DNA of 64,000 nt from Halomicrobium zhouii (GTDB lineage: Archaea; Halobacteriota; Halobacteria; Halobacteriales; Haloarculaceae): contig NZ_FOZK01000001.1 in assembly GCF_900114435.1 (NCBI RefSeq), forward strand, positions 682,001 to 746,000, in the 5' to 3' direction. A program made the translations under genes and the position numbers. Under the pieces are notes generated by a model that was given only the letters and a program-made list of their open reading frames with translations, was not told the origin of the DNA and did no database searches. This document shows positions 1 to 64,000 of this stretch, piece after piece. Within the stretch, counting starts at the first letter, position 1, and each line of letters begins with the position of its first letter.

Positions 1-802
1 TGGGCGACGGCAACTCGCCGTTCCGTCGCGTGTAGACGTACGCGCCGACGGCGATGATGCAGAGACTGACGAGGAAGAGCCCTTCCAGGAGGAATGCTTC
101 GGGGCCTTCTGGGCCCGGACCGTCCGGCGAGGCGTCTCCGCTGAAGACGATTTCCATGTATCCGGGGTCGAACTGTTCCGGCCCGTACCAGTGGAGACTG
201 GTCGTGTCTTCGTAAGAGAACTGGGCGCCGTCGGGCGCGTTGTGGAGCCCGTATCCCTCTGGTAGCTGTATCGCCAGTTCCTGGCTCTCGGTCAGCCCGT
301 CGAGCCAGGTGCCCCGTGTCGTGTTGAACGCGTCGTCGACGACCATGTGGTCACCTTCCTCGCGCGCGAAGTTGGTCCAGGTGAAGCGAAGAGTGAACGT
401 GGAGCTGTTGACGTCGCTGGTGAACCGTTCGTCGGTGACGTTCATCTGGCGGCCGCTCGCCTGGGACGACGCAGCGGCAGCGGCGCGAACTGTATCGAGC
501 CACGGCGGGGTCTTCTGCCCGCTCTCGTACTGGTTCGCCAGGTCGCGGAACGTCGCGTTCTCTTCCTCGGTCGTGGCGTCGAGGCGCGTCCGTATCGTCC
601 AGTCGGCGTCACCGTTCGCTTGCAGCCGGATCTCGATCTGGGTCGTCTCCGGGGGCATCGGCTCCGTGGGCGTCGCCGTCGTCTGGGTCGCGGTGGCGGA
701 TCCAGTCGCTGACGGGAGGGACGCCCCGGCGGCCGCCAGCGGCGCGACGGCCACCGTGAGCGCGAGGAGGGCGAGGAGGGCGGGACGGAACCGGGCGGAC
801 AT
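1..802 (-). CDS. Secreted-domain/membrane regulator, DUF7345-like (partial, C-terminus off window)
   Basis: The frame opens at an ATG at 802 and is still open at the left edge, so at least 267 residues are coded and the C-terminus is missing. Residues 1-25 are a signal-like hydrophobic segment. A long acidic extracellular domain follows, then a membrane helix at about residues 243-261 ending in YTRR. The domain shares landmarks (PEGY, W-x-GP, an F-x-W-x-x-FA stretch) with the protein at 49819-50901, which continues past its membrane helix into a winged helix. I infer that this protein does too, just outside the window. It is divergent from the gene at 959. Role unknown; the architecture suggests a one-component membrane regulator. 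Confidence 0.8.
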   Translation of the reverse strand, partial: MSARFRPALLALLALTVAVAPLAAAGASLPSATGSATATQTTATPTEPMPPETTQIEIRLQANGDADWTIRTRLDATTEEENATFRDLANQYESGQKTPPWLDTVRAAAAASSQASGRQMNVTDERFTSDVNSSTFTLRFTWTNFAREEGDHMVVDDAFNTTRGTWLDGLTESQELAIQLPEGYGLHNAPDGAQFSYEDTTSLHWYGPEQFDPGYMEIVFSGDASPDGPGPEGPEAFLLEGLFLVSLCIIAVGAYVYTRRNGELPSP

Positions 803-958
803 CTCTCTGTGGAGATTCCAGTGCCCGGGAGGAAAACCCTTTCCATCCGCAAATAAAACGTCAGCGGCCGTTTTAAAACGTCTTCACTCCTCTCGGGTGT
901 CCGCTCGGGGTAGACAAAGAGGTGGGTTTTTGGTGATACGTCCTGTAACCACTCGCAA
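803..958. promoter_or_regulatory. Divergent promoter region with a 12-bp palindrome
   Basis: This 156-bp gap lies between two divergently transcribed genes for exported proteins. It holds a perfect palindrome CGTTTTAAAACG at 869-880 just after an A-rich stretch (AAATAAAACG, 851-860). Either could be a TATA element or an operator serving both sides. A T-rich GGGTTTTTGG at 926-935 sits about 25-30 bases before the ATG at 959, the usual TATA distance for a leaderless transcript. Confidence 0.4.
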
Positions 959-2179
959 ATGCGTCGAAGTTCCGTCCTACTGGTCTCCCTCCTCCTCCTC
1001 GTCGGCGGCGCCTTCGCACCACTGGGTGCCGGCGCCGACGACGCCGCCCAAGCCAGTCCGCTGATCGTGTCGATGGACAACACGTCGAACTACCTCACCG
1101 TCCCGGCGAACGAAGTTACGACGACGGGAACGACCGTCGACGGTCTCTCACTCGCGACCGCTATCGACGGCGACACGACCGGGATGCAGAGCGAGTTCAT
1201 CAGAATCTCCTTCGAGCGATCGTTCGAATCGGCGGCGAACGATACCGAGAAGACTGCTGCGATACGGAACGCCGCCGATAGCGTGGAACGCCGCCAGCAG
1301 GCCCTCGAACGCCGTGACAGGGCCGCCGTGTCCGCGTACGCCAACGGATCGATGACCGCGGCCGAGTTCACCCGCGAACGGGCCCGGATCCACCGGGCGG
1401 CCGCAAAGCTACGGACGACGATCCAGCACGTCGACACCGTCGCTCGCGCCGACGACAACTACTCCCCCTCGGCGAGAATGCGCGTCAGACTGGCGGATAT
1501 CGGTGGCGAACTCGAGGTACTCCAGGGACCGGCGAGCGAACACGTCAGCCGGGCCGCGAGCGGGGAGACGCCCGGCCAGATGATCTACGCCGAAACCTCC
1601 GGTGAGGGGTACACGCTGGCCTACGTCACCGACGACTCCTACGTGCGCGAGACGTACCTCGGAGCCGAGCGAGACGAGAACGCGACGGACGCCTTCACCG
1701 AAGCCGACGTGCCCCGCGGCAACGCCGCCCGGCTCCGCGGCTACGAACTGTACCCGTGGGTCACGAACCACTCGCTCTCCCCCGCCATCCAGGGACTAGG
1801 ACGGACCGGCATCTACCGGTTCACGGCGGACTTTACCGACGGTGAACTGACCGCGTACATCGACGGCGGCACGACGAACGTGTTCCGCGAGTCCCAGCGC
1901 CACAAACTCTCGGCCATGCCGGTCAGCAACACGATAACCGCCCACAACGACTCGCTCGACATGCGCGTGAACAAGACCTACGAGAGCGGCCCACTCCACG
2001 TCGACCTCTCACACAACGAGACATCCGTCCCGGCGAACGCGACGGTCACGGTCAACGGCGAACCGGTCGGCCACACCGGATCCGACGGGAGTCTCTGGCT
2101 CGTCGAACCCCGTGGACCCGACCGGATCACCGCTACTACCGAGGACAACGAAACCGTGAGCGTCTACCTCCCCGACTGA
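959..2179 (+). CDS. Secreted haloarchaeal protein, DUF7096-like
   Basis: The product has 406 residues. A classical signal peptide occupies residues 1-26 (basic MRR start, then a Leu/Val-rich core). The mature part starts with a short beta-like segment, then an alpha-helical, charged region (about 75-165), and ends in a beta-rich domain that looks Ig-like near the C-terminus (about 335-406). There are many N-x-S/T sites, consistent with surface glycosylation. No catalytic motif is visible. I place it with the haloarchaea-specific DUF7096 group from its overall pattern; function is unknown. It is divergent from the membrane regulator at 1-802 and followed after 39 bases by a pilin-like gene. 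Confidence 0.7.
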   Translation: MRRSSVLLVSLLLLVGGAFAPLGAGADDAAQASPLIVSMDNTSNYLTVPANEVTTTGTTVDGLSLATAIDGDTTGMQSEFIRISFERSFESAANDTEKTAAIRNAADSVERRQQALERRDRAAVSAYANGSMTAAEFTRERARIHRAAAKLRTTIQHVDTVARADDNYSPSARMRVRLADIGGELEVLQGPASEHVSRAASGETPGQMIYAETSGEGYTLAYVTDDSYVRETYLGAERDENATDAFTEADVPRGNAARLRGYELYPWVTNHSLSPAIQGLGRTGIYRFTADFTDGELTAYIDGGTTNVFRESQRHKLSAMPVSNTITAHNDSLDMRVNKTYESGPLHVDLSHNETSVPANATVTVNGEPVGHTGSDGSLWLVEPRGPDRITATTEDNETVSVYLPD

Positions 2180-2188
2180 GGGCGGGCA

Positions 2189-2197
2189 TTCATATAC
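2189..2197 (+). promoter_or_regulatory. TATA box for the pilin-like gene
   Basis: TTCATATAC is centred about 26 bases before the ATG at 2219, which fits a leaderless haloarchaeal transcript starting at or next to the start codon. The pilin-like gene can therefore be transcribed separately from the gene upstream. Confidence 0.55.
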
Positions 2198-2218
2198 GAT
2201 GAGGGCGCCAGCGCCGCC

Positions 2219-2680
2219 ATGGGCCGCGCCGTGGCGCCCGTCGTCGGGGTCGCTCTCCTCCTAGCGATTACTGTGCTGGCTGCCTCTGCCGTCGGGACGG
2301 CGGCGCTCCTGCTCGAAACACCCGACGAACCCACCAGCGCCGCGGTGTCGCTGTCGGTCGACGCCGATACCGACCGCTTCCGCTTCACGCACCGCGGCGG
2401 CGAGACGCTAAACGTCAGTCGCCTCTCCCTCTCGGTCACGGTCGAGGGGACGCCGCTCGCCGAGCAACCGCCGGTCCCCTTCTTCGCAGCGACGGGCTTC
2501 GTGAGTGGTCCGACGGGACCGTTCAACAGCGGTGGCGACACGCGCTGGCGCGCCGGCGAGACCGCCGGATTCAGGCTCGCCTCGACGAACTCACCGGCGA
2601 TCGACGAGGGCGACCAGGTGACTGCTCGGATCGCGCGGGAGAAGCAGACTATCGTTGTCGTGCGGTCGCGGGCCGGTTAG
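2219..2680 (+). CDS. Archaeal type IV pilin-like protein
   Basis: The product has 153 residues. It starts MGRAVAPVVGVALLLAITV, a very short basic leader followed by a 20-residue hydrophobic helix. This is the layout of haloarchaeal pilins of the DUF1628/Pilin_N type, cut by the PibD peptidase and assembled through the helix. The rest is a compact beta-rich domain that ends by reading into arginine-rich residues. It may be a minor pilin or a pilin-like surface protein rather than a major pilus subunit. Its stop overlaps by four bases the stop of the convergent methyltransferase gene. Confidence 0.7.
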   Translation: MGRAVAPVVGVALLLAITVLAASAVGTAALLLETPDEPTSAAVSLSVDADTDRFRFTHRGGETLNVSRLSLSVTVEGTPLAEQPPVPFFAATGFVSGPTGPFNSGGDTRWRAGETAGFRLASTNSPAIDEGDQVTARIAREKQTIVVVRSRAG

Positions 2681-3330
2681 TTCTCGGGAACCTGCGCGTG
2701 CGTCGTAATCGCCCGCGGGCTCCCTGGTCGAGACTGCTGGATGTGGTGGCGCCAGCTGTCGAAGCCCGCCTCGTGGAACATCCGGTCGGCCTCCTCCTCG
2801 TCGTAGAACAGCATGATGGCGTCGGCGAGCTTCTGGAACACCGTCTGGTTGGGGTAGTCGGGGCCGACGATCAGCACCTGGCCGCCCGGCCGCGTCACGC
2901 GCCGGCACTCCCGCAGCGCGACGACGGGGTTGGGCCAGTACTCGATGGAGCCCGAGGACCAGACGACGTCGAAGGAGTCGTCGTCGAAGGGGAGGCGCTC
3001 GGCGTCGCCGCGGCAGAACTCCACCGGCCCGTCCGTCCCGAACTTGCCGACGGCCCGTTCCAGCTGGTGTTCACTCTGGTCGAGGCCGTGGACCTGGTCG
3101 ACGTGTTCGAGTAACCCCTCTGTGGCGAAACCGGTGCCACACCCCACGTCGAGGACGTCGTCGTCCGGCTCCAGCCCCAGCAGCCCGATGGCCTCGTCGC
3201 GCATCTCCTCGTTCCAGATGAACGGGTTCACCCGGTCGTACACCTTCGAGAGATATTTGTAGAACGTGCGCGCGCGAGACTTGTCTTCGAGCACTCCCAT
3301 TGCTACGGGCGATTTCGAGGGGTCGGGCAT
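2677..3330 (-). CDS. Class I SAM-dependent methyltransferase (quinone-type)
   Basis: The product has 217 residues with a typical Rossmann methyltransferase fold. Motif I is DVLDVGCGTGFAT (residues 58-70), followed by GLDQS, GDAERLPFDD (motif II area) and VWSSGSIEYWPNP (post-II). The N-terminal FYKYLSKVYDRVNPFIW resembles the region before the fold in plant and cyanobacterial methyl-phytylbenzoquinone methyltransferases and UbiE/MenG enzymes. Methylation of menaquinone or another isoprenoid quinone is therefore a reasonable guess, not proven. Single gene, convergent with the pilin-like gene. Confidence 0.8.
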   Translation of the reverse strand: MPDPSKSPVAMGVLEDKSRARTFYKYLSKVYDRVNPFIWNEEMRDEAIGLLGLEPDDDVLDVGCGTGFATEGLLEHVDQVHGLDQSEHQLERAVGKFGTDGPVEFCRGDAERLPFDDDSFDVVWSSGSIEYWPNPVVALRECRRVTRPGGQVLIVGPDYPNQTVFQKLADAIMLFYDEEEADRMFHEAGFDSWRHHIQQSRPGSPRAITTHAQVPEN

Positions 3331-3661
3331 TAACTCCGGGGATTTCGGTCTGGGGGCTGTCGGGCTTCGACAGCCTCATTCTCAGCTCCGCTCACTCCGT
3401 TCGAGCTTCGGGCTGCTCGCGGGTCACTTCGTTCCCCGCTCGCTATAACCTGGTTCTTCGCTCCGTTCGCGACCAAGCTTCTCACGGCTCCCTCCGGTCG
3501 CCGTTCGCTATAACCTGGTTCTTCGCTCCGCTCAGAACCAGGCTGCTCGCGGGTCGCTGTCGCTCCCCGCTCGCTTTTCGTGGGCCTCTCACTTCGTTCG
3601 AGCCCCACCCAACTTCGCAACTACCAAATAGCCCCTAGAGCAACCATACACCGATTAGAAA
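3331..3661. repeat. Intergenic repeat block upstream of the ATP synthase operon
   Basis: This 331-bp gap has no credible gene. CGCTATAACCTGGTTCTTCG, followed by CTCCG, occurs twice exactly (3441-3465 and 3506-3530, a 65-base period). The second copy also forms an inverted repeat: CTGGTTCT at 3515-3522 pairs with AGAACCAG at 3534-3541. Short C/T-rich phrases of the type TCGCTCCGCTC and CTCGCGGGTC recur, as in the other haloarchaeal repeat blocks of this window. The last 40 bases before 3662 are A/T-richer and must hold the promoter of the ATP synthase operon. Confidence 0.7.
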
Positions 3662-3994
3662 ATGCCACGGCCAGAAGTTCTCGATCGGATTACCGAGGCC
3701 GAACAGGAGGCCGACGAGATCGTCGAAGCGGCCGAGCGCGACCGCGAGGAACGCATCGCGGAAGCCCGGGAAGAGGCCGACGCGATCCGCCAGGAGGCCC
3801 GCGAGGAAGCCGAGGCAGCCGCGGAGGACCGCCTCGAGTCCGCTCGCGAGGAGATAGCGGCCGAGCGGGAACAGATCCTCGAGGAGGGCGAGCAGGCCCG
3901 TGCGGAACTCGAGGACCGGGCCGCCGGCGAGACCGAGGCGGTCGTCGAGTACGTCACGGACCTGTTCGAGGAGGCGGTACATGCTCAGACCTGA
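3662..3994 (+). CDS. atpH: A-type ATP synthase subunit H (peripheral stalk)
   Basis: The product has 110 residues and is almost wholly Glu/Arg/Ala heptads, a single long coiled coil from about residue 8 to 95. This is the form of AhaH, which pairs with subunit E to make the peripheral stalk holding the A1 head against the membrane rotor housing. It is the first gene of the operon, and its last 14 bases overlap the start of atpI, suggesting coupled translation. Length and position match the archaeal family. Confidence 0.93.
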   Translation: MPRPEVLDRITEAEQEADEIVEAAERDREERIAEAREEADAIRQEAREEAEAAAEDRLESAREEIAAEREQILEEGEQARAELEDRAAGETEAVVEYVTDLFEEAVHAQT

Positions 3995-6233
3995 GCAGAT
4001 GAGCCGCGTCTCGGTGACGGGCTCACGTCGGGTCATGGACGACGTCATCGAGACGGTCCACGGCCTCGACCTGCTGCACGTCACCGAGTACGACGGTGCC
4101 TGGGAGGGCTTCGAGCCCGGTGACCCGGTGGAGGGCGCCGACGAAGCCGCCGAAAAGCTCGTCACCGTCCGGTCGCTGCAGTCCATCCTCGACGTCACCG
4201 AGGAGGACGCGGGACCGGTCCAGCTCGTCGACGACGAGGCCATCGACGGGGAACTGGAGGAGATTCGCCAGGACGTCAACGAACTCGACGACCGCCGCGG
4301 CGAACTCGAGGCCGAACTGCGCGACGTCGAGGACGAGATCGACACGATGGAGCCGTTCGTCGATCTCGGTATCGACCTGGACCTGCTCCGGGGCTACGAC
4401 ACGCTCGCCGTCGCCGTGGGCGAGGGCGACCCGGACGACGTCCGCGATACGTTCGCGGCGAGCGACGTCGACCAGTACGAGGTCTTCGCAGAGGAGTCGG
4501 TCATGGCCGTGTTCGCGCGGACCGACGAGGCGACCCTCCAGGACGTCCTGGTCGGCACGAACTTCTCGGAACTCGACGTTCCCGACAGCGACCGGGACCC
4601 CGAGTCCTATCTCGACGAGCTTCACAGTCGAGAGCGGGAACTCGAGGCCAACCTCGACACCGTCGAGCAGCAACTCGAGGACAAGCGCATCGAGGTCGCC
4701 GGCTTCCTGCTGGCCGCCGAGGAGCAACTCGCCATCGACGTCCAGAAGCGCGAAGCACCGCTGACCTTCGCGACGACGGAGAACGCGTTCATCGCGGAGG
4801 GGTGGATTCCCACCGAGGAGTTCGGTGCGTTCCGCTCGGCCGTCGAGGCCGCGGCCGGCGAGGCCGTCGACGTCGACGAGCTCGAACGCGCCGACTACAC
4901 CGACCACGGGCACGCCGAATCCGTCGAAGAAGTCGGCGATTCCGGTGGCGAAGGGCCGGCCGGCGAACGGTCGGCACACCCGGCGGAGGACCGCCCGCAG
5001 GCGGAAGAGGACTCGGACTCCCAGGAGGCGGTCGCCGACGGCGGCCGACCGGCCGGCGCGACGACTGCAGGCGCTGGTGGTCTCGTCCGGATGGGTCACG
5101 GCGGTCCGCCGACGGTCCAGGACAACCCCGGTCCGGTCAGGCCGTTCGAGTCGCTCGTCGAGGTCGTCAACCGACCCAAGTACTCGGAACTCGACCCAAC
5201 GGTCATCCTGTTCCTGACGTTCCCGGCCTTCTTCGGGTTCATGATCGGGGACCTCGGATACGGGCTCCTCTACATGGGGATCGGCTACTGGCTGACGAAG
5301 TCCTTCGACAGCGATATGATCCGCAGTCTCGGTGGCGTCGCGCTCTGGGCCGGCGGCTTCACGGCGCTGTTCGGTATCCTCTACGGGGAGTTCTTCGGGC
5401 TGCACCAGCTCGGCGGCATCCTCTGGGACGGCCACCCGCCGATCCACAAGGGGCTCCAGCCGCACTACCTGTACTACGCACAGGCCTGGCTGCTGGTGAG
5501 CGTCGTCGTCGGCATCCTGCACATGGTGATCGGCTGGTCGTTCGACTTCGCCGAGAACCTCGAGCACGGCTTCGTCGACGCGCTGACCGAGAGCGGCTCG
5601 TGGATCATCGCGACCGTCGGGCTCTGGCTCTGGGTGTTCAGTACCATGGCGACCGTCGCCAAACCGCCGTTCATGTTCGAGGTCTTCAGCAGCGGCGAGG
5701 GCGCCGCGCTCCCGCTGGGCTTCACCGGCTTCTCCCCGACTGTCGGGATGGCCGGTATCGGCATGTTCGTCGCGGGCGTACTGATGATCGCCTACGCGGA
5801 GGGTCCCGGGCTCGCGCTGATCGAGTCGATCACGCAGTGTTTCGGCCACGTCGTCTCCTACACGCGAATCGCGGCCGTCCTGCTGGCGAAGGCGGGGATG
5901 GCCCTGGCCGTGAACCTGCTGGTGTTCGGTGCGTACCAGCACAACGGCGAGTTCCACCTCATCTTCTTCAACGGGATGCCGGAAGACCCGAGCTGGGTCA
6001 TCTTCTCGGGGCTCCTCAACAGCAGCGACCCCGTGATGTTGATCGTGGGCGGCATCTTCGGCATCATCCTGCTCGTCCTCGGCCACCTGCTCGTGCTGGT
6101 GCTTGGGATCACGTCCGCTGGTCTGCAGGCCGTCCGCCTCGAGTACGTCGAGTTCTTCGGCAAATTCTACGAGGGCGGCGGCACGGCCTACGACCCGTTC
6201 GGCTACGTCCGCCAGTACACGACCGAGGACTGA
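3981..6233 (+). CDS. atpI: A-type ATP synthase subunit I (membrane stator)
   Basis: The product has 750 residues. The N-terminal half is cytosolic, with two coiled-coil arms (about 75-120 and 205-245). A low-complexity Asp/Glu/Gly linker spans about 310-385. The C-terminal half has seven or eight membrane helices from about 395. The conserved arginine needed for ion passage lies in SYTRIAAVLLAKAGM (Arg629). I chose ATG 3981, inside the end of atpH, because it gives the family N-terminus MLRPEQMSRVSVTGS. The subunit joins the peripheral stalks to the rotor. A 200-base gap containing a likely promoter follows. Confidence 0.95.
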   Translation: MLRPEQMSRVSVTGSRRVMDDVIETVHGLDLLHVTEYDGAWEGFEPGDPVEGADEAAEKLVTVRSLQSILDVTEEDAGPVQLVDDEAIDGELEEIRQDVNELDDRRGELEAELRDVEDEIDTMEPFVDLGIDLDLLRGYDTLAVAVGEGDPDDVRDTFAASDVDQYEVFAEESVMAVFARTDEATLQDVLVGTNFSELDVPDSDRDPESYLDELHSRERELEANLDTVEQQLEDKRIEVAGFLLAAEEQLAIDVQKREAPLTFATTENAFIAEGWIPTEEFGAFRSAVEAAAGEAVDVDELERADYTDHGHAESVEEVGDSGGEGPAGERSAHPAEDRPQAEEDSDSQEAVADGGRPAGATTAGAGGLVRMGHGGPPTVQDNPGPVRPFESLVEVVNRPKYSELDPTVILFLTFPAFFGFMIGDLGYGLLYMGIGYWLTKSFDSDMIRSLGGVALWAGGFTALFGILYGEFFGLHQLGGILWDGHPPIHKGLQPHYLYYAQAWLLVSVVVGILHMVIGWSFDFAENLEHGFVDALTESGSWIIATVGLWLWVFSTMATVAKPPFMFEVFSSGEGAALPLGFTGFSPTVGMAGIGMFVAGVLMIAYAEGPGLALIESITQCFGHVVSYTRIAAVLLAKAGMALAVNLLVFGAYQHNGEFHLIFFNGMPEDPSWVIFSGLLNSSDPVMLIVGGIFGIILLVLGHLLVLVLGITSAGLQAVRLEYVEFFGKFYEGGGTAYDPFGYVRQYTTED

Positions 6234-6367
6234 GGGCGACCCGAGCGGACCGCTGACGGTCGACCGCGGCCTCGAACTGGGGTCGCGGTCGGGCATCGTT
6301 ACTGCCGTGTTCACCACGCCGAGCGCCGAGCGAAAACGGCAGATCAGGCCCGCGGTCAACTGTTTTG

Positions 6368-6433
6368 AGAAGCTTTATGAGTACGCTACGGCCACATACG
6401 CCTGTTCGGAAAGCTACCCGGATTACATAAACC
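6368..6433 (+). promoter_or_regulatory. Probable internal promoter and leader of atpK
   Basis: The 200-base gap between atpI and atpK is the only long break within the H-to-B part of the operon. GCTTTATGAG at 6372-6381 is a good TATA candidate, with a leader of roughly 25 bases before the ATG at 6434. Extra transcription of the rotor-ring gene would fit its high copy number in the enzyme; that is inference. Confidence 0.45.
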
Positions 6434-6703
6434 ATGACTGGAATTAGCGCTGTCCTGGCCGCTGTATTGCAAGCAGAAGGTGCCGCCGCTCCGGCGATCC
6501 CGAATGCACCCCTCGCATTCGCCGCCCTCGCGGTCGGTCTGGCGGCCATCGGGGCCGGTTACGCCGAGCGTGGTATCGGCGCCGCCGCGGTCGGTGCTAT
6601 CGCGGAAGACGAGAGCATGTTCGGCCGTGGACTCATCCTGACAGTCCTGCCGGAGACCATCGTCATCCTGGCACTGGTCGTCGTGTTCCTGACGCTGGGA
6701 TAA
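6434..6703 (+). CDS. atpK: A-type ATP synthase subunit K (proteolipid rotor ring)
   Basis: The product has 89 residues: one hydrophobic hairpin of two membrane helices (about 27-52 and 66-88) joined by a short polar loop (AEDESMFGRG). The ion-carrying carboxylate is Glu74 in VLPETIVIL. The first about 24 residues are extra and could be a leader that is removed. Several copies form the rotor ring of the A0 sector. It is preceded by its own candidate promoter and followed after 19 bases by atpE. Confidence 0.95.
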   Translation: MTGISAVLAAVLQAEGAAAPAIPNAPLAFAALAVGLAAIGAGYAERGIGAAAVGAIAEDESMFGRGLILTVLPETIVILALVVVFLTLG

Positions 6704-6722
6704 CTCCTTCCGTACATCATTT

Positions 6723-7304
6723 ATGAGTTTAGACACAGTCGCAGAGGACATTCGAGACGAGGCCCGCGCGCGTGCGGAGGAAATACGCGCCGAGGCGGAG
6801 GACCGCGCCGACGAGATCGTCGCGGACGCCGAAGCCGAGGCCGAAACGATCCGAAGCGAGCGGTCGGCCGAAGTCGAACGCGAGATCGAGCAGGAGCGCG
6901 AGCAGTCGCTCTCGAGCGCGAAACTCGAGGCCAAGCAGAGCCGGCTCGAGGCCCGCCGTGACCTCCTCGAGGAGGTCCGTGAAGACGTCGAGGCGGCCGT
7001 CGCCGGTCTCGAAGGCGACAAGCGGGAGACGCTGACCCGCGAGCTGCTCGACGACGCCGCAGACGAGTTCGACGGCGGCTCGGTTCGGGTCTTCGGCCGC
7101 GCCGAGGACAAGGAGCTCCTGGAGTCGATCCTCGCGGACTACGACGGCTTCGAGTACGCCGGCGAGTACGACTGCCTCGGCGGGGTCGTCGTCGAGAGTG
7201 ACGCCTCTCGGATCCGCGTGAACAACACCTTCGACTCGGTGCTCGACGACGTCTGGGAGGACAACCTCCGCGACGTCAGCGAGCGATTGTTCGAAGAGCA
7301 ATGA
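6723..7304 (+). CDS. atpE: A-type ATP synthase subunit E (peripheral stalk)
   Basis: The product has 193 residues. The N-terminal 105 residues are a charged coiled coil that pairs with subunit H. The C-terminal part is the globular domain that caps the A3B3 head (GGVVVESDASRIRVNNTFDSVL is typical of the E family; residues about 157-178). The stop overlaps the atpC start by four bases (7301-7304), implying coupled translation. Length matches the archaeal family. Confidence 0.95.
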   Translation: MSLDTVAEDIRDEARARAEEIRAEAEDRADEIVADAEAEAETIRSERSAEVEREIEQEREQSLSSAKLEAKQSRLEARRDLLEEVREDVEAAVAGLEGDKRETLTRELLDDAADEFDGGSVRVFGRAEDKELLESILADYDGFEYAGEYDCLGGVVVESDASRIRVNNTFDSVLDDVWEDNLRDVSERLFEEQ

Positions 7305-8374
7305 GCACGGGAGTCGACGACCGGCGCGGTCCCGGAAACTACGAGTACGTGACGGCGCGCGTCCGGTCGCGTCGAGCGTCGCTGTTCGACGACGACGACT
7401 ACCGCAAGCTGGTCCGCATGGGGACGGGCGAGATCGCCCGCTTCATGGAGGACACCGAGTACAGCGAGGAGATGAACGCGCTGGGGTCGCGGTACTCCGG
7501 CGTCGACCTCATCGAGTACGCGCTCAACCGGAACCTCGCCAAGCACTTCGAGGACCTGCTGCGCTGGTCGGACGGGCGGCTGTACGACTTCATCGCCCGC
7601 TACCTGCGCAAGTTCGACGTGTGGAACGTCAAGACCGTCATCCGCGGGGTCTACTCCGGCGCGACGGCAGAGGAGATATCGGACGACCTCATCCGCGCCG
7701 GTGAGATACCGGGAGACCTGCTCGACCGCATCGCGCAGGCGGACACGATCGAGGCGGTCGTCGAACTGCTCGCACCGACCGTCTTCGGTGACGCGCTCGA
7801 GGCGGCCTACGCGGACTACGAGGAGACCGACGTCCTCGTCCCGCTCGAGAACGCCGTCGACCGCGCGTTCTACGAGCCGCTGTTGAGCGGCCTCCCGCAG
7901 GTACAGGAGGTCGACTCGCCGACGGGGCTGTACGTGGAGTTCCTCACCGCGGAGATCGACTTCCGGAACCTCCGGAACGCGCTCCGGCTCGCACGGAGCG
8001 GGGCGGAGATCGACCCGGCGGAGTACTTCATCGACGGCGGGAAGCTGTTCGACAGGGCGACCGTCGAGGGGCTCGTCGCGAACCGCGAACAGCTGATCGC
8101 GACGGTCCGAGACAGCCGCTACGGCGACGAGATCGACGACGCGCTCGACGACCTCGAACAGGCAGACGACCTCATCCAGTTCGAGCACGCGCTGGACGCG
8201 GCGCTACTCGAGTACGCCGACAAGTTGACTAACCGCTATCCGCTGTCGATCTGTCCCGTGCTCTCGTACGTCCTCGCCAAGGAGCGCGAGGTCGACAACA
8301 TTCGCGCCATCGCGCGTGGTCGCGAGGCGGGACTCGAACCGGACGAGATCGAACGCGAACTGGTGATACTATGA
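7301..8374 (+). CDS. atpC: A-type ATP synthase subunit C (central stalk socket)
   Basis: The product has 357 residues, mostly alpha-helical and soluble. The opening NYEYVTARVRSRRASLFDDDDY, then the repeated pattern of helical hairpins, is that of the C/d subunit. This subunit sits as a funnel on the rotor ring and receives the D-F central shaft. Overlaps of four bases with both atpE and atpF place it firmly in the operon. No unusual features. Confidence 0.94.
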   Translation: MSTGVDDRRGPGNYEYVTARVRSRRASLFDDDDYRKLVRMGTGEIARFMEDTEYSEEMNALGSRYSGVDLIEYALNRNLAKHFEDLLRWSDGRLYDFIARYLRKFDVWNVKTVIRGVYSGATAEEISDDLIRAGEIPGDLLDRIAQADTIEAVVELLAPTVFGDALEAAYADYEETDVLVPLENAVDRAFYEPLLSGLPQVQEVDSPTGLYVEFLTAEIDFRNLRNALRLARSGAEIDPAEYFIDGGKLFDRATVEGLVANREQLIATVRDSRYGDEIDDALDDLEQADDLIQFEHALDAALLEYADKLTNRYPLSICPVLSYVLAKEREVDNIRAIARGREAGLEPDEIERELVIL

Positions 8375-8694
8375 GCCAGGAGATCGGTGTCGTCGGGAGC
8401 CCGGAGTTCACGACCGGCTTTCGGCTGGCCGGCGTGCGGAAGTTCGCCGACGTTCCCGACGCCGAGAAGGACGAACGGATGGACGCAGCCGTCGAGGAGA
8501 TGCTCGAGGACGACGGCGTCGGCATCGTCGTGATGCACGACGACGACATGGACCACCTCTCGCGAGGGGTCCGGCAGGACGCCGAGACCAGCGTCGAACC
8601 GGTGCTGGTGACGCTCGGCGGCGGCGCGGGCAGCGGCGGACTGCGCGACCAGATCAAGCGAGCGATCGGTATCGACCTGATGGAGGAAGACTAA
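8371..8694 (+). CDS. atpF: A-type ATP synthase subunit F (central shaft)
   Basis: The product has 107 residues with the CheY-like Rossmann fold of subunit [19 protein letters not shown] at the N-terminus and GIVVMHDDD near the middle. It binds subunit D to form the rotating shaft and can modulate ATPase activity in the family. The start overlaps the atpC stop by four bases, and atpA follows one base after its stop. Confidence 0.94.
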
Positions 8695-8695
8695 C

Positions 8696-10456
8696 ATGAG
8701 TCAAGCGACAGAATCTGACGTCCGAGAGGACGGCGTTATCGAGAGCGTCTCGGGACCGGTCGTCACCGCGACCGACCTCGACGCCCGGATGAACGACGTG
8801 GTGTACGTCGGTCACGAAGGGCTGATGGGTGAAGTCATCGAGATCGAAGGAAACATCACCACCATCCAGGTGTACGAGGAGACCTCCGACGTGGCTCCGG
8901 GCGAACCGGTCGAAGGGACCGGGTCGCCCCTCTCCGTGGACCTCGGGCCGGGCATGCTCGACGCCATCTACGACGGCGTCCAGCGCCCGCTCGACGTCCT
9001 CGAGGAGAAGATGGGGTCGCCGTACCTGGACCGTGGCGTCGACGCCCCGGGTATCGACCTGGAGAAGACCTGGGAGTTCGAGCCCGAGGTGTCGGAAGGC
9101 GACGTCGTCGAGACCGGCGACATCGTCGGCACCGTTCCCGAGACGCCGAGTATCGACCACAAAGTGATGGTGCCGCCCGGCTCCGAGGGCGGCGAAGTCG
9201 TCTCGATCGAATCCGGCAACTTCACCGTCGAGGAGACGGTCGTCGAACTGGACTCGGGCGAGGAGATTCAGATGCGCCAGGAGTGGCCCGTGCGCGAGCA
9301 GCGCCCGGCCGCGGAGAAGCAGACCCCGACCACGCCGCTCGTGTCGGGCCAGCGCATCCTCGACGGCCTGTTCCCCATCGCGAAGGGCGGGACGGCCGCG
9401 ATTCCGGGCCCCTTCGGCTCCGGGAAGACGGTCACCCAGCACCAGCTCGCCAAGTACGCCGACGCTGACATCGTCGTCTACGTCGGCTGCGGCGAGCGCG
9501 GCAACGAGATGACGGAGGTCATCGAGGACTTCCCGGAGCTCGAGGACCCGACCACCGGCAACTCGCTGATGGCCCGGACCTGCCTCATCGCGAACACGTC
9601 GAACATGCCCGTCGCGGCGCGTGAATCCTGCGTCTACACCGGGATCACCATCGCGGAGTACTTCCGTGACATGGGCTACGACGTCGCGCTGATGGCCGAC
9701 TCCACCTCGCGGTGGGCCGAGGCCATGCGCGAGATTTCCTCGCGCCTCGAAGAGATGCCCGGTGAGGAGGGCTACCCGGCCTACCTCGCCGCGCGCCTCT
9801 CCGAGTTCTACGAGCGGGCCGGCTACTTCGAGAACGTCAATGGCACCGAGGGCTCCGTGTCGGTCATCGGCGCGGTCTCGCCCCCGGGCGGTGACTTCTC
9901 GGAGCCGGTCACCCAGAACACGCTGCGTATCGTCAAGACGTTCTGGGCGCTGGACGCCGACCTCGCCGAACGACGGCACTTCCCGGCTATCAACTGGAAC
10001 GAGTCGTACTCGCTCTATCGAGACCAGCTGGACCCGTGGTTCGTCGACAACGTCGAGGACGACTGGCCAGAGCAGCGCCAGTGGGCCATCGACGTGCTCG
10101 ACGAGGAGGCGGAACTGCAGGAGATCGTCCAGCTCGTCGGCAAGGACGCGCTGCCGGAGGACCAGCAGCTGACCCTCGAGGTCGCTCGCTACCTCCGCGA
10201 GGCGTGGCTCCAGCAGAACGGCTTCCACCCGGTCGACACCTACTGTCCGCCGGAGAAGACCTACCTCATCCTCGGCGCCATCCGCGCGTACAACGACGCG
10301 GCCTTCGAGGCACTCGACGCGGGCGTCCCCGTGGAGGAGATAACGGACATCGACGCGGCGCCGCGCATCAACCGCATCGGCGTCCAGGAGGACTACGACG
10401 AGTTCGTCGACGAGCTCGTCGACGACATCGAGTCCGAACTCCAGGAGAAGTACTAA
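8696..10456 (+). CDS. atpA: A-type ATP synthase catalytic subunit A
   Basis: The product has 586 residues, the normal size. The P-loop is GPFGSGKT (238-245), preceded by the beta-barrel domain (1-75) and the A-subunit-specific bulge domain (about 115-190). [19 protein letters not shown] and the [14 protein letters not shown] stretch that follows are nucleotide-site and rotor-contact landmarks. This subunit makes ATP from ADP and phosphate in the A3B3 head. No intein interrupts the P-loop, although this gene carries one in some archaea. Confidence 0.97.
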
Positions 10457-10458
10457 CG

Positions 10459-11874
10459 ATGAAAGAATACCAGACCATCACCGAAATCAGCGGTCCGCTG
10501 GTGTTCGTCGAGACCGACGAACCGGTCGGCTACGACGAGATCGTCGAGATCGAGACCGGCGACGGCCAGACGCGCCGCGGCCAGGTGCTCGAATCGGCCA
10601 GCGACCACGTCGCCATCCAGGTGTTCGAGGGGACCGAGGGTATCGACCGCAACTCCTCGGTTCGCTTCCTCGGCGAGACGATGAAGATGCCCGTCACCGA
10701 GGACCTGCTCGGGCGGGTCCTCGACGGCTCCGGCCAGCCCATCGACGGCGGCCCGGAGATCGTCCCGGACGAACGACGCGACATCGTCGGCGAGGCCATC
10801 AACCCCTACTCCCGGGAGTACCCCGAGGAGTTCATCCAGACCGGGGTCTCGGCCATCGACGGCATGAACACGCTCGTCCGCGGCCAGAAACTGCCGATCT
10901 TCTCGGCTTCCGGCCTGCCGCACAACGACCTGGCGCTGCAGATCGCACGCCAGGCGACGGTGCCGGAGGAAGAAGCGGGCGGTGAGGACGACGAAGGCTC
11001 CGAGTTCGCAGTGATCTTCGGCGCCATGGGTATCACCCAGGAGGAGGCAAACGAGTTCATGGCGGACTTCGAGCGCACCGGTGCGCTGGAACGCTCCGTC
11101 GTCTTCACGAACCTGGCGGACGACCCCGCCGTCGAGCGGACGATCACGCCGCGACTCGCGCTGACCACCGCCGAGTACCTCGCCTTCGACAAGGGGTACC
11201 ACGTGCTGGTCATCCTGACGGACATGACCAACTACTGCGAGGCGCTGCGAGAGATCGGCGCCGCGCGCGAGGAGGTCCCGGGTCGCCGTGGCTACCCCGG
11301 TTACATGTACACCGACCTGGCCCAGCTCTACGAGCGCGCGGGCCGGATCAAGGGCCGCGAGGGCTCTGTCACGCAGATCCCAATCCTCACGATGCCGGGT
11401 GACGACGACACGCACCCGATCCCCGACCTGACGGGGTACATCACCGAGGGGCAGATCATGATGGACCGTGACCTGCACAGCGAGGGGCTCGAGCCCCCCG
11501 TCAACGTGTTGCCGAGTCTGTCGCGCCTGATGGACGACGGGATCGGCGAGGGCCTCACCCGCGAGGACCACGCCGACGTCTCCGACCAGATGTACGCCGC
11601 CTACGCGGAAGGTGAGGACCTCCGCGACCTGGTGAACATCGTCGGCCGCGAGGCACTGTCGGAGCGTGACAACCGCTTCCTCGACTTCGCCGACCGCTTC
11701 GAGGCGGAGTTCGTCGACCAGGGGTCGGATGCCGACCTCTCCATCGACGAGACGCTGGACATCGGCTGGGACCTGCTCTCGATGCTCCCGAAGGAAGAGC
11801 TCAACCGTGTCGACGAGGAGCTCATCGAGGAGTACTACGAGGAACAGGAAGCCGAAGAAGTCGCGGCGGACTGA
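10459..11874 (+). CDS. atpB: A-type ATP synthase regulatory subunit B
   Basis: The product has 471 residues. It has the same three-domain plan as subunit A, but the P-loop is replaced by SASGLPHND (149-157), as expected for the non-catalytic B subunit. [20 protein letters not shown] is the family signature region. An acidic insertion ([13 protein letters not shown], about 172-184) is a halophilic feature. I chose ATG 10459, two bases after the atpA stop, because the N-terminus [13 protein letters not shown] fits the family. A T-rich stretch follows the stop. Confidence 0.97.
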
Positions 11875-11888
11875 CGGCGCGCTCCCGG

Positions 11889-11905
11889 TTTCCGTTTTCT
11901 GTTTT
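11889..11905 (+). terminator. T-rich likely terminator after atpB
   Basis: TTTCCGTTTTCTGTTTT lies 15 bases after the atpB stop. Haloarchaeal transcription often ends at such T-runs without a hairpin. If it works here, the DUF892 gene and atpD need their own promoters. Confidence 0.45.
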
Positions 11906-11996
11906 GCCGACTCGCACAACCCCAGTCACGCCGCCGTCCCCGGGTTGCTAGTGCAGGCACTACGACTACCCGCAGGACGCCCGTCCGTCGATCTGT

Positions 11997-12497
11997 ATGC
12001 CCGCAGAATCACTCGAAGACCTGTTCCTGATCGAGCTGAAAGACGTCTACGACACCGAACACCGCCTGCTGGGCGCGCTCGACGAACTGAGCCAGCAGAC
12101 GACGCAGGAGGAAGCCCAGCAGGCCTTCGAGGAACACAGGGAGGAGACGGAACAACACATCCGGAACCTCGAGCAGGCGTTCCAGGCCCTCGGTGAGGAA
12201 CCCGAACGCGAGGAGTGTGAGGGCATCCAGGGGATGATCGAGGAGACCGAGGAGTTCTTCGAGGAGAAAGAGCCGGCCGAGCAGGTCGCCAACCGCTACG
12301 CCATCGGCGCCGCCCAGAAGACCGAACGCTACGAGATCACCGCCTACGAGAACATGCTCCAGTGGGCCCAGGAGGCCGACATGGACCGGGAGATTATCGA
12401 GGCCATCGAGGCGAACCTGGCGGACGAGCAGTCGGCGCTGCGGGACCTCCAGCGCATGGCCGAGGAGTTCGACTACCAGCAGATCGTGGCGGTCTAG
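11997..12497 (+). CDS. DUF892 (YciF-like) ferritin-like protein
   Basis: The product has 166 residues, an all-helical acidic four-helix bundle. ESLEDLFLIELKDVYDTEH at the N-terminus and the spaced Glu/His residues of EEHREETEQHIRNLEQAF are the marks of the DUF892/YciF family, ferritin-like proteins linked to stress and manganese/iron handling. It sits between atpB and atpD on the same strand, with long flanking gaps (122 and 255 bases). I read it as a separate insertion in the ATP synthase locus, not a synthase subunit. Confidence 0.85.
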   Translation: MPAESLEDLFLIELKDVYDTEHRLLGALDELSQQTTQEEAQQAFEEHREETEQHIRNLEQAFQALGEEPEREECEGIQGMIEETEEFFEEKEPAEQVANRYAIGAAQKTERYEITAYENMLQWAQEADMDREIIEAIEANLADEQSALRDLQRMAEEFDYQQIVAV

Positions 12498-12752
12498 TCG
12501 GGCCGGCGCCGACTACCGGGAGGGGCCGGCTTGCGGGCGAACGGCGAACGGAGTGAGCCGTGAGCCGTACGTTCACCCCGGAATCGCGCTCCGTGAGTCC
12601 GGATCCCGTCCGATTCCGGCTCTTTTTCGCCGCCGGCGCGACCTGCTTCGAGCCACGTCTGTGCCAGCTGCCCCGTCCGCCTGAGGAGAACGGCCGAGAC
12701 CGCCGCGAACAACTGAAAACGATTAACTGCCTCGGTCCGTAAGCCCCCAGTA
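12498..12752. repeat. Repeat-bearing gap between the DUF892 gene and atpD
   Basis: The first 75 bases repeat, with few changes, a phrase found at 51562-51604 and 51696-51738: a GCCGGCGCCGAC block, then GAGGGGCCGGCTT, then GGCGAACGG, followed by GGAGTGAGCCGTGAGC. The remainder includes a T-rich CTCTTTTTCGCC near 12620 and CTGAAAACGATTAACTGCCT (about 12712-12731), a good TATA region roughly 25-40 bases before atpD. No gene is visible. Confidence 0.6.
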
Positions 12753-13448
12753 ATGGCAAAGGACGTCAAACCCACGCGCAAGGAGCTGATGCAGATCGAG
12801 GACCGCATCGAGCTCTCCGAGCGTGGCCACGACACCCTCGAAAAGAAACGCGACGGGCTCATCATGGAGTTCATGGACATCCTGGACCAGGCCCAGGACG
12901 TCCGCTCGGACCTCGACAACTCCTACGAGCGTGCCCAGCGTGCCATCAACATGGCCCGCGCGATGGAGGGCGACGTCGCGGTGCGGGGCGCGGCCGCGGC
13001 GCTCAAGGAACACCCGGAGATCACGACCCAGTCGAAGAACATCATGGGCGTCGTCGTCCCACAGATCGAGTCCTCGAAGGTCCGCAAGTCCCTGGACGAG
13101 CGTGGGTACGGCGTGATGGGCACCTCCGCCCGGATCGACGAGGCGGCCGACTCCTACGAACGACTCATCGAGAACATCATCCTCGCCGCGGAAGTCGAGA
13201 CGGCGATGAAGAAGATGCTCGAAGAGATCGAGACCACCAAGCGCCGCGTCAACGCCCTGGAGTTCAAGCTCCTGCCGGACCTCTACGACAACCAGGAGTA
13301 CATCGAGCAGAAGCTCGAAGAGCAAGAGCGCGAGGAGATCTTCCGCATGAAGAAGATCAAGGCCAAGAAAGAGGAGGAGGAGAAGGCCGAACGCGAGGAA
13401 GAAGCCGCAGAAGAGGAACTGGCGACCGTCGCGGCCGACGACGACTGA
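12753..13448 (+). CDS. atpD: A-type ATP synthase subunit D (central shaft)
   Basis: The product has 231 residues, mostly two long antiparallel helices (about 10-75 and 125-195) that make the rotating shaft inside the A3B3 head. The N-terminus [20 protein letters not shown] is typical of the D family. The C-terminal 45 residues are a Lys/Glu-rich tail ending in an Ala/Asp run, longer than in non-halophiles. It is separated from atpB by an unrelated gene, so it probably has its own promoter. It converges on phoD with a 61-base gap. Confidence 0.94.
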
Positions 13449-13509
13449 GCCCCTCCGTTCTCCACTATTTCGACGCGGCGGCGACCGCGCCGCCGACGCT
13501 TCGTCTCTC

Positions 13510-15714
13510 TCAGTTCATCTCCCGGTAGAGCGCGACGACGTCGTCGTAGTCGATATCACCGTTCTGGTTGAAGTCGTAGGCGTTCGGGTAGCTGGCGATG
13601 GGGTCGGACTCCAGCTCTTCGAAGAACGTGACCACGTCGTCGTAGTCCACCCGCCCGTTCCCGTTGACGTCCTCGTACAGGCCGTCGTCGTCGGGGTCGG
13701 TCGGCGAGGTGCTGCCGCCGACTTTGGGCGGGCCGACGTAGACGGGCCCGGACTCGGCGGCGGTGGGGACGTCGGTACCGTCGTCGTCGCTCAGCCGGTC
13801 GACGGCGACGTCGAGGTCGGTCCCGCCGGCCCCGGTACCCGACAGCGTCACGGCGGCGAGGGTGACCTCGCCCTCGGAACCGATCGTCTGGATCTCGTCC
13901 TCGAGGTCGACGAACCGGAACGTCGCCTCGCTCCCGTCGTCGGCGACGGTGACGGTCTGGGCGCCGAACGCGTCCGCGACCGTCACGTCGTCGATCGTGG
14001 CGACGCCCGGGTCCGCGGCGGAGACGGTGACCTTCCCGCCGGCCAGTCCGTCGGGTAGCCACCGGGCGACGACGTGGGTGGTGGCCGACTCCCCGTTGGC
14101 CATCGCGGTCGGGGTCGGCGCGACGGTCGTCTGACCCTCGAGGCCGGGCTGGCCCTCGTCGACGACGAACCGGGCGTCGGTCCGGATCGGTGCGCCGCGT
14201 TCGGTGACGTAGTCGACGACCCTGTAGTCGGTCTGCCACTGGTCGGGCGTGATCGTACAGCTGACGTAGCCCCGTTTGGCGCTGTGGTAGACGACGTTGT
14301 CGTTCTCTGCTATCACCATCTGTCCGAACTCGGTCGTCTCGCTCCCGTCGCCGTTCGAGGCGATGGAGGTGCCGACGAACTCGGTGCCGATGGGCCTGGC
14401 GGGGTCGTCGAAGCTGCGGATTTCGTTGGCCCAGTGCGAGTGGACGTCGCCCGTGACGACGACGGGGTTGTCGACGTGCTCCTCGAAGGCGCCGAAGACG
14501 GCCTCCTGGCTCGGCACGTAGCCGTCCCACTGGTCGGTCCGGTACCCCTCCTCCTCGCCCGCGACGCGGTCGACCCGGGCGATGGGGAGTTGGTTGGCCA
14601 GGACGTCCCACGTGGCCGTCGAGTTCTCGAGGTTGTCGAGCAGCCACTCGCGCTGGGCGTCGCCGAGGATCTGGCGTTCGAACCGTTCGTCGCAGTCGAC
14701 GGCGGCGCCGACGTCGCCGCAGGCCTGGTCGTCGCGGTAGTGGCGTGTGTCGAGGACGTTGAACTCGACGAGGTCACCGAACGAGAAGTTCCGGTAGAGC
14801 TTCTGGTCGGGCCCGTCGGGCTTCTGGGCCATCCGGAACGGCATGTGTTCGTAGTAGGCCTGGAGCGCCGCCGCCCGGCGCTGGAGGAACGTCTCGGTGG
14901 ACTGGTCGTCCTCCGGGACGTCGCCGGCCCAGTTGTTGTCGACCTCGTGGTCGTCGCGGGTGACCAGCCACGGCGCGCTGGCGTGGGCGTCCTTCAGGTC
15001 CGGGTCGGACTTGTAGAGCCCGTAGCGCAGGCGGTAGTCGTCGAGCGTGGTGATCTCTTCCCGGTACTGGGTCGGGACCGACTCGTCGCGGGCCCCGCCG
15101 TTGGCCCCGATGCCGTACTCGTAGATGTAGTCGCCGAGGTGGACGACGAGGTCGAGTTCCTCCTCGGCCATGTGTTCGTAGGCCGTGTAGTAGCCGTCGA
15201 CCCAGCGCTGGCAGGAGGCGAACGCGAAGCTGAGTTCCTCGGGACTGGCGTCGGGTGACGGTGCGGTCTTCGTTCGACCGACCGGGCTGGCCTTCCCGCC
15301 GGCCTCGAACTGGTAGTAGTACTCCGTGTTCGGATCCAGGTCGCGGACGTCGACGTGGACCGTGTGCGCCGAGGACGGCTCGGCCGTCGCGGTGCCGCTC
15401 TGGACGACGTCGTCCATCGACTCGTCGGTCGCGACCGTCCACGTCACGTCCACCGCCTCGTCGGGCATCGCGCTGTCGGCCGTCCGCGGGTCCGGTGCGA
15501 GCCGCGTCCAGATGACCACTGCCGTCGGGAGCGGATCGCCGGACGCGACACCCAGCGAGTACGGATCTGTCTCGAACTCGCCGTCGTCGGTCATCGCCGT
15601 CGCCTGACCGGAGACGCCCACGGCGGCTGCGATGGAGGCGGCGCCGGTGCGTCGCATGAACTGTCGTCGGTTCTGTCCCGTCGGGTCGTGTTCGGGTGGA
15701 TCTTGTGGATCCAT
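13510..15714 (-). CDS. phoD: PhoD-family alkaline phosphatase with cohesin-like and dockerin-like modules
   Basis: The product has 734 residues. A Tat signal is visible (NRRQFMRRTGAASIAAAVG, twin Arg 16-17). Residues about 50-540 are the PhoD enzyme, with metal-site landmarks HLGDYIYEYG, TRDDHEVDNNWAGD, NQLPIARVDR and VVTGDVHSHW. Family members hydrolyse phosphodiesters and monoesters outside the cell. Residues about 550-665 are a beta-rich domain resembling cohesin-like domains of haloarchaeal surface proteins. The end has two EF-hand-like dockerin repeats, starting at Asp682 (DVNGNGRVDYDDV) and Asp714 (DFNQNGDIDYDDV). A strong TATA element lies upstream. Convergent with atpD. Confidence 0.9.
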   Translation of the reverse strand: MDPQDPPEHDPTGQNRRQFMRRTGAASIAAAVGVSGQATAMTDDGEFETDPYSLGVASGDPLPTAVVIWTRLAPDPRTADSAMPDEAVDVTWTVATDESMDDVVQSGTATAEPSSAHTVHVDVRDLDPNTEYYYQFEAGGKASPVGRTKTAPSPDASPEELSFAFASCQRWVDGYYTAYEHMAEEELDLVVHLGDYIYEYGIGANGGARDESVPTQYREEITTLDDYRLRYGLYKSDPDLKDAHASAPWLVTRDDHEVDNNWAGDVPEDDQSTETFLQRRAAALQAYYEHMPFRMAQKPDGPDQKLYRNFSFGDLVEFNVLDTRHYRDDQACGDVGAAVDCDERFERQILGDAQREWLLDNLENSTATWDVLANQLPIARVDRVAGEEEGYRTDQWDGYVPSQEAVFGAFEEHVDNPVVVTGDVHSHWANEIRSFDDPARPIGTEFVGTSIASNGDGSETTEFGQMVIAENDNVVYHSAKRGYVSCTITPDQWQTDYRVVDYVTERGAPIRTDARFVVDEGQPGLEGQTTVAPTPTAMANGESATTHVVARWLPDGLAGGKVTVSAADPGVATIDDVTVADAFGAQTVTVADDGSEATFRFVDLEDEIQTIGSEGEVTLAAVTLSGTGAGGTDLDVAVDRLSDDDGTDVPTAAESGPVYVGPPKVGGSTSPTDPDDDGLYEDVNGNGRVDYDDVVTFFEELESDPIASYPNAYDFNQNGDIDYDDVVALYREMN

Positions 15715-15740
15715 ACCGTTTGGCGCGCGCAGATCGGCAG

Positions 15741-15763
15741 TTAAATTTTATAATATTGATACG
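15741..15763 (-). promoter_or_regulatory. Strong TATA region of phoD
   Basis: On the coding strand the region reads as an A/T-only block, TATTATAAAATTTAA, about 27-41 bases before the phoD ATG. It is the most A/T-rich promoter in the window and fits a leaderless transcript. Phosphate control would be expected for a phosphatase, but no regulator site was identified. Confidence 0.6.
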
Positions 15764-16044
15764 TAAGTGGACGTAGCTGGAAGAGATCTCGTCACCGACT
15801 CGCGAGCGTAAGGTGTCGTATTGTGGTTGCGTTCCCTCTCGCCGCTCCGGGGGTCAGTGCCGAGTGATGGTGAGGACTACAGAGACGGCCAGTCACGGGA
15901 CGTCGCTCCGGTCTGGTTCCTCGCCACTGTCTTTCGACGGAGACGCACGCAGTGGCGACGGCCGCGTCTGGCGATTTCGGTAAGCTGTGGATAGCCCGAG
16001 TAAGCGCCGAATGAATTTACCCGCGAGGCCCCAACGAGTGTCAA
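15764..16044. other. Gap between phoD and the sulfatase-like gene, no gene seen
   Basis: About 280 bases of ordinary composition beyond the phoD promoter. The only element of note is GAATGAATTTACC (16010-16022), about 25-30 bases before the ATG at 16045, which can act as TATA for the sulfatase-like gene. No convincing reading frame, tRNA or repeat was found. Confidence 0.4.
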
Positions 16045-17508
16045 ATGGCTGGGAAGCCGAACGTCGTTCTGCTGGTGACGGACACGACCCGGAGAGACGA
16101 CGCCTCCGACTCGGCCGTGGCGCCGACGCTCGCCGAACTCGCCGAGGCGGGGACCAGGGCCACGCGGGCGTTCTCGACGGCGCCGTGGACGCTCCCCGCC
16201 CACGCGTCGATGCTCACTGGCTCCTATCCGTCGAAACACGGCGCCTACACCGGTCACGAACGGCTGGACGAGTCACTTCCGACGCTCCCGGCGCTTCTCG
16301 GCGACGCTGGCTACGAGACGGTCTGCGTCTCGAACAACACGTGGCTGAGTTCGGCCTCGGGCTTCGACCGGGGGTTCGACGAGTTCCGCCAGATGTGGCA
16401 GCTCCTCCAGTCGGACACGAGCCTGGGCGAAATCGTGCAGGTCACCGAGGGTAGCAGGGTCGACGCCGTCGCCCGCGAACTGTTCGAGGGGAGCCCGCTG
16501 GTCAACGGTGTCAACGCGCTTTACCAGTCTCTCGTCCGGAACCGTGACCGGAACGACGACGGCGCCGCCAGATCGACGCGGTGGATCGAGAACTGGCTCG
16601 AGGGGCGCTCCGGTGACCAGCCGTTCTTCCTGCTGGCCAACTACATCGAACCTCACCTCGAGTACCGGCCGCCACGGCGACTCGCCGAGGAGCACCTGCC
16701 GGCGGACGTCACCTACGACGAGGCGATGGCGGTCCCACAGGAGCCCTGGGAGTACCTCGCCGGGAACGTCACTCTCAGCGACCGGGAGTTGCGTGCCCTC
16801 CGGGGGCTCTACCGCGCCGAAATCGCCGCCGTCGACGAACAGATCGCCGCCATCCGGGAGGCGCTCCGCGAGGCAGGAGAGTGGGAGGACACGGTGTTCG
16901 TCGTCACGGCGGACCACGGCGAGAACGTCGGCGACCACGGCCTGATGGACCACCAGTACTGTCTGTACGACACGCTGGTCCACGTGCCCCTCGTCGTCCA
17001 CGGCGGCGCGTTCACGGGCTACGGCGACCTGACCGAACTGGTGAGCCTGGTGGACCTGGCGCCGACGCTCCTCGACGCGGCCGGGGTCCGGGCCGACGAC
17101 GCGCGGGCGACGTTCCAGGGGCGCTCGTTCCACCCGGCGACGCACGCGCGCAGCCGGGAGTTCGTCGTCAGCGAGTACATGGCTCCCCAGCCGTCGATGG
17201 CGGCGCTCGAACACCACGTCGGCGACCTGCCTGCCCACGTCGAGAAACACGACCGGTCGCTCCGTGCGATCCGGACGAGATCGCACGCGTTCGTCCGCGG
17301 GTCCGACGGGTCGCGGTCGCTGTACGACCTGCGGTCGGACCCGGGTGAGACGACCGACGTCGCGGCGTCGAATCCCAGGACCGCGGCGGACCTTGGAGAG
17401 ACGCTCGACGAGTGGCTGGACTCGTTCGAACACGCGAACGTCGACGACGCCGTCACGATCGACGGTCGCCGGAAGGCGCAACTCGAACGGCTCGGCTACC
17501 TGCAGTGA
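16045..17508 (+). CDS. Sulfatase/alkaline phosphatase-superfamily hydrolase with Thr at the nucleophile site
   Basis: The product has 487 residues. Metal-site landmarks of the superfamily are present: LLVTDTTRRDD near residue 13, and VVTADHGENVGDHGL about 285-300. The position of the sulfatase Cys/Ser (C-x-P-x-R) reads WTLPAHASMLTG, so the nucleophile residue is Thr49 and formylglycine cannot form. Such variants are more like phosphodiesterases or phosphotransferases. There is no signal peptide, so it is probably cytosolic or attached to a membrane partner. Haloarchaeal relatives often lie near surface-glycan genes, but none is adjacent here. Confidence 0.8.
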   Translation: MAGKPNVVLLVTDTTRRDDASDSAVAPTLAELAEAGTRATRAFSTAPWTLPAHASMLTGSYPSKHGAYTGHERLDESLPTLPALLGDAGYETVCVSNNTWLSSASGFDRGFDEFRQMWQLLQSDTSLGEIVQVTEGSRVDAVARELFEGSPLVNGVNALYQSLVRNRDRNDDGAARSTRWIENWLEGRSGDQPFFLLANYIEPHLEYRPPRRLAEEHLPADVTYDEAMAVPQEPWEYLAGNVTLSDRELRALRGLYRAEIAAVDEQIAAIREALREAGEWEDTVFVVTADHGENVGDHGLMDHQYCLYDTLVHVPLVVHGGAFTGYGDLTELVSLVDLAPTLLDAAGVRADDARATFQGRSFHPATHARSREFVVSEYMAPQPSMAALEHHVGDLPAHVEKHDRSLRAIRTRSHAFVRGSDGSRSLYDLRSDPGETTDVAASNPRTAADLGETLDEWLDSFEHANVDDAVTIDGRRKAQLERLGYLQ

Positions 17509-17571
17509 CTCCGGGTGGGGGCCGAGTGCCACCGCCGCGTCCTTTTTCCCCGTGCCGCGTCCAGTAGCGCC

Positions 17572-17964
17572 ATGGACTGTCCGGAGTGCGGTGCGCCGAC
17601 GCTCGCCTTCCCCGTCGAACAGGCCTATCGGGAGTATCTCCCGGGCGACGAACCTGGCGCGGCCATCTGTCGGCGGTGCCTGACGCTCCACCCGGTGTCG
17701 GATCCCCCCGACGAGATACCCGACTTCACGGCGGTCAGCGACGTGTTCCCGTCGAACGACGACGCAGCGGTGCCGATGGCGCTGCTGCTCGGTCTCCTCT
17801 CGTCGCTCGCGCTCTATCGCCAGGAGATATCGGCGCTCCTCGAACGAGTCGAGCGAGCGGGCGCGGATCCGTTGCTCGTCGTCGACCGATTGGCGGACGA
17901 CCCGGCGCTCGAACCGGCGACGGATCTCCGGGGACGGCGGCGTCAACTGGCCCAATTGCTGTGA
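17572..17964 (+). CDS. Zinc-ribbon protein, DUF6276-like
   Basis: The product has 130 residues. Two CxxC pairs (C3-P-E-C6 and CRRC near residue 35) make a zinc ribbon at the N-terminus. The rest is helical with a hydrophobic stretch (MALLLGLLSSLALYRQEISALLERV). The opening, with a REYLPGDEPGAAIC core, matches the haloarchaeal DUF6276 pattern that I remember. I chose ATG 17572 so that the protein starts with the first CxxC. Function unknown. It is followed by a hairpin-rich stretch. Confidence 0.75.
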   Translation: MDCPECGAPTLAFPVEQAYREYLPGDEPGAAICRRCLTLHPVSDPPDEIPDFTAVSDVFPSNDDAAVPMALLLGLLSSLALYRQEISALLERVERAGADPLLVVDRLADDPALEPATDLRGRRRQLAQLL

Positions 17965-17989
17965 ACTCCTAACTAGTAAGGTAGGACTG

Positions 17990-18165
17990 ATTTACGCAAG
18001 CCTTGTATACCAACGGCTGCGGCAACGACGGCACGGCGGATGCCGAGGACGCAGCCATCCCTCTGACAGTTTGGCATTTCGTAGTCCCCGGGTCCGCCTT
18101 CGACCCGTCCCATGCCACCATCCGGACTGCCGCATCGTGGGCGTCCCCTCTGGGGCGTCCACACT
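17990..18165. ncRNA. Candidate structured RNA: three consecutive stem-loops
   Basis: Between two convergent genes lie three good stems. GGCTGCGGCA (18015-18024) pairs with TGCC (18041-18044) and CGCAGCC (18050-18056). TGGCAT (18072-18077) pairs with ATGCCA (18112-18117), enclosing CGGGTC/GACCCG (18089-18094 and 18102-18107). GTGGGCG-T-CCCC (18137-18148) pairs with GGGGCGTCCAC (18152-18162) around a TCT loop. ACA triplets follow the first and third stems (18066, 18161), as in H/ACA guide RNAs, but the pockets are not clear. The strand is undecided; a TATA-like GATTTACG at 17989-17996 favours plus. No protein fits the stretch. Confidence 0.35.
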
Positions 18166-18205
18166 TGTGCCTCTGCTCGTTCGCGAGCGACTGGTTAGAA
18201 ACTGA

Positions 18206-19459
18206 TTAGACGCCGGTCGAGTACCGGAGCAGGCCGGCGACGCCGCCGAACGCCGACAGGAGCTGGTCGCCCTTCTCGAAGTCCGTGGAGATGAACAGCG
18301 TCTCGGTCCCGCGCTGGTCGGCGATGTCCATCAGGTGGTCGATGGCGTCCTCGCGCTCGGCCTCGTCGGCGTCGACGGTGGCACCACAGCGCGAGCACTC
18401 GTGGTCCGGCGTCGACTTCCGGCGGTCGAGCATCTCGCGCTCGTCGTGGCCGTTCTCGCAGGTGTAGGTGACGACGTCCTGGCGCAGGTCCTCGGAGATG
18501 AGCAGCTGGTCGACGGCGCCCATGATGAGGTTCTCGCGGGTCGGCTCGAAGCCGTAGGTGGCCTCGTTGCCGTCGTGGAGCTCCTTGAAGAACTGCTCCA
18601 TCGCCTGCTTGTCCTCCAGCATCTCGCGCTCGGCGAGCACCTCGCTGGCGGCGTCGACCAGGTCGTACAGCCCCGACTCGTCGGTGTAGGCGACGTCGAA
18701 CTTGCCGAGGACGCTGTCCTGGAGCTCGTGGTGGAGGTAGTCGCCGTCGAGGAACTCGTCTTTCGTCGGCGAGGGGCCGCCGACGAGCACGCCGTCGAGT
18801 TCGTGGCGCCGCGAGACGAACAGGTCGTTGGCCATCCCGGCGACCTCCTGGTAGAAGTTGTCGATGGCTTCCAGGCGCAGGCGGGCGAATCGCTGGGCGG
18901 ACTGGCCACCTTTGCGCTGCTTGCCGGGGACCAGCGACGAGGCTGACTTGACCGGTTCGACGCGCTTGCCCTTGAGCCAGCCGACGTTCGCCTCCCGTCG
19001 GTCGAGCACGATGAGACCGAACAGGCCGCTGTCGGCCAGCATGTTCTCCAGGGGCTCGGTCAGGAAGTGCGAATCGCAATGGTAGCGGAACGACTGGATC
19101 GGCTCGGGCGGGCTGTCCAGCACCTCGGTGACCATGTCGGTCTGGCCGCCGCCGGCGTCGACGGCGCCCGAGAACAGCACGGTCCCGTTCTTCGGTGGGT
19201 GGGTGTCGTAGTAGCGCAGCCGGTCCTTGATGCTGGTCAGGGCGTCCTGGACGTTCGTTCGGGTGTCCTTCGACTTGATGTTCGACGCCTCGGAGTGCTC
19301 CTGCGTGACGTGAGCGACGACGTCGCTGACGAGCTTGTCCTCGGGAACGTAGATAGAGACGAGCTGGGTCCCGGACCCATCGTAGCCCTTGAGTTCCTCT
19401 ATCACCTTCCGGAACTCGTACTTCTGTTTGTCTGTCTGCTCCTGCTCTTGCTCGCTCAT
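18206..19459 (-). CDS. prf1: Peptide chain release factor aRF1
   Basis: The product has 417 residues, the archaeal length. NIKS at 60-63 is the stop-codon reading motif, and GGQ at 184-186 (GKQRKGGQSAQRFAR) triggers peptide release. A zinc-ribbon-like insert (CENGHDE ... HECSRCGA) lies about residues 325-353. It recognises all three stop codons and partners with an aPelota-type or ABCE1 recycling factor in archaea. It is a single gene with its promoter in the repeat-rich gap upstream. Confidence 0.96.
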   Translation of the reverse strand: MSEQEQEQTDKQKYEFRKVIEELKGYDGSGTQLVSIYVPEDKLVSDVVAHVTQEHSEASNIKSKDTRTNVQDALTSIKDRLRYYDTHPPKNGTVLFSGAVDAGGGQTDMVTEVLDSPPEPIQSFRYHCDSHFLTEPLENMLADSGLFGLIVLDRREANVGWLKGKRVEPVKSASSLVPGKQRKGGQSAQRFARLRLEAIDNFYQEVAGMANDLFVSRRHELDGVLVGGPSPTKDEFLDGDYLHHELQDSVLGKFDVAYTDESGLYDLVDAASEVLAEREMLEDKQAMEQFFKELHDGNEATYGFEPTRENLIMGAVDQLLISEDLRQDVVTYTCENGHDEREMLDRRKSTPDHECSRCGATVDADEAEREDAIDHLMDIADQRGTETLFISTDFEKGDQLLSAFGGVAGLLRYSTGV

Positions 19460-19818
19460 TAGGCATGAATTGGCCGAGGGAGCGTAAGAAAGTGTTGACA
19501 GGGAGGCGCGCCCGAAGGGCGGGCCTCCGTATGGCGAACGGGAAGCGCTAGCGACCCGTGAGCAGCGGTCGGGGCGCGAGCGAAGCGAGCGGCCCGACGT
19601 ACGTGCGAGCGGGAGCGAACGGAGTGAGCGACACGCGAGCAGCGGTCGGTCCCGACTGAAAGGAGGGACCGACGAACGTGCGAACGGCGACCCGCGGGAG
19701 CCGTGAGCAGGGAGGCGCGCGACGACCGAAGCGAGGGGGCGCCTTATGGCGAGCGGGCCTACAGCCGACGCCGCCCGCCGACACCATCAAGCATCAGCGT
19801 CACTCACACGTAGCCAAC
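19460..19818. repeat. Repeat block between prf1 and the LarA-like gene
   Basis: This 359-bp gap has no gene. It begins with the prf1 promoter (CTTTCTTACGC on the minus strand). An 11-of-12-bp hairpin with a GAA loop follows (GGAGGCGCGCCC 19502-19513 with GGGCGGGCCTCC 19517-19528). The rest repeats phrases such as CGAACGGAGTGAGCG, GTGAGCAG and CGGTCGG with ACGTGCGAAC, also seen near 12540 and 51610-51690. The A/T content is too low for a strong promoter before 19819. Confidence 0.6.
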
Positions 19819-21129
19819 ATGGTCGATCTCTCGATCCCCGGCCGGGAACGCCTGGAGGGAGCCAACGACTACGACCTTGGGGACCTGCCGCGGTTCGCGC
19901 GGGCGAGGCGCCACCGCGACCCGCCGGCGGTCGACGACGTCCGCGCGGCGACGCAGGACGCGGTCGAAGCGCTAGACTTCTCGGATGTCCCGGCCGGCGG
20001 CGAAGTGGCGATCACGGCCGGGAGTCGGGGCATCGCCGACGCGCCCGAACTGCTGGCGGCGGTCGTCGACGAGGTCGAATTGCGGGGGTACGAGCCGTTC
20101 GTGTTCCCGTCGATGGGGAGCCACGGTGGGGCGACCGCGGAGGGGCAGGTCGAGACGCTCCGGTCGGTGGGGGTCACCGAGGAGCGAGTGGGCTGTCCGA
20201 TCCGGTCGTCGATGGCGGTCGAGGAGGTCGGGACCGACGTCGAGGGCCGGCCGGTGTTCGTCGCCGAAGACGCGCTGGCGGCCGATGGCGTCGTCCTGGC
20301 CAACCGGGTGAAGGCCCACACCGACTACAGCGGCGGGCTGGAGAGCGGTCTGGCGAAGATGGCCGTCGTCGGGATGGGGAAACATCGCGGGGCCGAGGTG
20401 ACCCACAACGCCGCGCTGGCGCGCGGCTTCGACGCGGTGATCGGCGAGCGAGCCGAAATCGTCCTCGACGCGGCGCCGGTCGTCGGTGGGCTCGCGCTGC
20501 TGGAGAACGCCCACGAGCACGCCGCGGAAATCGTCGGTCTCCCCGCGGACCGGATCCTCGACGAAGAGCCCGACCTCCTCGACCGCTCGAAGGAGCTCCT
20601 CGCGACCCTGCCGGTCGACGACCTGGACCTGCTGGTCGTCGACGAGATGGGCAAGGAGATCAGCGGCACCGGGATGGACACCAACGTCCTCGGTCGCGTG
20701 GACTTCCACGGCCAGGCCGAACCCGACGAGCCCGATATCACGCGCGTCTACGTCCGCTCGCTCACCGAGGCGTCCCACGGGAACGCGGTGGGCGTCGGGC
20801 TGGCCGACTTCGCCCACGTCGACGTCCTCGAGGCCATCGACCTGGGCGACACGTACGTCAACATCGCCACGAGCGGCGAGCCCTCGCGGGCGCGCCTGCC
20901 CTATACCGTCCCGGCGGACGCGACGGCGCTCCTCGTCGCCTGCTCGATGACTGGCGTCCGCGACCCGGCGGACCTGCGGGTCGCGCGCATCGAGAACACG
21001 CTGGAACCCGACGACCTGCTGGTCTCCGAACCGGTCGCCGACGAACTCGCCGACCACTCCGAGGTGGCCGTCAGCGACCTCGAACCGCTCGCGTTCGACG
21101 CCGACGGCGAGCTGGAGACGCCGCTCTAA
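19819..21129 (+). CDS. LarA-like (DUF2088) racemase/epimerase family protein
   Basis: The product has 436 residues. The LarA pattern is recognisable: MGSHGGATAEG around His102, RVKAHTDYSGG around His167, and GLAKMAVVGMGKHRGAEVTH with Lys180 and His196. Their spacing is close to that of the catalytic His108/His174, cofactor-bearing Lys184 and nickel-binding His200 of lactate racemase. It may therefore use a nickel-pincer cofactor to racemise a 2-hydroxy acid; the substrate is not lactate for certain. It overlaps tail to tail by four bases with pdxA, whose operon points to four-carbon sugar acids. I chose ATG 19819 over an upstream frame through repeats. Confidence 0.75.
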   Translation: MVDLSIPGRERLEGANDYDLGDLPRFARARRHRDPPAVDDVRAATQDAVEALDFSDVPAGGEVAITAGSRGIADAPELLAAVVDEVELRGYEPFVFPSMGSHGGATAEGQVETLRSVGVTEERVGCPIRSSMAVEEVGTDVEGRPVFVAEDALAADGVVLANRVKAHTDYSGGLESGLAKMAVVGMGKHRGAEVTHNAALARGFDAVIGERAEIVLDAAPVVGGLALLENAHEHAAEIVGLPADRILDEEPDLLDRSKELLATLPVDDLDLLVVDEMGKEISGTGMDTNVLGRVDFHGQAEPDEPDITRVYVRSLTEASHGNAVGVGLADFAHVDVLEAIDLGDTYVNIATSGEPSRARLPYTVPADATALLVACSMTGVRDPADLRVARIENTLEPDDLLVSEPVADELADHSEVAVSDLEPLAFDADGELETPL

Positions 21130-22124
21130 TTCCTGGCCATCCGCGCCGCGAGTTCGACCGCGTCGACCAGGCTCTCCTCGGAGGCGATCCCCTCGCCGGC
21201 GATGTCGAAGGCCGTCCCGTGGTCGACGCTCGTCCGGACGATGGGGAGGCCGATGGTGACGTTGACGCCGCTGACGCCCCCTGATTCGAAGCCGAGCATC
21301 TTGATGGGGATGTGGCCCTGGTCGTGGTACATGGCGACGACGCAGTCGACGTCGTCGCCCGCGGCGGCCTGCGAGAAGACGGTGTCCGGCGACTCGGGAC
21401 CGACGACGTCGATACCCTCGTTCTGCGCGCGCTCAATAGCTGGCTCGATTTCTTCGGCCTCGGCGTCGCCGAGCAGGCCGCCGTCGCTGGCGTGGGGGTT
21501 GAGCCCCGCGACGGCGACGGTCGGTGCGTCGACGTCGAGAGAGCGCAAGGCGTCGTCGGTGACGCGGACGGTCTGGAACACCCGCTCCTCGGTGACGAGG
21601 TCGCAGGCCTCCGAGAGTGGCACGTGCGTACTGACGTGGCTGACGCGCAGGTCGTCCTCGACGAGCAGCATCGAGTAGTGGTCGGTGTCGGTGTAGTCGG
21701 CGAGCATCCCCGTGTGGCCGGCGTACTCGCTGCCGGCCATGCGGGTGGCCTGCTTGTTGATCGGCGCCGTCGTGATGGCGTCGACGGCCCCCGACGTCGC
21801 GAGTTCGATGGCCCGCTCGACGTACTCCAGGCTCGCCGCGCCGTAGGCCTCCCGGAGGTCGCCGTAGGAGAGGTCCGAGACGTTGTCGAGGTCTATCACG
21901 TCGATAATCTCCTGGTCGTCGCGGGCGTCGGCGGGGTCGTCGACGGTTCGAATCGACAGGGGCGATCCGCTGACCTCGACGGCATCCCGGAGGACGTCGG
22001 CGTCGCCTACGACGACGGGGATCGCGTCCCGACTCGCCCGCGCGTGGCCCTTCACGATCACTTCGCTGCCGACGCCGGCGGGGTCGCCCATCGTCACGGC
22101 GACGACCGGCTTGTGCTCACTCAT
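21126..22124 (-). CDS. pdxA: PdxA-family dehydrogenase (probable 4-phospho-tetronate dehydrogenase)
   Basis: The product has 332 residues. Family landmarks are VAVTMGDPAGVGSEV at the N-terminus, TTAPINKQA, GHTGML, STHVPL (metal-binding His167) and AMYHDQGHIPIKM (metal-binding His near 268). True PdxA acts in vitamin B6 synthesis. Paralogs called PdxA2 oxidise and decarboxylate 4-phospho-D-threonate or -erythronate to dihydroxyacetone phosphate. Here the gene start overlaps the end of a DUF1537 kinase by eight bases. That pairing is diagnostic for the tetronate pathway, so I favour the catabolic role. Confidence 0.85.
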   Translation of the reverse strand: MSEHKPVVAVTMGDPAGVGSEVIVKGHARASRDAIPVVVGDADVLRDAVEVSGSPLSIRTVDDPADARDDQEIIDVIDLDNVSDLSYGDLREAYGAASLEYVERAIELATSGAVDAITTAPINKQATRMAGSEYAGHTGMLADYTDTDHYSMLLVEDDLRVSHVSTHVPLSEACDLVTEERVFQTVRVTDDALRSLDVDAPTVAVAGLNPHASDGGLLGDAEAEEIEPAIERAQNEGIDVVGPESPDTVFSQAAAGDDVDCVVAMYHDQGHIPIKMLGFESGGVSGVNVTIGLPIVRTSVDHGTAFDIAGEGIASEESLVDAVELAARMARN

Positions 22125-23379
22125 CGTACCCAGCGAGGGCGTCGAGGCAGTTACGGATTGTCCTCCAGTCGCCGAAGGCGCCGGCTTTCGTGACGACTGG
22201 ACGGTCGGCCGCGGCGCCGCCGACCACTCGGCCGACTGGGACTCCGTCCTCGACTGCCCGTCCGGTGAGGCGGAGGCCCTCGGCGTCGAGCGCGTCGAGC
22301 GTCGCCGCGGCGACGGCCCCGCCGGAGAGCAGGTAGCCCCCCGGCGACGACGCCCTGGTGACTCGCGCCGCGACGGCCGCCAGCCCCGAGGCGACGCGCT
22401 CGCGCGCCACCGAACCCGAGAGACCGGCCGCGTCGGCGGCCTGGAGGGTAGCCTCGACGTCCGCGGTCGATTCGGCCGCCGTGACGACGGCGGCCGTTCC
22501 GTCCTCGATTCGATCGAGGGTCTGTTCGACGGCCGCCGCGACGGCCGTCGCCTCGTCGTCGATCAGGGCGGGGCCGTCCAGGACGACGACCTGTTCGTCG
22601 GGGAGCGCGTCGAGCTGGTCGAACGTCCGGGGACTGGCGCTGCCGACGACGCCGAGGACCGGGTCGGTTTCGCGCCCGACGGTGACGTGGCGGGCGAGTC
22701 CGGCGCTGCCCACGTACACCACGTCGAGCGGGCTGTCAGCGAGCCCAGCGCCGGCGGTGCCGGTGGCGTCTGGGGCGCCGGCGGCGATGGCGGCGAGGTG
22801 GTCGTCTGTCGCCGCGTCGCAGGTGACGACCACCGGGCCATCCTCACCTGCGGCGTCCGCGAGTCGGTCGGCGACCGTCGACGCGTCCCCGACGGCGTCG
22901 ACCGGGAGGTGCTCGACGGGGTAGTTCGAGTCAGCGAAGCGCGTCGGCAGGTGGGAGGTCTCGACGGGTGCGTCGGGGTCGGACCCGGCGGCCGTCTCGG
23001 CGACGGGGGTCCCGTCGACGAGGTGGTAGCCGCCGACGGTCGTCCGGCCTTCGGCGGGGAACGCGGGGGCGACCAGGGCCAGGTCCGCGCCGCTGGCCGC
23101 GATGGCGGCGTCGACCTCCGCGACGAGGTTGCCCCTGAGCGTCGAGTCGACCTTCTTGTAGACCAGGTCGGGGTCCCGGGTCGTCACGACCTCTCGTACT
23201 CGCTCGCCGGCGGTGGTCGCGTCGGCGTAGCGCGAGTCCGTGTCGACGACGAGGACGTCCGCGGTGGCCGAGTGGTCGCGGCCGACGACGACCGTCTCGA
23301 AGCCGCGGGCGGCGAACTGGTGGCCCGTGTCGCAGGCGCCCGAGCGGTCGTCGGCGACGACCAGCGTCGTGGCTGTCAT
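22117..23379 (-). CDS. DUF1537 four-carbon sugar-acid kinase (threonate/erythronate kinase type)
   Basis: The product has 420 residues from ATG 23379. VVADDRSGACDTGHQFAARG at the N-terminus, YKKVDSTLRGNLVAEV, APAFPAEGRTTVGGYHLVDG and the C-terminal LSGGAVAA loop are the landmarks of the OtnK/DtnK family, which phosphorylates D-erythronate or D-threonate at C4. It is the first gene of a two-gene operon with pdxA (8-base overlap). An in-frame ATG at 23406 would add nine residues; I prefer 23379 because the family begins close to VVADD. A much longer frame extending upstream is not real. Confidence 0.85.
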   Translation of the reverse strand: MTATTLVVADDRSGACDTGHQFAARGFETVVVGRDHSATADVLVVDTDSRYADATTAGERVREVVTTRDPDLVYKKVDSTLRGNLVAEVDAAIAASGADLALVAPAFPAEGRTTVGGYHLVDGTPVAETAAGSDPDAPVETSHLPTRFADSNYPVEHLPVDAVGDASTVADRLADAAGEDGPVVVTCDAATDDHLAAIAAGAPDATGTAGAGLADSPLDVVYVGSAGLARHVTVGRETDPVLGVVGSASPRTFDQLDALPDEQVVVLDGPALIDDEATAVAAAVEQTLDRIEDGTAAVVTAAESTADVEATLQAADAAGLSGSVARERVASGLAAVAARVTRASSPGGYLLSGGAVAAATLDALDAEGLRLTGRAVEDGVPVGRVVGGAAADRPVVTKAGAFGDWRTIRNCLDALAGYDE

Positions 23380-23476
23380 ACCCTCGGCCAGGGCTCGGTC
23401 GGTCATAAGCGGTGGGTCGCGGGCACAGAACCTGTGTGGCGTATGACGGGTCTCTCCGGCCGCTGCGACGGACGGC

Positions 23477-23486
23477 TTTATATGAT
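23477..23486 (+). promoter_or_regulatory. TATA box of minD-like gene
   Basis: TTTATATGAT lies about 33 bases before the ATG at 23515, implying a transcript with a very short leader. The divergent kinase operon begins only about 100 bases to the left, so control sites may be shared. Confidence 0.6.
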
Positions 23487-23514
23487 AGCCATTCCTGTGC
23501 CTACCTAGCACACT

Positions 23515-24333
23515 ATGGCGGGGTACGTTTGCACGATCGCGGGCGGGAAAGGAGGGGTCGGCAAGACCACCACCGCGGTCAACGTCGGTGCCGCGCTGCA
23601 GGAGAAGGGCCACGACGTGGTGGTGGTGGACGCCGACCTGGGGATGGCGAATCTGGGGGCCATGCTCGGTATCGACCACGCGACCAGTCTCCACGAGATA
23701 CTCGCCGGCGACGCGGCCGTGAGCGAGGCACTGACCGACGCGCCGGGCGGGCTGACGATCATCCCCGGCGAGCAGAGCCTCGACGCTTTCGCCGACGCCG
23801 ACCCGGCGAAGCTCAGGCAGGTGATCAAGACGCTGCGCAACGCCTACGACGTCGTCATGATCGACACCGGTGCGGGGCTGAGCCACGAGGTGGCCGTCCC
23901 GCTCGGCCTGGCCGACGGCATCGTCCTCGTGACGACGCCCGACGACGTCGCCGTCGGCGACACCGTCAAGACGGCCCAGCTGGCCGACCGCATCGACGGC
24001 GACGTCATCGGCGCCGTCCTCAACCGGGTGACCCGCCACACCGACGTCGCCGAGATCCAGGACCGCCTTGGCTTCCAGTTGCTCGCCGTCGTCCCCGACG
24101 ACCAGAAGGCGACCAGCGAGGAACCCCTCGTCGTCAACACGCCCGAGAGCCCCGCCGCCGAGGCGTTCCGGCTGCTGACCGACAACCTCGACGGCCTCTT
24201 CTTCGGCGGCAAGACCGTGGGAGAACTGGAGACGGTGTTCGAGGAGGAGTGGTTCGTCGACGGCGACGCCGACGAGGACGACGAGGACGAGGAAGAAGAG
24301 GAGTCCGGCGGCGTCTTCGGCCTGTTCAACTAG
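23515..24333 (+). CDS. minD: MinD/ParA-family P-loop ATPase
   Basis: The product has 272 residues. The deviant Walker A motif GGKGGVGKTTT (residues 10-20), VVDADLGMANLG and MIDTGAGLSH are typical of MinD. MinD-like ATPases dimerise on membranes and position other complexes; in haloarchaea, paralogs affect chemotaxis-array and motility placement. The C-terminus has an Asp/Glu-only run of about 15 residues, then GGVFGLFN, a short hydrophobic end that could serve as membrane anchor. Which of the several haloarchaeal MinD paralogs this is cannot be decided from sequence alone. Confidence 0.85.
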   Translation: MAGYVCTIAGGKGGVGKTTTAVNVGAALQEKGHDVVVVDADLGMANLGAMLGIDHATSLHEILAGDAAVSEALTDAPGGLTIIPGEQSLDAFADADPAKLRQVIKTLRNAYDVVMIDTGAGLSHEVAVPLGLADGIVLVTTPDDVAVGDTVKTAQLADRIDGDVIGAVLNRVTRHTDVAEIQDRLGFQLLAVVPDDQKATSEEPLVVNTPESPAAEAFRLLTDNLDGLFFGGKTVGELETVFEEEWFVDGDADEDDEDEEEEESGGVFGLFN

Positions 24334-24470
24334 GTGGCGATGTGTCCGCGGGAGTCGTGGTGTTCTTCGTCTCTACTGCTAACGACTGCTCGATCTGTTC
24401 AGTACAGGTGAGCTACGTATCGATTGGTGGGTTACAGGATTGTCGCTCTTGGCACGAAGTCGAACAACTC
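24334..24470. other. Gap left of palindromic element A
   Basis: This 137-bp stretch follows minD. It is more A/T-rich than its neighbours, with runs such as CTGCTAACGACTGCTCG and TACGTATCGATTGG. I see no gene, TATA-driven frame or repeat. It ends in AACAAC just before the inverted terminal repeat of element A. Confidence 0.3.
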
Positions 24471-24860
24471 GAAAGCCCTCGGTGCGCTCGCCTCGTGCGA
24501 CTCGCTGTGCTCCTCACTTCGTTGCGGTGCTTACTTCGTCGGACGTCGGCGACCGCACCTCGCCCTTTCATTCCGCCAGGATCAGCCTCGCTCGCGCGAT
24601 GAAACGCGCTCGCGATTATGGCCACCAAACCTCCCCGAATTCGCGCCGTCCGGCGCGAATCACGCTTCCTTCAGCAACTGCGCGGCGGTCGGCCGGGAGC
24701 GCGTTTTATCGCGCGACCAGGGGAAGGGCAGGGTTGCGGTGCTGTGCGGGCCTGGCGGACTGAAAGGGCGAGGCGGGCTCCGGGAACCCGGGCGCAGTAA
24801 GCACCGCAGCGCAGCGAGGAGCGCAGCAAGCCCCGGGACCGGAGCGCGCCGAGGGCTTTC
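24471..24860. repeat. Nested palindromic element, copy A (390 bp)
   Basis: The ends are inverted repeats: GAAAGCCCTCGGTGCGCTC at the left and GAGCGCGCCGAGGGCTTTC at the right, each next to AACAAC. Inside, CGCCCTTTCATTCCGCCAGG (24561-24580) pairs with CCTGGCGGACTGAAAGGGCG (24751-24770). Further in, TCGCGCGATGAAACGCGCTC (24592-24611) pairs with GAGCGCGTTTTATCGCGCGA (24697-24716), 19 of 20 matching. The centre is not symmetric. Element B at 33442-33757 is the same element in the opposite direction. No frame codes a believable protein; a non-autonomous mobile element or a structured RNA are both possible. Confidence 0.85.
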
Positions 24861-24985
24861 TGGTTGTTAGCAGTCTCCTTTCTTCCAGCACTATCTCACC
24901 ATATCACCCGAGCAATTCACAAACCAGGCCTTGCACCGGAGCTAACGGCCGAACAGACGAACCAAACACCAAATCCCCTCGACGA

Positions 24986-26737
24986 TCACATCGAGTCGGG
25001 CGCCTCGACGCCGAGCGCGTCGAGCGAGTTCGCGACAGCGTGGCGAGCGGCCGATACGAGCGCGAGCCGGGCGTCGCGGGTCTCCGCTTCGTCGGCCGTG
25101 AGCACCGGGCACTCGCGGTAGAAGGCGTTGAACCGCTCGGCCAGCGTCCGGGTGTACGTCGCGACGACGTGGGGGCGGAGTTCGTCGGCCGACTGCTCGA
25201 TAACGGCCGGGAAGCGGGCGATGGCCCGCAGGAGGTCTTCGGCCTCCTGGGCGTCGAGGGCGCCGTAGTCGACGCCGTCCGGCACCTCGCCGCCGACTTC
25301 GTCCAGGATCCCACAGCAGCGCGCGTGGACGTACTGGACGTAGGGGGCGGACTGGGCCTCGAAGTCCAGGGCCCGTTCCCACTCGAAGGTGATGCCCTTG
25401 GTCGGCTGCTTGGCGACGATGTCGTAGCGGACGGCGCCGACGCCGACCTGGTGGGCGATGCGCTCGACGTCGGCCTCGGTCAGGTCGTCGTCGCGGATGC
25501 GGTCGTCCATGCGCTCCTCGACCTCGTCGCGGGCGCGGGAGACGGCCTCGTCCAGCAGGTCGTCGAGGTCGATGCCGGTGCCCTCGCGCGTACTCATGCC
25601 GCCCTCGGGGAGGTTGACCCACGAGTAGTGGATCGAGCGGATGCGGTCGGTGTCGTTGCCCAGCAGGTCGAGCGTGGCGTCGAGCTGGTCGGCCTGGAGC
25701 TTGTGGTCCTCGCCCAGCACCGTGACGGCCTCGTCGAAGTTGGCGAGCTTCCACTCGTGGTGGGCCAGGTCGCGCGTGGTGTACAGCGAGGTGCCGTCCG
25801 AGCGGAGGAACACCATGTTCTTCTCGATGCCGTAGTCGTCGAGTTCCAGTTGCCAGGCGTCCTCCTCGAAGATGGCCTGGTCGAGTTCCTTGAGCCGGTC
25901 GACCAGGTCGTCGGTCGAGCCGTCGCGCATGAAGCGGGTCTCCTTGACGAACTCGTCGAACTCCGCCGGCAAGCGAGCCAGGGTGTCGGTCATCCCCGAC
26001 AGCACCGTGTCGACGACCTCGCCGACGCGCTCGTAGGTCTCCTCGTCGCCCTCCTCCAGGCCCTGGAGGATCGCCTGAATCTCGTTCTCGGCCTCGTCGA
26101 CGCGGTCGGCGTCGGCGTCTTCGAGGAATGCATTGCCCTTGCGGTAGTACCGGACCATGTCGTACTCCGGGGAGTCCCGTTCGGGTTCGGGCAGGTCGTC
26201 CTCGTCGAAGGTCTCGTAGGCCCAGGTGAACACCGCGATCTGGCGGCCGGCGTCGTTGACGTAGTAGTGGGTCTCGACGTCGTAGCCGGCGTACTCGAGC
26301 ACGCGAGCCAGCGCGTCGCCGATGATGGGGTTGCGCGCCCGGCCGACGTGGACCGGCCCCGTCGGGTTCGCGGAGGTGTGCTCGACGACGACGCTGGTGT
26401 CGCGCTCGGGCAGGTGCCCGAAGCCGTCGGCCTGCGCGGCTTCCAGTGTCTCGGCGAAGTAGGCGTCGCTCGGCAGGAAGTTGACGTAGGGGCCCTGGGT
26501 TTCGACACTCTCGACGTAGTCGAGGCCGGCGGCGTCGATTTCACTGGCTATCTCGCTCGCGACTTCCGGCGGCGGCGCGCCCAGTTCGCCGGCCAGCCGG
26601 TAGGAGGCGCTGGAGGCCACGACGGCCGGCACGTCCTCCGGCGGCTCTTCGATCCCCAGGTCGTCTGTCGGGAGGTCGAGCGCTTCCAGCGCCCCGGTCA
26701 GGGCGTCCTCAACCTCCGCGCGGAGCTGCAGGAACAT
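24986..26737 (-). CDS. argS: Arginyl-tRNA synthetase
   Basis: The product has 583 residues, a class I synthetase charging tRNA-Arg. The N-terminal Add-1 domain (1-115) is followed by the HIGH-type motif HVGRARN (130-136) after [25 protein letters not shown] corresponds to the KMSKS-region loop. The C-terminal helical anticodon-binding domain ends [16 protein letters not shown]. Asp/Glu content is high throughout. The site-2 protease gene lies 69 bases upstream on the same strand. Confidence 0.96.
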
Positions 26738-26806
26738 ACTCGCGCTATCAGGGGCGCCGGTATAGGAATAACGAATGCCCCGTCCGCGGAAGCTGCCGAA
26801 CGCCGG

Positions 26807-28576
26807 TCAGGCCAGGTACTGCGGACCGAACAGCATGACGACGAGTCCGAGCAGCATCGCGACGGTGACGGCGCCAGTCACTGTACTGGTCAGCGTCCGC
26901 TTGTTGTCGACGGGCAGGCGGGCGATGACCGATTCGCTACAGGCCCGGAGGATGTGGCCGCCGTCCAGTGGGTACGACGGGATGAGGTTGAACTGGCCGA
27001 TGACGAGGTTGATCCAGCCGGTCCAGAACAGCAGGTTCGCCAGGAGGAAGGCGGGTCCGTCACCGAAGGCGCCCAGCGGTCCCTGGACCTCGTAGAAGTT
27101 CGTCGCGAACCCGGTGAACCCGGCGAAGTTGTAGCCGAACGCGCCGACGCCGGCTCCAGCGAAGGGGAGCAACAGGACGGTAAACACGCGCTGGGTGAAC
27201 GGGATAGTGGGCGTCCCGTCGTCACCGGCGTCGCCACCGAGCAGTTCCAGGAACGCCCCAGCCGGGTACGGATCGATGCCGAAGTCGGTCACCGAGAAGC
27301 CGCTGATGCCGCGGGAGAACCGATCGACCCCGATGATGCCGTCGCCGTCGGTCCCTCCCTCGGCCATCGTGACCGTGTAGCTGACCCGACTTCCGTCGAG
27401 GTAGCCGGCCACCGTGACCTGTTCACCGGCTGGTCGGCCATCCAGCGCAGTCCGCAGGTCGTTCGGCGTGAGGATTCGCTGCCCATCGATGTGCGTCACC
27501 ACGAGGTCCGCCTCCGCCGTTGCGCCGGCTTCGTCGAGGGGGGCGTCTGGCGTCACGCGTGCGAGCGCCCCGAGCGGTACGGTTCGCGTCTCCCCGTTCG
27601 CGAACGTCAACTCGGCCAGGCTGTGGTTCCCGGCGGCGCGCACGAACTCCCGTTCCGAGTTGACGGCGGTCCCGTTCACTGCGGTTATGGTGCTGTTGAC
27701 TCCGACGGGGGCCCGCGGCGACGCGCTCGTTACCACGACTGAGCGGTCGACGGTGACCGTCTCACCACTCGCGAGCGTGAGCTCGGCCGTGTCGCCCGTC
27801 GCATTCGCCAGCGCTGCGGAGAGCTCGGCGCTTCCCGAGATCGGCGTCCCGTCGACGCCGGTGACGACAGCTCCCGGTTCGATGCCGGCCGAGGCCGCGG
27901 GCGTTCCCTGCTGGACGCCGCCGACCGGTGCGCCGTCGACGACGGCGAACGCGCCCATCACTGGGCCGAACAGGAGGATCAGCGCGACCAGTGCGATCGC
28001 GAAGTTGTTCGTCACCCCGGCCGTGTACATCCGCAACTGGGCGCCGCGATCAGCGAGCCTGAGGTCCTCTTCGTCGGGTTCGACGAAGGCGCCGACCGGG
28101 ACGAGCGTCAGGAACGCGAGCCCGACCGATTCGACGTCGATGTCCTCGACGCGACACATGAGGCCGTGGCCGCCCTCGTGGACGACGAGGCCGAGCGCGA
28201 GCCCGGTCACAATCTCCGGGGCGACCGAGAGCGGGAGGAAGTCGTTCACGCCCGGGATCGCCAGGACGTTCCGCGGTTCGTTCAACGCGGAGGGCTGTGG
28301 GTTCTGGACCGCCTGAAACGCGCCGACGACCACGAGCAGGAAGGAGCCCGCGAGGACTACGAGCCCGATCCCGATGCCGAGGTTCCCCCAGGCCCGCCAG
28401 AAGCGCTTCGGCTGGGCGGCCCAGTCGAGGAACTCCCGACCCCGCTTCGTGTGCAAGGTCATGATCGGCCCGGAGACCTTGACCGACTTCGGAAGCAGTC
28501 CGTGGGTCCGCAACGCCATCGCGAGTATCGAATATCCGACGAGGCCGGCGAGGACCCACGTCAGCGTGCTCACCAT
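26807..28576 (-). CDS. Site-2 protease-family zinc metalloprotease with PDZ domains
   Basis: The product has 589 residues. Membrane helices lie at the N-terminus (1-22, 66-88). The zinc motif HEGGH is at 133-137 within a helix, and the second motif is NLIPSYPLDGGH near 540, the third metal ligand region. Between them are at least two PDZ-like segments: PVGGVQQGTPAASAGIEPG from about 218, and a second around 350-400. Such proteases cut membrane-spanning substrates, often releasing regulators. The substrate is unknown. Codes toward argS on the same strand. Confidence 0.9.
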   Translation of the reverse strand: MVSTLTWVLAGLVGYSILAMALRTHGLLPKSVKVSGPIMTLHTKRGREFLDWAAQPKRFWRAWGNLGIGIGLVVLAGSFLLVVVGAFQAVQNPQPSALNEPRNVLAIPGVNDFLPLSVAPEIVTGLALGLVVHEGGHGLMCRVEDIDVESVGLAFLTLVPVGAFVEPDEEDLRLADRGAQLRMYTAGVTNNFAIALVALILLFGPVMGAFAVVDGAPVGGVQQGTPAASAGIEPGAVVTGVDGTPISGSAELSAALANATGDTAELTLASGETVTVDRSVVVTSASPRAPVGVNSTITAVNGTAVNSEREFVRAAGNHSLAELTFANGETRTVPLGALARVTPDAPLDEAGATAEADLVVTHIDGQRILTPNDLRTALDGRPAGEQVTVAGYLDGSRVSYTVTMAEGGTDGDGIIGVDRFSRGISGFSVTDFGIDPYPAGAFLELLGGDAGDDGTPTIPFTQRVFTVLLLPFAGAGVGAFGYNFAGFTGFATNFYEVQGPLGAFGDGPAFLLANLLFWTGWINLVIGQFNLIPSYPLDGGHILRACSESVIARLPVDNKRTLTSTVTGAVTVAMLLGLVVMLFGPQYLA

Positions 28577-28879
28577 TCGTCGTAATCCTGGCGGCGCCCG
28601 ACAAAGAGGGTTTGGAATGGAGGTCGGGAAAAGCGATCCGCAGTGACGACGGTTTCACCACGACCGCAAACAACTGGAAAGCCCCCGCCTCCTCGACTCG
28701 GGCGACTCGTTGCGCTCCTCGATCGGTCACTGCGTTCCCTCTCTCCGGTGCTTACGTCGTCGTCCTTCGTCGAGGAGGCGGCCCCTTTCAGTCCCACCCG
28801 TTTTGACAGACCAGTCGGTCTGGGTTTTCTGGTTGATGGCAGCCGTCGCCGTCCCGGAAATCGCCTCACCGCGAGAAAC
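28577..28879. repeat. Gap with half copy C of the palindromic element
   Basis: From 28671 the sequence reads AACAACTGGAAAGCCC, the same left border as elements A and B. It stays similar to the left arm of A (TTGCGCTCCTCG, CTCCGGTGCTTACGTCGTC) to CCCCTTTCAGTCCCACC at 28783-28799, where it stops. There is no inner palindrome and no right arm, so this is a truncated copy (about 28677-28799). After it, CAGACC-AGTC-GGTCTG (28807-28822) forms a short hairpin. No gene is visible. Confidence 0.65.
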
Positions 28880-30670
28880 TCAGGCTTCCCGTCGCAGGCG
28901 CTTCACGACAAACTCACGGTCGAGTTTGGCGATGAAGGGGCCGAGCTGGGGCCCTTCGTCCTCGTCGAACAGGAGGCGATAGCCGGCGCCGAAGAAGTCA
29001 CCCAGTTCCAGGTCGTGGCGCCGGGCGGTCTCGTAGATTTCGCCCTGGATTTCCTCGCCGTCGTGACCCTCGGCGACGAAGTCGGCGAGTTCGTCCAGCG
29101 CGGCCTCGGTCGCTTCGTCGAACTCCGCATCGGGGATCTCGGCGCGCTTGAGTTCGTAGTTGAACTCGTTGTCGGTGCGGCGGGCCCACTCGGCGGCCAG
29201 GTCGACGCGGCCGAGGGCCGTGTCGACGGCCCACGCGGGCGTCGCGTCGGTGAGGTGCCCCTCCTTCCGGGCGACCTGCTCGCGGAGGGCGGGGTCGTCG
29301 AACATCCCCAGGACGGCGGCGAAGGTGTACGGGATCCGGACGCGGTCGCTGAACTCGTCGTCAAGCAGGTCGTTCACGCGCACGCGAACCTCGGGGTCGT
29401 CGGCCAGGGTCTGCCAGCCAACCTCGTCGAACTGGTCGGCGAACACGTTGGCGACGGTGGGACGGATCGAGAGCGGATAGGTCCGGTCGGCGAGGGCCTC
29501 CTCGCGCTCGCTCCCCGACTCCTCGCCGAAGTAGATGGCCTCGGTGCGGTCGAAGTCGTCGACGGTCTGGTCCAGGCGCTCGACGCTGAAGTCCCGGGCC
29601 TTGCTGGGGTCCTTCGTGAAGAAGTACCGGAGAACCTCGGGTTCGAGAATCTTCAGGAGGTCGTGGACCAGCACGACGTGGCCCTCGGAGGAGGAGAAGG
29701 GCTGTCCGTCGAGGGTGAACCACTCGTACACCATCGGGACTGGCGGCTGGATGTCGAAGACGTTCTCGGCGACGTCGACGCCGGAGGGCCACGAGCCCTC
29801 GGCGTGGTCCTTCCCGAACGGTTCGAAGTCGACGCCCAGAACGTCCCAGCCGGCAGGCCACTCGAAGCGCCAGGGGAGTTTCCCCTCGCGGAAGGTGGCC
29901 GTTCCCTCGTGGCCACAGCCCTGGATGGTCTGGTCGCCGGCCTCCATGTCGGTACAGACGTAGTCGACGGTCTCCGAGTCGAGGTCCACCGCCGTGACGG
30001 TCTCGGTTATCTTCCCACACTCGCCGCAGATGGGGTTGAACGGGACGTACTCCTCGTCGATCTTGTCCTGGTACTCGGAGAGGACCTCGCGGGCCTCGTC
30101 CTGGTGTTCGAGGACGTGGCGCGTGAGTTCCTCGAACTCGCCCGCTTCGTAGAGGTCGGTCGTCGAGACGACGTCGATGTCGACGCCCAGGAGGTTCGCC
30201 GAGTCCTCGATGAGCGACGAGAAGTGGTCGCCGTAGGAGTCACAGCAGCCGAACGGGTCCGGGATGTCCGTGTAGGGGTGGCCGAGGTTCTTCCCCAGCG
30301 CGCCGGCGTTGACCTCGCCCAGGTCGACGACGTTGCCGTCGAGGTCGGCGAGCTTCCGGGGTAGTTTTCGCAGGGGGTCGCGGTCGTCGGTGGTGAACAC
30401 CTGCCGGACCTCGTGGCCGCGCTCGCGCAGGACCTCGGCGACGACGTAGCCTCGCATGATCTCGTTGACGTTGCCGAGGTGGGGAACGCCGGAGGGCGAG
30501 ATGCCGCCCTTGACGACGATGGGTTCGCTCGGATCACGTTCGAGGATGCGGTCGGCGACCTCGTCGGCCCAGAAGACGTGTCGTGCGTCGGCGCCATCGT
30601 CATCGCCGCTCTCTCGTCCACCGACGGCGTACGGATCGGTCGTCACCGAGTCCGCGTCGCTCTCGCTCAT
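28880..30670 (-). CDS. lysS: Class I lysyl-tRNA synthetase
   Basis: The product has 596 residues. It is the archaeal class I enzyme rather than the class II form: HLGN at 64-67 after SPSGVP serves as HIGH, and PFSSSEGH as KMSKS. A zinc-binding segment with CGECGK and a second Cys cluster (CTDMEAG ... GCGHEG) sits about residues 215-255. The C-terminal domain is alpha-helical and acidic. pyrH lies upstream and overlaps by four bases, so the two genes are translated together. Confidence 0.96.
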   Translation of the reverse strand: MSESDADSVTTDPYAVGGRESGDDDGADARHVFWADEVADRILERDPSEPIVVKGGISPSGVPHLGNVNEIMRGYVVAEVLRERGHEVRQVFTTDDRDPLRKLPRKLADLDGNVVDLGEVNAGALGKNLGHPYTDIPDPFGCCDSYGDHFSSLIEDSANLLGVDIDVVSTTDLYEAGEFEELTRHVLEHQDEAREVLSEYQDKIDEEYVPFNPICGECGKITETVTAVDLDSETVDYVCTDMEAGDQTIQGCGHEGTATFREGKLPWRFEWPAGWDVLGVDFEPFGKDHAEGSWPSGVDVAENVFDIQPPVPMVYEWFTLDGQPFSSSEGHVVLVHDLLKILEPEVLRYFFTKDPSKARDFSVERLDQTVDDFDRTEAIYFGEESGSEREEALADRTYPLSIRPTVANVFADQFDEVGWQTLADDPEVRVRVNDLLDDEFSDRVRIPYTFAAVLGMFDDPALREQVARKEGHLTDATPAWAVDTALGRVDLAAEWARRTDNEFNYELKRAEIPDAEFDEATEAALDELADFVAEGHDGEEIQGEIYETARRHDLELGDFFGAGYRLLFDEDEGPQLGPFIAKLDREFVVKRLRREA

Positions 30671-31386
30671 GCGTCGGTCCAGTCGGCGGGGTCCGTCTCG
30701 TGGCCGTTCGGCAGGACGTCGGTCCCGTCGTGCTCGCCGGTCCGGATGGCGCGTGCGACGGCCTCGGGGTCATTGCCGTCGAGGACGATGGCTCGCATGC
30801 CCGCGCGCTGGATGACCTTCGCGGCCAGCAGGTCGACGGGGGCATTGGACCCGGCGTTCATCTCCAGGTCGGCGATCAGGTCCACGAGTTCGTCGGCGCT
30901 CATCTCCTCGTACTTCTCGGCCGCCGAATCGACGTTCGGGTCGGCGCTGAACACGCCGGGGACGCTCGTCGCGTAGACGAGCAGGTCGGCGTTGACGTAC
31001 TCGGCGAAGGCCGCGCTGACGGCGTCGGTGGTCTGGGCCGCGACGGTGCCGCCGAGGACGGGGATGTCGCCGCGCCGCAGGGCCTCGCGTCCGTCCTCGT
31101 ACGTCTCCGAGGGCGTGGGCGCGGCCCGCTCGTCGAGGGCGGCGATGAGCAATCGACCGTTGAGTCGCGTCACGGCGATGCCGATCTCGTCGAGTTCGAT
31201 CTCGTTGGCGCCCAGCTCCCTGGCGGTCTGGATGTACTCGCGTGCGGTGGGCCCGCCGCCGACGACGACACCGAGTTCGTGGCCTTCGTCGTCGAGCGCT
31301 TCGAGCGCTGCCGCGTACTGGGAGACCCGGTCGGCTTCGAGGTCCGGCGCGAGGACGCTCCCGCCGACGGAGACGACTACCTTCAT
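30667..31386 (-). CDS. pyrH: UMP kinase (archaeal PyrH)
   Basis: The product has 239 residues with the amino-acid-kinase fold: VVVSVGGSVLAPDL at the N-terminus, GVVVGGGPTAREYI, and YATSVPGVFSADPNV for the nucleotide site. It converts UMP to UDP. Length and the GGS (not GGSSL) start fit the archaeal branch. It is the first gene of a pyrH-lysS unit. A TATA element (CCCTTAAGAC on the coding strand) and a palindrome lie just upstream. Confidence 0.94.
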   Translation of the reverse strand: MKVVVSVGGSVLAPDLEADRVSQYAAALEALDDEGHELGVVVGGGPTAREYIQTARELGANEIELDEIGIAVTRLNGRLLIAALDERAAPTPSETYEDGREALRRGDIPVLGGTVAAQTTDAVSAAFAEYVNADLLVYATSVPGVFSADPNVDSAAEKYEEMSADELVDLIADLEMNAGSNAPVDLLAAKVIQRAGMRAIVLDGNDPEAVARAIRTGEHDGTDVLPNGHETDPADWTDA

Positions 31387-31410
31387 TGGGTCGGCGTACC
31401 CCCGTGGCGG

Positions 31411-31429
31411 TCTTAAGGGTTGTCAACCC
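31411..31429 (-). promoter_or_regulatory. pyrH promoter with adjoining GGGTTG palindrome
   Basis: TTAAG at 31413-31417 sits about 27-31 bases before the pyrH start, a normal leaderless TATA position. It touches the inverted repeat GGGTTGTCAACCC (31417-31429; 6-bp arms, one central base). A protein bound there would overlap the initiation complex, so it is a repressor-site candidate. Confidence 0.45.
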
Positions 31430-31770
31430 CGAACGACGCCGGCCCCGGGACTACGACTTACTGACTCGAGACCCGGGCCTCCGGGTATCTCTGGTCGTCA
31501 GACGACCGTCAGACCGGTGGAAACTATCGGCAATAAATGCTTGTTTTACGCCCCGTTTGCCGTTCAATCGACCCTTTCTGAACCGTTCAGAAACGTCGGC
31601 TGGATCGTCGCAGCACTCTCTCAGAGAAGATTGTAAAAGGTCTAAGTGTCTCTCGAAACGTCGTGAAAAATCGGCGTGCCGACGTTTCAACCTGAAAGTG
31701 CCCGAAGTGACTCGAAGCTTCCTTTCTTTATATACTCGTCCCGGGGTAATGGACAGTCGAGGTCAACAAC
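31430..31770. promoter_or_regulatory. Long control region with a perfect 19-bp inverted repeat, upstream of the DUF7123 gene
   Basis: This 341-base region lies between pyrH and a short winged-helix gene. It is A/T-richer than its surroundings and carries TTTCTGAACCGTTCAGAAA (31575-31593), a perfect inverted repeat with one central base, typical of a dimeric regulator site. TTTATATA at 31727-31734 is a strong TATA box, giving a leader of roughly 10-15 bases before the ATG at 31771. Segments such as CGAAACGTCGTGAAAAATCGG suggest further weak elements. No reading frame is credible. Confidence 0.55.
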
Positions 31771-32013
31771 ATGAGCGTAACTGCGCAGCCCTCCCGCGAA
31801 CAGCTCAGTAAGGAAGACCGACTGAAGGCCTTCCTGCAGGACAAGGCAGCCGACGGCGAGATGTACTTCAAGAGCAAGTTCATCGCCGACGAAGTCGGCC
31901 TCTCCCCCAAGGAGATCGGCGCGCTGATGGTCAAGCTCAAGGACTCGGCCGAACTCGAGGTCGAGAAGTGGTCGTACACGAGCGCGACGACCTGGCGCGT
32001 CGAATCGGTCTAG
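31771..32013 (+). CDS. Small winged-helix protein, DUF7123-like
   Basis: The product has 80 residues and is nearly a bare winged helix-turn-helix. Helices cover about 9-27 and 33-43, the recognition-helix region is LSPKEIGALMVKLKDS, and a wing of beta strands ends KWSYTSATTWRVESV. The haloarchaeal DUF7123 family has this size and sequence style. DNA binding is likely; the target is unknown. It could bind the 19-bp palindrome in its own upstream region, which is testable inference. Confidence 0.75.
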   Translation: MSVTAQPSREQLSKEDRLKAFLQDKAADGEMYFKSKFIADEVGLSPKEIGALMVKLKDSAELEVEKWSYTSATTWRVESV

Positions 32014-32142
32014 GCCGCCCGCGGTCCCCTCCACACACCCTGTTTTCGTTCCCCATTCGTTCCCCTTTCGCCCGGATTGTGAGGTACTCCTGCGAACTGC
32101 TCACGGCCAGTCGCCCAGTCGTGAACCGTCGCCCGTCCGGGG

Positions 32143-32149
32143 TTTTATG
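32143..32149 (+). promoter_or_regulatory. TATA box of the second site-2 protease gene
   Basis: TTTTATG lies about 30 bases before the ATG at 32176, the leaderless spacing. The other 120 bases of the gap to the DUF7123 stop hold T-rich CCTGTTTTCGTTCCCC (about 32039-32054), which may end that transcript. Confidence 0.5.
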
Positions 32150-32175
32150 CACGCCCACGGCCTACCTTCCCGATA

Positions 32176-33324
32176 ATGGACGCGGGCGACTCGCTGGCGG
32201 GTGCGCCGTCTGTCGAGCAACTCAGGCCGGTTTTCCACGTCTACCAGGTTCGGCGTGACGGCGACCGATTGCTGTACGTCGGCGACCCGCGAACCACGCC
32301 CGACGCCATCGAACGGCGCCTCTGGGAACCCTTCCACGACGCGGGGTACGAGCTCTCGCTGGAGCGCGATTACGACCCTGAGTCGGACGTCCAGATCCCG
32401 ACCCACGGGTGGGTGCTCGTCGCCCGCCCTCGCACGCCCGGTATCGACGGCGTCCCGTGGACGAACGTCGTCCTCCTCTTGCTCACCATCGGCTCGACGC
32501 TCCTCGTCGGCGGGGTCCAGTGGTACCGGATCGACCCGACCGGCAACCCGCTCGCGCTGCTCCGGGCCTGGCCCTTCGTCGCCGCCGTCCTCGGCGTGCT
32601 CGCCGTCCACGAACTCGGCCACTACGTCGCCAGCCGCTACCACGGCGTCGAGGCGAGTCTGCCCTACTTCATCCCCTTCCCGACGCTCATCGGGACGATG
32701 GGCGCGGTGATACGGATGAAGGGGCGCATTCCCAACCGGAAAGCGCTGTTCGACATCGGCGCGTCCGGCCCGCTGGCGGGACTGGTCGCTACCGTCGTCG
32801 TCTCGGCCATCGGCCTGCAACTGGACCCCCTCGCCGTCCAGCAGGGGACGCCGGAACCCGGCGCCACCATCGTCGAGTTCAACTTCCCGCTCCTGCTCCA
32901 GGGCATCGCCGCGGCGACCGGCACGTCGGCGAAACTCGCCGAGGGCGCCTACCACCCGGTCGTCTTCGGCGGCTGGGTCGGGATGTTCATCACGGTGTTG
33001 AACCTGCTGCCCGTCGGCCAGCTCGACGGCGGCCACATCGCCCGGTCTGTCTTCGGCGAGCGCCAGGAGACCGTCGCCGCGGCCGTCCCAGCGGCGCTGT
33101 TCGGCCTCGCCGGCTACCTCTACTTCGTCTCGGACGTCACCAACGCCGTCGGCGTCTGGGTGATGTGGGGGCTGCTCGCGACTGGCCTGGCCTACGCCGG
33201 GCCGGCCACGCCCATCCGGGATACGCCGCTCGACGACAAGCGCGTCGCACTCGCCATCCTGACGTTCGTCCTCGGTATCCTCTGTTTCACGCCCATCCCG
33301 TTCGAACTCGGCGCCCAGGTGTGA
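32176..33324 (+). CDS. Site-2 protease-family metalloprotease without PDZ
   Basis: The product has 382 residues. A soluble N-terminal domain of about 95 residues precedes six or more membrane helices. The zinc motif is HELGH (145-149), and NLLPVGQLDGGH supplies the third ligand. The segment ASRYHGVEASLPYFIPFP after HELGH is typical of this archaeal/plant EGY-like subgroup. It cuts within membranes; the substrate is unknown. It is unrelated in layout to the PDZ-bearing enzyme at 26807, so the cell has two types. Confidence 0.9.
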   Translation: MDAGDSLAGAPSVEQLRPVFHVYQVRRDGDRLLYVGDPRTTPDAIERRLWEPFHDAGYELSLERDYDPESDVQIPTHGWVLVARPRTPGIDGVPWTNVVLLLLTIGSTLLVGGVQWYRIDPTGNPLALLRAWPFVAAVLGVLAVHELGHYVASRYHGVEASLPYFIPFPTLIGTMGAVIRMKGRIPNRKALFDIGASGPLAGLVATVVVSAIGLQLDPLAVQQGTPEPGATIVEFNFPLLLQGIAAATGTSAKLAEGAYHPVVFGGWVGMFITVLNLLPVGQLDGGHIARSVFGERQETVAAAVPAALFGLAGYLYFVSDVTNAVGVWVMWGLLATGLAYAGPATPIRDTPLDDKRVALAILTFVLGILCFTPIPFELGAQV

Positions 33325-33441
33325 TCGCTGGTCTTCGTGCTAGCTTCGGTCGCAGAGACTCCTGGTGTGTGGCTTGTGTGTACTGAGCGGGTGATTCTTC
33401 TGGGTTGATGCTGAAAGAAAGGAGACCGCCAACAACACTTA
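33325..33441. other. Gap left of palindromic element B
   Basis: This gap holds no gene. From 33408 it reads GCTGAAAGAAAGGAGACCGC and then CAACAAC. This is an inverted match to the sequence just right of element A (GCAGTCTCCTTTCTTCCAGC, 24870-24889), so the element family may extend about 30 bases beyond the borders I gave. Confidence 0.4.
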
Positions 33442-33757
33442 GAAAGCCCTCGGCGCGCTCCGGTCCCGCGGTCCACCTGCGCTCCTCGCTCCGCTCCGGT
33501 GCTTGGTGGACCGGGGTTCCCGGAGCCCGCCTCGCCCTTTCAGTCCACCAGGACGGCACCGGAGCCTTCCCTTCCCCTGGTCGCGCGATGAAACGCGCTC
33601 CCGGCCGACCGCCGCGCGGTTGCGGAGCGGTCAGGACGCGTGTCGCGCCGCCAGGCGTGACCGGGGAGGTGTGGTGGCATCAATCGCGAGCGCGTTTTAT
33701 CGCGCGAGCGACGGCTGTCCCTGGTGGACTGAAAGGGCGAGCGCGCCGAGGGCTTTC
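33442..33757. repeat. Nested palindromic element, copy B (316 bp, inverted relative to A)
   Basis: The ends are the perfect inverted pair GAAAGCCCTCGGCGCGCTC (33442-33460) and GAGCGCGCCGAGGGCTTTC (33739-33757). Inner arms are CGCCCTTTCAGTCCACCAG (33533-33551) with CTGGTGGACTGAAAGGGCG (33721-33739), and TCGCGCGATGAAACGCGCTC (33581-33600) with GAGCGCGTTTTATCGCGCGA (33688-33707). Its asymmetric centre (ACCGGGGAGGTGTGGTGGCA on the plus strand) is the reverse complement of the centre of copy A, which shows that the two are in opposite orientation. Not coding. Confidence 0.85.
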
Positions 33758-33873
33758 GACTTGTTGCCGTCTCAAGTTCTGTCACCAGTTCGAAACCCAT
33801 CGAACGATACCTCTACACACTGTACAGACCGCTCGGAGAGGCAAGCCAGTAATCGAACGCCACCCTCTCAGCG
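33758..33873. other. Gap between element B and thiL
   Basis: About 116 bases downstream of the minus-strand thiL gene. The left end (CTTGTTGCCGTCTC) belongs to the outer flank of element B. The rest is of lower G+C (TCGAACGATACCTCTACACA) and shows neither gene nor clear terminator. Confidence 0.3.
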
Positions 33874-34740
33874 TTAGTGCGTCCAGCCGCGATCGGGGAG
33901 CGGATCTCCGTCGAGCGTAACGCCTGACTCGGTCACTGTCCCGATCCTGGTCAACTCACAGGGAACTTCCTCGCGTGCACGCGATAGATTCGATTCGGGC
34001 ATCGTACACACTAGCTCGAAGTCCTCGCCGAAGAACGCGCCCAGTTCGAGTCGGTCTGCGTCGTCGGTCGCCACGTCGTCCACGCTCGGGTCGATGGGGA
34101 GCGGTGACTCGACGGCGAACCCGCAGCCGGAGGCCTCGGCGAGCTGGTGGAGCGAGCGGGCCAGCCCGTCGCTAGAGTCCATCATCGCCGTCGCGTGTTC
34201 GCGGAGCGCGACGCCCGCGGCCACGCGCGGGAGGAACTGGTAGAGGTCGTTGGCTATCTCGACGTCGCCCCGCTCGAACAGGCGAAACGCCGCCGCACTT
34301 CGGCCCAGTGTCCCGGTCACGCAGACGGCGTCGCCGACTTCGGCACCGGAGCGCAACACCGGGTCGTCCGTCCGGCCGAGTGCGGTCGATACGATGGTGA
34401 GTTCGTCCGTGCTGTCGAGGTCGCCGCCGACGTACTCGGCCTCGACCGCGTCGCAGACGTCGGCGGCGCCGTCGACGAACGCCAGCAGGTCGTCCTCGTC
34501 GAACGTGGGGGCGCCGTAGACGGCGACGGTGGCGGTCGCCGCGGCCCCCATCGAGGCGACGTCGGAGAGGGAGGCCCCGATGGCGCGCCAGCCGGCGGTG
34601 TAGCGGGTCGTCCCCTCGGGGAAGTCGGTCGTGGCGTGGAGCATGTCCGTCGTGAGCACCTGCCCGTCGACGACCGCGCAGTCGTCGCCGGCGGTGGGGA
34701 GGCGGTCGGCGAGCACGTCGAGGGCCGCCCGTTCGTCCAT
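33874..34740 (-). CDS. thiL: Thiamine-monophosphate kinase
   Basis: The product has 288 residues. AIR-synthase-like fold landmarks are GDDCAVVDG, TTDMLHATTDFP, GASLSDVASMGA and, C-terminal, MMDSSDGLARSLHQL with FFGEDFELVCT. The enzyme phosphorylates thiamine phosphate to thiamine pyrophosphate. I chose ATG 34740 because MDERAALDVLADRLP matches the family start; an upstream in-frame ATG adds unrelated Arg-rich residues. It is divergent from the flippase-like gene, sharing an 83-base promoter region. Confidence 0.93.
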   Translation of the reverse strand: MDERAALDVLADRLPTAGDDCAVVDGQVLTTDMLHATTDFPEGTTRYTAGWRAIGASLSDVASMGAAATATVAVYGAPTFDEDDLLAFVDGAADVCDAVEAEYVGGDLDSTDELTIVSTALGRTDDPVLRSGAEVGDAVCVTGTLGRSAAAFRLFERGDVEIANDLYQFLPRVAAGVALREHATAMMDSSDGLARSLHQLAEASGCGFAVESPLPIDPSVDDVATDDADRLELGAFFGEDFELVCTMPESNLSRAREEVPCELTRIGTVTESGVTLDGDPLPDRGWTH

Positions 34741-34823
34741 GGACGTGGGTCGACGGCGAAACACTAAAACCGTCGGTCTCCGCCATCGTGGGGTTGAAAC
34801 GGCCGCCACGCCTCTGTACTGCC

Positions 34824-35864
34824 ATGGAAAGCGACCGGCTCCCGACCGTACTCGGCTTCGCGGGGGCGCTGGTCGTGCTCGCTATCCTGGTGTGGGTCGT
34901 CGGCGTCGACGACATCGTTCGAGCCCTCACGCAGGCCAGCCTCCCCGTCATCGGGCTCGTCATCGTCGTCGCCGCCGTCTGGCTCACCTCGTGGGGGCTC
35001 GCGCTACAGACCGTCCTCGACGCCCTCGGCTCGCCGGTGTCGGCCCGGACTGCGATCCTCGTCTACGCCGCGGCCGTGTTCTCCAACAACGTCACCCCGT
35101 TCGGCCAGGCCGGCGGCGAACCGGTGAGTGCACTGCTCATCTCGGAGGCCGCCGACAGCGAGTACGAGACGGGACTCGCCGCCATCGCCAGCGTCGACGC
35201 GCTCCACTTCGTCCCGACTATCGGGTTCTCGCTGGTGGGGTTCACCTTCGTCATCGCCGGTACCGTGCGACTGGGCCGGAACCTCCTGTTCGCCGCCGGC
35301 GCCGTGGCCGTACTGGCCGTCGCCCTCCCCGTCGGCTCGTACCTTGGCTGGCGGTACCGGTACGAACTCGAGGCCGCCGTCGTCCGGGTGATCACCCCGG
35401 TCGTCCGGACCGTCTGGCGACTCGTCCCCGGCCGGTCCGCACCGACGCCCGCGGCTATCGCGGAGCGCATCGAGCGGTTCTTCCTCGCCATCGACCGGGT
35501 CGCGGGCGACCGCTCGACGCTGTTTCGCGCCCTGGGGTTCTCCGCGCTCGGCTGGCTCGCCCTCTCGACGTCGCTGTGGCTGTCACTGTACTCGCTGGCC
35601 CCCGCCATCGACGTCCCCTTCGCGGCGGTGCTCCTCGTGATCCCCGTCGGCTCCATCGCCAGCGTGACGCCGCTCCCTGGGGGGTCCGGCGCCATCGAGA
35701 CGGTCATCGCGACGTTGCTCGTCTCGCTCACGCCCGTGTCGCCGGCCATCGCGACCTCCGCTGTCCTCATCCACCGCGGCGCGACGTACTGGCTCCCGAC
35801 GCTCGTCGGCGGCGGCGTCGCGAGCGCGCTCGGGGCCGACCGGAGCGACGTCACCGGTCGCTAA
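34824..35864 (+). CDS. Flippase-like membrane protein (UPF0104 / LPG-synthase TM region family)
   Basis: The product has 346 residues with eight or so membrane helices. The family landmarks are NNVTPFGQAGGEPVSALLI (about 90-108) and PLPGGSGAIETVI (about 288-300), as in the membrane half of lysylphosphatidylglycerol synthase and archaeal AglD-region proteins. Members move or modify lipids or lipid-linked sugars; the exact substrate is unknown. S19e follows after 38 bases, so the two may be co-transcribed, as commonly seen in haloarchaea. Confidence 0.85.
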   Translation: MESDRLPTVLGFAGALVVLAILVWVVGVDDIVRALTQASLPVIGLVIVVAAVWLTSWGLALQTVLDALGSPVSARTAILVYAAAVFSNNVTPFGQAGGEPVSALLISEAADSEYETGLAAIASVDALHFVPTIGFSLVGFTFVIAGTVRLGRNLLFAAGAVAVLAVALPVGSYLGWRYRYELEAAVVRVITPVVRTVWRLVPGRSAPTPAAIAERIERFFLAIDRVAGDRSTLFRALGFSALGWLALSTSLWLSLYSLAPAIDVPFAAVLLVIPVGSIASVTPLPGGSGAIETVIATLLVSLTPVSPAIATSAVLIHRGATYWLPTLVGGGVASALGADRSDVTGR

Positions 35865-35902
35865 CGATGGCCTTAAATGACGCCGACGGGAATCATCCTG
35901 CA

Positions 35903-36364
35903 ATGACGACGCTCTACGACGTGCCTGCGGAGGACCTCATCGAGGCCGCCGCGGTCGAGCTCGCCGACGAGGACGAAATCGAGGCCCCCGACTGGGCCGA
36001 GTTCACCAAGACTGGCAACTCCCGCGAACTGCCCCCCGAACAGGACGACTTCTGGCAGCGCCGCGCCGCCAGCCTCCTGCGCAAGGTCGCCGTCGACGGC
36101 CCCGTCGGCGTCAACAGCCTCCGGACCGAGTACGGCGATTCGAAGGGCGGCTCCAACCGCTACCAGGTCCGGCCCCCGCAGAAGGCCCAGGCCTCCGGGA
36201 ACGTCATCCGGACCGCGCTCCAGCAGCTCGAGGAAGTCGGCTACATCGAGGCCGCCGGCGGCGAGGGACGGCGCGTCTCCGCCGAGGGCACCGCGTTCCT
36301 CGACGAACTCGCGGGCGACGTCCTCCGGGACCTTGACCGCCCGGACCTCGAGCGCTACGCCTAG
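35903..36364 (+). CDS. rps19e: Small-subunit ribosomal protein S19e
   Basis: The product has 153 residues. TTLYDVPAEDLIEAAAVEL at the N-terminus, DFWQRRAASLLRKVAVDGPVG and GGSNRYQVRP are the S19e signature. It is an archaeal/eukaryotic ribosomal protein with a winged-helix core, needed in late small-subunit assembly in eukaryotes. I chose the ATG at 35903, directly giving the family N-terminus. A T6 run follows the stop. Confidence 0.96.
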   Translation: MTTLYDVPAEDLIEAAAVELADEDEIEAPDWAEFTKTGNSRELPPEQDDFWQRRAASLLRKVAVDGPVGVNSLRTEYGDSKGGSNRYQVRPPQKAQASGNVIRTALQQLEEVGYIEAAGGEGRRVSAEGTAFLDELAGDVLRDLDRPDLERYA

Positions 36365-36370
36365 ACGACC

Positions 36371-36415
36371 TTTTTTCACGGGGGGGTTCGCGCGGCTTCG
36401 CCGCGCTCAACCCCC
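36371..36415 (+). terminator. T-run and hairpin downstream of rps19e
   Basis: Six T residues (36371-36376) begin six bases after the S19e stop. Next comes a hairpin with an outer stem GGGGGTT/AACCCCC (36382-36388 with 36409-36415) and an inner stem GCGCGGC/GCCGCGC (36390-36396 with 36400-36406). Order T-run then hairpin is unlike bacteria but compatible with T-run termination and a stabilised 3' end. Confidence 0.5.
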
Positions 36416-36605
36416 GCCAAAAAACGCCCTCAGACGCGCGAAGCGCGTCTGATGGGCTCGCAAGTGCGGAGCACTTGCGAACGTCGTCCTGGGGTCGCTC
36501 CGCGAACGCAGGGCTCGTCGGAGCTACGCTCCGACGGCGGAGAAAAAGGCCGGTCGCGCTCCGCGCGACCGGTGAAACCGCTCGCCGGCGGCGAGCGGTA
36601 TGCTC
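36416..36605. repeat. Array of perfect three-base-loop hairpins
   Basis: Five nearly consecutive perfect stems with three-base loops: TCAGACGCGC/GCGCGTCTGA (36430-36452, loop GAA), TCGCAAGTGC/GCACTTGCGA (36458-36480, loop GGA), CGTCGGAGC/GCTCCGACG (36516-36536, loop TAC), CCGGTCGCGC/GCGCGACCGG (36550-36572, loop TCC) and ACCGCTCGCC/GGCGAGCGGT (36577-36599, loop GGC). The stems are unrelated in sequence, so form, not sequence, is repeated. No gene lies here. Confidence 0.8.
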
Positions 36606-36760
36606 GTGTCTCCCGCATACAGAAGTTTTGCCAGAGAATTTCACGCCTGCTCAACTGATCATTGGGTTCTGGATATTGTAAGCAAGAGTCGGCGGTAGTG
36701 TAAACAGGGAACCTAGATTGGTTGTTGAGGTAGTTGCGGTCAAGCATCCGGCGAACGGAG
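36606..36760. other. A/T-rich island between hairpin arrays
   Basis: About 150 bases of far lower G+C than anything nearby (for example TTCTGGATATTGTAAGCAAG, 36665-36684, and AACCTAGATTGGTTGTTGAG, 36710-36729). No convincing frame or RNA fold is visible. It may be a remnant of a foreign element or an unmapped promoter. Confidence 0.35.
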
Positions 36761-36979
36761 CGAGCTGGTTCACTTCTCGCGAGGCGAAGCCGAGCGAGAA
36801 GCACTTTTTCGCCGCCGGGAGAGCAGAGCTCTCCCGAGCCCACACTCGCTTCGCTCGCGTGGACCACGTTTTTGCAAGTGGGGTGCCCGCAGCACGGCGA
36901 AGCCGTGCGAGGACACCCCCGCAGGAAAAAGGTGGGGTCGAAACTCCTTTCCCCCAGAAGTCGGTATATACGGTAAGCC
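36761..36979. repeat. Second hairpin block before the PDCD5-like gene
   Basis: More stems of the same kind: CGGGAGAGC/GCTCTCCCG (36816-36836, loop AGA) and GCACGGC/GCCGTGC (36892-36908, loop GAA), the latter inside GGGGTG/CACCCC. Two T-rich gaps (CACTTTTTCGCC, CACGTTTTTGCA) break the block. CGGTATATACGG at 36962-36973 is a TATA candidate, but lies only about 15 bases before the ATG at 36980. Confidence 0.6.
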
Positions 36980-37333
36980 ATGAGTGGGGAACCCAACGAG
37001 GAAGAGCTCGACGAACTGCGCCAGAAGAAGATGGAACAGCTCCGGGAGCAACAGGAAGGCGGCGGTCAGGACGCCGAGGCCCAGCAGGCTGCCCAGGACC
37101 GGGCCGAGGCCCAGAAGAAGGCCGTCCTGCGCCAGCACCTCACCGACGACGCGCGCCAGCGGCTGAACACGCTGAAGATGTCCAAGCCCCAGGTCGGCGA
37201 GCAGGTCGAACAGCAGATGGTCGCTCTCGCCCAAAGTGGCCGCGTTCAGGGGAAGATCGACGACGAGAAGATGAAGCAGTTGCTCGAGGAGATGACGCCG
37301 GACTCGAAGAGCTTCGATATCCGGCGCCGGTAG
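36980..37333 (+). CDS. DNA-binding protein of the PDCD5 family
   Basis: The product has 117 residues: a charged N-terminal helix rich in Gln/Glu, then the three-helix PDCD5 core ([21 protein letters not shown] ... [31 protein letters not shown]; about 52-108). The archaeal proteins are annotated as double-stranded-DNA binding. In many archaea the gene follows S19e; here more than 600 bases of hairpin-rich DNA separate them. A PP-loop enzyme gene begins directly after its stop. Confidence 0.92.
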
Positions 37334-37930
37334 ATGGACTGCGGGTTGCTGTACAGCGCCGGCAAGGACTCCACGCTCGCCGCGCTCCTGCTGGACGACT
37401 TCTTCGACGTCACGCTCGTGAGCGGGAGCTTCGGCATCGACGAGGGCGTGGTCGAGAACGGTCGCGACGCGGCCGGGGCGGTGGGGCTCCCCTTCGAGCC
37501 GCTGACTCTCGGCGCCGACGTCGCGGAGGCGGCCGTCGAACGGATGGTGGCGGACGGCTACCCGAGTGGGGGTATCCAGCTGGTCCACGAACACGCCCTG
37601 GAGCGGATCGCCGACGACGGAGCGTTCGAAGCCGTCGCGGACGGGACGCGCCGGGACGACCGGGCGCCGACGGTCGACCGCCCACTGGCCCAGAGCCTGG
37701 AAGACCGGTTCGGCGTGGAGTACGTTGCGCCGCTGGCCGGCTTCGGGCGCGGTGCCATCGACACGCTGGTCGAGGAACGGCTGGTCGTCGAGTCGGGCCC
37801 CAGCGAGTCGGTCCCCAAGGCCGACTACGAGACCGAGCTACGGGGGCTTATGGCCGACGAGTACGGGGAGAGCGTAGTCGACGATGTCTTCCCCGAGCAC
37901 ACGCAGTCCCGCGTCGTCGGCCTCCGGTGA
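37334..37930 (+). CDS. PP-loop ATPase-like protein (DUF7411-like)
   Basis: The product has 198 residues. LLYSAGKDSTLAALLL (residues 5-20) is a PP-loop of the kind that activates substrates as adenylates. Downstream, DGTRRDDRAPTVDRPLAQSLEDR and LAGFGRGAID resemble archaeal ATP-pyrophosphatase proteins of unknown target, often called alpha hydrolase or DUF7411. An RNA modification role is plausible but not shown. It abuts the PDCD5-like gene with no spacer, so they form one operon. Confidence 0.75.
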   Translation: MDCGLLYSAGKDSTLAALLLDDFFDVTLVSGSFGIDEGVVENGRDAAGAVGLPFEPLTLGADVAEAAVERMVADGYPSGGIQLVHEHALERIADDGAFEAVADGTRRDDRAPTVDRPLAQSLEDRFGVEYVAPLAGFGRGAIDTLVEERLVVESGPSESVPKADYETELRGLMADEYGESVVDDVFPEHTQSRVVGLR

Positions 37931-38026
37931 CCGAGGCGACTGCCGGCCCGCGTCCGGCCACGAGCATGCAGGCAACGGGGTCATGGACGTGGTAGTCGTA
38001 GTGAGAAACCCCGGCACGGCGTCGGA

Positions 38027-39283
38027 GTGGACAACGATGATCCTGCCACGAACTTCTTCCGCGAACTCGGACGCACAGCGACGCCAACTACGGTCGGTCT
38101 CGCCAGACTGGCGCGCCGGAACGGAGGGCGATTCGCCGTGAACGCGACCCTGAAACCGGTCGCGGACCAGGTGATCGTCATCACTGGCGCGACCTCCGGC
38201 ATCGGGCTGGCGACCGCCCGGATGGCCGCCGACAGGGGCGCGCGCGTCGTCCTCGCCGCCCGAAGTGAGGACGACCTCCGGGAACTGACCGAGGAGATAC
38301 GGCGCAAAGGCGGTGACGCAGAATACGTCGTCGCCGACGTGCGCGACCGCGAGGACGTCCGTGAAATCGCGGCGGCCGCGGAGGACGCCTACGGTGGCTT
38401 CGACACGTGGATCAACGTCGCGGGCGCGTTCATCTACGGGCGCCTCGACGAGACGCCGATCGAGGACATGCGCGACCAGTTCGACACGAACGTCTGGGGG
38501 CTGCTGTACGGCTCGCTGGAGGCCGCCGACCACCTGAAAGAGCGCGGCGGCGCGATAATCAACATCGGGAGCGTCGTCTCCGACCAGGTCATGCCGCTGC
38601 AGGGGAGCTACTCCGCCTCCAAGCACGCGGTCAAGGGGTTCACGGACGCTCTTCGGATGGAACTGGATGAGGAAGGCGCGCCCGTGTCGGTGACGCTCGT
38701 CAAGCCGGCGGCCATCGACACGCCGTATCCGGAACACGCCAAGAACTACATGGACCGGGAGGCGGACCTGCCGCCGCCGCTGTACGCGCCGGAGGTGGCG
38801 GCGCGGGCGATACTGGACGCCGCCGAGAACCCCCAGCGCGACGTGTTCGTCGGCGGCGGCGGGGCCGGCATGTCGGCGCTCGGTCGCGCCGCTTCGCGGC
38901 TCATGGACAAAGTGATGGAGTCGACGATGTTCGACCAGCAAAAGCGTGACCTGCCGCCCCGACCGAACGCAGAGAACGTCGTCGACGAACCGGTCGGCGG
39001 GCTCGAGGAGCGCGGCGACCAGGAGGGCCACGTCTCCGAGACGAGCCTCTACAACCAGGCCGTCCAGCGCGGCCTGTTGAACAAGGTTGGTGCCATTGCC
39101 CTCGGCGCCGTCGGCCTGGCGCTGTACTCGCGATACGTATCGAAACGGAACGAGCGACGGACGGAGGCGCGCCGCGAGGAATCGACGTCCTTCCGGAAGA
39201 TTCCGATCGAGGGAACCGGATCCAAAACGAGTGAGGGCTCGAAGAGCTCGATAAACAAGATCCGTCGCGCACTCCGCCGCTGA
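38027..39283 (+). CDS. SDR-family oxidoreductase with long membrane-bearing C-terminal extension
   Basis: The product has 418 residues from a GTG start. TGATSGIG (53-60), NVAG (130-133), Ser182, Tyr195 and Lys199 (YSASK) give a complete classical short-chain dehydrogenase, so NAD(P)-linked oxidation or reduction of an alcohol/ketone is expected. The usual domain ends near residue 290. The remaining about 130 residues include one membrane helix (GAIALGAVGLALYS, about 352-365) and a basic Ser/Lys tail, so the enzyme is probably tethered to the membrane. The substrate is unknown. The N-terminal 40 residues are also extra, and a later start cannot be excluded. Confidence 0.85.
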   Translation: MDNDDPATNFFRELGRTATPTTVGLARLARRNGGRFAVNATLKPVADQVIVITGATSGIGLATARMAADRGARVVLAARSEDDLRELTEEIRRKGGDAEYVVADVRDREDVREIAAAAEDAYGGFDTWINVAGAFIYGRLDETPIEDMRDQFDTNVWGLLYGSLEAADHLKERGGAIINIGSVVSDQVMPLQGSYSASKHAVKGFTDALRMELDEEGAPVSVTLVKPAAIDTPYPEHAKNYMDREADLPPPLYAPEVAARAILDAAENPQRDVFVGGGGAGMSALGRAASRLMDKVMESTMFDQQKRDLPPRPNAENVVDEPVGGLEERGDQEGHVSETSLYNQAVQRGLLNKVGAIALGAVGLALYSRYVSKRNERRTEARREESTSFRKIPIEGTGSKTSEGSKSSINKIRRALRR

Positions 39284-39408
39284 GTCCCGGCTTCGACCGC
39301 CGCTTTCTCCCGCGGGTCGCCTGCGATAGCCGACTCTGGTTCGTCCCCTCCAGCGTCGCCGACGCACAGAAGGACAGTTTCAATTGTGCGCTCGGCGAAG
39401 CGCGTGAC

Positions 39409-40719
39409 ATGTACGACCGGATCAAGGGGTTTCGCGACTTCTATCCCGAGGAGATGGCCGCCCACAGGGAGGTCATCGACACCGTCGAGGAGACGGCCCG
39501 GAACTACGGGTTCCGGGAGATAGCCACGCCGGCGATGGAGCCGACGGAGATGTACGTCGACAAGTCTGGTGAGGAGATCGTCGAGGAACTGTACAGCTTC
39601 GAGGACAAGGGTGGTCGCGACGTGGCGCTGACCCCCGAACTCACGCCGACCGTCGCGCGCATGGTCGTTGCCAAGCAACAGGAACTCCCCAAGCCGATCA
39701 AGTGGTTCTCGACGCGCCCGTTCTGGCGCTACGAGGAGCCCCAGCAGGGCCGATTCCGGGAGTTCTACCAGACCAACATCGACGTCTTCGGCTCCAGCGA
39801 CCCGTCGGCCGACGCCGAGGTCATGGCCGTCGCCGTGGACGTGCTCACGGACCTGGGGCTGACGAGCGACGACTTCGACTTCCGGGTCTCCCACCGCGAC
39901 ATCCTCTCTGGCCTCCTCGAATCGTTCGAGGCGGACGTCGACGTCCAGGACGCCATCCGGGCCGTCGACAAGCGCGCCAAGATCGACGAGGAGGAGTACA
40001 TGGACCTGCTCACCGACGCGGGCCTGAACTACGGCCAGGCGGACAACTTCGACGAGATGCTCCACACCGACGCGGACGAACTCGGGACGCTGGCGGAGAT
40101 GACCGGATCCGACGACGTCGCGGCCGCGGTCGAGAACCTGGAGGCCGTGCTCTCGGCCGCCGAGGACTTCGGCGTGCGCGAGTACTGCACGGTGTCGCTG
40201 ACGACGGCCCGCGGGCTGGACTACTACACAGGCGTCGTCTTCGAGTGCTTCGACTCCACTGGCGAGGTCTCCCGTTCCGTCTTCGGCGGCGGGCGATACG
40301 ACGACCTCATCGAGGGGTTCGGTGGCCAGCCCACGCCGGCGGTCGGGTTCGCGCCGGGCGTGATGAACTCCACGCTCCCGCTACTCCTCCAGCGCGCCGG
40401 CGTCTGGCCCGCAGAGGAACTGTCGACGGACTACTACCTCCTCCAGGTCGGCGACACCCGCTCCGTCGCCGCCCGCATCGCCCGCGACCTGCGCGAGTCG
40501 GGCCACGTCGTCGAGACGGACGTTGCCGGCCGGAGCTTCGGCGCCCAGATGGGCTACGCCGACTCCATCAACGCCGAGACGGTCGTCATCGTCGGCGAAC
40601 AGGACCTGGAGAACGACGAGGTGACGGTCAAGGACATGGAATCGGGCGACCAGACGACCGCACCGGTCGACGAGTTCCCCGGCGACCGCGAGCGGCCGAC
40701 CTACGACGACTTCGCCTGA
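39409..40719 (+). CDS. hisS: Histidyl-tRNA synthetase
   Basis: The product has 436 residues, a class II synthetase. Motif 2 lies around STRPFWRYEEPQQGRFREFYQ, and the His-specific loop is ARGLDYYTGVVFEC. Motif 3 is in GGGRYDDLIEGFGGQPTPAVGFAPGV. The C-terminal anticodon-binding domain covers about 340-436. The start MYDRIKGFRDFYPEEM is typical for archaea. A T-rich stretch follows the stop. Confidence 0.96.
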   Translation: MYDRIKGFRDFYPEEMAAHREVIDTVEETARNYGFREIATPAMEPTEMYVDKSGEEIVEELYSFEDKGGRDVALTPELTPTVARMVVAKQQELPKPIKWFSTRPFWRYEEPQQGRFREFYQTNIDVFGSSDPSADAEVMAVAVDVLTDLGLTSDDFDFRVSHRDILSGLLESFEADVDVQDAIRAVDKRAKIDEEEYMDLLTDAGLNYGQADNFDEMLHTDADELGTLAEMTGSDDVAAAVENLEAVLSAAEDFGVREYCTVSLTTARGLDYYTGVVFECFDSTGEVSRSVFGGGRYDDLIEGFGGQPTPAVGFAPGVMNSTLPLLLQRAGVWPAEELSTDYYLLQVGDTRSVAARIARDLRESGHVVETDVAGRSFGAQMGYADSINAETVVIVGEQDLENDEVTVKDMESGDQTTAPVDEFPGDRERPTYDDFA

Positions 40720-40727
40720 CGAGTAGA

Positions 40728-40736
40728 TTTTTGTTT
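40728..40736 (+). terminator. T-rich stretch after hisS
   Basis: TTTTTGTTT begins nine bases after the hisS stop and is a reasonable terminator. It could equally serve as promoter sequence for the next gene if that starts at the GTG at 40752. Confidence 0.35.
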
Positions 40737-40775
40737 CGTGGCCGTTCCTCTGTGAACGATGGGCGTCTCTTCCCG

Positions 40776-41186
40776 ATGGAGCGTACTCGGTTACTCGCGT
40801 GGCTAATCGTCACGACGTTCGCACTGGGGGTGCTCGCCGGTTTCGGTGCGGGCGTTCCCCGCCTCATGGGCGGTATCTTCTTCACGGGGTTCTTTCTCGT
40901 CGTGCCGCTCGTCGCAGTCCTGGGTGATTCGCTGTCGATCGTCGCTGACAGCGACGGAGCCGGCATCTGGCGACGGATGGGACGGGAGTTCTCGAAGGGA
41001 CGGAATCTCGTAGACGATGATCAGGTCGACCCCGGACCGACGGACCCGGTCGCGGAACTTCGTTCGGAGTACGTGTCCGGCGAAATCGGCGAACCGGAAT
41101 TCGAGCAACAGCTGGAGCGGCTACTCGCGAAGGAAGACATCGACGCGGAAACGGACGAGGGAGATCGCCCCCTCGAAGTCGAGTAA
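40776..41186 (+). CDS. Small membrane protein with SHOCT domain
   Basis: The product has 136 residues. Two membrane helices (about 7-27 and 32-52) are followed by a charged cytosolic tail containing the short C-terminal SHOCT helix pair (PVAELRSEYVSGEIGEPEFEQQLERLL, about 91-117). SHOCT domains are found on many unrelated membrane proteins and may bind partners. Function unknown. A GTG at 40752 would add eight residues; I prefer ATG 40776. Convergent with the GNAT gene, with no spacer. Confidence 0.75.
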   Translation: MERTRLLAWLIVTTFALGVLAGFGAGVPRLMGGIFFTGFFLVVPLVAVLGDSLSIVADSDGAGIWRRMGREFSKGRNLVDDDQVDPGPTDPVAELRSEYVSGEIGEPEFEQQLERLLAKEDIDAETDEGDRPLEVE

Positions 41187-41729
41187 CTACGGTCCGTCTT
41201 CGGTCTCCGAGCCGTCACCCAGGTCCAGTTCCATCTCCAGTTCCATCCGGTCGACCGTCGTCTCGAACCCGACGGAGCGGTAGAGGCTGATTGCGACGTC
41301 GTTCGAGCGCTCGACGCAGAGCCAGACGCGGTCGATGTCGGTGGCTTCCCCCTCGCCAAGGAGCGCGCGGATGAGCTTCGACCCGATGCCAGCGTGCTGG
41401 TAGTTCTGGTGGACGAAGATGGCCAGTTCCGACCTGTCGTCGAACGGAACGAGGACGGCGTGACCGACGACGCTGTCCTCGTGCCGGGCGAGTACGTTCA
41501 CGCCGTTGGTCAGCAGTTCCTCGACCCACTCGTGTCGGCGCTGCTCGTCGCGGGGCGGGACTCCCTGCGAGAGGTCCTCGTCGGCGAAGTCGTCGTACAT
41601 CGCCACGAGGTCCTCGTACGCGTCGTCGCCGTCGGTCGCTTCGAGAGCGATCCGGCGGTCGTCGCCGTCGACGAACGACAGCGGTGGACGCGGGAAGGAC
41701 TCGTCGGCCGTCGGTGGGGAGGCTGCCAT
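41187..41729 (-). CDS. GNAT-family N-acetyltransferase
   Basis: The product has 180 residues. The acetyl-CoA site is in ELAIFVHQNYQHAGIGSKLIRALL (Q/R-x-x-G-x-G/A type, about 110-130), then VWLCVERSNDVAISLYRSVGFET, typical motif B of GNAT enzymes. The first about 35 residues and the acidic tail are extra. The acceptor is unknown; protein or small-molecule amines are possible. Its stop touches the stop of the SHOCT gene. Confidence 0.88.
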   Translation of the reverse strand: MAASPPTADESFPRPPLSFVDGDDRRIALEATDGDDAYEDLVAMYDDFADEDLSQGVPPRDEQRRHEWVEELLTNGVNVLARHEDSVVGHAVLVPFDDRSELAIFVHQNYQHAGIGSKLIRALLGEGEATDIDRVWLCVERSNDVAISLYRSVGFETTVDRMELEMELDLGDGSETEDGP

Positions 41730-41862
41730 TGGACGTCCCTACGTCCTCCAGCCATCTAAACCCCAGACGCCGTTCCGAGAAACTGGGAATCCGTCCGGCG
41801 GTGGTCCGACGGGCTCGCCCGGAGCCGTGCGCGCTAAGTGTCTCCCCCGGCGACGAGAGAGC

Positions 41863-42657
41863 ATGCGCGCCTATCGCGTCGCCTACGACGGCCGGCCCTA
41901 CTACGGCTTCCAGCGCCAGCCGGACGTCCCGACAGTCGAGGACGTGCTGTTCGACGCGCTCGGTCGCCTCGGCGCCGTCGACGGCGACGAACCGCCGGCC
42001 TACGCCGGGGCGGGTCGGACCGACGCCGGCGTCTCGGCGCTGGCCCAGACCGTCGCCTTCGACGCCCCCGAGTGGCTCACGCCCGCGGCGTTCAACAGCG
42101 AACTCCCCGCCGACGTGCGCGTCTGGGCGAGTGCGGACGTCTCCGATTCCTTCCACGCGACCCACGACGCGCTCGCGCGCGAGTACCTGTATCACCTGTA
42201 CGCGCCCGACGCCGACGACGCGCTGGCCGGCGACGCCGTAGCCGCCCTCGCCGGCGAGCACGACTTCCACAACCTGACGCCCGACGAGCGGGGCACCGTC
42301 CGGACGCTGGAGACCGACGTCGAGCGCGACGGGGAGTTCCTGATCATCCGACTCCGCGCCGGCGGGTTCGCGCGCCACATGGTCCGGCGAGCGGTCGGGC
42401 TGATTCGCGAGGTGGTCGGCGGCGAGGCGACACTGGCGCGGATCCAGCGAGTGCTCTCCCAGGAGTCACTCTCCGGACCGGCCGGCGTCCCGACCGCATC
42501 CGCCGCGCCGCTCGTGCTGTGGGACGTGGCCTACGACGTCGAGTTCGCGCTCGATCCGGAGGCCGCGGCGAGCGCTCGGTCGGTGTTCTCGGAACGCCGC
42601 GTCGAGCACGCGACGAACGCGCGCGTGGCCGGATCGATTCTCGACGGACTGGACTAG
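41863..42657 (+). CDS. truA: tRNA pseudouridine(38-40) synthase TruA
   Basis: The product has 264 residues. The catalytic Asp is in AGAGRTDAGVSALAQ (near residue 54); RAGGFARHMVRRAVGLIREV is the second family landmark. It modifies the anticodon stem-loop of tRNAs. I chose ATG 41863, which gives MRAYRVAYDGRPYYGFQRQP, the normal TruA beginning. Same strand as pepF, with an 87-base gap. Confidence 0.93.
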   Translation: MRAYRVAYDGRPYYGFQRQPDVPTVEDVLFDALGRLGAVDGDEPPAYAGAGRTDAGVSALAQTVAFDAPEWLTPAAFNSELPADVRVWASADVSDSFHATHDALAREYLYHLYAPDADDALAGDAVAALAGEHDFHNLTPDERGTVRTLETDVERDGEFLIIRLRAGGFARHMVRRAVGLIREVVGGEATLARIQRVLSQESLSGPAGVPTASAAPLVLWDVAYDVEFALDPEAAASARSVFSERRVEHATNARVAGSILDGLD

Positions 42658-42744
42658 CGGTCCGAGGACTGCACGGGGGCCGCTGTGGCGCGCCGAGACG
42701 ACTGCCAGGAAAGGCTTAGGAGGGGACCGGCCCAACCCCGGGTA

Positions 42745-44535
42745 ATGAGTTCGGTGCCCGAACGCTCGGAGATCGCGGAGGAGCACAAGTGGGATCTCGA
42801 GTCCCTGTTCGCCGACGACGAGGCCTGGGAGGCGGCCTACGAGGACGCCGAGGAACTCGTCGCGGACCTGGAGCGCTACGAGGGGCGGGCGACCGACGAC
42901 GCCGCCACGCTCCTCGAGACGCTGGAGACCTACGAAGAGCTGATGCGGACCGTCGCCGACGTCGCCTCCTACGCTCGGATGCGCAAGGACGAGGACACGA
43001 CGCGGGACAGGTACCAGGCCCTGACGGCTCGCTCGCAGTCACTCTCGTCGGATGCGTCGAGCGCGGCGAGCTTCCTCGAACCGGCCCTCCAGGAGCTGAC
43101 GTGGGACGACGTCGAGGCGATGATTGACGAGGAGCCCGCCCTCGCCGAGTACGAGCACTATTTCGACGACGTGCTCCGGATGAAAGAACACACCCGCTCG
43201 GCCGAGGTGGAGACCCTGCTGGCGGAACTGAGCGAGGTCACGGGCGCGCCCGGCGAGGTGTACAACATGCTCGCCAACGCGGACATGGAGTTCCCCACCG
43301 TGGAGGACTCCGACGGCGAGCCCCAGCCGATCACCCTCAACAACTTTACGACGCTCCAGAAGAACCCGGACCGGGAGTTCCGCCAGCGGGTGTACGAGGC
43401 GTTCTACGACGAGTGGGGGACGGTACGGAACGCGGTCGGCGCCGCGTACAAGAACAGCGTGAAGACGGACGTGAAGATGGCGCAGGCGCGTGACTACGAC
43501 ACCGCGCGCGAGGCCGCACTCGACGGGCCGAACGTCCCCGTCGAGGTGTACGACAACCTCGTCGAGACGGTCAACGACAACCTCGACAAGTTGCATCGTC
43601 ACGCCGAGCTGAAGCGGGACGCCATCGGCGCGGACGAGCTGCGGATGTGGGACCTCTACGTCCCGGTCGTCCAGGAGGAGTCCCCCGACGTCGAGTACGA
43701 GCAGGCCTGCGAGTACGTCGTCGACGCCATGGCGCCGCTGGGCGAGGCCTACCAGGACCGCGTCGCCGACGGGCTCGAGTCGCGCTGGGTCGACGTCTAC
43801 GAGACGGCCAACAAGCAGTCCGGCGCGTACTCCGGCGGTACGTACGACTCCCAGCCGTTCATCCTGATGAACTACCAGGACGACGTCGAGTCGATGTACA
43901 CGCTGGCCCACGAACTGGGCCACTCGCTGCACTCGGAGTACACCAGCGAGCACCAGCCCTACGTCTACTCGGGCTACGAGATATTCGTGGCCGAGGTCGC
44001 CTCGACGGTCAACGAGACGCTGCTGACCCACCACCTGCTGGAGACGGTCGAGGACGACCGCCTCCGCAAGCACGTCCTCAACGAGTACCTCGAACGGTTC
44101 CGCTCGACGCTCTATCGCCAGACGATGTTCGCCGAGTTCGAACACCGCGCCCACGAGATGGACGAGGCGGGCGAACCGCTGACGCCGGACCGGCTCGACG
44201 ACCTCTACCGCGACCTCAAGGGCACGTATTACGAACCGGCCGCCGTCGACGACCGTATCGCCCGCGAGTGGATGCGCATCCCGCACTTCTACCGCGCGTT
44301 CTACGTCTACCAGTACGCGACCGGTATCTCCGCCGCGGTCGCGCTCGTGGATGGTATCTTAGAGGAGGGCGAGCCCGCCGCCGAGCGCTACGTCGACTTC
44401 CTCTCGAACGGCTCCAGGGAGTACCCGCTCGAACTCCTGCAGGGCGCCGGCGTCGACATGGCCTCGCCCGAACCGGTCGAGCGCGCGGTGTCGACGTACG
44501 GCGACTACCTGGACGAACTGTCAGCGCTAGTCTGA
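42745..44535 (+). CDS. pepF: Oligoendopeptidase F (M3B metallopeptidase)
   Basis: The product has 596 residues. The zinc motif HELGH is at 389-393 (YTLAHELGHSLHSEY), with the third ligand region EIFVAEVASTVNE following. The all-helical N-terminal lobe starts EEHKWDLESLFADDEAW, characteristic of PepF. It degrades short cytosolic peptides. I chose ATG 42745 over an upstream in-frame ATG because the extra residues are not family-like. Confidence 0.94.
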   Translation: MSSVPERSEIAEEHKWDLESLFADDEAWEAAYEDAEELVADLERYEGRATDDAATLLETLETYEELMRTVADVASYARMRKDEDTTRDRYQALTARSQSLSSDASSAASFLEPALQELTWDDVEAMIDEEPALAEYEHYFDDVLRMKEHTRSAEVETLLAELSEVTGAPGEVYNMLANADMEFPTVEDSDGEPQPITLNNFTTLQKNPDREFRQRVYEAFYDEWGTVRNAVGAAYKNSVKTDVKMAQARDYDTAREAALDGPNVPVEVYDNLVETVNDNLDKLHRHAELKRDAIGADELRMWDLYVPVVQEESPDVEYEQACEYVVDAMAPLGEAYQDRVADGLESRWVDVYETANKQSGAYSGGTYDSQPFILMNYQDDVESMYTLAHELGHSLHSEYTSEHQPYVYSGYEIFVAEVASTVNETLLTHHLLETVEDDRLRKHVLNEYLERFRSTLYRQTMFAEFEHRAHEMDEAGEPLTPDRLDDLYRDLKGTYYEPAAVDDRIAREWMRIPHFYRAFYVYQYATGISAAVALVDGILEEGEPAAERYVDFLSNGSREYPLELLQGAGVDMASPEPVERAVSTYGDYLDELSALV

Positions 44536-44618
44536 GGGCGGTCTCGCCAGCTTAGACACTCTCTAAGCGATCCTTATCTACTGCATAGGATTGTCTCCAG
44601 ACCGAGTCCAGACGGACA

Positions 44619-46841
44619 ATGTCGAAGCATCCTCGCTCGCGACGGACGGTCCTCCAGGCGCTCGGCGTCGTCGGTTCGGGCGCGCTCGGTCTCGGCGCCC
44701 TCACGAGCGCGTCCCGCGGTTCCGGCGAAACGGAGTCCGACTCCGCGACGACTGATCCCTCCGGCTGGGGTTCGTACCAGTTCGACCCCGCGAACACGGG
44801 ATACAATCCCGGCGGGGCCGGGCTGGCAGACCCGATGTACTCCTGGCGAACCGAACTCGACCGGGACGCGAGCGGCCCCGTCGTCGGTAGCGAGTGCGTG
44901 TTCACGGTTCAGGCTGGGGCGACGGTCACGGCGCTGGACCGCGACACCGGTGCCGTCAGCTGGGCCGAGACGGTCGACGGCGAGATCGACCGCAACAGGG
45001 ACGAAACTGCTCTCGCGCTGGCTAACGGGACGCTCGTCGCGGCCCTCGGGAACTGCGTGTACGCGTTCGACGCGACCGACGGCACGGTCAAGTGGTCACA
45101 CCACCTCGACGCGGAACTGTCGACGCCGACGGTCGCCGACGGAATCGCTTTCTTCGCGATGGCGAACGGGGCGTTCCTGGCGTTCGACGTGGCGACCGGC
45201 GACGAGCGGTGGCGCTTCGCGGACGACGTCGGGTCGATATCGATGGCGAACGATTCGCGGAAGGCTCCCGCGGTCGCCCCGGACGGGTCGGCCGTCTACT
45301 TCACCGACGGCGAGTTCCTGTACTCGCTCGACCCGGCCGCCGGCACCGAACGCTGGCGTGTCACCGCGTCGCCGTACGCGGCCCCCGTCGCCGCGGACGC
45401 CGTCTACGTGACCGCCCACGACGCGGTCCGCGCGTTTTCGCCCGCCGATGGCACTCTCGTCTGGGAGCGAACGTTCGAGGAGAACGTCGACACGGCACCA
45501 GTCCTCGCGGACGGTCGCCTGTTCGTCCAGCACTACCCCCGGGGCGTTCGCGCGCTCGACGCGGGCACGGGAGAGACGCTGTGGACGGTCGATCTGGCGA
45601 TCGCCGACCGACGTACCACGCTCGTCGCCGACGGCGACCACCTGTACGTGCCGCTGCAGTCGGTCGTGGAGAACGGGGCGGGCGTCCTCGACGAGGTCGC
45701 GGCCCTCGACCCGGCCGACGGGACCGAACGCTGGCGCTTCTCCCGTCGCTACATCGACACCGTCGGTTCGGAACCGGTCCGCACCGTATCGGCGGGAGAC
45801 GCCCTGTACGCCGTCGTCGACGACGACGACGTCTACCGGATCGACGAGCGCCCGGACGGGGTCCGCTGGCGAGCCGAAGTCGGCGACGAACCGGACCGGG
45901 TGGCCGTCGCGGGGGACGGCGTCGTCTACGCCGCCTCGACATCGGGCGACGACGGCGCCCTGGCCGCGCTCGAACCCGCGACGGGCGCGATCCGCTGGGA
46001 GGTCAATGACGACGACCTCGTCGGCCGGCCGGTCGCGAACGACGAGTTCTGCTTTCACACGTCGTTATCCCTCCTCGCCCGCGATCCGGCGGACGGCTCG
46101 GTCGCCTGGCGCGCGAGCATCCCTGGCGAGGCGCGGACCGGTCTCCGCCTGCACGACGGAACTCTCTACTTCGGCTGGGGTGACGAGGGCGGCGCGATCT
46201 ACGCCGTCGACGCCGCCGACGGGAGCGAGCAGTGGGCCGTCGGTGCCGGCCGTTGTGCGCCATCTATCGACGTCGGGGGTTCGACGCCCGCCGTCGCCGG
46301 CGACGTGGTGGTCGCCGAGGTCGACGACGGCATGCACGGGTACGACGCCGCCGACGGCTCCGAACGCTGGTCGGTGGACCAGCGGGTGTACGCGCTCGCC
46401 GGCGGATCGGACCACGCGGTCGCGTCCTGGCGGAGCGCCGTGCGGGCCGTCGACCAGGAGGGGACGACGGTGTGGACGCGCGATCTGTCGAACAACGTCA
46501 CGGGACTCGAAGTGATCGCTGACGCGGGATCGGATGGCGTCGTGGTCGCCCGGACCGTCGGGTCCCCGGCGAGCCACTACCGGGCCCTGTCGCTGGCCGA
46601 CGGCTCGCCGCTGTGGGAGTTCTCGGCCGACCAGGGCCCCATCTCGATGCCGACGACTTCGGACGGCACGGCGTACGCGGCGACGGCAGGCGGTCGCCTC
46701 CACGGGTTCGACCCGGAAACCGGCGATATCCGGCAGTCCTACGACGCGTACCACGGCCTCCACGACAGGCCGGCCGTCGTCGACGGCACCGTCGCGGCCC
46801 CCAGCGACGAGGGGTTCGTCTACGGGTTCGAGACGCTGTAG
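44619..46841 (+). CDS. Exported PQQ-type beta-propeller protein
   Basis: The product has 740 residues. A Tat signal (SRRTVLQALGVVGSGALGLG, from residue 8) leads to a long series of propeller blades with repeated motifs of the form ALDPADGTERWR, AVDAADGSEQW, GYDAADGSERWS. About ten or more repeats suggest two propellers or one large one. Proteins of this type scaffold surface complexes or bind ligands; the PQQ-dehydrogenase catalytic residues are not evident, so no enzyme activity is assumed. Two neighbouring genes face the same way but are functionally unrelated. Confidence 0.85.
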   Translation: MSKHPRSRRTVLQALGVVGSGALGLGALTSASRGSGETESDSATTDPSGWGSYQFDPANTGYNPGGAGLADPMYSWRTELDRDASGPVVGSECVFTVQAGATVTALDRDTGAVSWAETVDGEIDRNRDETALALANGTLVAALGNCVYAFDATDGTVKWSHHLDAELSTPTVADGIAFFAMANGAFLAFDVATGDERWRFADDVGSISMANDSRKAPAVAPDGSAVYFTDGEFLYSLDPAAGTERWRVTASPYAAPVAADAVYVTAHDAVRAFSPADGTLVWERTFEENVDTAPVLADGRLFVQHYPRGVRALDAGTGETLWTVDLAIADRRTTLVADGDHLYVPLQSVVENGAGVLDEVAALDPADGTERWRFSRRYIDTVGSEPVRTVSAGDALYAVVDDDDVYRIDERPDGVRWRAEVGDEPDRVAVAGDGVVYAASTSGDDGALAALEPATGAIRWEVNDDDLVGRPVANDEFCFHTSLSLLARDPADGSVAWRASIPGEARTGLRLHDGTLYFGWGDEGGAIYAVDAADGSEQWAVGAGRCAPSIDVGGSTPAVAGDVVVAEVDDGMHGYDAADGSERWSVDQRVYALAGGSDHAVASWRSAVRAVDQEGTTVWTRDLSNNVTGLEVIADAGSDGVVVARTVGSPASHYRALSLADGSPLWEFSADQGPISMPTTSDGTAYAATAGGRLHGFDPETGDIRQSYDAYHGLHDRPAVVDGTVAAPSDEGFVYGFETL

Positions 46842-46964
46842 CCGGCCGGCTGCCGGCTGCGTCGCCCAACTCCACGACAGCCCGATAGCGACGGCTTCGA
46901 TAGACGGCGACCCCTGGCGCACCCAAAGGCACTTTGTAGTTCCATGCCGTACGACCGATATCCG

Positions 46965-48185
46965 ATGTCGCGCAGCCCTTCGCTTCCCGACAGACCCCGG
47001 CTGGACCTGGACCCGGAAATGACCCCCGACGAGCGCCTCGAGGCGCTCCGGGAGCACTTCGTCAAGCTCTCGACGGTCCACCGTGAACTGGAATCGCAAC
47101 TCGAGGCCGCCCGCGGCCGACAGGCCGACCTGACCGACGACGTCGACCAGCTCGAACGCGAAAACGAGATGCTCAAGACGTCGTCGCTGTACATCGCCAC
47201 GGCCGAGGAGGTCACCGAGGACGGCGTGATCGTCAAACAGCACGGCAACAACCAGGAGGTACTGACCGAGGTCGCCCCCTCCATCCGCGAGAACCTCGAC
47301 GCGGGCGACCGGGTCGCCATCAACGACTCCTTCAGCGTCAAGCAGATCCTCGAAGCCGAGACGGACGCCCGCGCTCAGGCGATGGAGGTCACCGGCTCGC
47401 CCGAAGTCACCTACGAGGACATCGGCGGTCTCGAAGAGCAGATCCGCGAGGTCCGCGAGGCCGTCGAGGAGCCGCTGATCAACGCCGACCAGTTCCGCGA
47501 GGTCGGCATCGAGCCGCCGAGCGGCGTCCTGCTCCACGGGCCGCCGGGGACTGGCAAGACGATGCTCGCGAAGGCCGTCGCCAACGAGACCGACGCCACC
47601 TTCATCAAGATGGCCGGCTCCGAGCTCGTGCGGAAGTTCATCGGCGAGGGGTCGCGACTGGTGCGGGACCTGTTCGAACTCGCCTCCGAGCGTGAACCGG
47701 CCGTCATCTTCATCGACGAGATCGACGCCATCGCCGCCAAGCGGACCGAATCGAAGACCTCCGGCGACGCCGAGGTCCAGCGGACGATGATGCAACTGCT
47801 CTCCGAGATGGACGGCTTCGACGAGCGCGGTGAAATCAGGATCATCGCCGCCACCAACCGCTTCGACATGCTCGACCGGGCCATTTTGCGGCCCGGTCGC
47901 TTCGACCGGCTCATCGAGGTGCCCAATCCGGAGTTCGACGGCCGCCAGCGCATCCTGGAGATCCACACCCAGGAGATGAACCTCGCTGACGACGTGGACC
48001 TGGCCCCGATCGCCCAGCAGACCGACGGCCTCTCGGGGGCCGAAATCGCCTCCGTCGCCACGGAGGCGGGGATGTTCGCCATCCGCGACGAGCGCACCGA
48101 GGTCCGAAAGGTCGACTTCGACGACGCGCTCGAGAAGATCGAAGACGAGGCGGAGGACGGCAGCCTCCCGGTCGCGTTCGCCTGA
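46965..48185 (+). CDS. pan: Proteasome-activating nucleotidase (PAN)
   Basis: The product has 406 residues: an N-terminal coiled coil (about 20-75), the OB-fold ring domain (about 76-145) and the AAA ATPase, with Walker A GPPGTGKT (193-200), [12 protein letters not shown] and the SRH region [20 protein letters not shown]. It unfolds proteins and feeds them to the 20S proteasome. The C-terminus ends AFA, so the HbYX gate-opening motif has Phe instead of Tyr. I chose ATG 46965 ([11 protein letters not shown]) over 46944, since it fits haloarchaeal relatives. Confidence 0.95.
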
Positions 48186-48434
48186 TCCGGTCCCGACTAT
48201 TTCCGACGCAGTTCGCCTGTATCCGCGCGCTGAGCCGGTCGAGTGGTGGCTTGCGGTTACTCGTCACCGGTGCCAGTCGTGTCCGAAACCGGGGGCTATC
48301 GCGGCCCCGTCTGGCGGTAAGGCGCCCCTTGTCCGGTTGAATCGGCCTTGATCGGGTCGAACTCACCCCGAATCCCATCAACCGAACTGAACGATATTCG
48401 GCCTTGACACTGTGTCCGGTCCCGGTATCTGGTG
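48186..48434. promoter_or_regulatory. Gap after pan with TCGGCCTTGA direct repeat
   Basis: No gene. TCGGCCTTGA occurs at 48342-48351 and again at 48398-48407, the second copy about 30 bases before the ATG at 48435 and directly after ACGATAT, a weak TATA. Two copies at 56-base spacing suggest a regulator site, but this is only a pattern. Confidence 0.25.
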
Positions 48435-49088
48435 ATGTCACACAACGACCAGGCCGCCGACGCGGGACGCGCGACCGGTGGCGTCGACGGACAGCCCTCC
48501 ACGGACAGCCCGGCCGGACCAGGCGAGGCCGACGACGCCGGGACCGGCGCAGACGCGGCCCGCGGCCACCCGAAGCCGAACAGAATCGTCCTGAAGGCCC
48601 GTTCGGACCGAGCCATCGTCAGGATCGAGGTCGGCGGCGAGATCGGATCGGACTGCCTGCTGGGCGGCTCGGAACCGTCGTACGACGACGTCGCCATCTG
48701 CCGGCTGGACGGCGCGGGCGAGCGCGAGGCCTACCGCTTCTCCGGCCCGATGGTCGACCTCGAAGTCGTCGAAGGGGAGGTCGCGGTCGAACTCGACCTC
48801 CAGCGGGACGGGCCGGACGAACGCGGCGGGCCGACGCGACTCTCAGTCCACGCACAGGGTCCGGCGGTCGACTACGAGTTCGCCGTCTCGGGCGCCGTCG
48901 AGTCCATCTCCGGCGGGACCCCGGCCGACCCGGACGGGAACCTGGTCGACGCCGTGACCGGGCGCGTGACCGGGAGCAGTGTCGACGAGTACCTGTTCAG
49001 CGGCGAGGTGACGGCGTTCGAGACGGCGACCGACGACGTGGTGGTGCTGCTCGACGACCAGGTCGTGGATCCCGCCGACCTCGGGTGA
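48435..49088 (+). CDS. Haloarchaeal protein of unknown function, beta-rich
   Basis: The product has 217 residues. The first about 45 are disordered, rich in Asp, Gly, Ala and Pro. The rest is predicted beta-rich (RIVLKARSDRAIVRIEVGG, YDDVAICRLDG, YRFSGPMVDLEVVEGEVAVEL) and ends with an acidic VVVLLDDQVVDPADLG. There is no signal peptide, membrane helix or catalytic motif. I do not recognise the family. A GTG immediately before the ATG is an alternative start. A T5 run (49102-49106) follows. Confidence 0.7.
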   Translation: MSHNDQAADAGRATGGVDGQPSTDSPAGPGEADDAGTGADAARGHPKPNRIVLKARSDRAIVRIEVGGEIGSDCLLGGSEPSYDDVAICRLDGAGEREAYRFSGPMVDLEVVEGEVAVELDLQRDGPDERGGPTRLSVHAQGPAVDYEFAVSGAVESISGGTPADPDGNLVDAVTGRVTGSSVDEYLFSGEVTAFETATDDVVVLLDDQVVDPADLG

Positions 49089-49101
49089 GTCTCGCGGAGT
49101 C

Positions 49102-49106
49102 TTTTT
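49102..49106 (+). terminator. T-run after the unknown beta-rich gene
   Basis: Five T residues start 14 bases after the stop codon, in the 54-base gap between convergent genes. A short T-run like this can end haloarchaeal transcripts. Confidence 0.35.
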
Positions 49107-49142
49107 CGACACGTGGCAGGGACGGTCGCTTCGCCGAATCCG

Positions 49143-49745
49143 TCAGAAGGGGAACCGGTCGGCCGCCGCCGACTCCGATCTCGTCGTGGCGTTTTGCACT
49201 GCCAGAACCCGCCGTTCCAGCGACGCCAGCCGCCGGGCGTCGACGTCGTGTCGGCTACGCACGGAACGGGGAAGCCGGTCGGTCGCGTTCCGCGTCGCGT
49301 TGAGGCGATCGTAGAGCGACGCCGTGTGGTTCTCCAGCGTCGCGCGCTCACTCGCGTCGAGTTCGTCGAGGCTCCTGTTGGCGACCGGTTCGGTCCCGTT
49401 GGTCCCCCAGCATTGCTCGATCGTGGAGACGTTCGCCTCGATCCGTTCGACCTCCGCGGCGATCACCCTGGCCCGTTCTCGGGTCGAGGTCGCGTTGTCG
49501 AGGCGGGCCTCGAATCCGTCCTCGTCGAGTTCGTTCCCGATCTCGTCGCGCTGGTCGCCGATGGCGTCGGCGAGCAGCCCGCCGGGAGCGGTGGAGCCGT
49601 TGTGGACGTCGCTCTGGTTCTCCAGTACCTCGGTACACGATGCTTCCTGGGCCGACGCGGTCGGGACGAAGAGGACGAGCCCGACCGCAGCTGCCAGCAG
49701 GAGGAGCGCGAGCGATCGAGCGTCGGACGTGGGGTCGTCTGTCAT
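49143..49745 (-). CDS. Secreted helical protein of unknown function (DUF7096/7094-like)
   Basis: The product has 200 residues. A signal peptide covers about 11-32 (hydrophobic core LALLLLAAAVGLVLF, then TASA). The mature protein is mostly helical and rich in N-x-S/T sites. It carries two Cys (CTEVLENQ, QCW) that could pair. It resembles the helical part of the protein at 959-2179. It lies just downstream of a membrane winged-helix gene, mirroring the pair at the left end of the window. Function unknown. Confidence 0.7.
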   Translation of the reverse strand: MTDDPTSDARSLALLLLAAAVGLVLFVPTASAQEASCTEVLENQSDVHNGSTAPGGLLADAIGDQRDEIGNELDEDGFEARLDNATSTRERARVIAAEVERIEANVSTIEQCWGTNGTEPVANRSLDELDASERATLENHTASLYDRLNATRNATDRLPRSVRSRHDVDARRLASLERRVLAVQNATTRSESAAADRFPF

Positions 49746-49797
49746 CGTAGCGAAAGTCGTGCGTGGTGCGATCGTAGCGAAATTCGTGCGTGGTGTG
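49744..49797. repeat. Two tandem 27-bp repeats
   Basis: ATCGTAGCGAAAGTCGTGCG (49744-49763) with GTGGTGCG following is repeated at 49771-49797 with only three differences, then decays. The unit lies right at the start of the gene at 49143-49745 and includes its start context. Confidence 0.75.
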
Positions 49798-49818
49798 ATC
49801 GTGTGGTGCGGTGGAGGC

Positions 49819-50901
49819 TCACGTCTCTGTCCCCTGACTGTCGATGGAGTCTGCGAGCGACAGGACGTTCTCGCGGCCCATCCGGAAGCTCCGGATCCAC
49901 TGCTCCTCGCGGAGGTTCGAGACGACGTAGCTGGTCTTGGCCTCGGTCCAGCCGAGTTCGTCGGCGACCTCCTGTTGCCTGACGCGACCGCCGCGTTCCT
50001 CCAGCAGGCGGACGACGCGTTCCTCGTTGCTCAGGAGCTCCGCGTCGTCGCCCCCGCTGCCGTCGTCGAGCAGTCGTCCCGGGGAGGGGGCCGGAAGCGT
50101 CCCGATGCGACCCCGGAGGGCCCAGGCGCCAGCGGCGAGCGCGACGACGCCGACCGCCGCGGCGAGGGGGACGGGGCTCGTTCCGGCCAGTGGCTGCTGG
50201 CTGAGGGTGAGCTGTGGCCCGCCCGCCCCGAACGTCGTCGGCCCGCGCCAGACGACGGTCCGCTCGCGCTGTGCGTCCGGCGTCGGCTCGACCGCGTCGA
50301 GTTCGTACCCCTCTGGCCAGGTAACGACGAGGCGCTCGCCGCCACTGAGGAAGAAGCCCTCGAGGGCGTCTCCAGCGTAGAGCTTCCCGTCTTCGCCGGT
50401 CGCGAACCCCTCCCACTGGAAGCTGTAGACGACCACGCCGTACTCGCGGGGGATCCGTCGGACGGTGGTCCGCACGTCGAAGTCCGTCGCGGCCATCTCT
50501 CGACCCGTCGCCGACTCGGCGGCCGCCACGGTCCCCCGGATCCGGTCGTGGAACCCGCCACTGGCGTTTCGAGCGTCCGACTCCAGGTTCCGCTGGAGGC
50601 GCGAGAACGCCGTCCTGTCGTCGCGGTCCTCGAGCCGCGTCCGGTACTCGATCTCCCAGGCCGCCGTCCCGTTCTCGGCGAGATCGACCGAGAGGATGAC
50701 GCCGTCGGTGCCGGTCGGCGTCGTCTCGTTGCCGGCTGGCGGCGACCCGGTGTCGGTACCTTCGACCTGCTGGGCCGGCAGGCGCTGGTCGGGCGCGACC
50801 GCCTGTGCGTAGGGGACGGCCTGGACGCTGGTCGCGAGCGGCACCACGGCCACGCAGAGGATCAGCGCCGTGGTCAGGAGTCCGGGACGTGGCCGTCGCA
50901 T
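49819..50901 (-). CDS. Membrane-anchored winged-helix protein, DUF7345/DUF7343-like
   Basis: The product has 360 residues. A signal peptide or anchor covers 1-28, and an extracellular domain about 60-245 (IEYRTRLEDRDD, YSFQWEGFA, WPEGYEL, W-R-GP). One membrane helix follows (about 255-275), then a linker and a cytosolic winged helix (EERVVRLLEERGGRVRQQEVADELGWTEAKTSYVVSNLREEQWI; about 300-343). This is a one-component, membrane-bound regulator layout. I chose ATG 50901, since an upstream start only adds non-hydrophobic Arg-rich residues. Its paralog is the partial gene at 1-802. Signal and targets are unknown. Confidence 0.82.
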   Translation of the reverse strand: MRRPRPGLLTTALILCVAVVPLATSVQAVPYAQAVAPDQRLPAQQVEGTDTGSPPAGNETTPTGTDGVILSVDLAENGTAAWEIEYRTRLEDRDDRTAFSRLQRNLESDARNASGGFHDRIRGTVAAAESATGREMAATDFDVRTTVRRIPREYGVVVYSFQWEGFATGEDGKLYAGDALEGFFLSGGERLVVTWPEGYELDAVEPTPDAQRERTVVWRGPTTFGAGGPQLTLSQQPLAGTSPVPLAAAVGVVALAAGAWALRGRIGTLPAPSPGRLLDDGSGGDDAELLSNEERVVRLLEERGGRVRQQEVADELGWTEAKTSYVVSNLREEQWIRSFRMGRENVLSLADSIDSQGTET

Positions 50902-51104
50902 CCGTAGGGGTACGTAACGACAGTCTGCGCAAAGTGGGTTGTTGCGGTAAGGCCTCGTTTGGATTCGGGGTTGTTGCCGGGAAGCAACGCCTGGGAGGAC
51001 GGTCGACGCAACTGACCCACGCGGTCGCTCTCGTCGCTCTCGACGAGAGACCGGCGACACCCGGAAGCGAAACGCCTTACCGCGCAGGTCGTCCAGATCC
51101 GATA

Positions 51105-51617
51105 ATGAGTCTCATCAGGCTCGTCTGGGGCGCAGGAGAGGGTCCCACGGAGCTGTCGGCCTTCGACGCGGCCCTGGCCGAGGCCGGCGTCCACAACTAC
51201 AATCTGGTGACGCTGTCGTCGGTCATCCCCGCTGGGCCCGACATCGAGGTGGTCGGGACCGCCCCGGACCTCGGCCCCGTCGGCGACGAACTCCACGTCG
51301 TCGAGTCCTCGGCCGTCGCCGCGCCGGGCGAGTCCGTCGCGGCGGGCGTCGGCTGGGCCCGCAGCGAGTCGGGACGTGGCATCTTCTACGAGGTCGACGG
51401 CGACGACCCCGAATCGGTCGAAGCCGAGATCCGGGAGGGTCTCGCGGCCGGGCGGGAACTCCGGGACTGGCGCTTCGTCGACGAGCAGGTCGTCGTCGAG
51501 TCGGCGACGGCGACGGACGAGTACGCTGGCGCTGTTGTGTGTGCGGTATATGGGGAGGGTAGGCCGGCGCCGACCGAAGGGAGGGGCCGGCTTACAGGCG
51601 AACGGGGAACGGAGTGA
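51105..51617 (+). CDS. pdaD: Pyruvoyl-dependent arginine decarboxylase with repeat-coded tail
   Basis: The product has 170 residues. The self-cleavage site is LVTLSS-VIPAG: the chain should split between Ser38 and Ser39, the latter becoming the pyruvoyl group. The enzyme makes agmatine from arginine, used in archaea for polyamines and for agmatidine in tRNA-Ile. From about residue 153 the sequence is coded by the first copy of a 43-bp intergenic repeat (51562-51604), so the last 18 or so residues (PAPTEGRGRL ...) are probably not part of the normal fold. Confidence 0.88.
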   Translation: MSLIRLVWGAGEGPTELSAFDAALAEAGVHNYNLVTLSSVIPAGPDIEVVGTAPDLGPVGDELHVVESSAVAAPGESVAAGVGWARSESGRGIFYEVDGDDPESVEAEIREGLAAGRELRDWRFVDEQVVVESATATDEYAGAVVCAVYGEGRPAPTEGRGRLTGERGTE

Positions 51618-51738
51618 CCCGTGAGCAGCGGTCGGCGCTGAACGGAGTGAAGCGCCGACGAACGAGCGAGCGGGAGCGCTAGCGACACGCGAGCCGGCCG
51701 GCGCCGACCGAAGGGAGGGGCCGGCTTACAGGCGAACG
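51562..51738. repeat. 43-bp perfect direct repeat and related short repeats
   Basis: GGCCGGCGCCGACCGAAGGG and the following 23 bases (ending CAGGCGAACG) occur exactly at 51562-51604 and 51696-51738. The DNA between has GTGAGCAGCGGTCGGCGCTG and GAACGGAGTGAAGCG phrases as near 19600. A diverged copy is at 12498-12545. The first copy is inside the 3' end of the arginine decarboxylase gene. Confidence 0.85.
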
Positions 51739-51825
51739 AGCGAGCGGCGCTAGCCGCAAACGGACTGCGACTGCGAGCACCGCTGGGCTTTTAACCGCCC
51801 TCGTCGAAGAGGAGTCGAACCCTTC

Positions 51826-52176
51826 ATGTATGGAAACTCTCCCCTCGGTGCAGAGCCCGAAACTGTCTCCCTGACGGCCGAGCAGCGGCAGTTGCTCCGG
51901 CAGGACCTCTCGACGATGGCGGCGCGCATGCGGGACGTGCTGCCTGCCGAGTTCGTCGTCGGCTCGGAGATCACGAACGACGACTCGGGCGTCCGCGCGA
52001 CCATCGCGGTCCAGCCGCCGATGGGCGCGGTCGTGAGCGCGAACTTCACGCCCGAGTCCGACGACGCCCGCATCGACGACGACGAACTGGACGACCTGGT
52101 CCACGGACTCGCGGCCTCGGCGGCGCTCCAGGTCAAGAACGCGATGGGCGGCGACGCGCCGGCAGTCGCCCAGTAA
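51826..52176 (+). CDS. DUF5811-like haloarchaeal protein
   Basis: The product has 116 residues, soluble, mixed alpha/beta: LTAEQRQLLRQDLSTMAARMRDVLPAEFVVGSEI, then RATIAVQPPMGAVVSANFTPE, then a helix with LVHGLAASAALQVKNAM. This matches the haloarchaea-only DUF5811 family as I remember it. No catalytic residues are evident; function unknown. It is commonly accompanied by the small membrane protein seen next on the opposite strand. Confidence 0.78.
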   Translation: MYGNSPLGAEPETVSLTAEQRQLLRQDLSTMAARMRDVLPAEFVVGSEITNDDSGVRATIAVQPPMGAVVSANFTPESDDARIDDDELDDLVHGLAASAALQVKNAMGGDAPAVAQ

Positions 52177-52220
52177 CGGCGGTTTCTCTCTCTCCTCTCT
52201 GCGTTCGCTCTCCGTTGGTG

Positions 52221-52409
52221 CTATCCGTCACTCGGCGGGTCGTAGAACAGCGCGTAGCCGATGGTGCCACTGGCGGGGACGCTCCCCGCGCCGAGCGCGA
52301 TGGCGAACTGGACGGAGTAGAAGAGTCCGACGAGCGCCGCGAGTACCATCGGGAGGGCGACGGCGGCCAGCACTAGATCCGCCGTCGCGACGGGGACGGT
52401 GGGGAACAT
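52221..52409 (-). CDS. Small two-helix membrane protein
   Basis: The product has 62 residues. Helices cover about 7-32 and 36-54, and a short polar tail ends YDPPSDG. The coding-strand TATA element TTTAATTAG (52434-52442 on the plus strand) is 25-33 bases from the ATG, a strong leaderless promoter, which supports the gene as real. Convergent with the DUF5811-like gene. Function unknown. Confidence 0.7.
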   Translation of the reverse strand: MFPTVPVATADLVLAAVALPMVLAALVGLFYSVQFAIALGAGSVPASGTIGYALFYDPPSDG

Positions 52410-52433
52410 GCTACCTCAACGGATGGGCGTTTT

Positions 52434-52442
52434 CTAATTAAA
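52434..52442 (-). promoter_or_regulatory. TATA box of the small membrane protein gene
   Basis: TTTAATTAG on the minus strand lies 25-33 bases before the ATG at 52409 within a run of A/T bases. This is the correct distance for leaderless initiation. Confidence 0.6.
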
Positions 52443-52565
52443 TGTTATTACGTCACCCAGGGCGGCCCGGTGGCGCGTCGTCGCTGGCGACGAGGACGCC
52501 GGCCGCACCCTTTCGAACCGTGAGGCCTCGGAAAGAACTATCAACGGCTTCCATCTGGATGGGGT

Positions 52566-52934
52566 ATGAGCACCAACGTCCCGCCGACCGGTATCGTTCT
52601 ATTGGGCGTCTTCGCCGTCTTCGACGGGTTACTCGGGATCGCCAACGGCCTCGCCGTCTCCGCGATGGGTCTGATCGGCCTCCTGATCGGGCCGCTGCTG
52701 ATCGTCGTCGGGGTCGCACACCTCGTCATCGCGGTTGGGCTGCTCAAACTCCACTCTTGGGCGTGGCCGGTCGGGCTGATCAGTTTCGGGATCGCAGTCG
52801 TGCTCAACCTCGTCGGCGGGAACGTCTTCGGGCTAGCGATATCGTCGGTCGCGCTGGTCTACCTCTACGGCAAGCGCGACCTGTACGGGGAAACGGAGCG
52901 GTCGGTCGGCCCCGCCCACGGGCACCTGAACTAG
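52566..52934 (+). CDS. Four-helix membrane protein of unknown function
   Basis: The product has 122 residues with four hydrophobic helices (about 8-28, 32-57, 62-82, 86-100) and a short charged cytosolic end (YGKRDLYGETERS). There is no known motif. The start at 52566 is 30 bases after a GGAAAGAACTATC stretch that may be the TATA element. Convergent with infB. Unrecognised; similar small proteins are widespread in haloarchaea. Confidence 0.7.
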   Translation: MSTNVPPTGIVLLGVFAVFDGLLGIANGLAVSAMGLIGLLIGPLLIVVGVAHLVIAVGLLKLHSWAWPVGLISFGIAVVLNLVGGNVFGLAISSVALVYLYGKRDLYGETERSVGPAHGHLN

Positions 52935-52955
52935 CGACTGACGGCCACCGGACCG

Positions 52956-54770
52956 CTACTTGCCCCAGAAGGGGTCGCGGTTGCGCTGCTTCTCGAGGTA
53001 GAGGCCGAGGGCTTCCCGTTCGTCGCCGGGGATGTCCTCCTTGAGCTCCTGTTCGAGGATCTTGGCGTGTTTCTCGGGGAGTTCGGTCCACAGTTCGTCG
53101 CCCTCCTCGATCTGTCGGCCGACGGTGGGGCCGTCGATGGAGACGGCGACGCGGTCGCCCATCCTGGCCTCGTCGACGTCTTCGCCCTCGTCCTGGATGG
53201 ATTTCATCCGGCCGACGCGTTCGGGCTCGGCCCCGTCGAACAGCGCGACGTTGGAGTTACGGGTGACGGTCCCGGAGAGCACCTCGACGCCGACGACGGC
53301 AGGGTCGGACTGGCGGAACGTGTGGTCCGGCAAAATCTGGAAGCGTGCCGGCCGGGTGATGTTGTCTAAGATCTGGTCCTGCTGGGCGGTCTCGATGGCC
53401 TCGACGTGGTCCTCGTAGTCCTCGATGAGCTGGTAGATGACGTCGTTCTCGAAGACGTTCACGTCTTCCTGGTCGGCCAGGTCGCGGGCGTCGTCCAGCA
53501 CGTCGACGCCGAAGGCGAGGATAGTGCGGTTGGTCGGTTCGTTGGCGGTCCCGGCGACGCGGACGTCGCGCGGGGCGACGTCGCCGACCTCTGCGCGGAC
53601 GACGGGGATCTCGTGTTCCTCGAGCGTCCCCGAGAGCGCTTCGAGCGAGCCGAGCGTGTCGGCCTTGACGACTAGACCCTCCTCCGCGGTGGAGACGGCG
53701 ATGTCGGCCAGTTCCGCCTCGACGGCCTCGATGACCTCGTCGACGTCCTGGTCGCGAACGACGCGGACGGGGGCACCGGCCATCGCGGAATCGAGGTCCG
53801 GCGCGGCGATCTTCACGCCGTCGGCGGCGGCGACCTCCTCGACGCGCTCGAACTCCTGCTCGGTCCGGATCTCGGCGAGCGGTTTGGGCTTGAGCAGGGC
53901 GCGCACGTCCGTGACGATTGGGCCGTTGAGGCCCCCGACGACGATCTGGTCGTCCTCGCGGACGGTGCCGTCGTAGACGACGGCGTCGACGGTGGTGCCG
54001 AACCCGCGCGCTTCCTTCACTTCGAGGACCGTACCGACGCCGGGGCCGCCGACGTCGACGGACATCTCCTCTTTGAGATACCGCTGGGAGAGGCCCATGA
54101 GGACGGTCAGGAGGTCGGGGACGCCCTCGCCGGTCTCGGCGGAGACGGGGACGACGCCGACGTTGGCCTGGAAGTTCTGGACGCGCCAGTACATGTCCGC
54201 GGAGAAGCCGTTGTCGGAGAGTTCGCCGATGATCTCGTAGAGTTTCTCGTCGAGGTCCGAACTGGCCCGGTCGGACTGTTTCTCCTTGGTCACCTGGATC
54301 GGTTCGTCGGGGTTGGGGTTCCACCCGGGGACGGTGTCGACCTTGTTCGCGGCGACGATGAACGGCGTCGCGGTGCGCTTGAGGATGTCCACCGCTTCGA
54401 GGGTCTGGGGCTGGAACCCGTCGTTGACGTCGACGACGAGGATGGCGATGTCGGCCAGCGCGCCCCCGCGCGAGCGCAGCGTCGAGAACGAGTGGTGGCC
54501 CGGCGTGTCGATGAACAGGAGGCCGGGGAGGTCGAAGTCGGTCGGGTCGACCAGGTCTCCCGCCATCTTCGAGATGACGTCGAGGGGCACTGCGGTCGAG
54601 CCGATGTGCTGGGTGATGGCGCCGGATTCGCCGGCGGTCACTGCGGAGCCGCGGATCTTGTCGAGCAGGCTCGTCTTGCCGTGGTCGACGTGCCCGAGAA
54701 CCGCGACGATGGGGGTGCGAAGGGCGCCCGCGTCCGGTCCGTCGTCGGAGTCTGCGTCTGTTTCTGCCAT
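52956..54770 (-). CDS. infB: Translation initiation factor aIF5B
   Basis: The product has 604 residues. The GTPase is at the N-terminus: GHVDHGKTS (26-34), IDTPGHHSF and AANKVDTVPGW. Domains II-IV follow, with the long helix and C-terminal RQIEEGDELWTELPEKHAKILEQEL. It joins ribosomal subunits and helps place initiator tRNA. I chose ATG 54770 (MAETDADSDD) because upstream residues are not family-like. No intein is present in the GTPase, although the archaeal gene sometimes carries one. Confidence 0.96.
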   Translation of the reverse strand: MAETDADSDDGPDAGALRTPIVAVLGHVDHGKTSLLDKIRGSAVTAGESGAITQHIGSTAVPLDVISKMAGDLVDPTDFDLPGLLFIDTPGHHSFSTLRSRGGALADIAILVVDVNDGFQPQTLEAVDILKRTATPFIVAANKVDTVPGWNPNPDEPIQVTKEKQSDRASSDLDEKLYEIIGELSDNGFSADMYWRVQNFQANVGVVPVSAETGEGVPDLLTVLMGLSQRYLKEEMSVDVGGPGVGTVLEVKEARGFGTTVDAVVYDGTVREDDQIVVGGLNGPIVTDVRALLKPKPLAEIRTEQEFERVEEVAAADGVKIAAPDLDSAMAGAPVRVVRDQDVDEVIEAVEAELADIAVSTAEEGLVVKADTLGSLEALSGTLEEHEIPVVRAEVGDVAPRDVRVAGTANEPTNRTILAFGVDVLDDARDLADQEDVNVFENDVIYQLIEDYEDHVEAIETAQQDQILDNITRPARFQILPDHTFRQSDPAVVGVEVLSGTVTRNSNVALFDGAEPERVGRMKSIQDEGEDVDEARMGDRVAVSIDGPTVGRQIEEGDELWTELPEKHAKILEQELKEDIPGDEREALGLYLEKQRNRDPFWGK

Positions 54771-54895
54771 AGAAGTCACCGTCCAGAAGTTGTCAGAAAG
54801 AAGCCGGTGGTGCCGGATAAGTGCATCGTAATGGCCGCCGCCGTGGGGCGGGATGGCTCTCTCTACCACGCCCCCGTGGGGTTCCAACCGGGTCC

Positions 54896-56128
54896 TCACT
54901 CGGTGAACGTCGCCGTCCGGGCGAGGTCGAGGCGGAGGAACGCGGGCAGGGCGACGACGACGATGCCGGCCTCGAGCAGTCCCGCGGTGGCGAACGCCGC
55001 GCCGTAGCCGAACGAATCGGTGACGACGCTCCCGACGACGAATCCGGCGAGGAAGCCGAGGTTGCCGAAGACGTTGAACCCGCCCATCGCCACGCCGCGG
55101 TCCGCGTCACCGGACAGGTCCGAGACCAGCGCCATCGTCGCCGGCGAGATGAGCGCGCCCAGCACGCCCAGCAGTACCATCGTCGCGCCCGCGAGCCACA
55201 CCGTCGGCGCGAGGTACACCGCGAGGACGGCGCCGCCGTAACAGATCGAGCCCACCGCGACCGGTACCTGCCGGCCGACCCGGTCCGAGAGGACGCCGAA
55301 GGGGTACTGGAGGAGCGCGAAGGGGACGAAGAAGAGTCCGAGCATGATCCCGGCCCCGGCCGCGTCCAGGTCGAAGACGTCCCGGAAGTACACCGTCCCG
55401 ACGAGCGCGAAGAAGCCGGCGGTGAGCCGGTCCATGAAGCCGAAGGCGTAGGGGAATCCCAGCGCCGGCGTCTCGCGGAGGCGGCGGACCGCGCTACGGA
55501 GACCGACCCGCTGGCCCGTCGGCGCCCGGTCGACGAGGAGGAGGGCGAGCAGCCCCGCGAGCAGCAACGCGCCGCTCGCGACCCAGAGGGGGACGAGCGG
55601 GCCGATTTCGGTGAGGGCGCCGCCGACCGGGGCGCCCGACGCCGTCCCGAGGCCGATGGCGATGCCGGCCGCGCCCATGTTCTGTCCGTTGCCGCCTTCG
55701 AGATCCATCAGCATCGTCATCGCCAGCGAGAACGCGCTGATCGTCGCGGCGCCCTGGAGGAACCGGACGACGATCACCGACTCGAAGGTCGCGCCCGGCG
55801 TCCCGCCGATGACGACGAGGGCGGCGTAGCCGGCCGACCCGCCGATCGCGCCGGCGACGATGAACGGGACGCGCCGCCCGGTCCGGTCGCTGACGACGCC
55901 CCACAGGCCCGCGAAGAGGACGAACGCGGCGAACTCCGACCCCAGGAACCACGTGCTCGCGTCGAGGTCCCCCACCGCGCCCAGCGCGGTGACCAGGTCT
56001 GTGACACCGGGGTACAGCAGCACCTGCGCGAACAGCACGACGAAGATCGTGAGCGCCAGGATGGCCCGGTCACGCTGCACCGCCGTCACGTCGGGCGTGG
56101 ACCTGCGTAGCGCGCCGACGGTAACCAT
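54896..56128 (-). CDS. Major facilitator superfamily transporter
   Basis: The product has 410 residues with twelve membrane helices. The MFS A-motif appears as GVVSDRTGRRVPF between helices 2 and 3, and again in the second half as GVLSDRVGRQVP. Such carriers move solutes or drugs using ion gradients; the substrate cannot be named. Single gene, divergent from the PRC-barrel gene, sharing a 134-base promoter region. Confidence 0.9.
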   Translation of the reverse strand: MVTVGALRRSTPDVTAVQRDRAILALTIFVVLFAQVLLYPGVTDLVTALGAVGDLDASTWFLGSEFAAFVLFAGLWGVVSDRTGRRVPFIVAGAIGGSAGYAALVVIGGTPGATFESVIVVRFLQGAATISAFSLAMTMLMDLEGGNGQNMGAAGIAIGLGTASGAPVGGALTEIGPLVPLWVASGALLLAGLLALLLVDRAPTGQRVGLRSAVRRLRETPALGFPYAFGFMDRLTAGFFALVGTVYFRDVFDLDAAGAGIMLGLFFVPFALLQYPFGVLSDRVGRQVPVAVGSICYGGAVLAVYLAPTVWLAGATMVLLGVLGALISPATMALVSDLSGDADRGVAMGGFNVFGNLGFLAGFVVGSVVTDSFGYGAAFATAGLLEAGIVVVALPAFLRLDLARTATFTE

Positions 56129-56232
56129 GTACCGACCGTAGCGTCTCCTCCGAATTAGAGCCGTCGTTCTCGCGTCGTTCCCGCATCGTCGCTCCCCTCG
56201 CGCCGCTGACGTCTGTCAGACAGCCCGTGGCG

Positions 56233-56240
56233 TTTATATT
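56233..56240 (+). promoter_or_regulatory. TATA box of the PRC-barrel/nob1 operon
   Basis: TTTATATT lies 23-30 bases before the ATG at 56263, consistent with a leaderless transcript covering the PRC-barrel and nob1 genes. Confidence 0.6.
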
Positions 56241-56262
56241 CGCGCACTCGGAAGGGCCCAGT

Positions 56263-56502
56263 ATGACAGAGATCCTCGCCGAGAATCTCTCGGGGAAAGA
56301 CGTCATGGGCACCGACGGTGCCGAGCTGGGTAGCCTGTACAACATCACGATGGACCTCAAGTCCGGCGCGCTCCACGACCTGGTGATCGACGCCAACGAG
56401 TCGGTGGGCGAGACGGGCTTCGACCGCGACGAGACCGGACGGATCCTCGTCCCCGTCAACCGGGTCCAGGCGGTCAAGGACCACATGATCATCAAGCGCT
56501 AG
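56263..56502 (+). CDS. PRC-barrel domain protein
   Basis: The product has 79 residues, a single PRC-barrel. LSGKDVMGTDGAELGSLYNITMDL leads to LHDLVIDANE and ends ILVPVNRVQAVKDHMIIKR. Archaeal single-domain versions are thought to be RNA-processing or scaffold proteins, but this is not settled. nob1 begins immediately after its stop, an arrangement repeated in many archaea, which points to a role near ribosome maturation. Some haloarchaeal PRC-barrel proteins (CdpB) instead act in cell division; short length alone does not tell them apart. Confidence 0.88.
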   Translation: MTEILAENLSGKDVMGTDGAELGSLYNITMDLKSGALHDLVIDANESVGETGFDRDETGRILVPVNRVQAVKDHMIIKR

Positions 56503-56961
56503 ATGTACGTCCTCGATTCGTCCGCGTTTATCAACGAGTATCACACCGACGAGCCCATCGCTTCCATCCCGCTCGTTCGCGAGGAACTCGAAGACGAGAG
56601 CGCGTTCCGCTTCGACGCGCTGGAGGGCTCCGGGATGCACATGCACATCCCCGAACCCGAGACCGTCGAGCGCGTCGAGCGGGCCGCCCGAGAGACCGGC
56701 GACCTCGCGACGCTCTCCGACACAGACGTTCGTCTCGTCGCGGCCTCGTTCGAACTCGACGCCCGCCTCGTCACCGACGACTACGCGATGCAGAACGTCG
56801 CCGAGAAGCTGAACGTCGCCGTCGAGGTCATCGCACAGGAGGGCATCGACGAGCAGCGCGACTGGCGCTTCCAGTGTGCGGGCTGTGGCCGCGAGTTCGA
56901 GGAGAACCACGACCGCTGTCCGGTGTGTGGCAGCGACCTCTCGCGGAAGAACCCGGCGTAG
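56503..56961 (+). CDS. nob1: rRNA maturation endonuclease Nob1
   Basis: The product has 152 residues. A PIN domain (1-115) has the first catalytic Asp in MYVLDSSAFIN (Asp5) and more acidic residues in TLSDTDVRLVA and LVTDDYAMQ. A zinc ribbon follows, with C125-x2-C128 and C139-x2-C142. Nob1 makes the final 3' cut of 16S rRNA. It is the second gene of a PRC-barrel/nob1 operon with no spacer. Confidence 0.93.
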   Translation: MYVLDSSAFINEYHTDEPIASIPLVREELEDESAFRFDALEGSGMHMHIPEPETVERVERAARETGDLATLSDTDVRLVAASFELDARLVTDDYAMQNVAEKLNVAVEVIAQEGIDEQRDWRFQCAGCGREFEENHDRCPVCGSDLSRKNPA

Positions 56962-57040
56962 GGTACGGACCGACGGTCACTCGCCTCACAGTCGCGCGCG
57001 ACCGGCTAGCTTCTTGTCAGTGGCCCGACTACCGTCGACC

Positions 57041-57406
57041 GTGTCCCGGACGATATCGGTCTCCGGCGTGCCGAAGCGGGTGCTTCGGTTCCTGGTCGCC
57101 GCGTTCGCCGTCTGCTTCGGGCTGGTCTTCGGCGGACAGGCGCTCCTGGTGGCGCTCGACGCGGTCGGGGTCGCCCTCGCGTATCCCGACGGGTTCGTGG
57201 GGCTGGCTATCTTCGGCGTGCTGTGGATCGGCCTGACTGGCCTGTGGCTCTGGCGGTCGCGCGGCTGGGAGGGAAGCGGTTCAATGTGGCACCCGGTTCC
57301 ACGGGAGCAGTACATCGGCCGCTTCGCCGAGCTGGGCGGTATCGCGCGGTACGACTGGGAGAAAGCCATCGAACGATTACCGGACGACGAGAACTCGGAG
57401 CGATAG
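57041..57406 (+). CDS. Small membrane protein of unknown function
   Basis: The product has 121 residues from a GTG start. Two membrane helices (about 13-37 and 42-68) are followed by a soluble end (RSRGWEGSGSMWHPVPREQYIGRF ... WEKAIERLPDD; 68-115). No signature is recognised. An upstream in-frame ATG exists at 56876, but it reads through the end of nob1 in the wrong frame, so I use GTG 57041. It lies 79 bases after nob1. Confidence 0.6.
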   Translation: MSRTISVSGVPKRVLRFLVAAFAVCFGLVFGGQALLVALDAVGVALAYPDGFVGLAIFGVLWIGLTGLWLWRSRGWEGSGSMWHPVPREQYIGRFAELGGIARYDWEKAIERLPDDENSER

Positions 57407-57432
57407 CGAACTGGACGGCTCGCCTGATCGCG

Positions 57433-57579
57433 TTACTGGGCCTCCTCTTCCAGCGACTCCAGGCCGAGGTCGATCAGCTGTTTGACGACCTCCTCTTCGG
57501 TGATGCCGTACCGGTGGGCGAGGCGCGAGACAGCCTGGGCTTGCTCCTCGTCGCACGCGACGGCGAACCGGGTTGGCAT
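57433..57579 (-). CDS. 48-residue helix-turn-helix/CopG-like protein
   Basis: This short gene opens at ATG 57579 and ends at TAA 57433-57435. Its product starts MPTRFAVACDEEQAQAVSRL, then a helix-turn-helix-like core (GITEEEVVKQLIDLGLESL). The basic beta-like beginning, then two helices, resembles small ribbon-helix-helix proteins. A perfect TATA candidate (TTTTTATAA on the coding strand, 57605-57613) lies about 29 bases before the ATG, which supports expression. Codon use is like its neighbours. Function unknown. Confidence 0.75.
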   Translation of the reverse strand: MPTRFAVACDEEQAQAVSRLAHRYGITEEEVVKQLIDLGLESLEEEAQ

Positions 57580-57604
57580 GGGAATTCAGGTATGCGATTT
57601 CGTG

Positions 57605-57613
57605 TTATAAAAA
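57605..57613 (-). promoter_or_regulatory. TATA box of the 48-residue gene
   Basis: TTTTTATAA on the minus strand is centred about 29 bases before the ATG at 57579, the ideal spacing for a leaderless haloarchaeal promoter. It also follows the CPBP protease stop by about 40 bases on the opposite side of the 71-base gap. Confidence 0.7.
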
Positions 57614-57649
57614 CCCGTCAGACCGCTGTCTGACGGGGCCCAACGCGGC

Positions 57650-58438
57650 TCAGAACGGCAGTGAAGCGCCGGTGGCGTTGGCCCACTGGTTCGCGAAAAT
57701 CGCGGCGTTCCACAGGCCGTGGATGGCCACGGGGACGGCGATGTTCTCCGTGTACTCGTAGATGGCGCCGAGGACGATACCCATCGCGCCAGCGACGAAG
57801 ACGTACGTCCAGGCGTTCCCGCTGGCGATGGCGAGGTAGTGACCCAGGCCGAAGAGGAGGCTGGCCAGCAGTATCGCCGGGACGACGCCGACGGCCCGCC
57901 GGAGCAGGCCCTGGACGACGCCGCGGAAGACGAGTTCCTCGCCCGGGCCGACGAGCAGGATCGCGACCGGAATCATGTAGAGGAACGTCGTCGGGTTCTG
58001 CTGGCCGGTCTCGATGACCTCGTTCGTCGCGAACTGCGCGTCGACCCCGAACACCGAGTCCAGGACGGCGATGATCGCCGAGACGAGCGCGGAGGTCACC
58101 GTCGCCGCTACTGCGAGGGCGAGGAGGCCGGCGACGACGAACGCCACGTCCCGGAGCGTCGGCCGCCGGACGTGCAGGACGTCCCACTCGTCGCGGAGCG
58201 AGAGGAAGCCGACGGCGGCGGCGATAAACCCGACGAACGTGCTCGCGCTGAGGACCGTGTAGAGGCCGGGCTGGCCCTGAATCGCTTCGGGCGATTGCAC
58301 GCCGAGCGCGAGGGCCACGACGGACTGGAAGATCAACGCCAGCAAGAACGCGCCGGAGATGACGGCCACCGCGCCGAACAGGCTCACCAGCAACACCCGC
58401 TCGTCGACCCGATCGACGGCAGCACCAGTAGATTCCAT
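57650..58438 (-). CDS. CPBP-family intramembrane metalloprotease
   Basis: The product has 262 residues and seven or eight membrane helices. Family motifs are EELVFR (167-172), LLFGLGH with His200, and VAIHGLWN with His240, matching the EExxxR/FxxxH/HxxxN plan of CPBP (Abi) proteases. Members include Rce1-type CAAX proteases. The substrate is unknown. pgi lies upstream on the same strand after a 47-base gap, but no functional link is seen. Confidence 0.88.
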   Translation of the reverse strand: MESTGAAVDRVDERVLLVSLFGAVAVISGAFLLALIFQSVVALALGVQSPEAIQGQPGLYTVLSASTFVGFIAAAVGFLSLRDEWDVLHVRRPTLRDVAFVVAGLLALAVAATVTSALVSAIIAVLDSVFGVDAQFATNEVIETGQQNPTTFLYMIPVAILLVGPGEELVFRGVVQGLLRRAVGVVPAILLASLLFGLGHYLAIASGNAWTYVFVAGAMGIVLGAIYEYTENIAVPVAIHGLWNAAIFANQWANATGASLPF

Positions 58439-58485
58439 GCGAGCTAGTGGTCACCGTTCGGGACCGAGAGCCAAGATTGCACCGG

Positions 58486-59784
58486 TTACTCGACGACGAG
58501 TTCCGTCTTGTCCTCGACGGCGGCCGTCCGCTCGGTCTCCTCGCCCTGCAGCAGGTCGCGGGCGGTCTCCTTCCCCCACTCCACGGCCGGCTGAGTGAAC
58601 GTGTCGACTCCAGCCAGTTCGCCAGCCATGATACACGCAGCACACATCCCGTACAGCAGCTCCCCGAGACTGTGGGCGTCCAGCCGGTCGATCTCGATCC
58701 GGACGTTGGGTCGGCCGGCCTCGGCGAGGCTCGCTTCGGTCGCCTGGAGTTCGGCGTCGAGCAACTCACCGAGGTCGGTCCCGGCGAGGTACGCCAGGGC
58801 CTCGGCGTCGGGCTCGGGGACCTCGACACCGGGTCGTTCGCGCGGCGTGAGGAAGCTCACCATCGTGTTCCGCCGGCCCGCCCGGTAGAGCTGGAGCTGG
58901 GAGTGCTGGTCGGTGGCACCGAGGGCTCGCGCGGGGGTCTGGCCGCCGCCGTCCTTGCCGAGGCTCTCGGCCCACAGCTGGGCGAACCACTCGGCGAAGG
59001 GTTCCAGGCGCTCGGCGTAGGGCATGAACGCGTTGACGCTCGCGCCGCGGGCCTCCAGCGCGTAGGAGACGGCGCCGTAGGCGTAGCCCGGGCAGTCGAA
59101 CAGCGACGGGCCGAGCGTCGCTTCGGCCTCCCAGGCACCCTCCATGATCGCCTCCACGTCGCAGCCCAGAATCGCCGCCGGCACGAGGCCGACGGCCGAG
59201 AGCGCCGAGAACCGGCCGGGAACCCCGGTGGGGACCGCGAGCGTCGGCAGGTCGTGTTCGGCGGCCAGGTCTGCGAGGGGGCCTGACTGGCCGGTCGTGA
59301 CGACGGTCCGCTCGGTCCAGTCCACGCCGGCCTCGTCCATCGCCTCGCGGACGACGAGGAAGTTCGCCAGGGTCTCGGCCGTCGTCCCGGACTTGGAGAC
59401 GACGTTGACGGCGACGTCCTCGAAGGAGAGGTCGGCGAGCACTCCCTCGACCTCGTCGGGGTCGACGTTGTCGAGGACGACGTGACTGTCGCCGGCGTCG
59501 TCGGTGAGCGCGGTGGTGATCGTTCGCGCACCGAGCGCGCTCCCGCCGATGCCGACGGTCACGACGGTTCCGGCGTCGGCGACCGGTTCGACCGCACGGC
59601 GAATGGCCCCGGCGTCGACGAGGGCGGGCAGGTTCAGCGCCGCGTAGCCGAACTCGTTGTCCGCGCGTCCCTCGGCGATGCGCGAGTGGGCGGCTGCGAC
59701 CTGGTCGTCGATGCCCTCGAGTTCGGACCGCGTGACGCCCGGGTCGGCGACGGACGCCAGCGCGTTTCCGATGTCCACGTACAT
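58486..59784 (-). CDS. pgi: Glucose-6-phosphate isomerase
   Basis: The product has 432 residues, a classical PGI with two SIS domains. VGIGGSALGART binds sugar phosphate, SKSGTTAETLANFL is the phosphate loop, and DQHSQLQLYRAG plus PAVEWGKETARDLL are C-terminal landmarks. It is shorter than bacterial PGI (about 550), as usual in haloarchaea. It interconverts glucose 6-phosphate and fructose 6-phosphate. Divergent from the membrane protein at 59890. Confidence 0.95.
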   Translation of the reverse strand: MYVDIGNALASVADPGVTRSELEGIDDQVAAAHSRIAEGRADNEFGYAALNLPALVDAGAIRRAVEPVADAGTVVTVGIGGSALGARTITTALTDDAGDSHVVLDNVDPDEVEGVLADLSFEDVAVNVVSKSGTTAETLANFLVVREAMDEAGVDWTERTVVTTGQSGPLADLAAEHDLPTLAVPTGVPGRFSALSAVGLVPAAILGCDVEAIMEGAWEAEATLGPSLFDCPGYAYGAVSYALEARGASVNAFMPYAERLEPFAEWFAQLWAESLGKDGGGQTPARALGATDQHSQLQLYRAGRRNTMVSFLTPRERPGVEVPEPDAEALAYLAGTDLGELLDAELQATEASLAEAGRPNVRIEIDRLDAHSLGELLYGMCAACIMAGELAGVDTFTQPAVEWGKETARDLLQGEETERTAAVEDKTELVVE

Positions 59785-59889
59785 GGTTCGGTCCTCGACT
59801 GGGGCCGATAAAAGTACCCGCCACTTCCGTCGCCGCGCGGGCCGGTGAAACCACCGGGCTTAACCCCGGAGCGGGGTAACACCCGGCCA

Positions 59890-60552
59890 ATGGCCGACGA
59901 CGCGACCGACGATGTCGGTGATTCAGTCGACAGTGACGATGTCGCCGACTCCTTCGCCGCCGCCGTTCCCGGGGACGACGCCGACGAACGTGCGACGGCC
60001 GACGACTGGGGCGATTCGGACGACCAGGCCGACGCGTCCGATTCCGAAGACGACTCCTACGCCGGGGTGTTCGGCGCGTTCCCCTACGCCTTCTGGTCGA
60101 GCGAGTCCTACCTGTTCAAGAGCTACGCCCTGGTGGGTGGGTTCCTGGCGCTCGCCGTCGCGCTGCTGTTCGGGCTCTCGGTCGTCGTGTTGATCGGGGC
60201 GACGGCCGGCGCCCCCGGCGGCTCCTTCTCCTTCTCGCGGGCCTTCTTCGTCTTCGTCGGGCTGACGGTCGTCGCCCCGCTGCTCGCCCCTATCCTGTTC
60301 GTCGCCCGTCGCCACCGCCGCGGGGTCTCGTCCGCCCGCTACGACGCCACGCTCGCGGCGCTGGGCTACGTCTTCGTGGGATCGCTGTTCGTCGCGCTCG
60401 TCATCACGGTACCGCCCGGACTGCAAGAGGCCGTCACGGGACCGTTCGCACCACTTATCGAGTTCCTCTATGGCCGTCCGCCGCTCACCGGCCTGGTGCC
60501 GCCGCTGGCCGTCGCCGTGCTCATCGTGCTGGCCGGTCGGCGCGCGTCCTGA
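59890..60552 (+). CDS. Acidic-tailed membrane protein of unknown function
   Basis: The product has 220 residues. The first about 60 are a disordered Asp/Ala/Ser stretch, typical of haloarchaeal cytosolic tails. Four or five membrane helices follow (about 78-105, 118-140, 152-176, 188-215). No motif is recognised. cofG is the next gene on the same strand, behind an inverted-repeat element. Function unknown. Confidence 0.65.
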   Translation: MADDATDDVGDSVDSDDVADSFAAAVPGDDADERATADDWGDSDDQADASDSEDDSYAGVFGAFPYAFWSSESYLFKSYALVGGFLALAVALLFGLSVVVLIGATAGAPGGSFSFSRAFFVFVGLTVVAPLLAPILFVARRHRRGVSSARYDATLAALGYVFVGSLFVALVITVPPGLQEAVTGPFAPLIEFLYGRPPLTGLVPPLAVAVLIVLAGRRAS

Positions 60553-60574
60553 GCCCGCGCTTCGCCGATACTGA

Positions 60575-60654
60575 TAGTGGTGGTTGTAAGCCCTTGCCGG
60601 CGTTCGACGTGGCCGGTGCCGTCGAACGTCGGTAAAAAGTTACAACCACCACTA
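60575..60654. mobile_element. 80-bp element with 15-bp terminal inverted repeats (MITE candidate)
   Basis: TAGTGGTGGTTGTAA (60575-60589) and TTACAACCACCACTA (60640-60654) are perfect inverted repeats, each ending in TA, as if flanked by a TA target duplication (IS630/mariner style). Within lie GTTCGACG (60602-60609) and CGTCGAAC (60620-60627), a second perfect pair. No transposase is present, so it would depend on one elsewhere. It could equally be a cruciform terminator or a regulatory stem upstream of cofG. Confidence 0.5.
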
Positions 60655-60691
60655 TGAACCCTTTTGCCCGAGGCGCTCCCAGCCCGTAGCA

Positions 60692-61807
60692 GTGATACCC
60701 GGCGCCGCCGAGTACGACGTGGACCTGACTGTCGACGAGGAGCGCGTCGACCGCCTCCTGGCGGTCACGCCGGCGGACGTCGACGCGGCGCCGGAACTCT
60801 CCTTCGCGCGGAACGTCTTCGTCCCCCTGACGACGGCGTGCCGGTACACCTGCACCTACTGCACCTATTACGACCCGCCCGGGCAGGCCGAACTCATGGC
60901 ACCCGACGAGGTACGCGACGTCTGTGCCCGCGGCGCCGACGCGGGGTGTACGGAGGCGCTGTTCACCTTCGGCGACGACCCGGACGAGCGCTACGACGCG
61001 ATTCACGACCAGCTCGACTCGTGGGGCCACGACTCCATCCACACCTACCTCCGCGAGGCCTGCAAGATCGCGCTGGAGGAGGGCCTGCTCCCCCACGCCA
61101 ACCCCGGCGACCAGACCCGCGAGCAGATGGCCACCGTCGCCGACGTCAACGCCTCGATGGGCGTGATGCTGGAGACGACGGCGGACGTGCAGGCACACGG
61201 TGGCCCGCGAGCCAAGAACCCCGGCCAGCGGCTCAACACGCTGCGGAACGCCGGCGAACTCTCCGTCCCGTTCACGACGGGGATTCTGGTCGGCATCGGC
61301 GAGGACTGGGCCGACCGCGCCGAGAGTATCCTGGCCATCCGCGAGCTGCACGAGCGCTACGGGCACATCCAGGAGGTCATCGTCCAGCCTGTCGTCGAGA
61401 ACGAGCGCTGGACGGACGGCACGCCCGACCTGGCGACGATGCGGCGCGTGACGGCGATGGCCCGTGCTGGACTGCCCGACGAAATTTCTGTTCAGGTGCC
61501 GCCGAACCTCGCCCCGGCCCGCGACCTGCTCGACTGCGGCGTCGACGACCTGGGCGGGGTGTCGCCCGTCACCGACGACCACATCAACCCCGACTACGCC
61601 TGGCCGGCGTTGCGGGAACTGGAAGACATCGCCGACGAGGCCGGCGTCCCGCTCCGGGAACGCCTGCCCGTCTACGAGCGGTTCGTCGACGAGAGCAGGG
61701 GGGACGCGGAGTGGGTCTCCGACCGGATCCGCGAGGCCATCGAATGGGACGACGTCCACGGCGAGCGCTTCCGATCGGTGCTCCGGACGGGCGAGAATCC
61801 GGCCTGA
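60692..61807 (+). CDS. cofG: F420 cofactor synthesis: FO synthase subunit CofG
   Basis: The product has 371 residues from a GTG start. The radical-SAM cluster motif is C50-RYT-C54-TY-C57, with TYYDPPGQAELM after it, and GILVGIGEDWADRAESI is a typical CofG region. CofG with CofH makes 7,8-didemethyl-8-hydroxy-5-deazariboflavin, the F420 chromophore. The C-terminus ends SVLRTGENPA; a copy of this tail is found at about 62560-62640. cofH lies at the right edge, on the opposite strand. Confidence 0.94.
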   Translation: MIPGAAEYDVDLTVDEERVDRLLAVTPADVDAAPELSFARNVFVPLTTACRYTCTYCTYYDPPGQAELMAPDEVRDVCARGADAGCTEALFTFGDDPDERYDAIHDQLDSWGHDSIHTYLREACKIALEEGLLPHANPGDQTREQMATVADVNASMGVMLETTADVQAHGGPRAKNPGQRLNTLRNAGELSVPFTTGILVGIGEDWADRAESILAIRELHERYGHIQEVIVQPVVENERWTDGTPDLATMRRVTAMARAGLPDEISVQVPPNLAPARDLLDCGVDDLGGVSPVTDDHINPDYAWPALRELEDIADEAGVPLRERLPVYERFVDESRGDAEWVSDRIREAIEWDDVHGERFRSVLRTGENPA

Positions 61808-61829
61808 GGGCGCCCGTCGCTGCCTGACT

Positions 61830-62516
61830 TCATCGAACGTCGCCCGTCGCAGACGACTCCGACTCGAACTCTATCGCGATGGGGCGCGCCAGCCGGTGGA
61901 GCCCCGCCCTCACTGCGGACCGCGTTCGTGCGAGCGTTCCGCGGTCGGCCCGCTCGTCGTCGTCAACGGAACGCAGTTCGCCGCCGACGCGCCGGAGGAC
62001 ACCACGCTCCCGGAGTTCCTCGACGGCCCGGTCGACCTCCTCGCCCTCGGCGTCGAGAGCTTCCCGCAGTTCGCGTGGCGTGCGCCGTCGGTCCCGGACG
62101 GCCTCGTGAACCCGCCGAGCGAGGTAGTCGCGGTAGACGTCGCGCCCGTCCCGTGCTTTCGAGGGATCGGCGAGCCCTCTGTGACGGAGGACCTGTCCCG
62201 CGTCGAGGGCCGTCCACGCGCCGACCAGCAGAAAGGCCACGCCGACGGACTGGTTGTCGCCCTCGACGGCGACCAGCGCGGCGCCGCCGGCCAGTGATAT
62301 CATGCCGAGCGCGAGCGTCTCGACCTCGTCCCGGAGGTCGTACACCTCTGCGAGAAGCCGGGCGGCGCCGACGACGGCGCCCGTCGCGAGCGACGTCGCG
62401 AGCTGTAGCGGCGAGGATCCGAGAAGCGCGTACAGGGCGGCGACGACCACGACCCATCCGACCAGCGCTCGCGTGGTCGCCCGCTCTCGAACCGCACCGC
62501 GGAGGGTCTCTGCCAT
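61830..62516 (-). CDS. Tandem membrane paralog 1 with C-terminal winged helix
   Basis: The product has 228 residues: four membrane helices (about 18-37, 40-58, 66-86, 90-110), then a cytosolic part with a winged-helix-like core (EAVRDRRRTPRELREALDAEGEEVDRAVEELRERGVLRRVGGEL, about 137-180). The N-terminal phrase LRGAVRER matches LRGALRER in the copy at 63418. The product probably senses a membrane state and binds DNA, but this is inferred. Convergent with cofG (22-base gap). Confidence 0.7.
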   Translation of the reverse strand: MAETLRGAVRERATTRALVGWVVVVAALYALLGSSPLQLATSLATGAVVGAARLLAEVYDLRDEVETLALGMISLAGGAALVAVEGDNQSVGVAFLLVGAWTALDAGQVLRHRGLADPSKARDGRDVYRDYLARRVHEAVRDRRRTPRELREALDAEGEEVDRAVEELRERGVLRRVGGELRSVDDDERADRGTLARTRSAVRAGLHRLARPIAIEFESESSATGDVR

Positions 62517-62540
62517 CGGACGGCGGTTCGGCGTGTCGTC

Positions 62541-62662
62541 AAATAATCATTTCCGTCGAGGTGCCGACCGATCTGGTCGACAAAGTCCGCACCGATCGCT
62601 ACCGGTCGGTGCTTCGGACGGGCGAGAACTCGATGTTACTGGTCAGCATCCGTCGGTTCCAC
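62541..62662. pseudogene. Fragment of cofG tail between paralogs 1 and 2
   Basis: In the plus direction, about 62560-62640 can be read as a stretch ending RYRSVLRTGENS, which matches RFRSVLRTGENP at the end of real cofG (61766-61807). Bases such as CGGACGGGCGAGAA are shared. It has no start, is short, and lies just after the stop of paralog 2, as cofG lies after paralog 1. AAATAATCAT (62541-62550) is the likely promoter box of paralog 1. Confidence 0.6.
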
Positions 62663-63334
62663 TCATCCCTGCAACTCCACGGTGACCGGACGCGCCAGGC
62701 GGCTGGCGCCCCGTTTGACTGCGCGCTGAATCCTGGCGATGGAACCCGGCGCTTCGCCTGGCGTCCGACAGGTCCTGAGTTCGCTCCCCTCGCGGGTGAG
62801 CACGCGCCGCTCGTCGAGCGTCGCCAGGGCGTCGTCGACGGCCGCCGCGTCCAGGTCGAGTTCGTCGCAGAGTTCCCGCCTGGTTCTGGGCCTGTCGCGC
62901 AGCGCGTAGTCGACTTGCCGGGCGACGTCGTCGCGAGGGACGCCGGGTCGGTCTGGGGGACCGCTCCCGTCGGCGTAGAGGCCATCGTGCCGGACGACCT
63001 GGACCGCGTGGAAGAGGAACCACGCGCCGACGACAAACAATCCGACGGCGACCGCTTGCGGGACCCCGCCGAAGACGAACAGCGCGGCGCCGTACGTCGT
63101 CGCGACCGCGCCGAATGCTAGTGACTTCACGGCCGACCGCAGGTCGTACGCTTCGATCAGCCAACCCGCCAGACCGATAATTACGACAGGGACGGCGATG
63201 ACGACGACGGCGTCGATCAACGATAGTGTCGACGTTCGGATTTGCCAGTAGATGCCACCGGCGACGGCGAGCCCTTCCAGTACTGACTGGAGTTTCTCTC
63301 GGTATTCGTCAGCGTCCTGGAGGGCGTCCGTCAT
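62663..63334 (-). CDS. Tandem membrane paralog 2 with C-terminal winged helix
   Basis: The product has 223 residues from ATG 63334. Hydrophobic segments (about 20-30, 38-62, 71-92, 96-116) precede a winged-helix-like region: DYALRDRPRTRRELCDELDLDAAAVDDALATLDERRVLTREGSEL (about 142-187), closely parallel to paralog 1. The tail RLARPVTVELQG likewise parallels RLARPIAIEFES in paralog 1. An in-frame start nine codons upstream is less likely. It is part of a three-gene array between cofG and cofH. Confidence 0.72.
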   Translation of the reverse strand: MTDALQDADEYREKLQSVLEGLAVAGGIYWQIRTSTLSLIDAVVVIAVPVVIIGLAGWLIEAYDLRSAVKSLAFGAVATTYGAALFVFGGVPQAVAVGLFVVGAWFLFHAVQVVRHDGLYADGSGPPDRPGVPRDDVARQVDYALRDRPRTRRELCDELDLDAAAVDDALATLDERRVLTREGSELRTCRTPGEAPGSIARIQRAVKRGASRLARPVTVELQG

Positions 63335-63417
63335 CAATCGTGGTCTCTCCCTCGTGTCCATTAGTCATTTTGTTTGCGGCACCGGCGGCGTTCGACCGCT
63401 GACGGCCGCGTCCAGAT

Positions 63418-63813
63418 CTATCCGGCGGCGTCGGCCCAGACGCCTTCCCGGCGGAGTCGCCGAACGCCGTCGTACAGGATCCAGCAGCCGGCGACGGTGA
63501 GGGCGGCGAGGAACAGGAACTGCCAGATTCCTCCTGGCTCGTCGAACATCGCCACCGATTCGAGGAACAGTATCGCGCCGATGCCGGAGAGACCGACGAT
63601 GCCGACGACGAGCGGCTTGATCGCGGAACTGAACCCGTAGACGTCGCCCAGGACGTCGATCGAATCGATACTGAAGAGGAGTGCGACCAGGAGTGCGACC
63701 TGGACCAGCGCACCGTCGAACATGAGCCAGAATATGGCGGCGATGGTCGCCCAGCCGAGAACGGAGCCCACCGTCGTTCGTTCCCGGAGGGCACCGCGGA
63801 GGGGGTCGGGCAT
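63418..63813 (-). CDS. Tandem membrane paralog 3, lacking the winged helix
   Basis: The product has 131 residues: four membrane helices (about 16-35, 38-56, 66-88, 94-114) and a short end RRLRREGVWADAAG, where paralogs 1 and 2 continue into the winged helix. The start PDPLRGALRERTTVGSVLGW aligns with ETLRGAVRERATTRALVGW of paralog 1. It is either a naturally short form or a 3'-truncated copy. It follows the cofH stop by about 30 bases, so it may be read with cofH. Confidence 0.72.
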   Translation of the reverse strand: MPDPLRGALRERTTVGSVLGWATIAAIFWLMFDGALVQVALLVALLFSIDSIDVLGDVYGFSSAIKPLVVGIVGLSGIGAILFLESVAMFDEPGGIWQFLFLAALTVAGCWILYDGVRRLRREGVWADAAG

Positions 63814-63838
63814 CGGGAGCCGATTCCGGCTCCTGTCA

Positions 63839-63850
63839 GATAATCATTCC
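63839..63850 (-). promoter_or_regulatory. Conserved promoter box shared by the three paralogs
   Basis: GGAATGATTATC on the minus strand, about 26-37 bases before the paralog 3 ATG, has counterparts before paralog 1 (ATGATTATTT, 62541-62550) and paralog 2 (AAAATGACTAA, 63361-63371). Around it, GGTGCCGC is shared with the region before paralog 2. The copy here overlaps the last codons of cofH. Confidence 0.5.
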
Positions 63851-64000
63851 CTTCGCGGCACCAGCGGCGTCCCGTCGGCCTGCGGGCCGAGTTCCGGGCC
63901 GAACGGCGGGTCGTCGGGGTCGATCTGGCGCCGTTGCTCGTAGTCGGTCGAGCGCTCGACGGGCGTCCGGCCGACGGCGGATATCATCTCGACGTACTCC
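63844..64000 (-). CDS. cofH: F420 cofactor synthesis: FO synthase subunit CofH (partial, C-terminus only)
   Basis: Only the last about 51 residues are in the window, ending LVPRRE with a TGA at 63844-63846. EYVEMISAVGRTPVERSTDYE matches the C-terminal region of CofH (the ISAVGRTPVERSTDYE stretch corresponds to the AGR-x-PA-x-RDTLY pattern of the family). The other FO-synthase gene, cofG, lies 2 kb away, pointing the other way, which supports the call. The start and most of the gene lie beyond the right edge. Confidence 0.7.
   Translation of the reverse strand, partial: EYVEMISAVGRTPVERSTDYEQRRQIDPDDPPFGPELGPQADGTPLVPRRE

Follow-up and report, generated by a model that had tools for sequence, protein, structure and literature searches.

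The S19e ORF occupies positions 35903-36364 of the window (the whole 64,000-nucleotide stretch of Halomicrobium zhouii DNA that was analyzed), and its TAG stop codon, the letters of which were checked, is located at 36362-36364 on the plus strand. The start codon of PDCD5 is at position 36980. Between the two genes lies a hairpin-rich gap, in which the initial annotation had placed five perfect 9-10-bp stems with three-base loops; the stems and loops were correct. We found that the insert at 36364-36934 consists of two inverted arms of a dispersed repeat, the B ends of which face each other across an A/T-richer centre.

The left arm runs from A to B at 36364-36611 on the plus strand (nhmmer comparison with arms) and contains a match of 62.7 bits, at 36530-36606, to R1, a covariance model of the module formed by hairpins 2 and 3. 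The A end (36369-36377) carries a T6 run (36371-36376), which begins after six bases from the S19e stop codon and is a candidate S19e terminator. Hairpin 1 (36378-36418) is set in a frame of a G-run and a C-run, and the fold places its tip, GCGCGGC-TTC-GCCGCGC, at 36390-36406. Perfect 10-bp hairpins with the loops GAA (36430-36452) and GGA (36458-36480) are followed by an imperfect hairpin (36491-36513), the counterpart of which in the related copy L056 is perfect over 11 bp, and by a perfect 9-bp hairpin with the loop TAC (36516-36536). Hairpin 2 (36550-36572, loop TCC) and hairpin 3 (36577-36599, loop GGC) are both perfect over 10 bp. The B end, GGTATGCTCG, is located at 36597-36606; like the preceding features it is read on the plus strand, and the B-end pattern has near matches in the H. 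zhouii genome. The A/T-richer centre (36612-36736, no strand assigned) is not conserved in sequence with respect to L009. The left arm and L009 also differ in the number of hairpins, a variation between close relatives that the initial annotation had raised.

The right arm (36737-36934, nhmmer) is inverted, so that it lies on the minus strand and runs from B to A on the plus strand; its R1 match is at 36741-36822 on the minus strand, with 63.5 bits. A tandem-GA hairpin tip with a c(GGA)g loop is present at 36752-36764 on the plus strand, the one on which this arm reads from B to A, and an imperfect or shorter hairpin was also found at 36749-36768. Further along the plus strand are a long hairpin with internal mismatches and a c(GAA)g tip (36773-36801), a perfect 9-bp hairpin with the loop AGA (36816-36836), and a hairpin with a tandem-GA tip (36841-36862), the c(GAA)g loop of which belongs to the minus strand instead of the strand usual for this arm. 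The stretch 36835-36863 recurs in the H. zhouii genome with 100% identity. Hairpin 1 of the right arm (36892-36908, plus strand) has a 7-bp perfect core and the loop GAA. The A end (36923-36932, minus strand) is an A5 run on the plus strand and a T5 run on the minus strand, upstream of PDCD5. The further hairpins noted past the A/T-rich island were present, as the perfect one at 36816-36836 and the imperfect or shorter ones.

In the window, six hairpins with a stem of at least 9 bp and a loop of three bases were observed, whereas 10 dinucleotide shuffles averaged 1.0 and never exceeded 2; all six are confined to this one gap, within 36430-36836. The genome check was made on an evenly spaced 400-kb sample of the H. 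zhouii genome. There, all triloops with a stem of at least 9 bp were mildly enriched (13 vs 6.0 shuffled), and 18 hairpins with a loop of 11 were counted at the same stem length (5.2 shuffled). At a stem of at least 8 bp, c(GNA)g or the complementary TNC loops numbered 12, against 0.3 or 1.7 in two runs of three shuffles each, and the other triloops 27, against about 20. Since 12 stands against 0.3-1.7, the equal density in shuffled sequence that had been named as grounds for rejection does not hold for the c(GNA)g class; the wider class of the initial annotation, triloops of any kind, is not special in the sample. Pure chance is ruled out by the shuffle comparisons in the window and in the 400-kb sample. 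So is an enrichment of all triloops, as c(GNA)g alone stands out.

The loops had also been described as an extra-stable type in DNA, which is true of most of them; GGC and AGA are outside the c(GNA)g class. That shape is the shared feature was correct insofar as the stem sequence is not kept. However, shape is not the sole shared feature, because the array is a homologous dispersed repeat with conserved spacers and T/A runs. Convergence on shape without homology is ruled out by the common spacers and ends of the dispersed copies.

A related phrase reported near 19501 corresponds to a c(GAA)g hairpin of 12 positions, one of which is a G.G mismatch, at 19502-19528 (by eye). It belongs to a separate hairpin-rich stretch, 19502-19700, with the same tips, including tandem-GA tips at 19577 and 19616. 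Another stretch, 3391-3610, has four tandem-GA tips about 66 bp apart (3391, 3457, 3522 and 3588) in non-matching surroundings, and its R1 match is weak (13.3 bits). Single tandem-GA tips in the window were also detected at 12545 and 51639.

A dispersed repeat family in haloarchaea

When the gap was compared with the H. zhouii genome by BLAST, 59 matches at E<=1 were obtained, those of the gap to itself among them, and the left array was matched at 81% identity by C2:514029-514288. The plan of an arm is T-run, hairpin 1, A-run, A-run, hairpin 2, GTGAAACC, hairpin 3 and ATGCT. When copies were compared side by side, the first half of the plan, from A to B, was GACC-TTTTTC-frame-hairpin 1-frame-AAAAA-CGTNGNNG-AAAAAGGC, and the second half was hairpin 2-GTGAAACC or GTGAACC-hairpin 3-GGTATGCT or GGATGCT. 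Palindromes are therefore found at both arm ends, hairpin 1 at A and hairpin 3 at B. The arms are about 120-270 bp long in the copies read, are non-coding and are below the size of a transposase. Rfam 15 gave no covariance-model match at E<=1 in 36000-37100.

R1 gave 39 matches at E<=0.1 in the H. zhouii genome, 29 of which were at E<=1.2e-4. A match at E<=0.01 was obtained in 31 of 40 genomes searched: in the host's family (f1), all 24 genomes examined were positive, with 2 to 43 matches each, and in other families of the order the distribution was patchy (7/16). These counts are lower bounds, only the best first-look candidates having been scored, and the E-values are rough. The R1 matches analyzed further numbered 81 overall, of which 39 were compared side by side; the row sets drawn from them comprised 70 for gene ends, 78 distinct ones for loops and 60 distinct ones for strand bias.

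The short pattern CGAACGNAGTGAG occurs 141 times in the H. zhouii genome (once for the reversed control), and 36 of 40 relatives also carry it. When 120 genomes drawn from the phylum were searched, all 20 haloarchaea had the pattern, as did 30 of the 100 others, mostly once or twice, a comparison that is weakened by differing base composition. Non-haloarchaeal members of the phylum, sampled over 386 kb, showed no clear excess of c(GNA)g loops (1 vs 0.3) or GA/GA mismatches (0 vs 0.7). From haloarchaeal families outside f1, 17 stretches (322 kb in total) were taken, and several of these contain listed pattern hits; together they gave 4 vs 1.0 and 8 vs 1.7, respectively, and the 11 stretches labelled as not chosen near hits (220 kb), one of which (L206) does contain a listed hit, gave 2 vs 0.3 and 2 vs 0.7. 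Since little of this grammar is seen outside f1, its strong form is mainly a feature of that family.

A second dispersed family of hairpin arrays was noticed in the H. zhouii genome (L064, L065 near 10077, and other places). It has an identical 29-base stretch in common with the window right arm (36835-36863), and its inverted outer arms lie around GAAAGCCCTCGG / CGAGGGCTTTC.

Stem pairing, loops and mismatches

In the covariation alignment of 73 distinct rows, 95.4% of 802 cells were paired, in an alignment that was fitted to the model, so that the counts lean toward pairing. Changes on both sides of a pair were found in 231 cells (69 in shuffles). The covariation score was 0.617, compared with 0.132 in shuffled alignments, and was reached by 0 of 500 shuffles; with slid partners it was at most 0.061. 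The 802 cells comprised 763 Watson-Crick, 2 G.T, 9 A.C and 28 other pairs; A.C corresponds to G.T when the opposite strand is read. Changes in RNA helices usually proceed by way of G.U. In these stems, G.T is rare whichever strand is read, and the stems change by paired Watson-Crick changes. Single 1x1 mismatches were too few to serve as an RNA test (5 in H. zhouii and 9 in others, mostly G.G).

Among 78 distinct elements, three-base loops were present in 107 of 143 hairpins, and 77 of these 107, read on the A-to-B strand, were c(GNA)g (14) or its complement c(TNC)g (63). Hairpin 1 had the same loop bias, with 41 TNC and 8 GNA triloops. When 2x2 mismatches near the tips were scored without presetting the mismatch identity, GA/GA (or TC/TC on the other strand) was found 26 times in the 400-kb sample, compared with 4.5 in shuffles, and 22 of these 26 hairpins had a GNA loop. 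In hairpins with both features, the context was Y-GA-R on both sides in 61/70 cases in the H. zhouii genome and in 59/67 in other genomes; about one quarter is expected if both flanking pairs are free. Y-GA-R is the context of sheared tandem G.A pairs in DNA, and a c(GNA)g triloop has a much higher stability in DNA than it has in RNA. Passages of PMC6582339 describe the GAA triloop as unusually stable and as containing a sheared G-A pair.

The tandem-GA tips are distributed very unevenly between the strands: in 60 distinct elements, 82 were on the B-to-A strand and 2 on the other, the count covering the modelled module plus 75 bases. A protein binding single-stranded hairpins, which the initial annotation had considered, would predict this one-strand GA bias, if true. 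A strict one-strand rule for every hairpin was rejected. The extra hairpins flip their loops, as seen between homologous hairpins of the left arm and those of L056 and L058, and the tip at 36841-36862 departs from the usual strand. Shared descent accounts for part of the uniformity of loops and strands, not for the variety of stems and flanking pairs. Since the stems rarely contain G.T, the tips are mostly c(GNA)g and the Y-GA-R GA/GA mismatches lie nearly always on one strand, these results suggest selection on single-stranded DNA and not on RNA.

Gene ends, flanking repeats and candidate carriers

By a crude gene test, which misses cases including the window copy, the stop codon of a protein gene was within 60 bp of the T-run at the A end in 28 of 70 elements, and the T-run started 1-10 bp past the stop codon in 24 of the 70. 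A stop codon was near the B end in 19/70. With tRNA-like ends included, gene ends were found at 44/70 elements, compared with 68/700 random placements; at 26/70 the test found none. Directly after tRNA-like sequences are the A ends of L126, L131 and L143 (by the test) and of L124 (by eye). A T stretch is described as the intergenic termination motif of Haloferax volcanii in passages of PMC7237163. Since T-runs are present in both directions, the element looks like a two-way terminator, and we regard this T-tract function as a candidate one, judged from the T-runs and their position.

At S19e-PDCD5, the insert is optional. We found 47 S19e loci, with PDCD5 within 4.5 kb in 36. The gap was 40-173 bp long and without a c(GNA)g hairpin in 22 of the 36; in the other 14 it was 205-940 bp long, with c(GNA)g hairpins in 10 and an R1 match in 6. 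In Halomicroarcula sp. SYNS111 (L020, 10460-10903), the gap contains near-identical tandem units and is without a c(GNA)g hairpin of at least 6 bp. Elsewhere, identical cores of 81-83 bases occur in different surroundings, at two sites in genome G004 and at three each in G019 and G020.

Direct repeats were analyzed for 58 of the 81 R1 matches, 23 having been dropped as paired, tandem, orthologous or weak. Direct repeats of 35-165 bp abutted both element ends exactly in 11/58, compared with 0/691 random placements. By a weaker criterion (any 30-bit direct repeat, abutting or not), the controls gave 10/234 and 22/691. A stop codon was within 10 bp of the B end in six of the eleven by the gene test (L059, L108, L116, L117, L123 and L145), and L112 and the two copies of L073 showed the same when read by eye; this pattern is not shared by L128 or by L142, which is a tandem array. 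In the gene-tail cases, the tail with its stop codon abuts the B end, and a second copy of the tail lies beyond the A end.

A site next to an Spt5-like gene (named from its translation) was found in several states. In genome G005 there is no element, and no R1 match, T5 run or A5 run is present in 600 bp. H. zhouii and G006 have the element plus a 98-bp copy of the tail, G003 (L150) has at least three tandem tail-plus-element units 182 bp apart, and G001, G002 and G004 have other versions. The tail copies differ at 1/98 positions within H. zhouii and at 2/98 within G006, and at 4 to 7/98 between genomes. At L108, the two tail copies are 77.6% alike in DNA and encode nearly the same peptide. 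From the divergences at these two loci, it follows that some repeats were exchanged or renewed after insertion, or came with foreign gene ends. We therefore do not claim the direct repeats as simple target duplications. L110 and L123 carry the element at what is apparently one orthologous site, and the repeat is present at L123 only.

Two roles proposed in the initial annotation bear on these results. The transcript-end role agrees with the siting of T-runs just past stop codons, and its support is positional. The recombination hot spot is supported in part, by the exact flanking direct repeats and by the tandem tail-plus-element units at one site. For a replication hot spot, these analyses yielded no evidence.

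No ORF beside the copies recurs beyond orthologous or common families; a neighbouring ORF recurred at no more than three other loci when acidic ORFs only were considered, and at no more than two without the filter. Around 30 TnpB loci, a sample of the TnpB hits with about 3.2 kb at each, no convincing R1 match was detected (the best were two at 12.2 bits, E 0.51). An autonomous partner was thus not found among the neighbouring ORFs and these loci. In genomes G002 and G020, three of eight copies tested (L187, L188 and L177) are enclosed by partly matching inverted repeats near GAGGGTGTCATAGAACT, with inverted matches of 16-25 bp at corresponding places. These repeats may mark a MITE carrying the hairpin element, and therefore some copies may travel inside another element. 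At the window copy, terminal inverted repeats were not seen by eye.

The element was found in 0 of 50,697 phage records. An exact 18-base pattern occurs in four viral contigs, one of which has a weak model match (18.3 bits, E 0.0062). Among plasmids, none matched the window arm, and four records matched the arm of L122, with nothing annotated beneath the match; one of the matching regions was inspected. A virus or plasmid carrier is discounted on these searches.

Possible origin and relation to known systems

We consider it fairly probable that the insert consists of two copies, inverted relative to each other, of a haloarchaeal repeat family that is dispersed, non-coding and mobile, appears to be selected for a fold of single-stranded DNA and may act as a two-way terminator. 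Selection would keep one strand foldable as single-stranded DNA, probably because its folded form is recognised by mobilising machinery or a DNA-binding protein. With T-runs at either side, the element would terminate transcription in both directions, which would allow it to sit between genes harmlessly. The element is presumably non-autonomous and would be moved by a mobilising enzyme. More tentatively, we propose as a possible but doubtful extension that the mobile element inherits mainly a DNA-only, one-strand fold, is recognised by its shape as single-stranded DNA and inserts beside stop codons. If so, the stems would change freely, and the sheared G.A triloops and tandem sheared G.A mismatches would be kept. 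Insertion would perhaps occur into single-stranded DNA opened at transcribed gene ends. With 35-120 bp of gene tail copied, the gene would keep its end and gain a two-way terminator.

A variant of a known element seems rather unlikely to us: either an IS605-derived PATE or a MITE that an ordinary transposase mobilises, the hairpins and T-runs being passengers. PATEs are indeed short, heterogeneous and non-coding, with near-terminal palindromes, in passages of PMC3119063, and the 3/8 copies within partly matching inverted repeats would fit a MITE. However, the same passages give PATEs no target duplication, whereas long direct repeats abut the element here in 11/58; the 30 TnpB loci yielded no convincing R1 match (12.2 bits at best, E 0.51), and the window copy lacks such terminal repeats by eye. 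An element acting at the RNA level is unlikely; in this view, the hairpins would serve in the transcript as a terminator hairpin, as a stabiliser or as a structure of the 3' UTR, and their DNA form would be incidental. The copies do come after stop codons and, read from B to A, the T-run is preceded by two hairpins; according to passages of PMC7237163, some hairpins are located upstream of termination sites in H. volcanii. Against this, G.T accounts for 2 of 802 cells on one strand and 9 on the other despite 231 double changes, and transcripts coming from either side would meet a T-run before hairpin 1, which has the same loop bias. The c(GNA)g triloops, being much more stable in DNA than in RNA, also speak for the DNA form.

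We regard as quite improbable a purely mutational origin, in which template switching during replication keeps creating and perfecting palindromes in GC-rich intergenic DNA and the gene-tail repeats are slippage products, no function being involved. It would explain perfect Watson-Crick stems, loops that flip between homologous hairpins (left arm vs L056 and L058) and the tandem duplications at L142 and in G003. However, several features do not follow from it: the retention of GA/GA mismatches, with their Y-GA-R context and one-strand bias, the conserved spacers, the identical cores at unrelated sites and the siting after stop codons.

Under the preferred reading, a mobile repeat selected for its single-stranded DNA fold, a DNA-specific folding code in genomic arrays would, if true, provide a handle on single-stranded DNA structures in living archaea. 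Such arrays would also bear on the evolution of gene ends and the spread of terminators. The long gene-tail repeats suggest a route of insertion or duplication for which we could name no known transposase.

No description of this family was found in the literature, as covered by titles, abstract openings and some passages, with subscription papers mostly outside. REP stems of bacteria are conserved in sequence, whereas the stems here vary and covary. REP/BIME elements, of which REPs are named in passages of PMC10969869, resemble the family as intergenic, dispersed palindromic repeats. The nearest named kinds in the passages covered are PATEs, SMRs and MITEs (PMC3119063, PMC10969869), all three of which are mobile repeats of Haloquadratum walsbyi according to passages of PMC3119063. 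PATEs are described there as short, heterogeneous elements without coding capacity, with near-terminal palindromes, tied to IS605-type ends and causing no target duplication. Our family is similarly a short, heterogeneous, non-coding haloarchaeal repeat with palindromes near both ends. It differs from PATEs, as far as these passages describe them, in the abutting direct repeats (11/58), in having no TnpB link in 30 loci as opposed to IS605-related ends, and in its DNA-specific grammar of loops and mismatches and its siting at gene ends. MITEs have a short fixed duplication; the direct repeats found here in 11/58, by a test that covered long ones, were long and variable. SPRITE of Streptococcus pneumoniae, in passages of PMC10969869, is likewise a mobile-looking repeat with terminator-like features, but belongs to another domain of life and, to judge from these descriptions, has another structure. 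The extraordinarily stable DNA mini-hairpin d(GCGAAGC), in passages of PMC6582339, shares the c(GAA)g tip and its sheared G-A pair; it is a short oligonucleotide or aptamer part, whereas genomic arrays with tandem GA/GA mismatches are found here. The archaeal T-stretch terminator of H. volcanii, as given in passages of PMC7237163, resembles the T5-6 run just past the stop codon, which here is part of a repeat with hairpins and T-runs in both directions. The uncommon part of this family is the combination of a DNA-specific folding code, siting at gene ends and gene-tail repeats.
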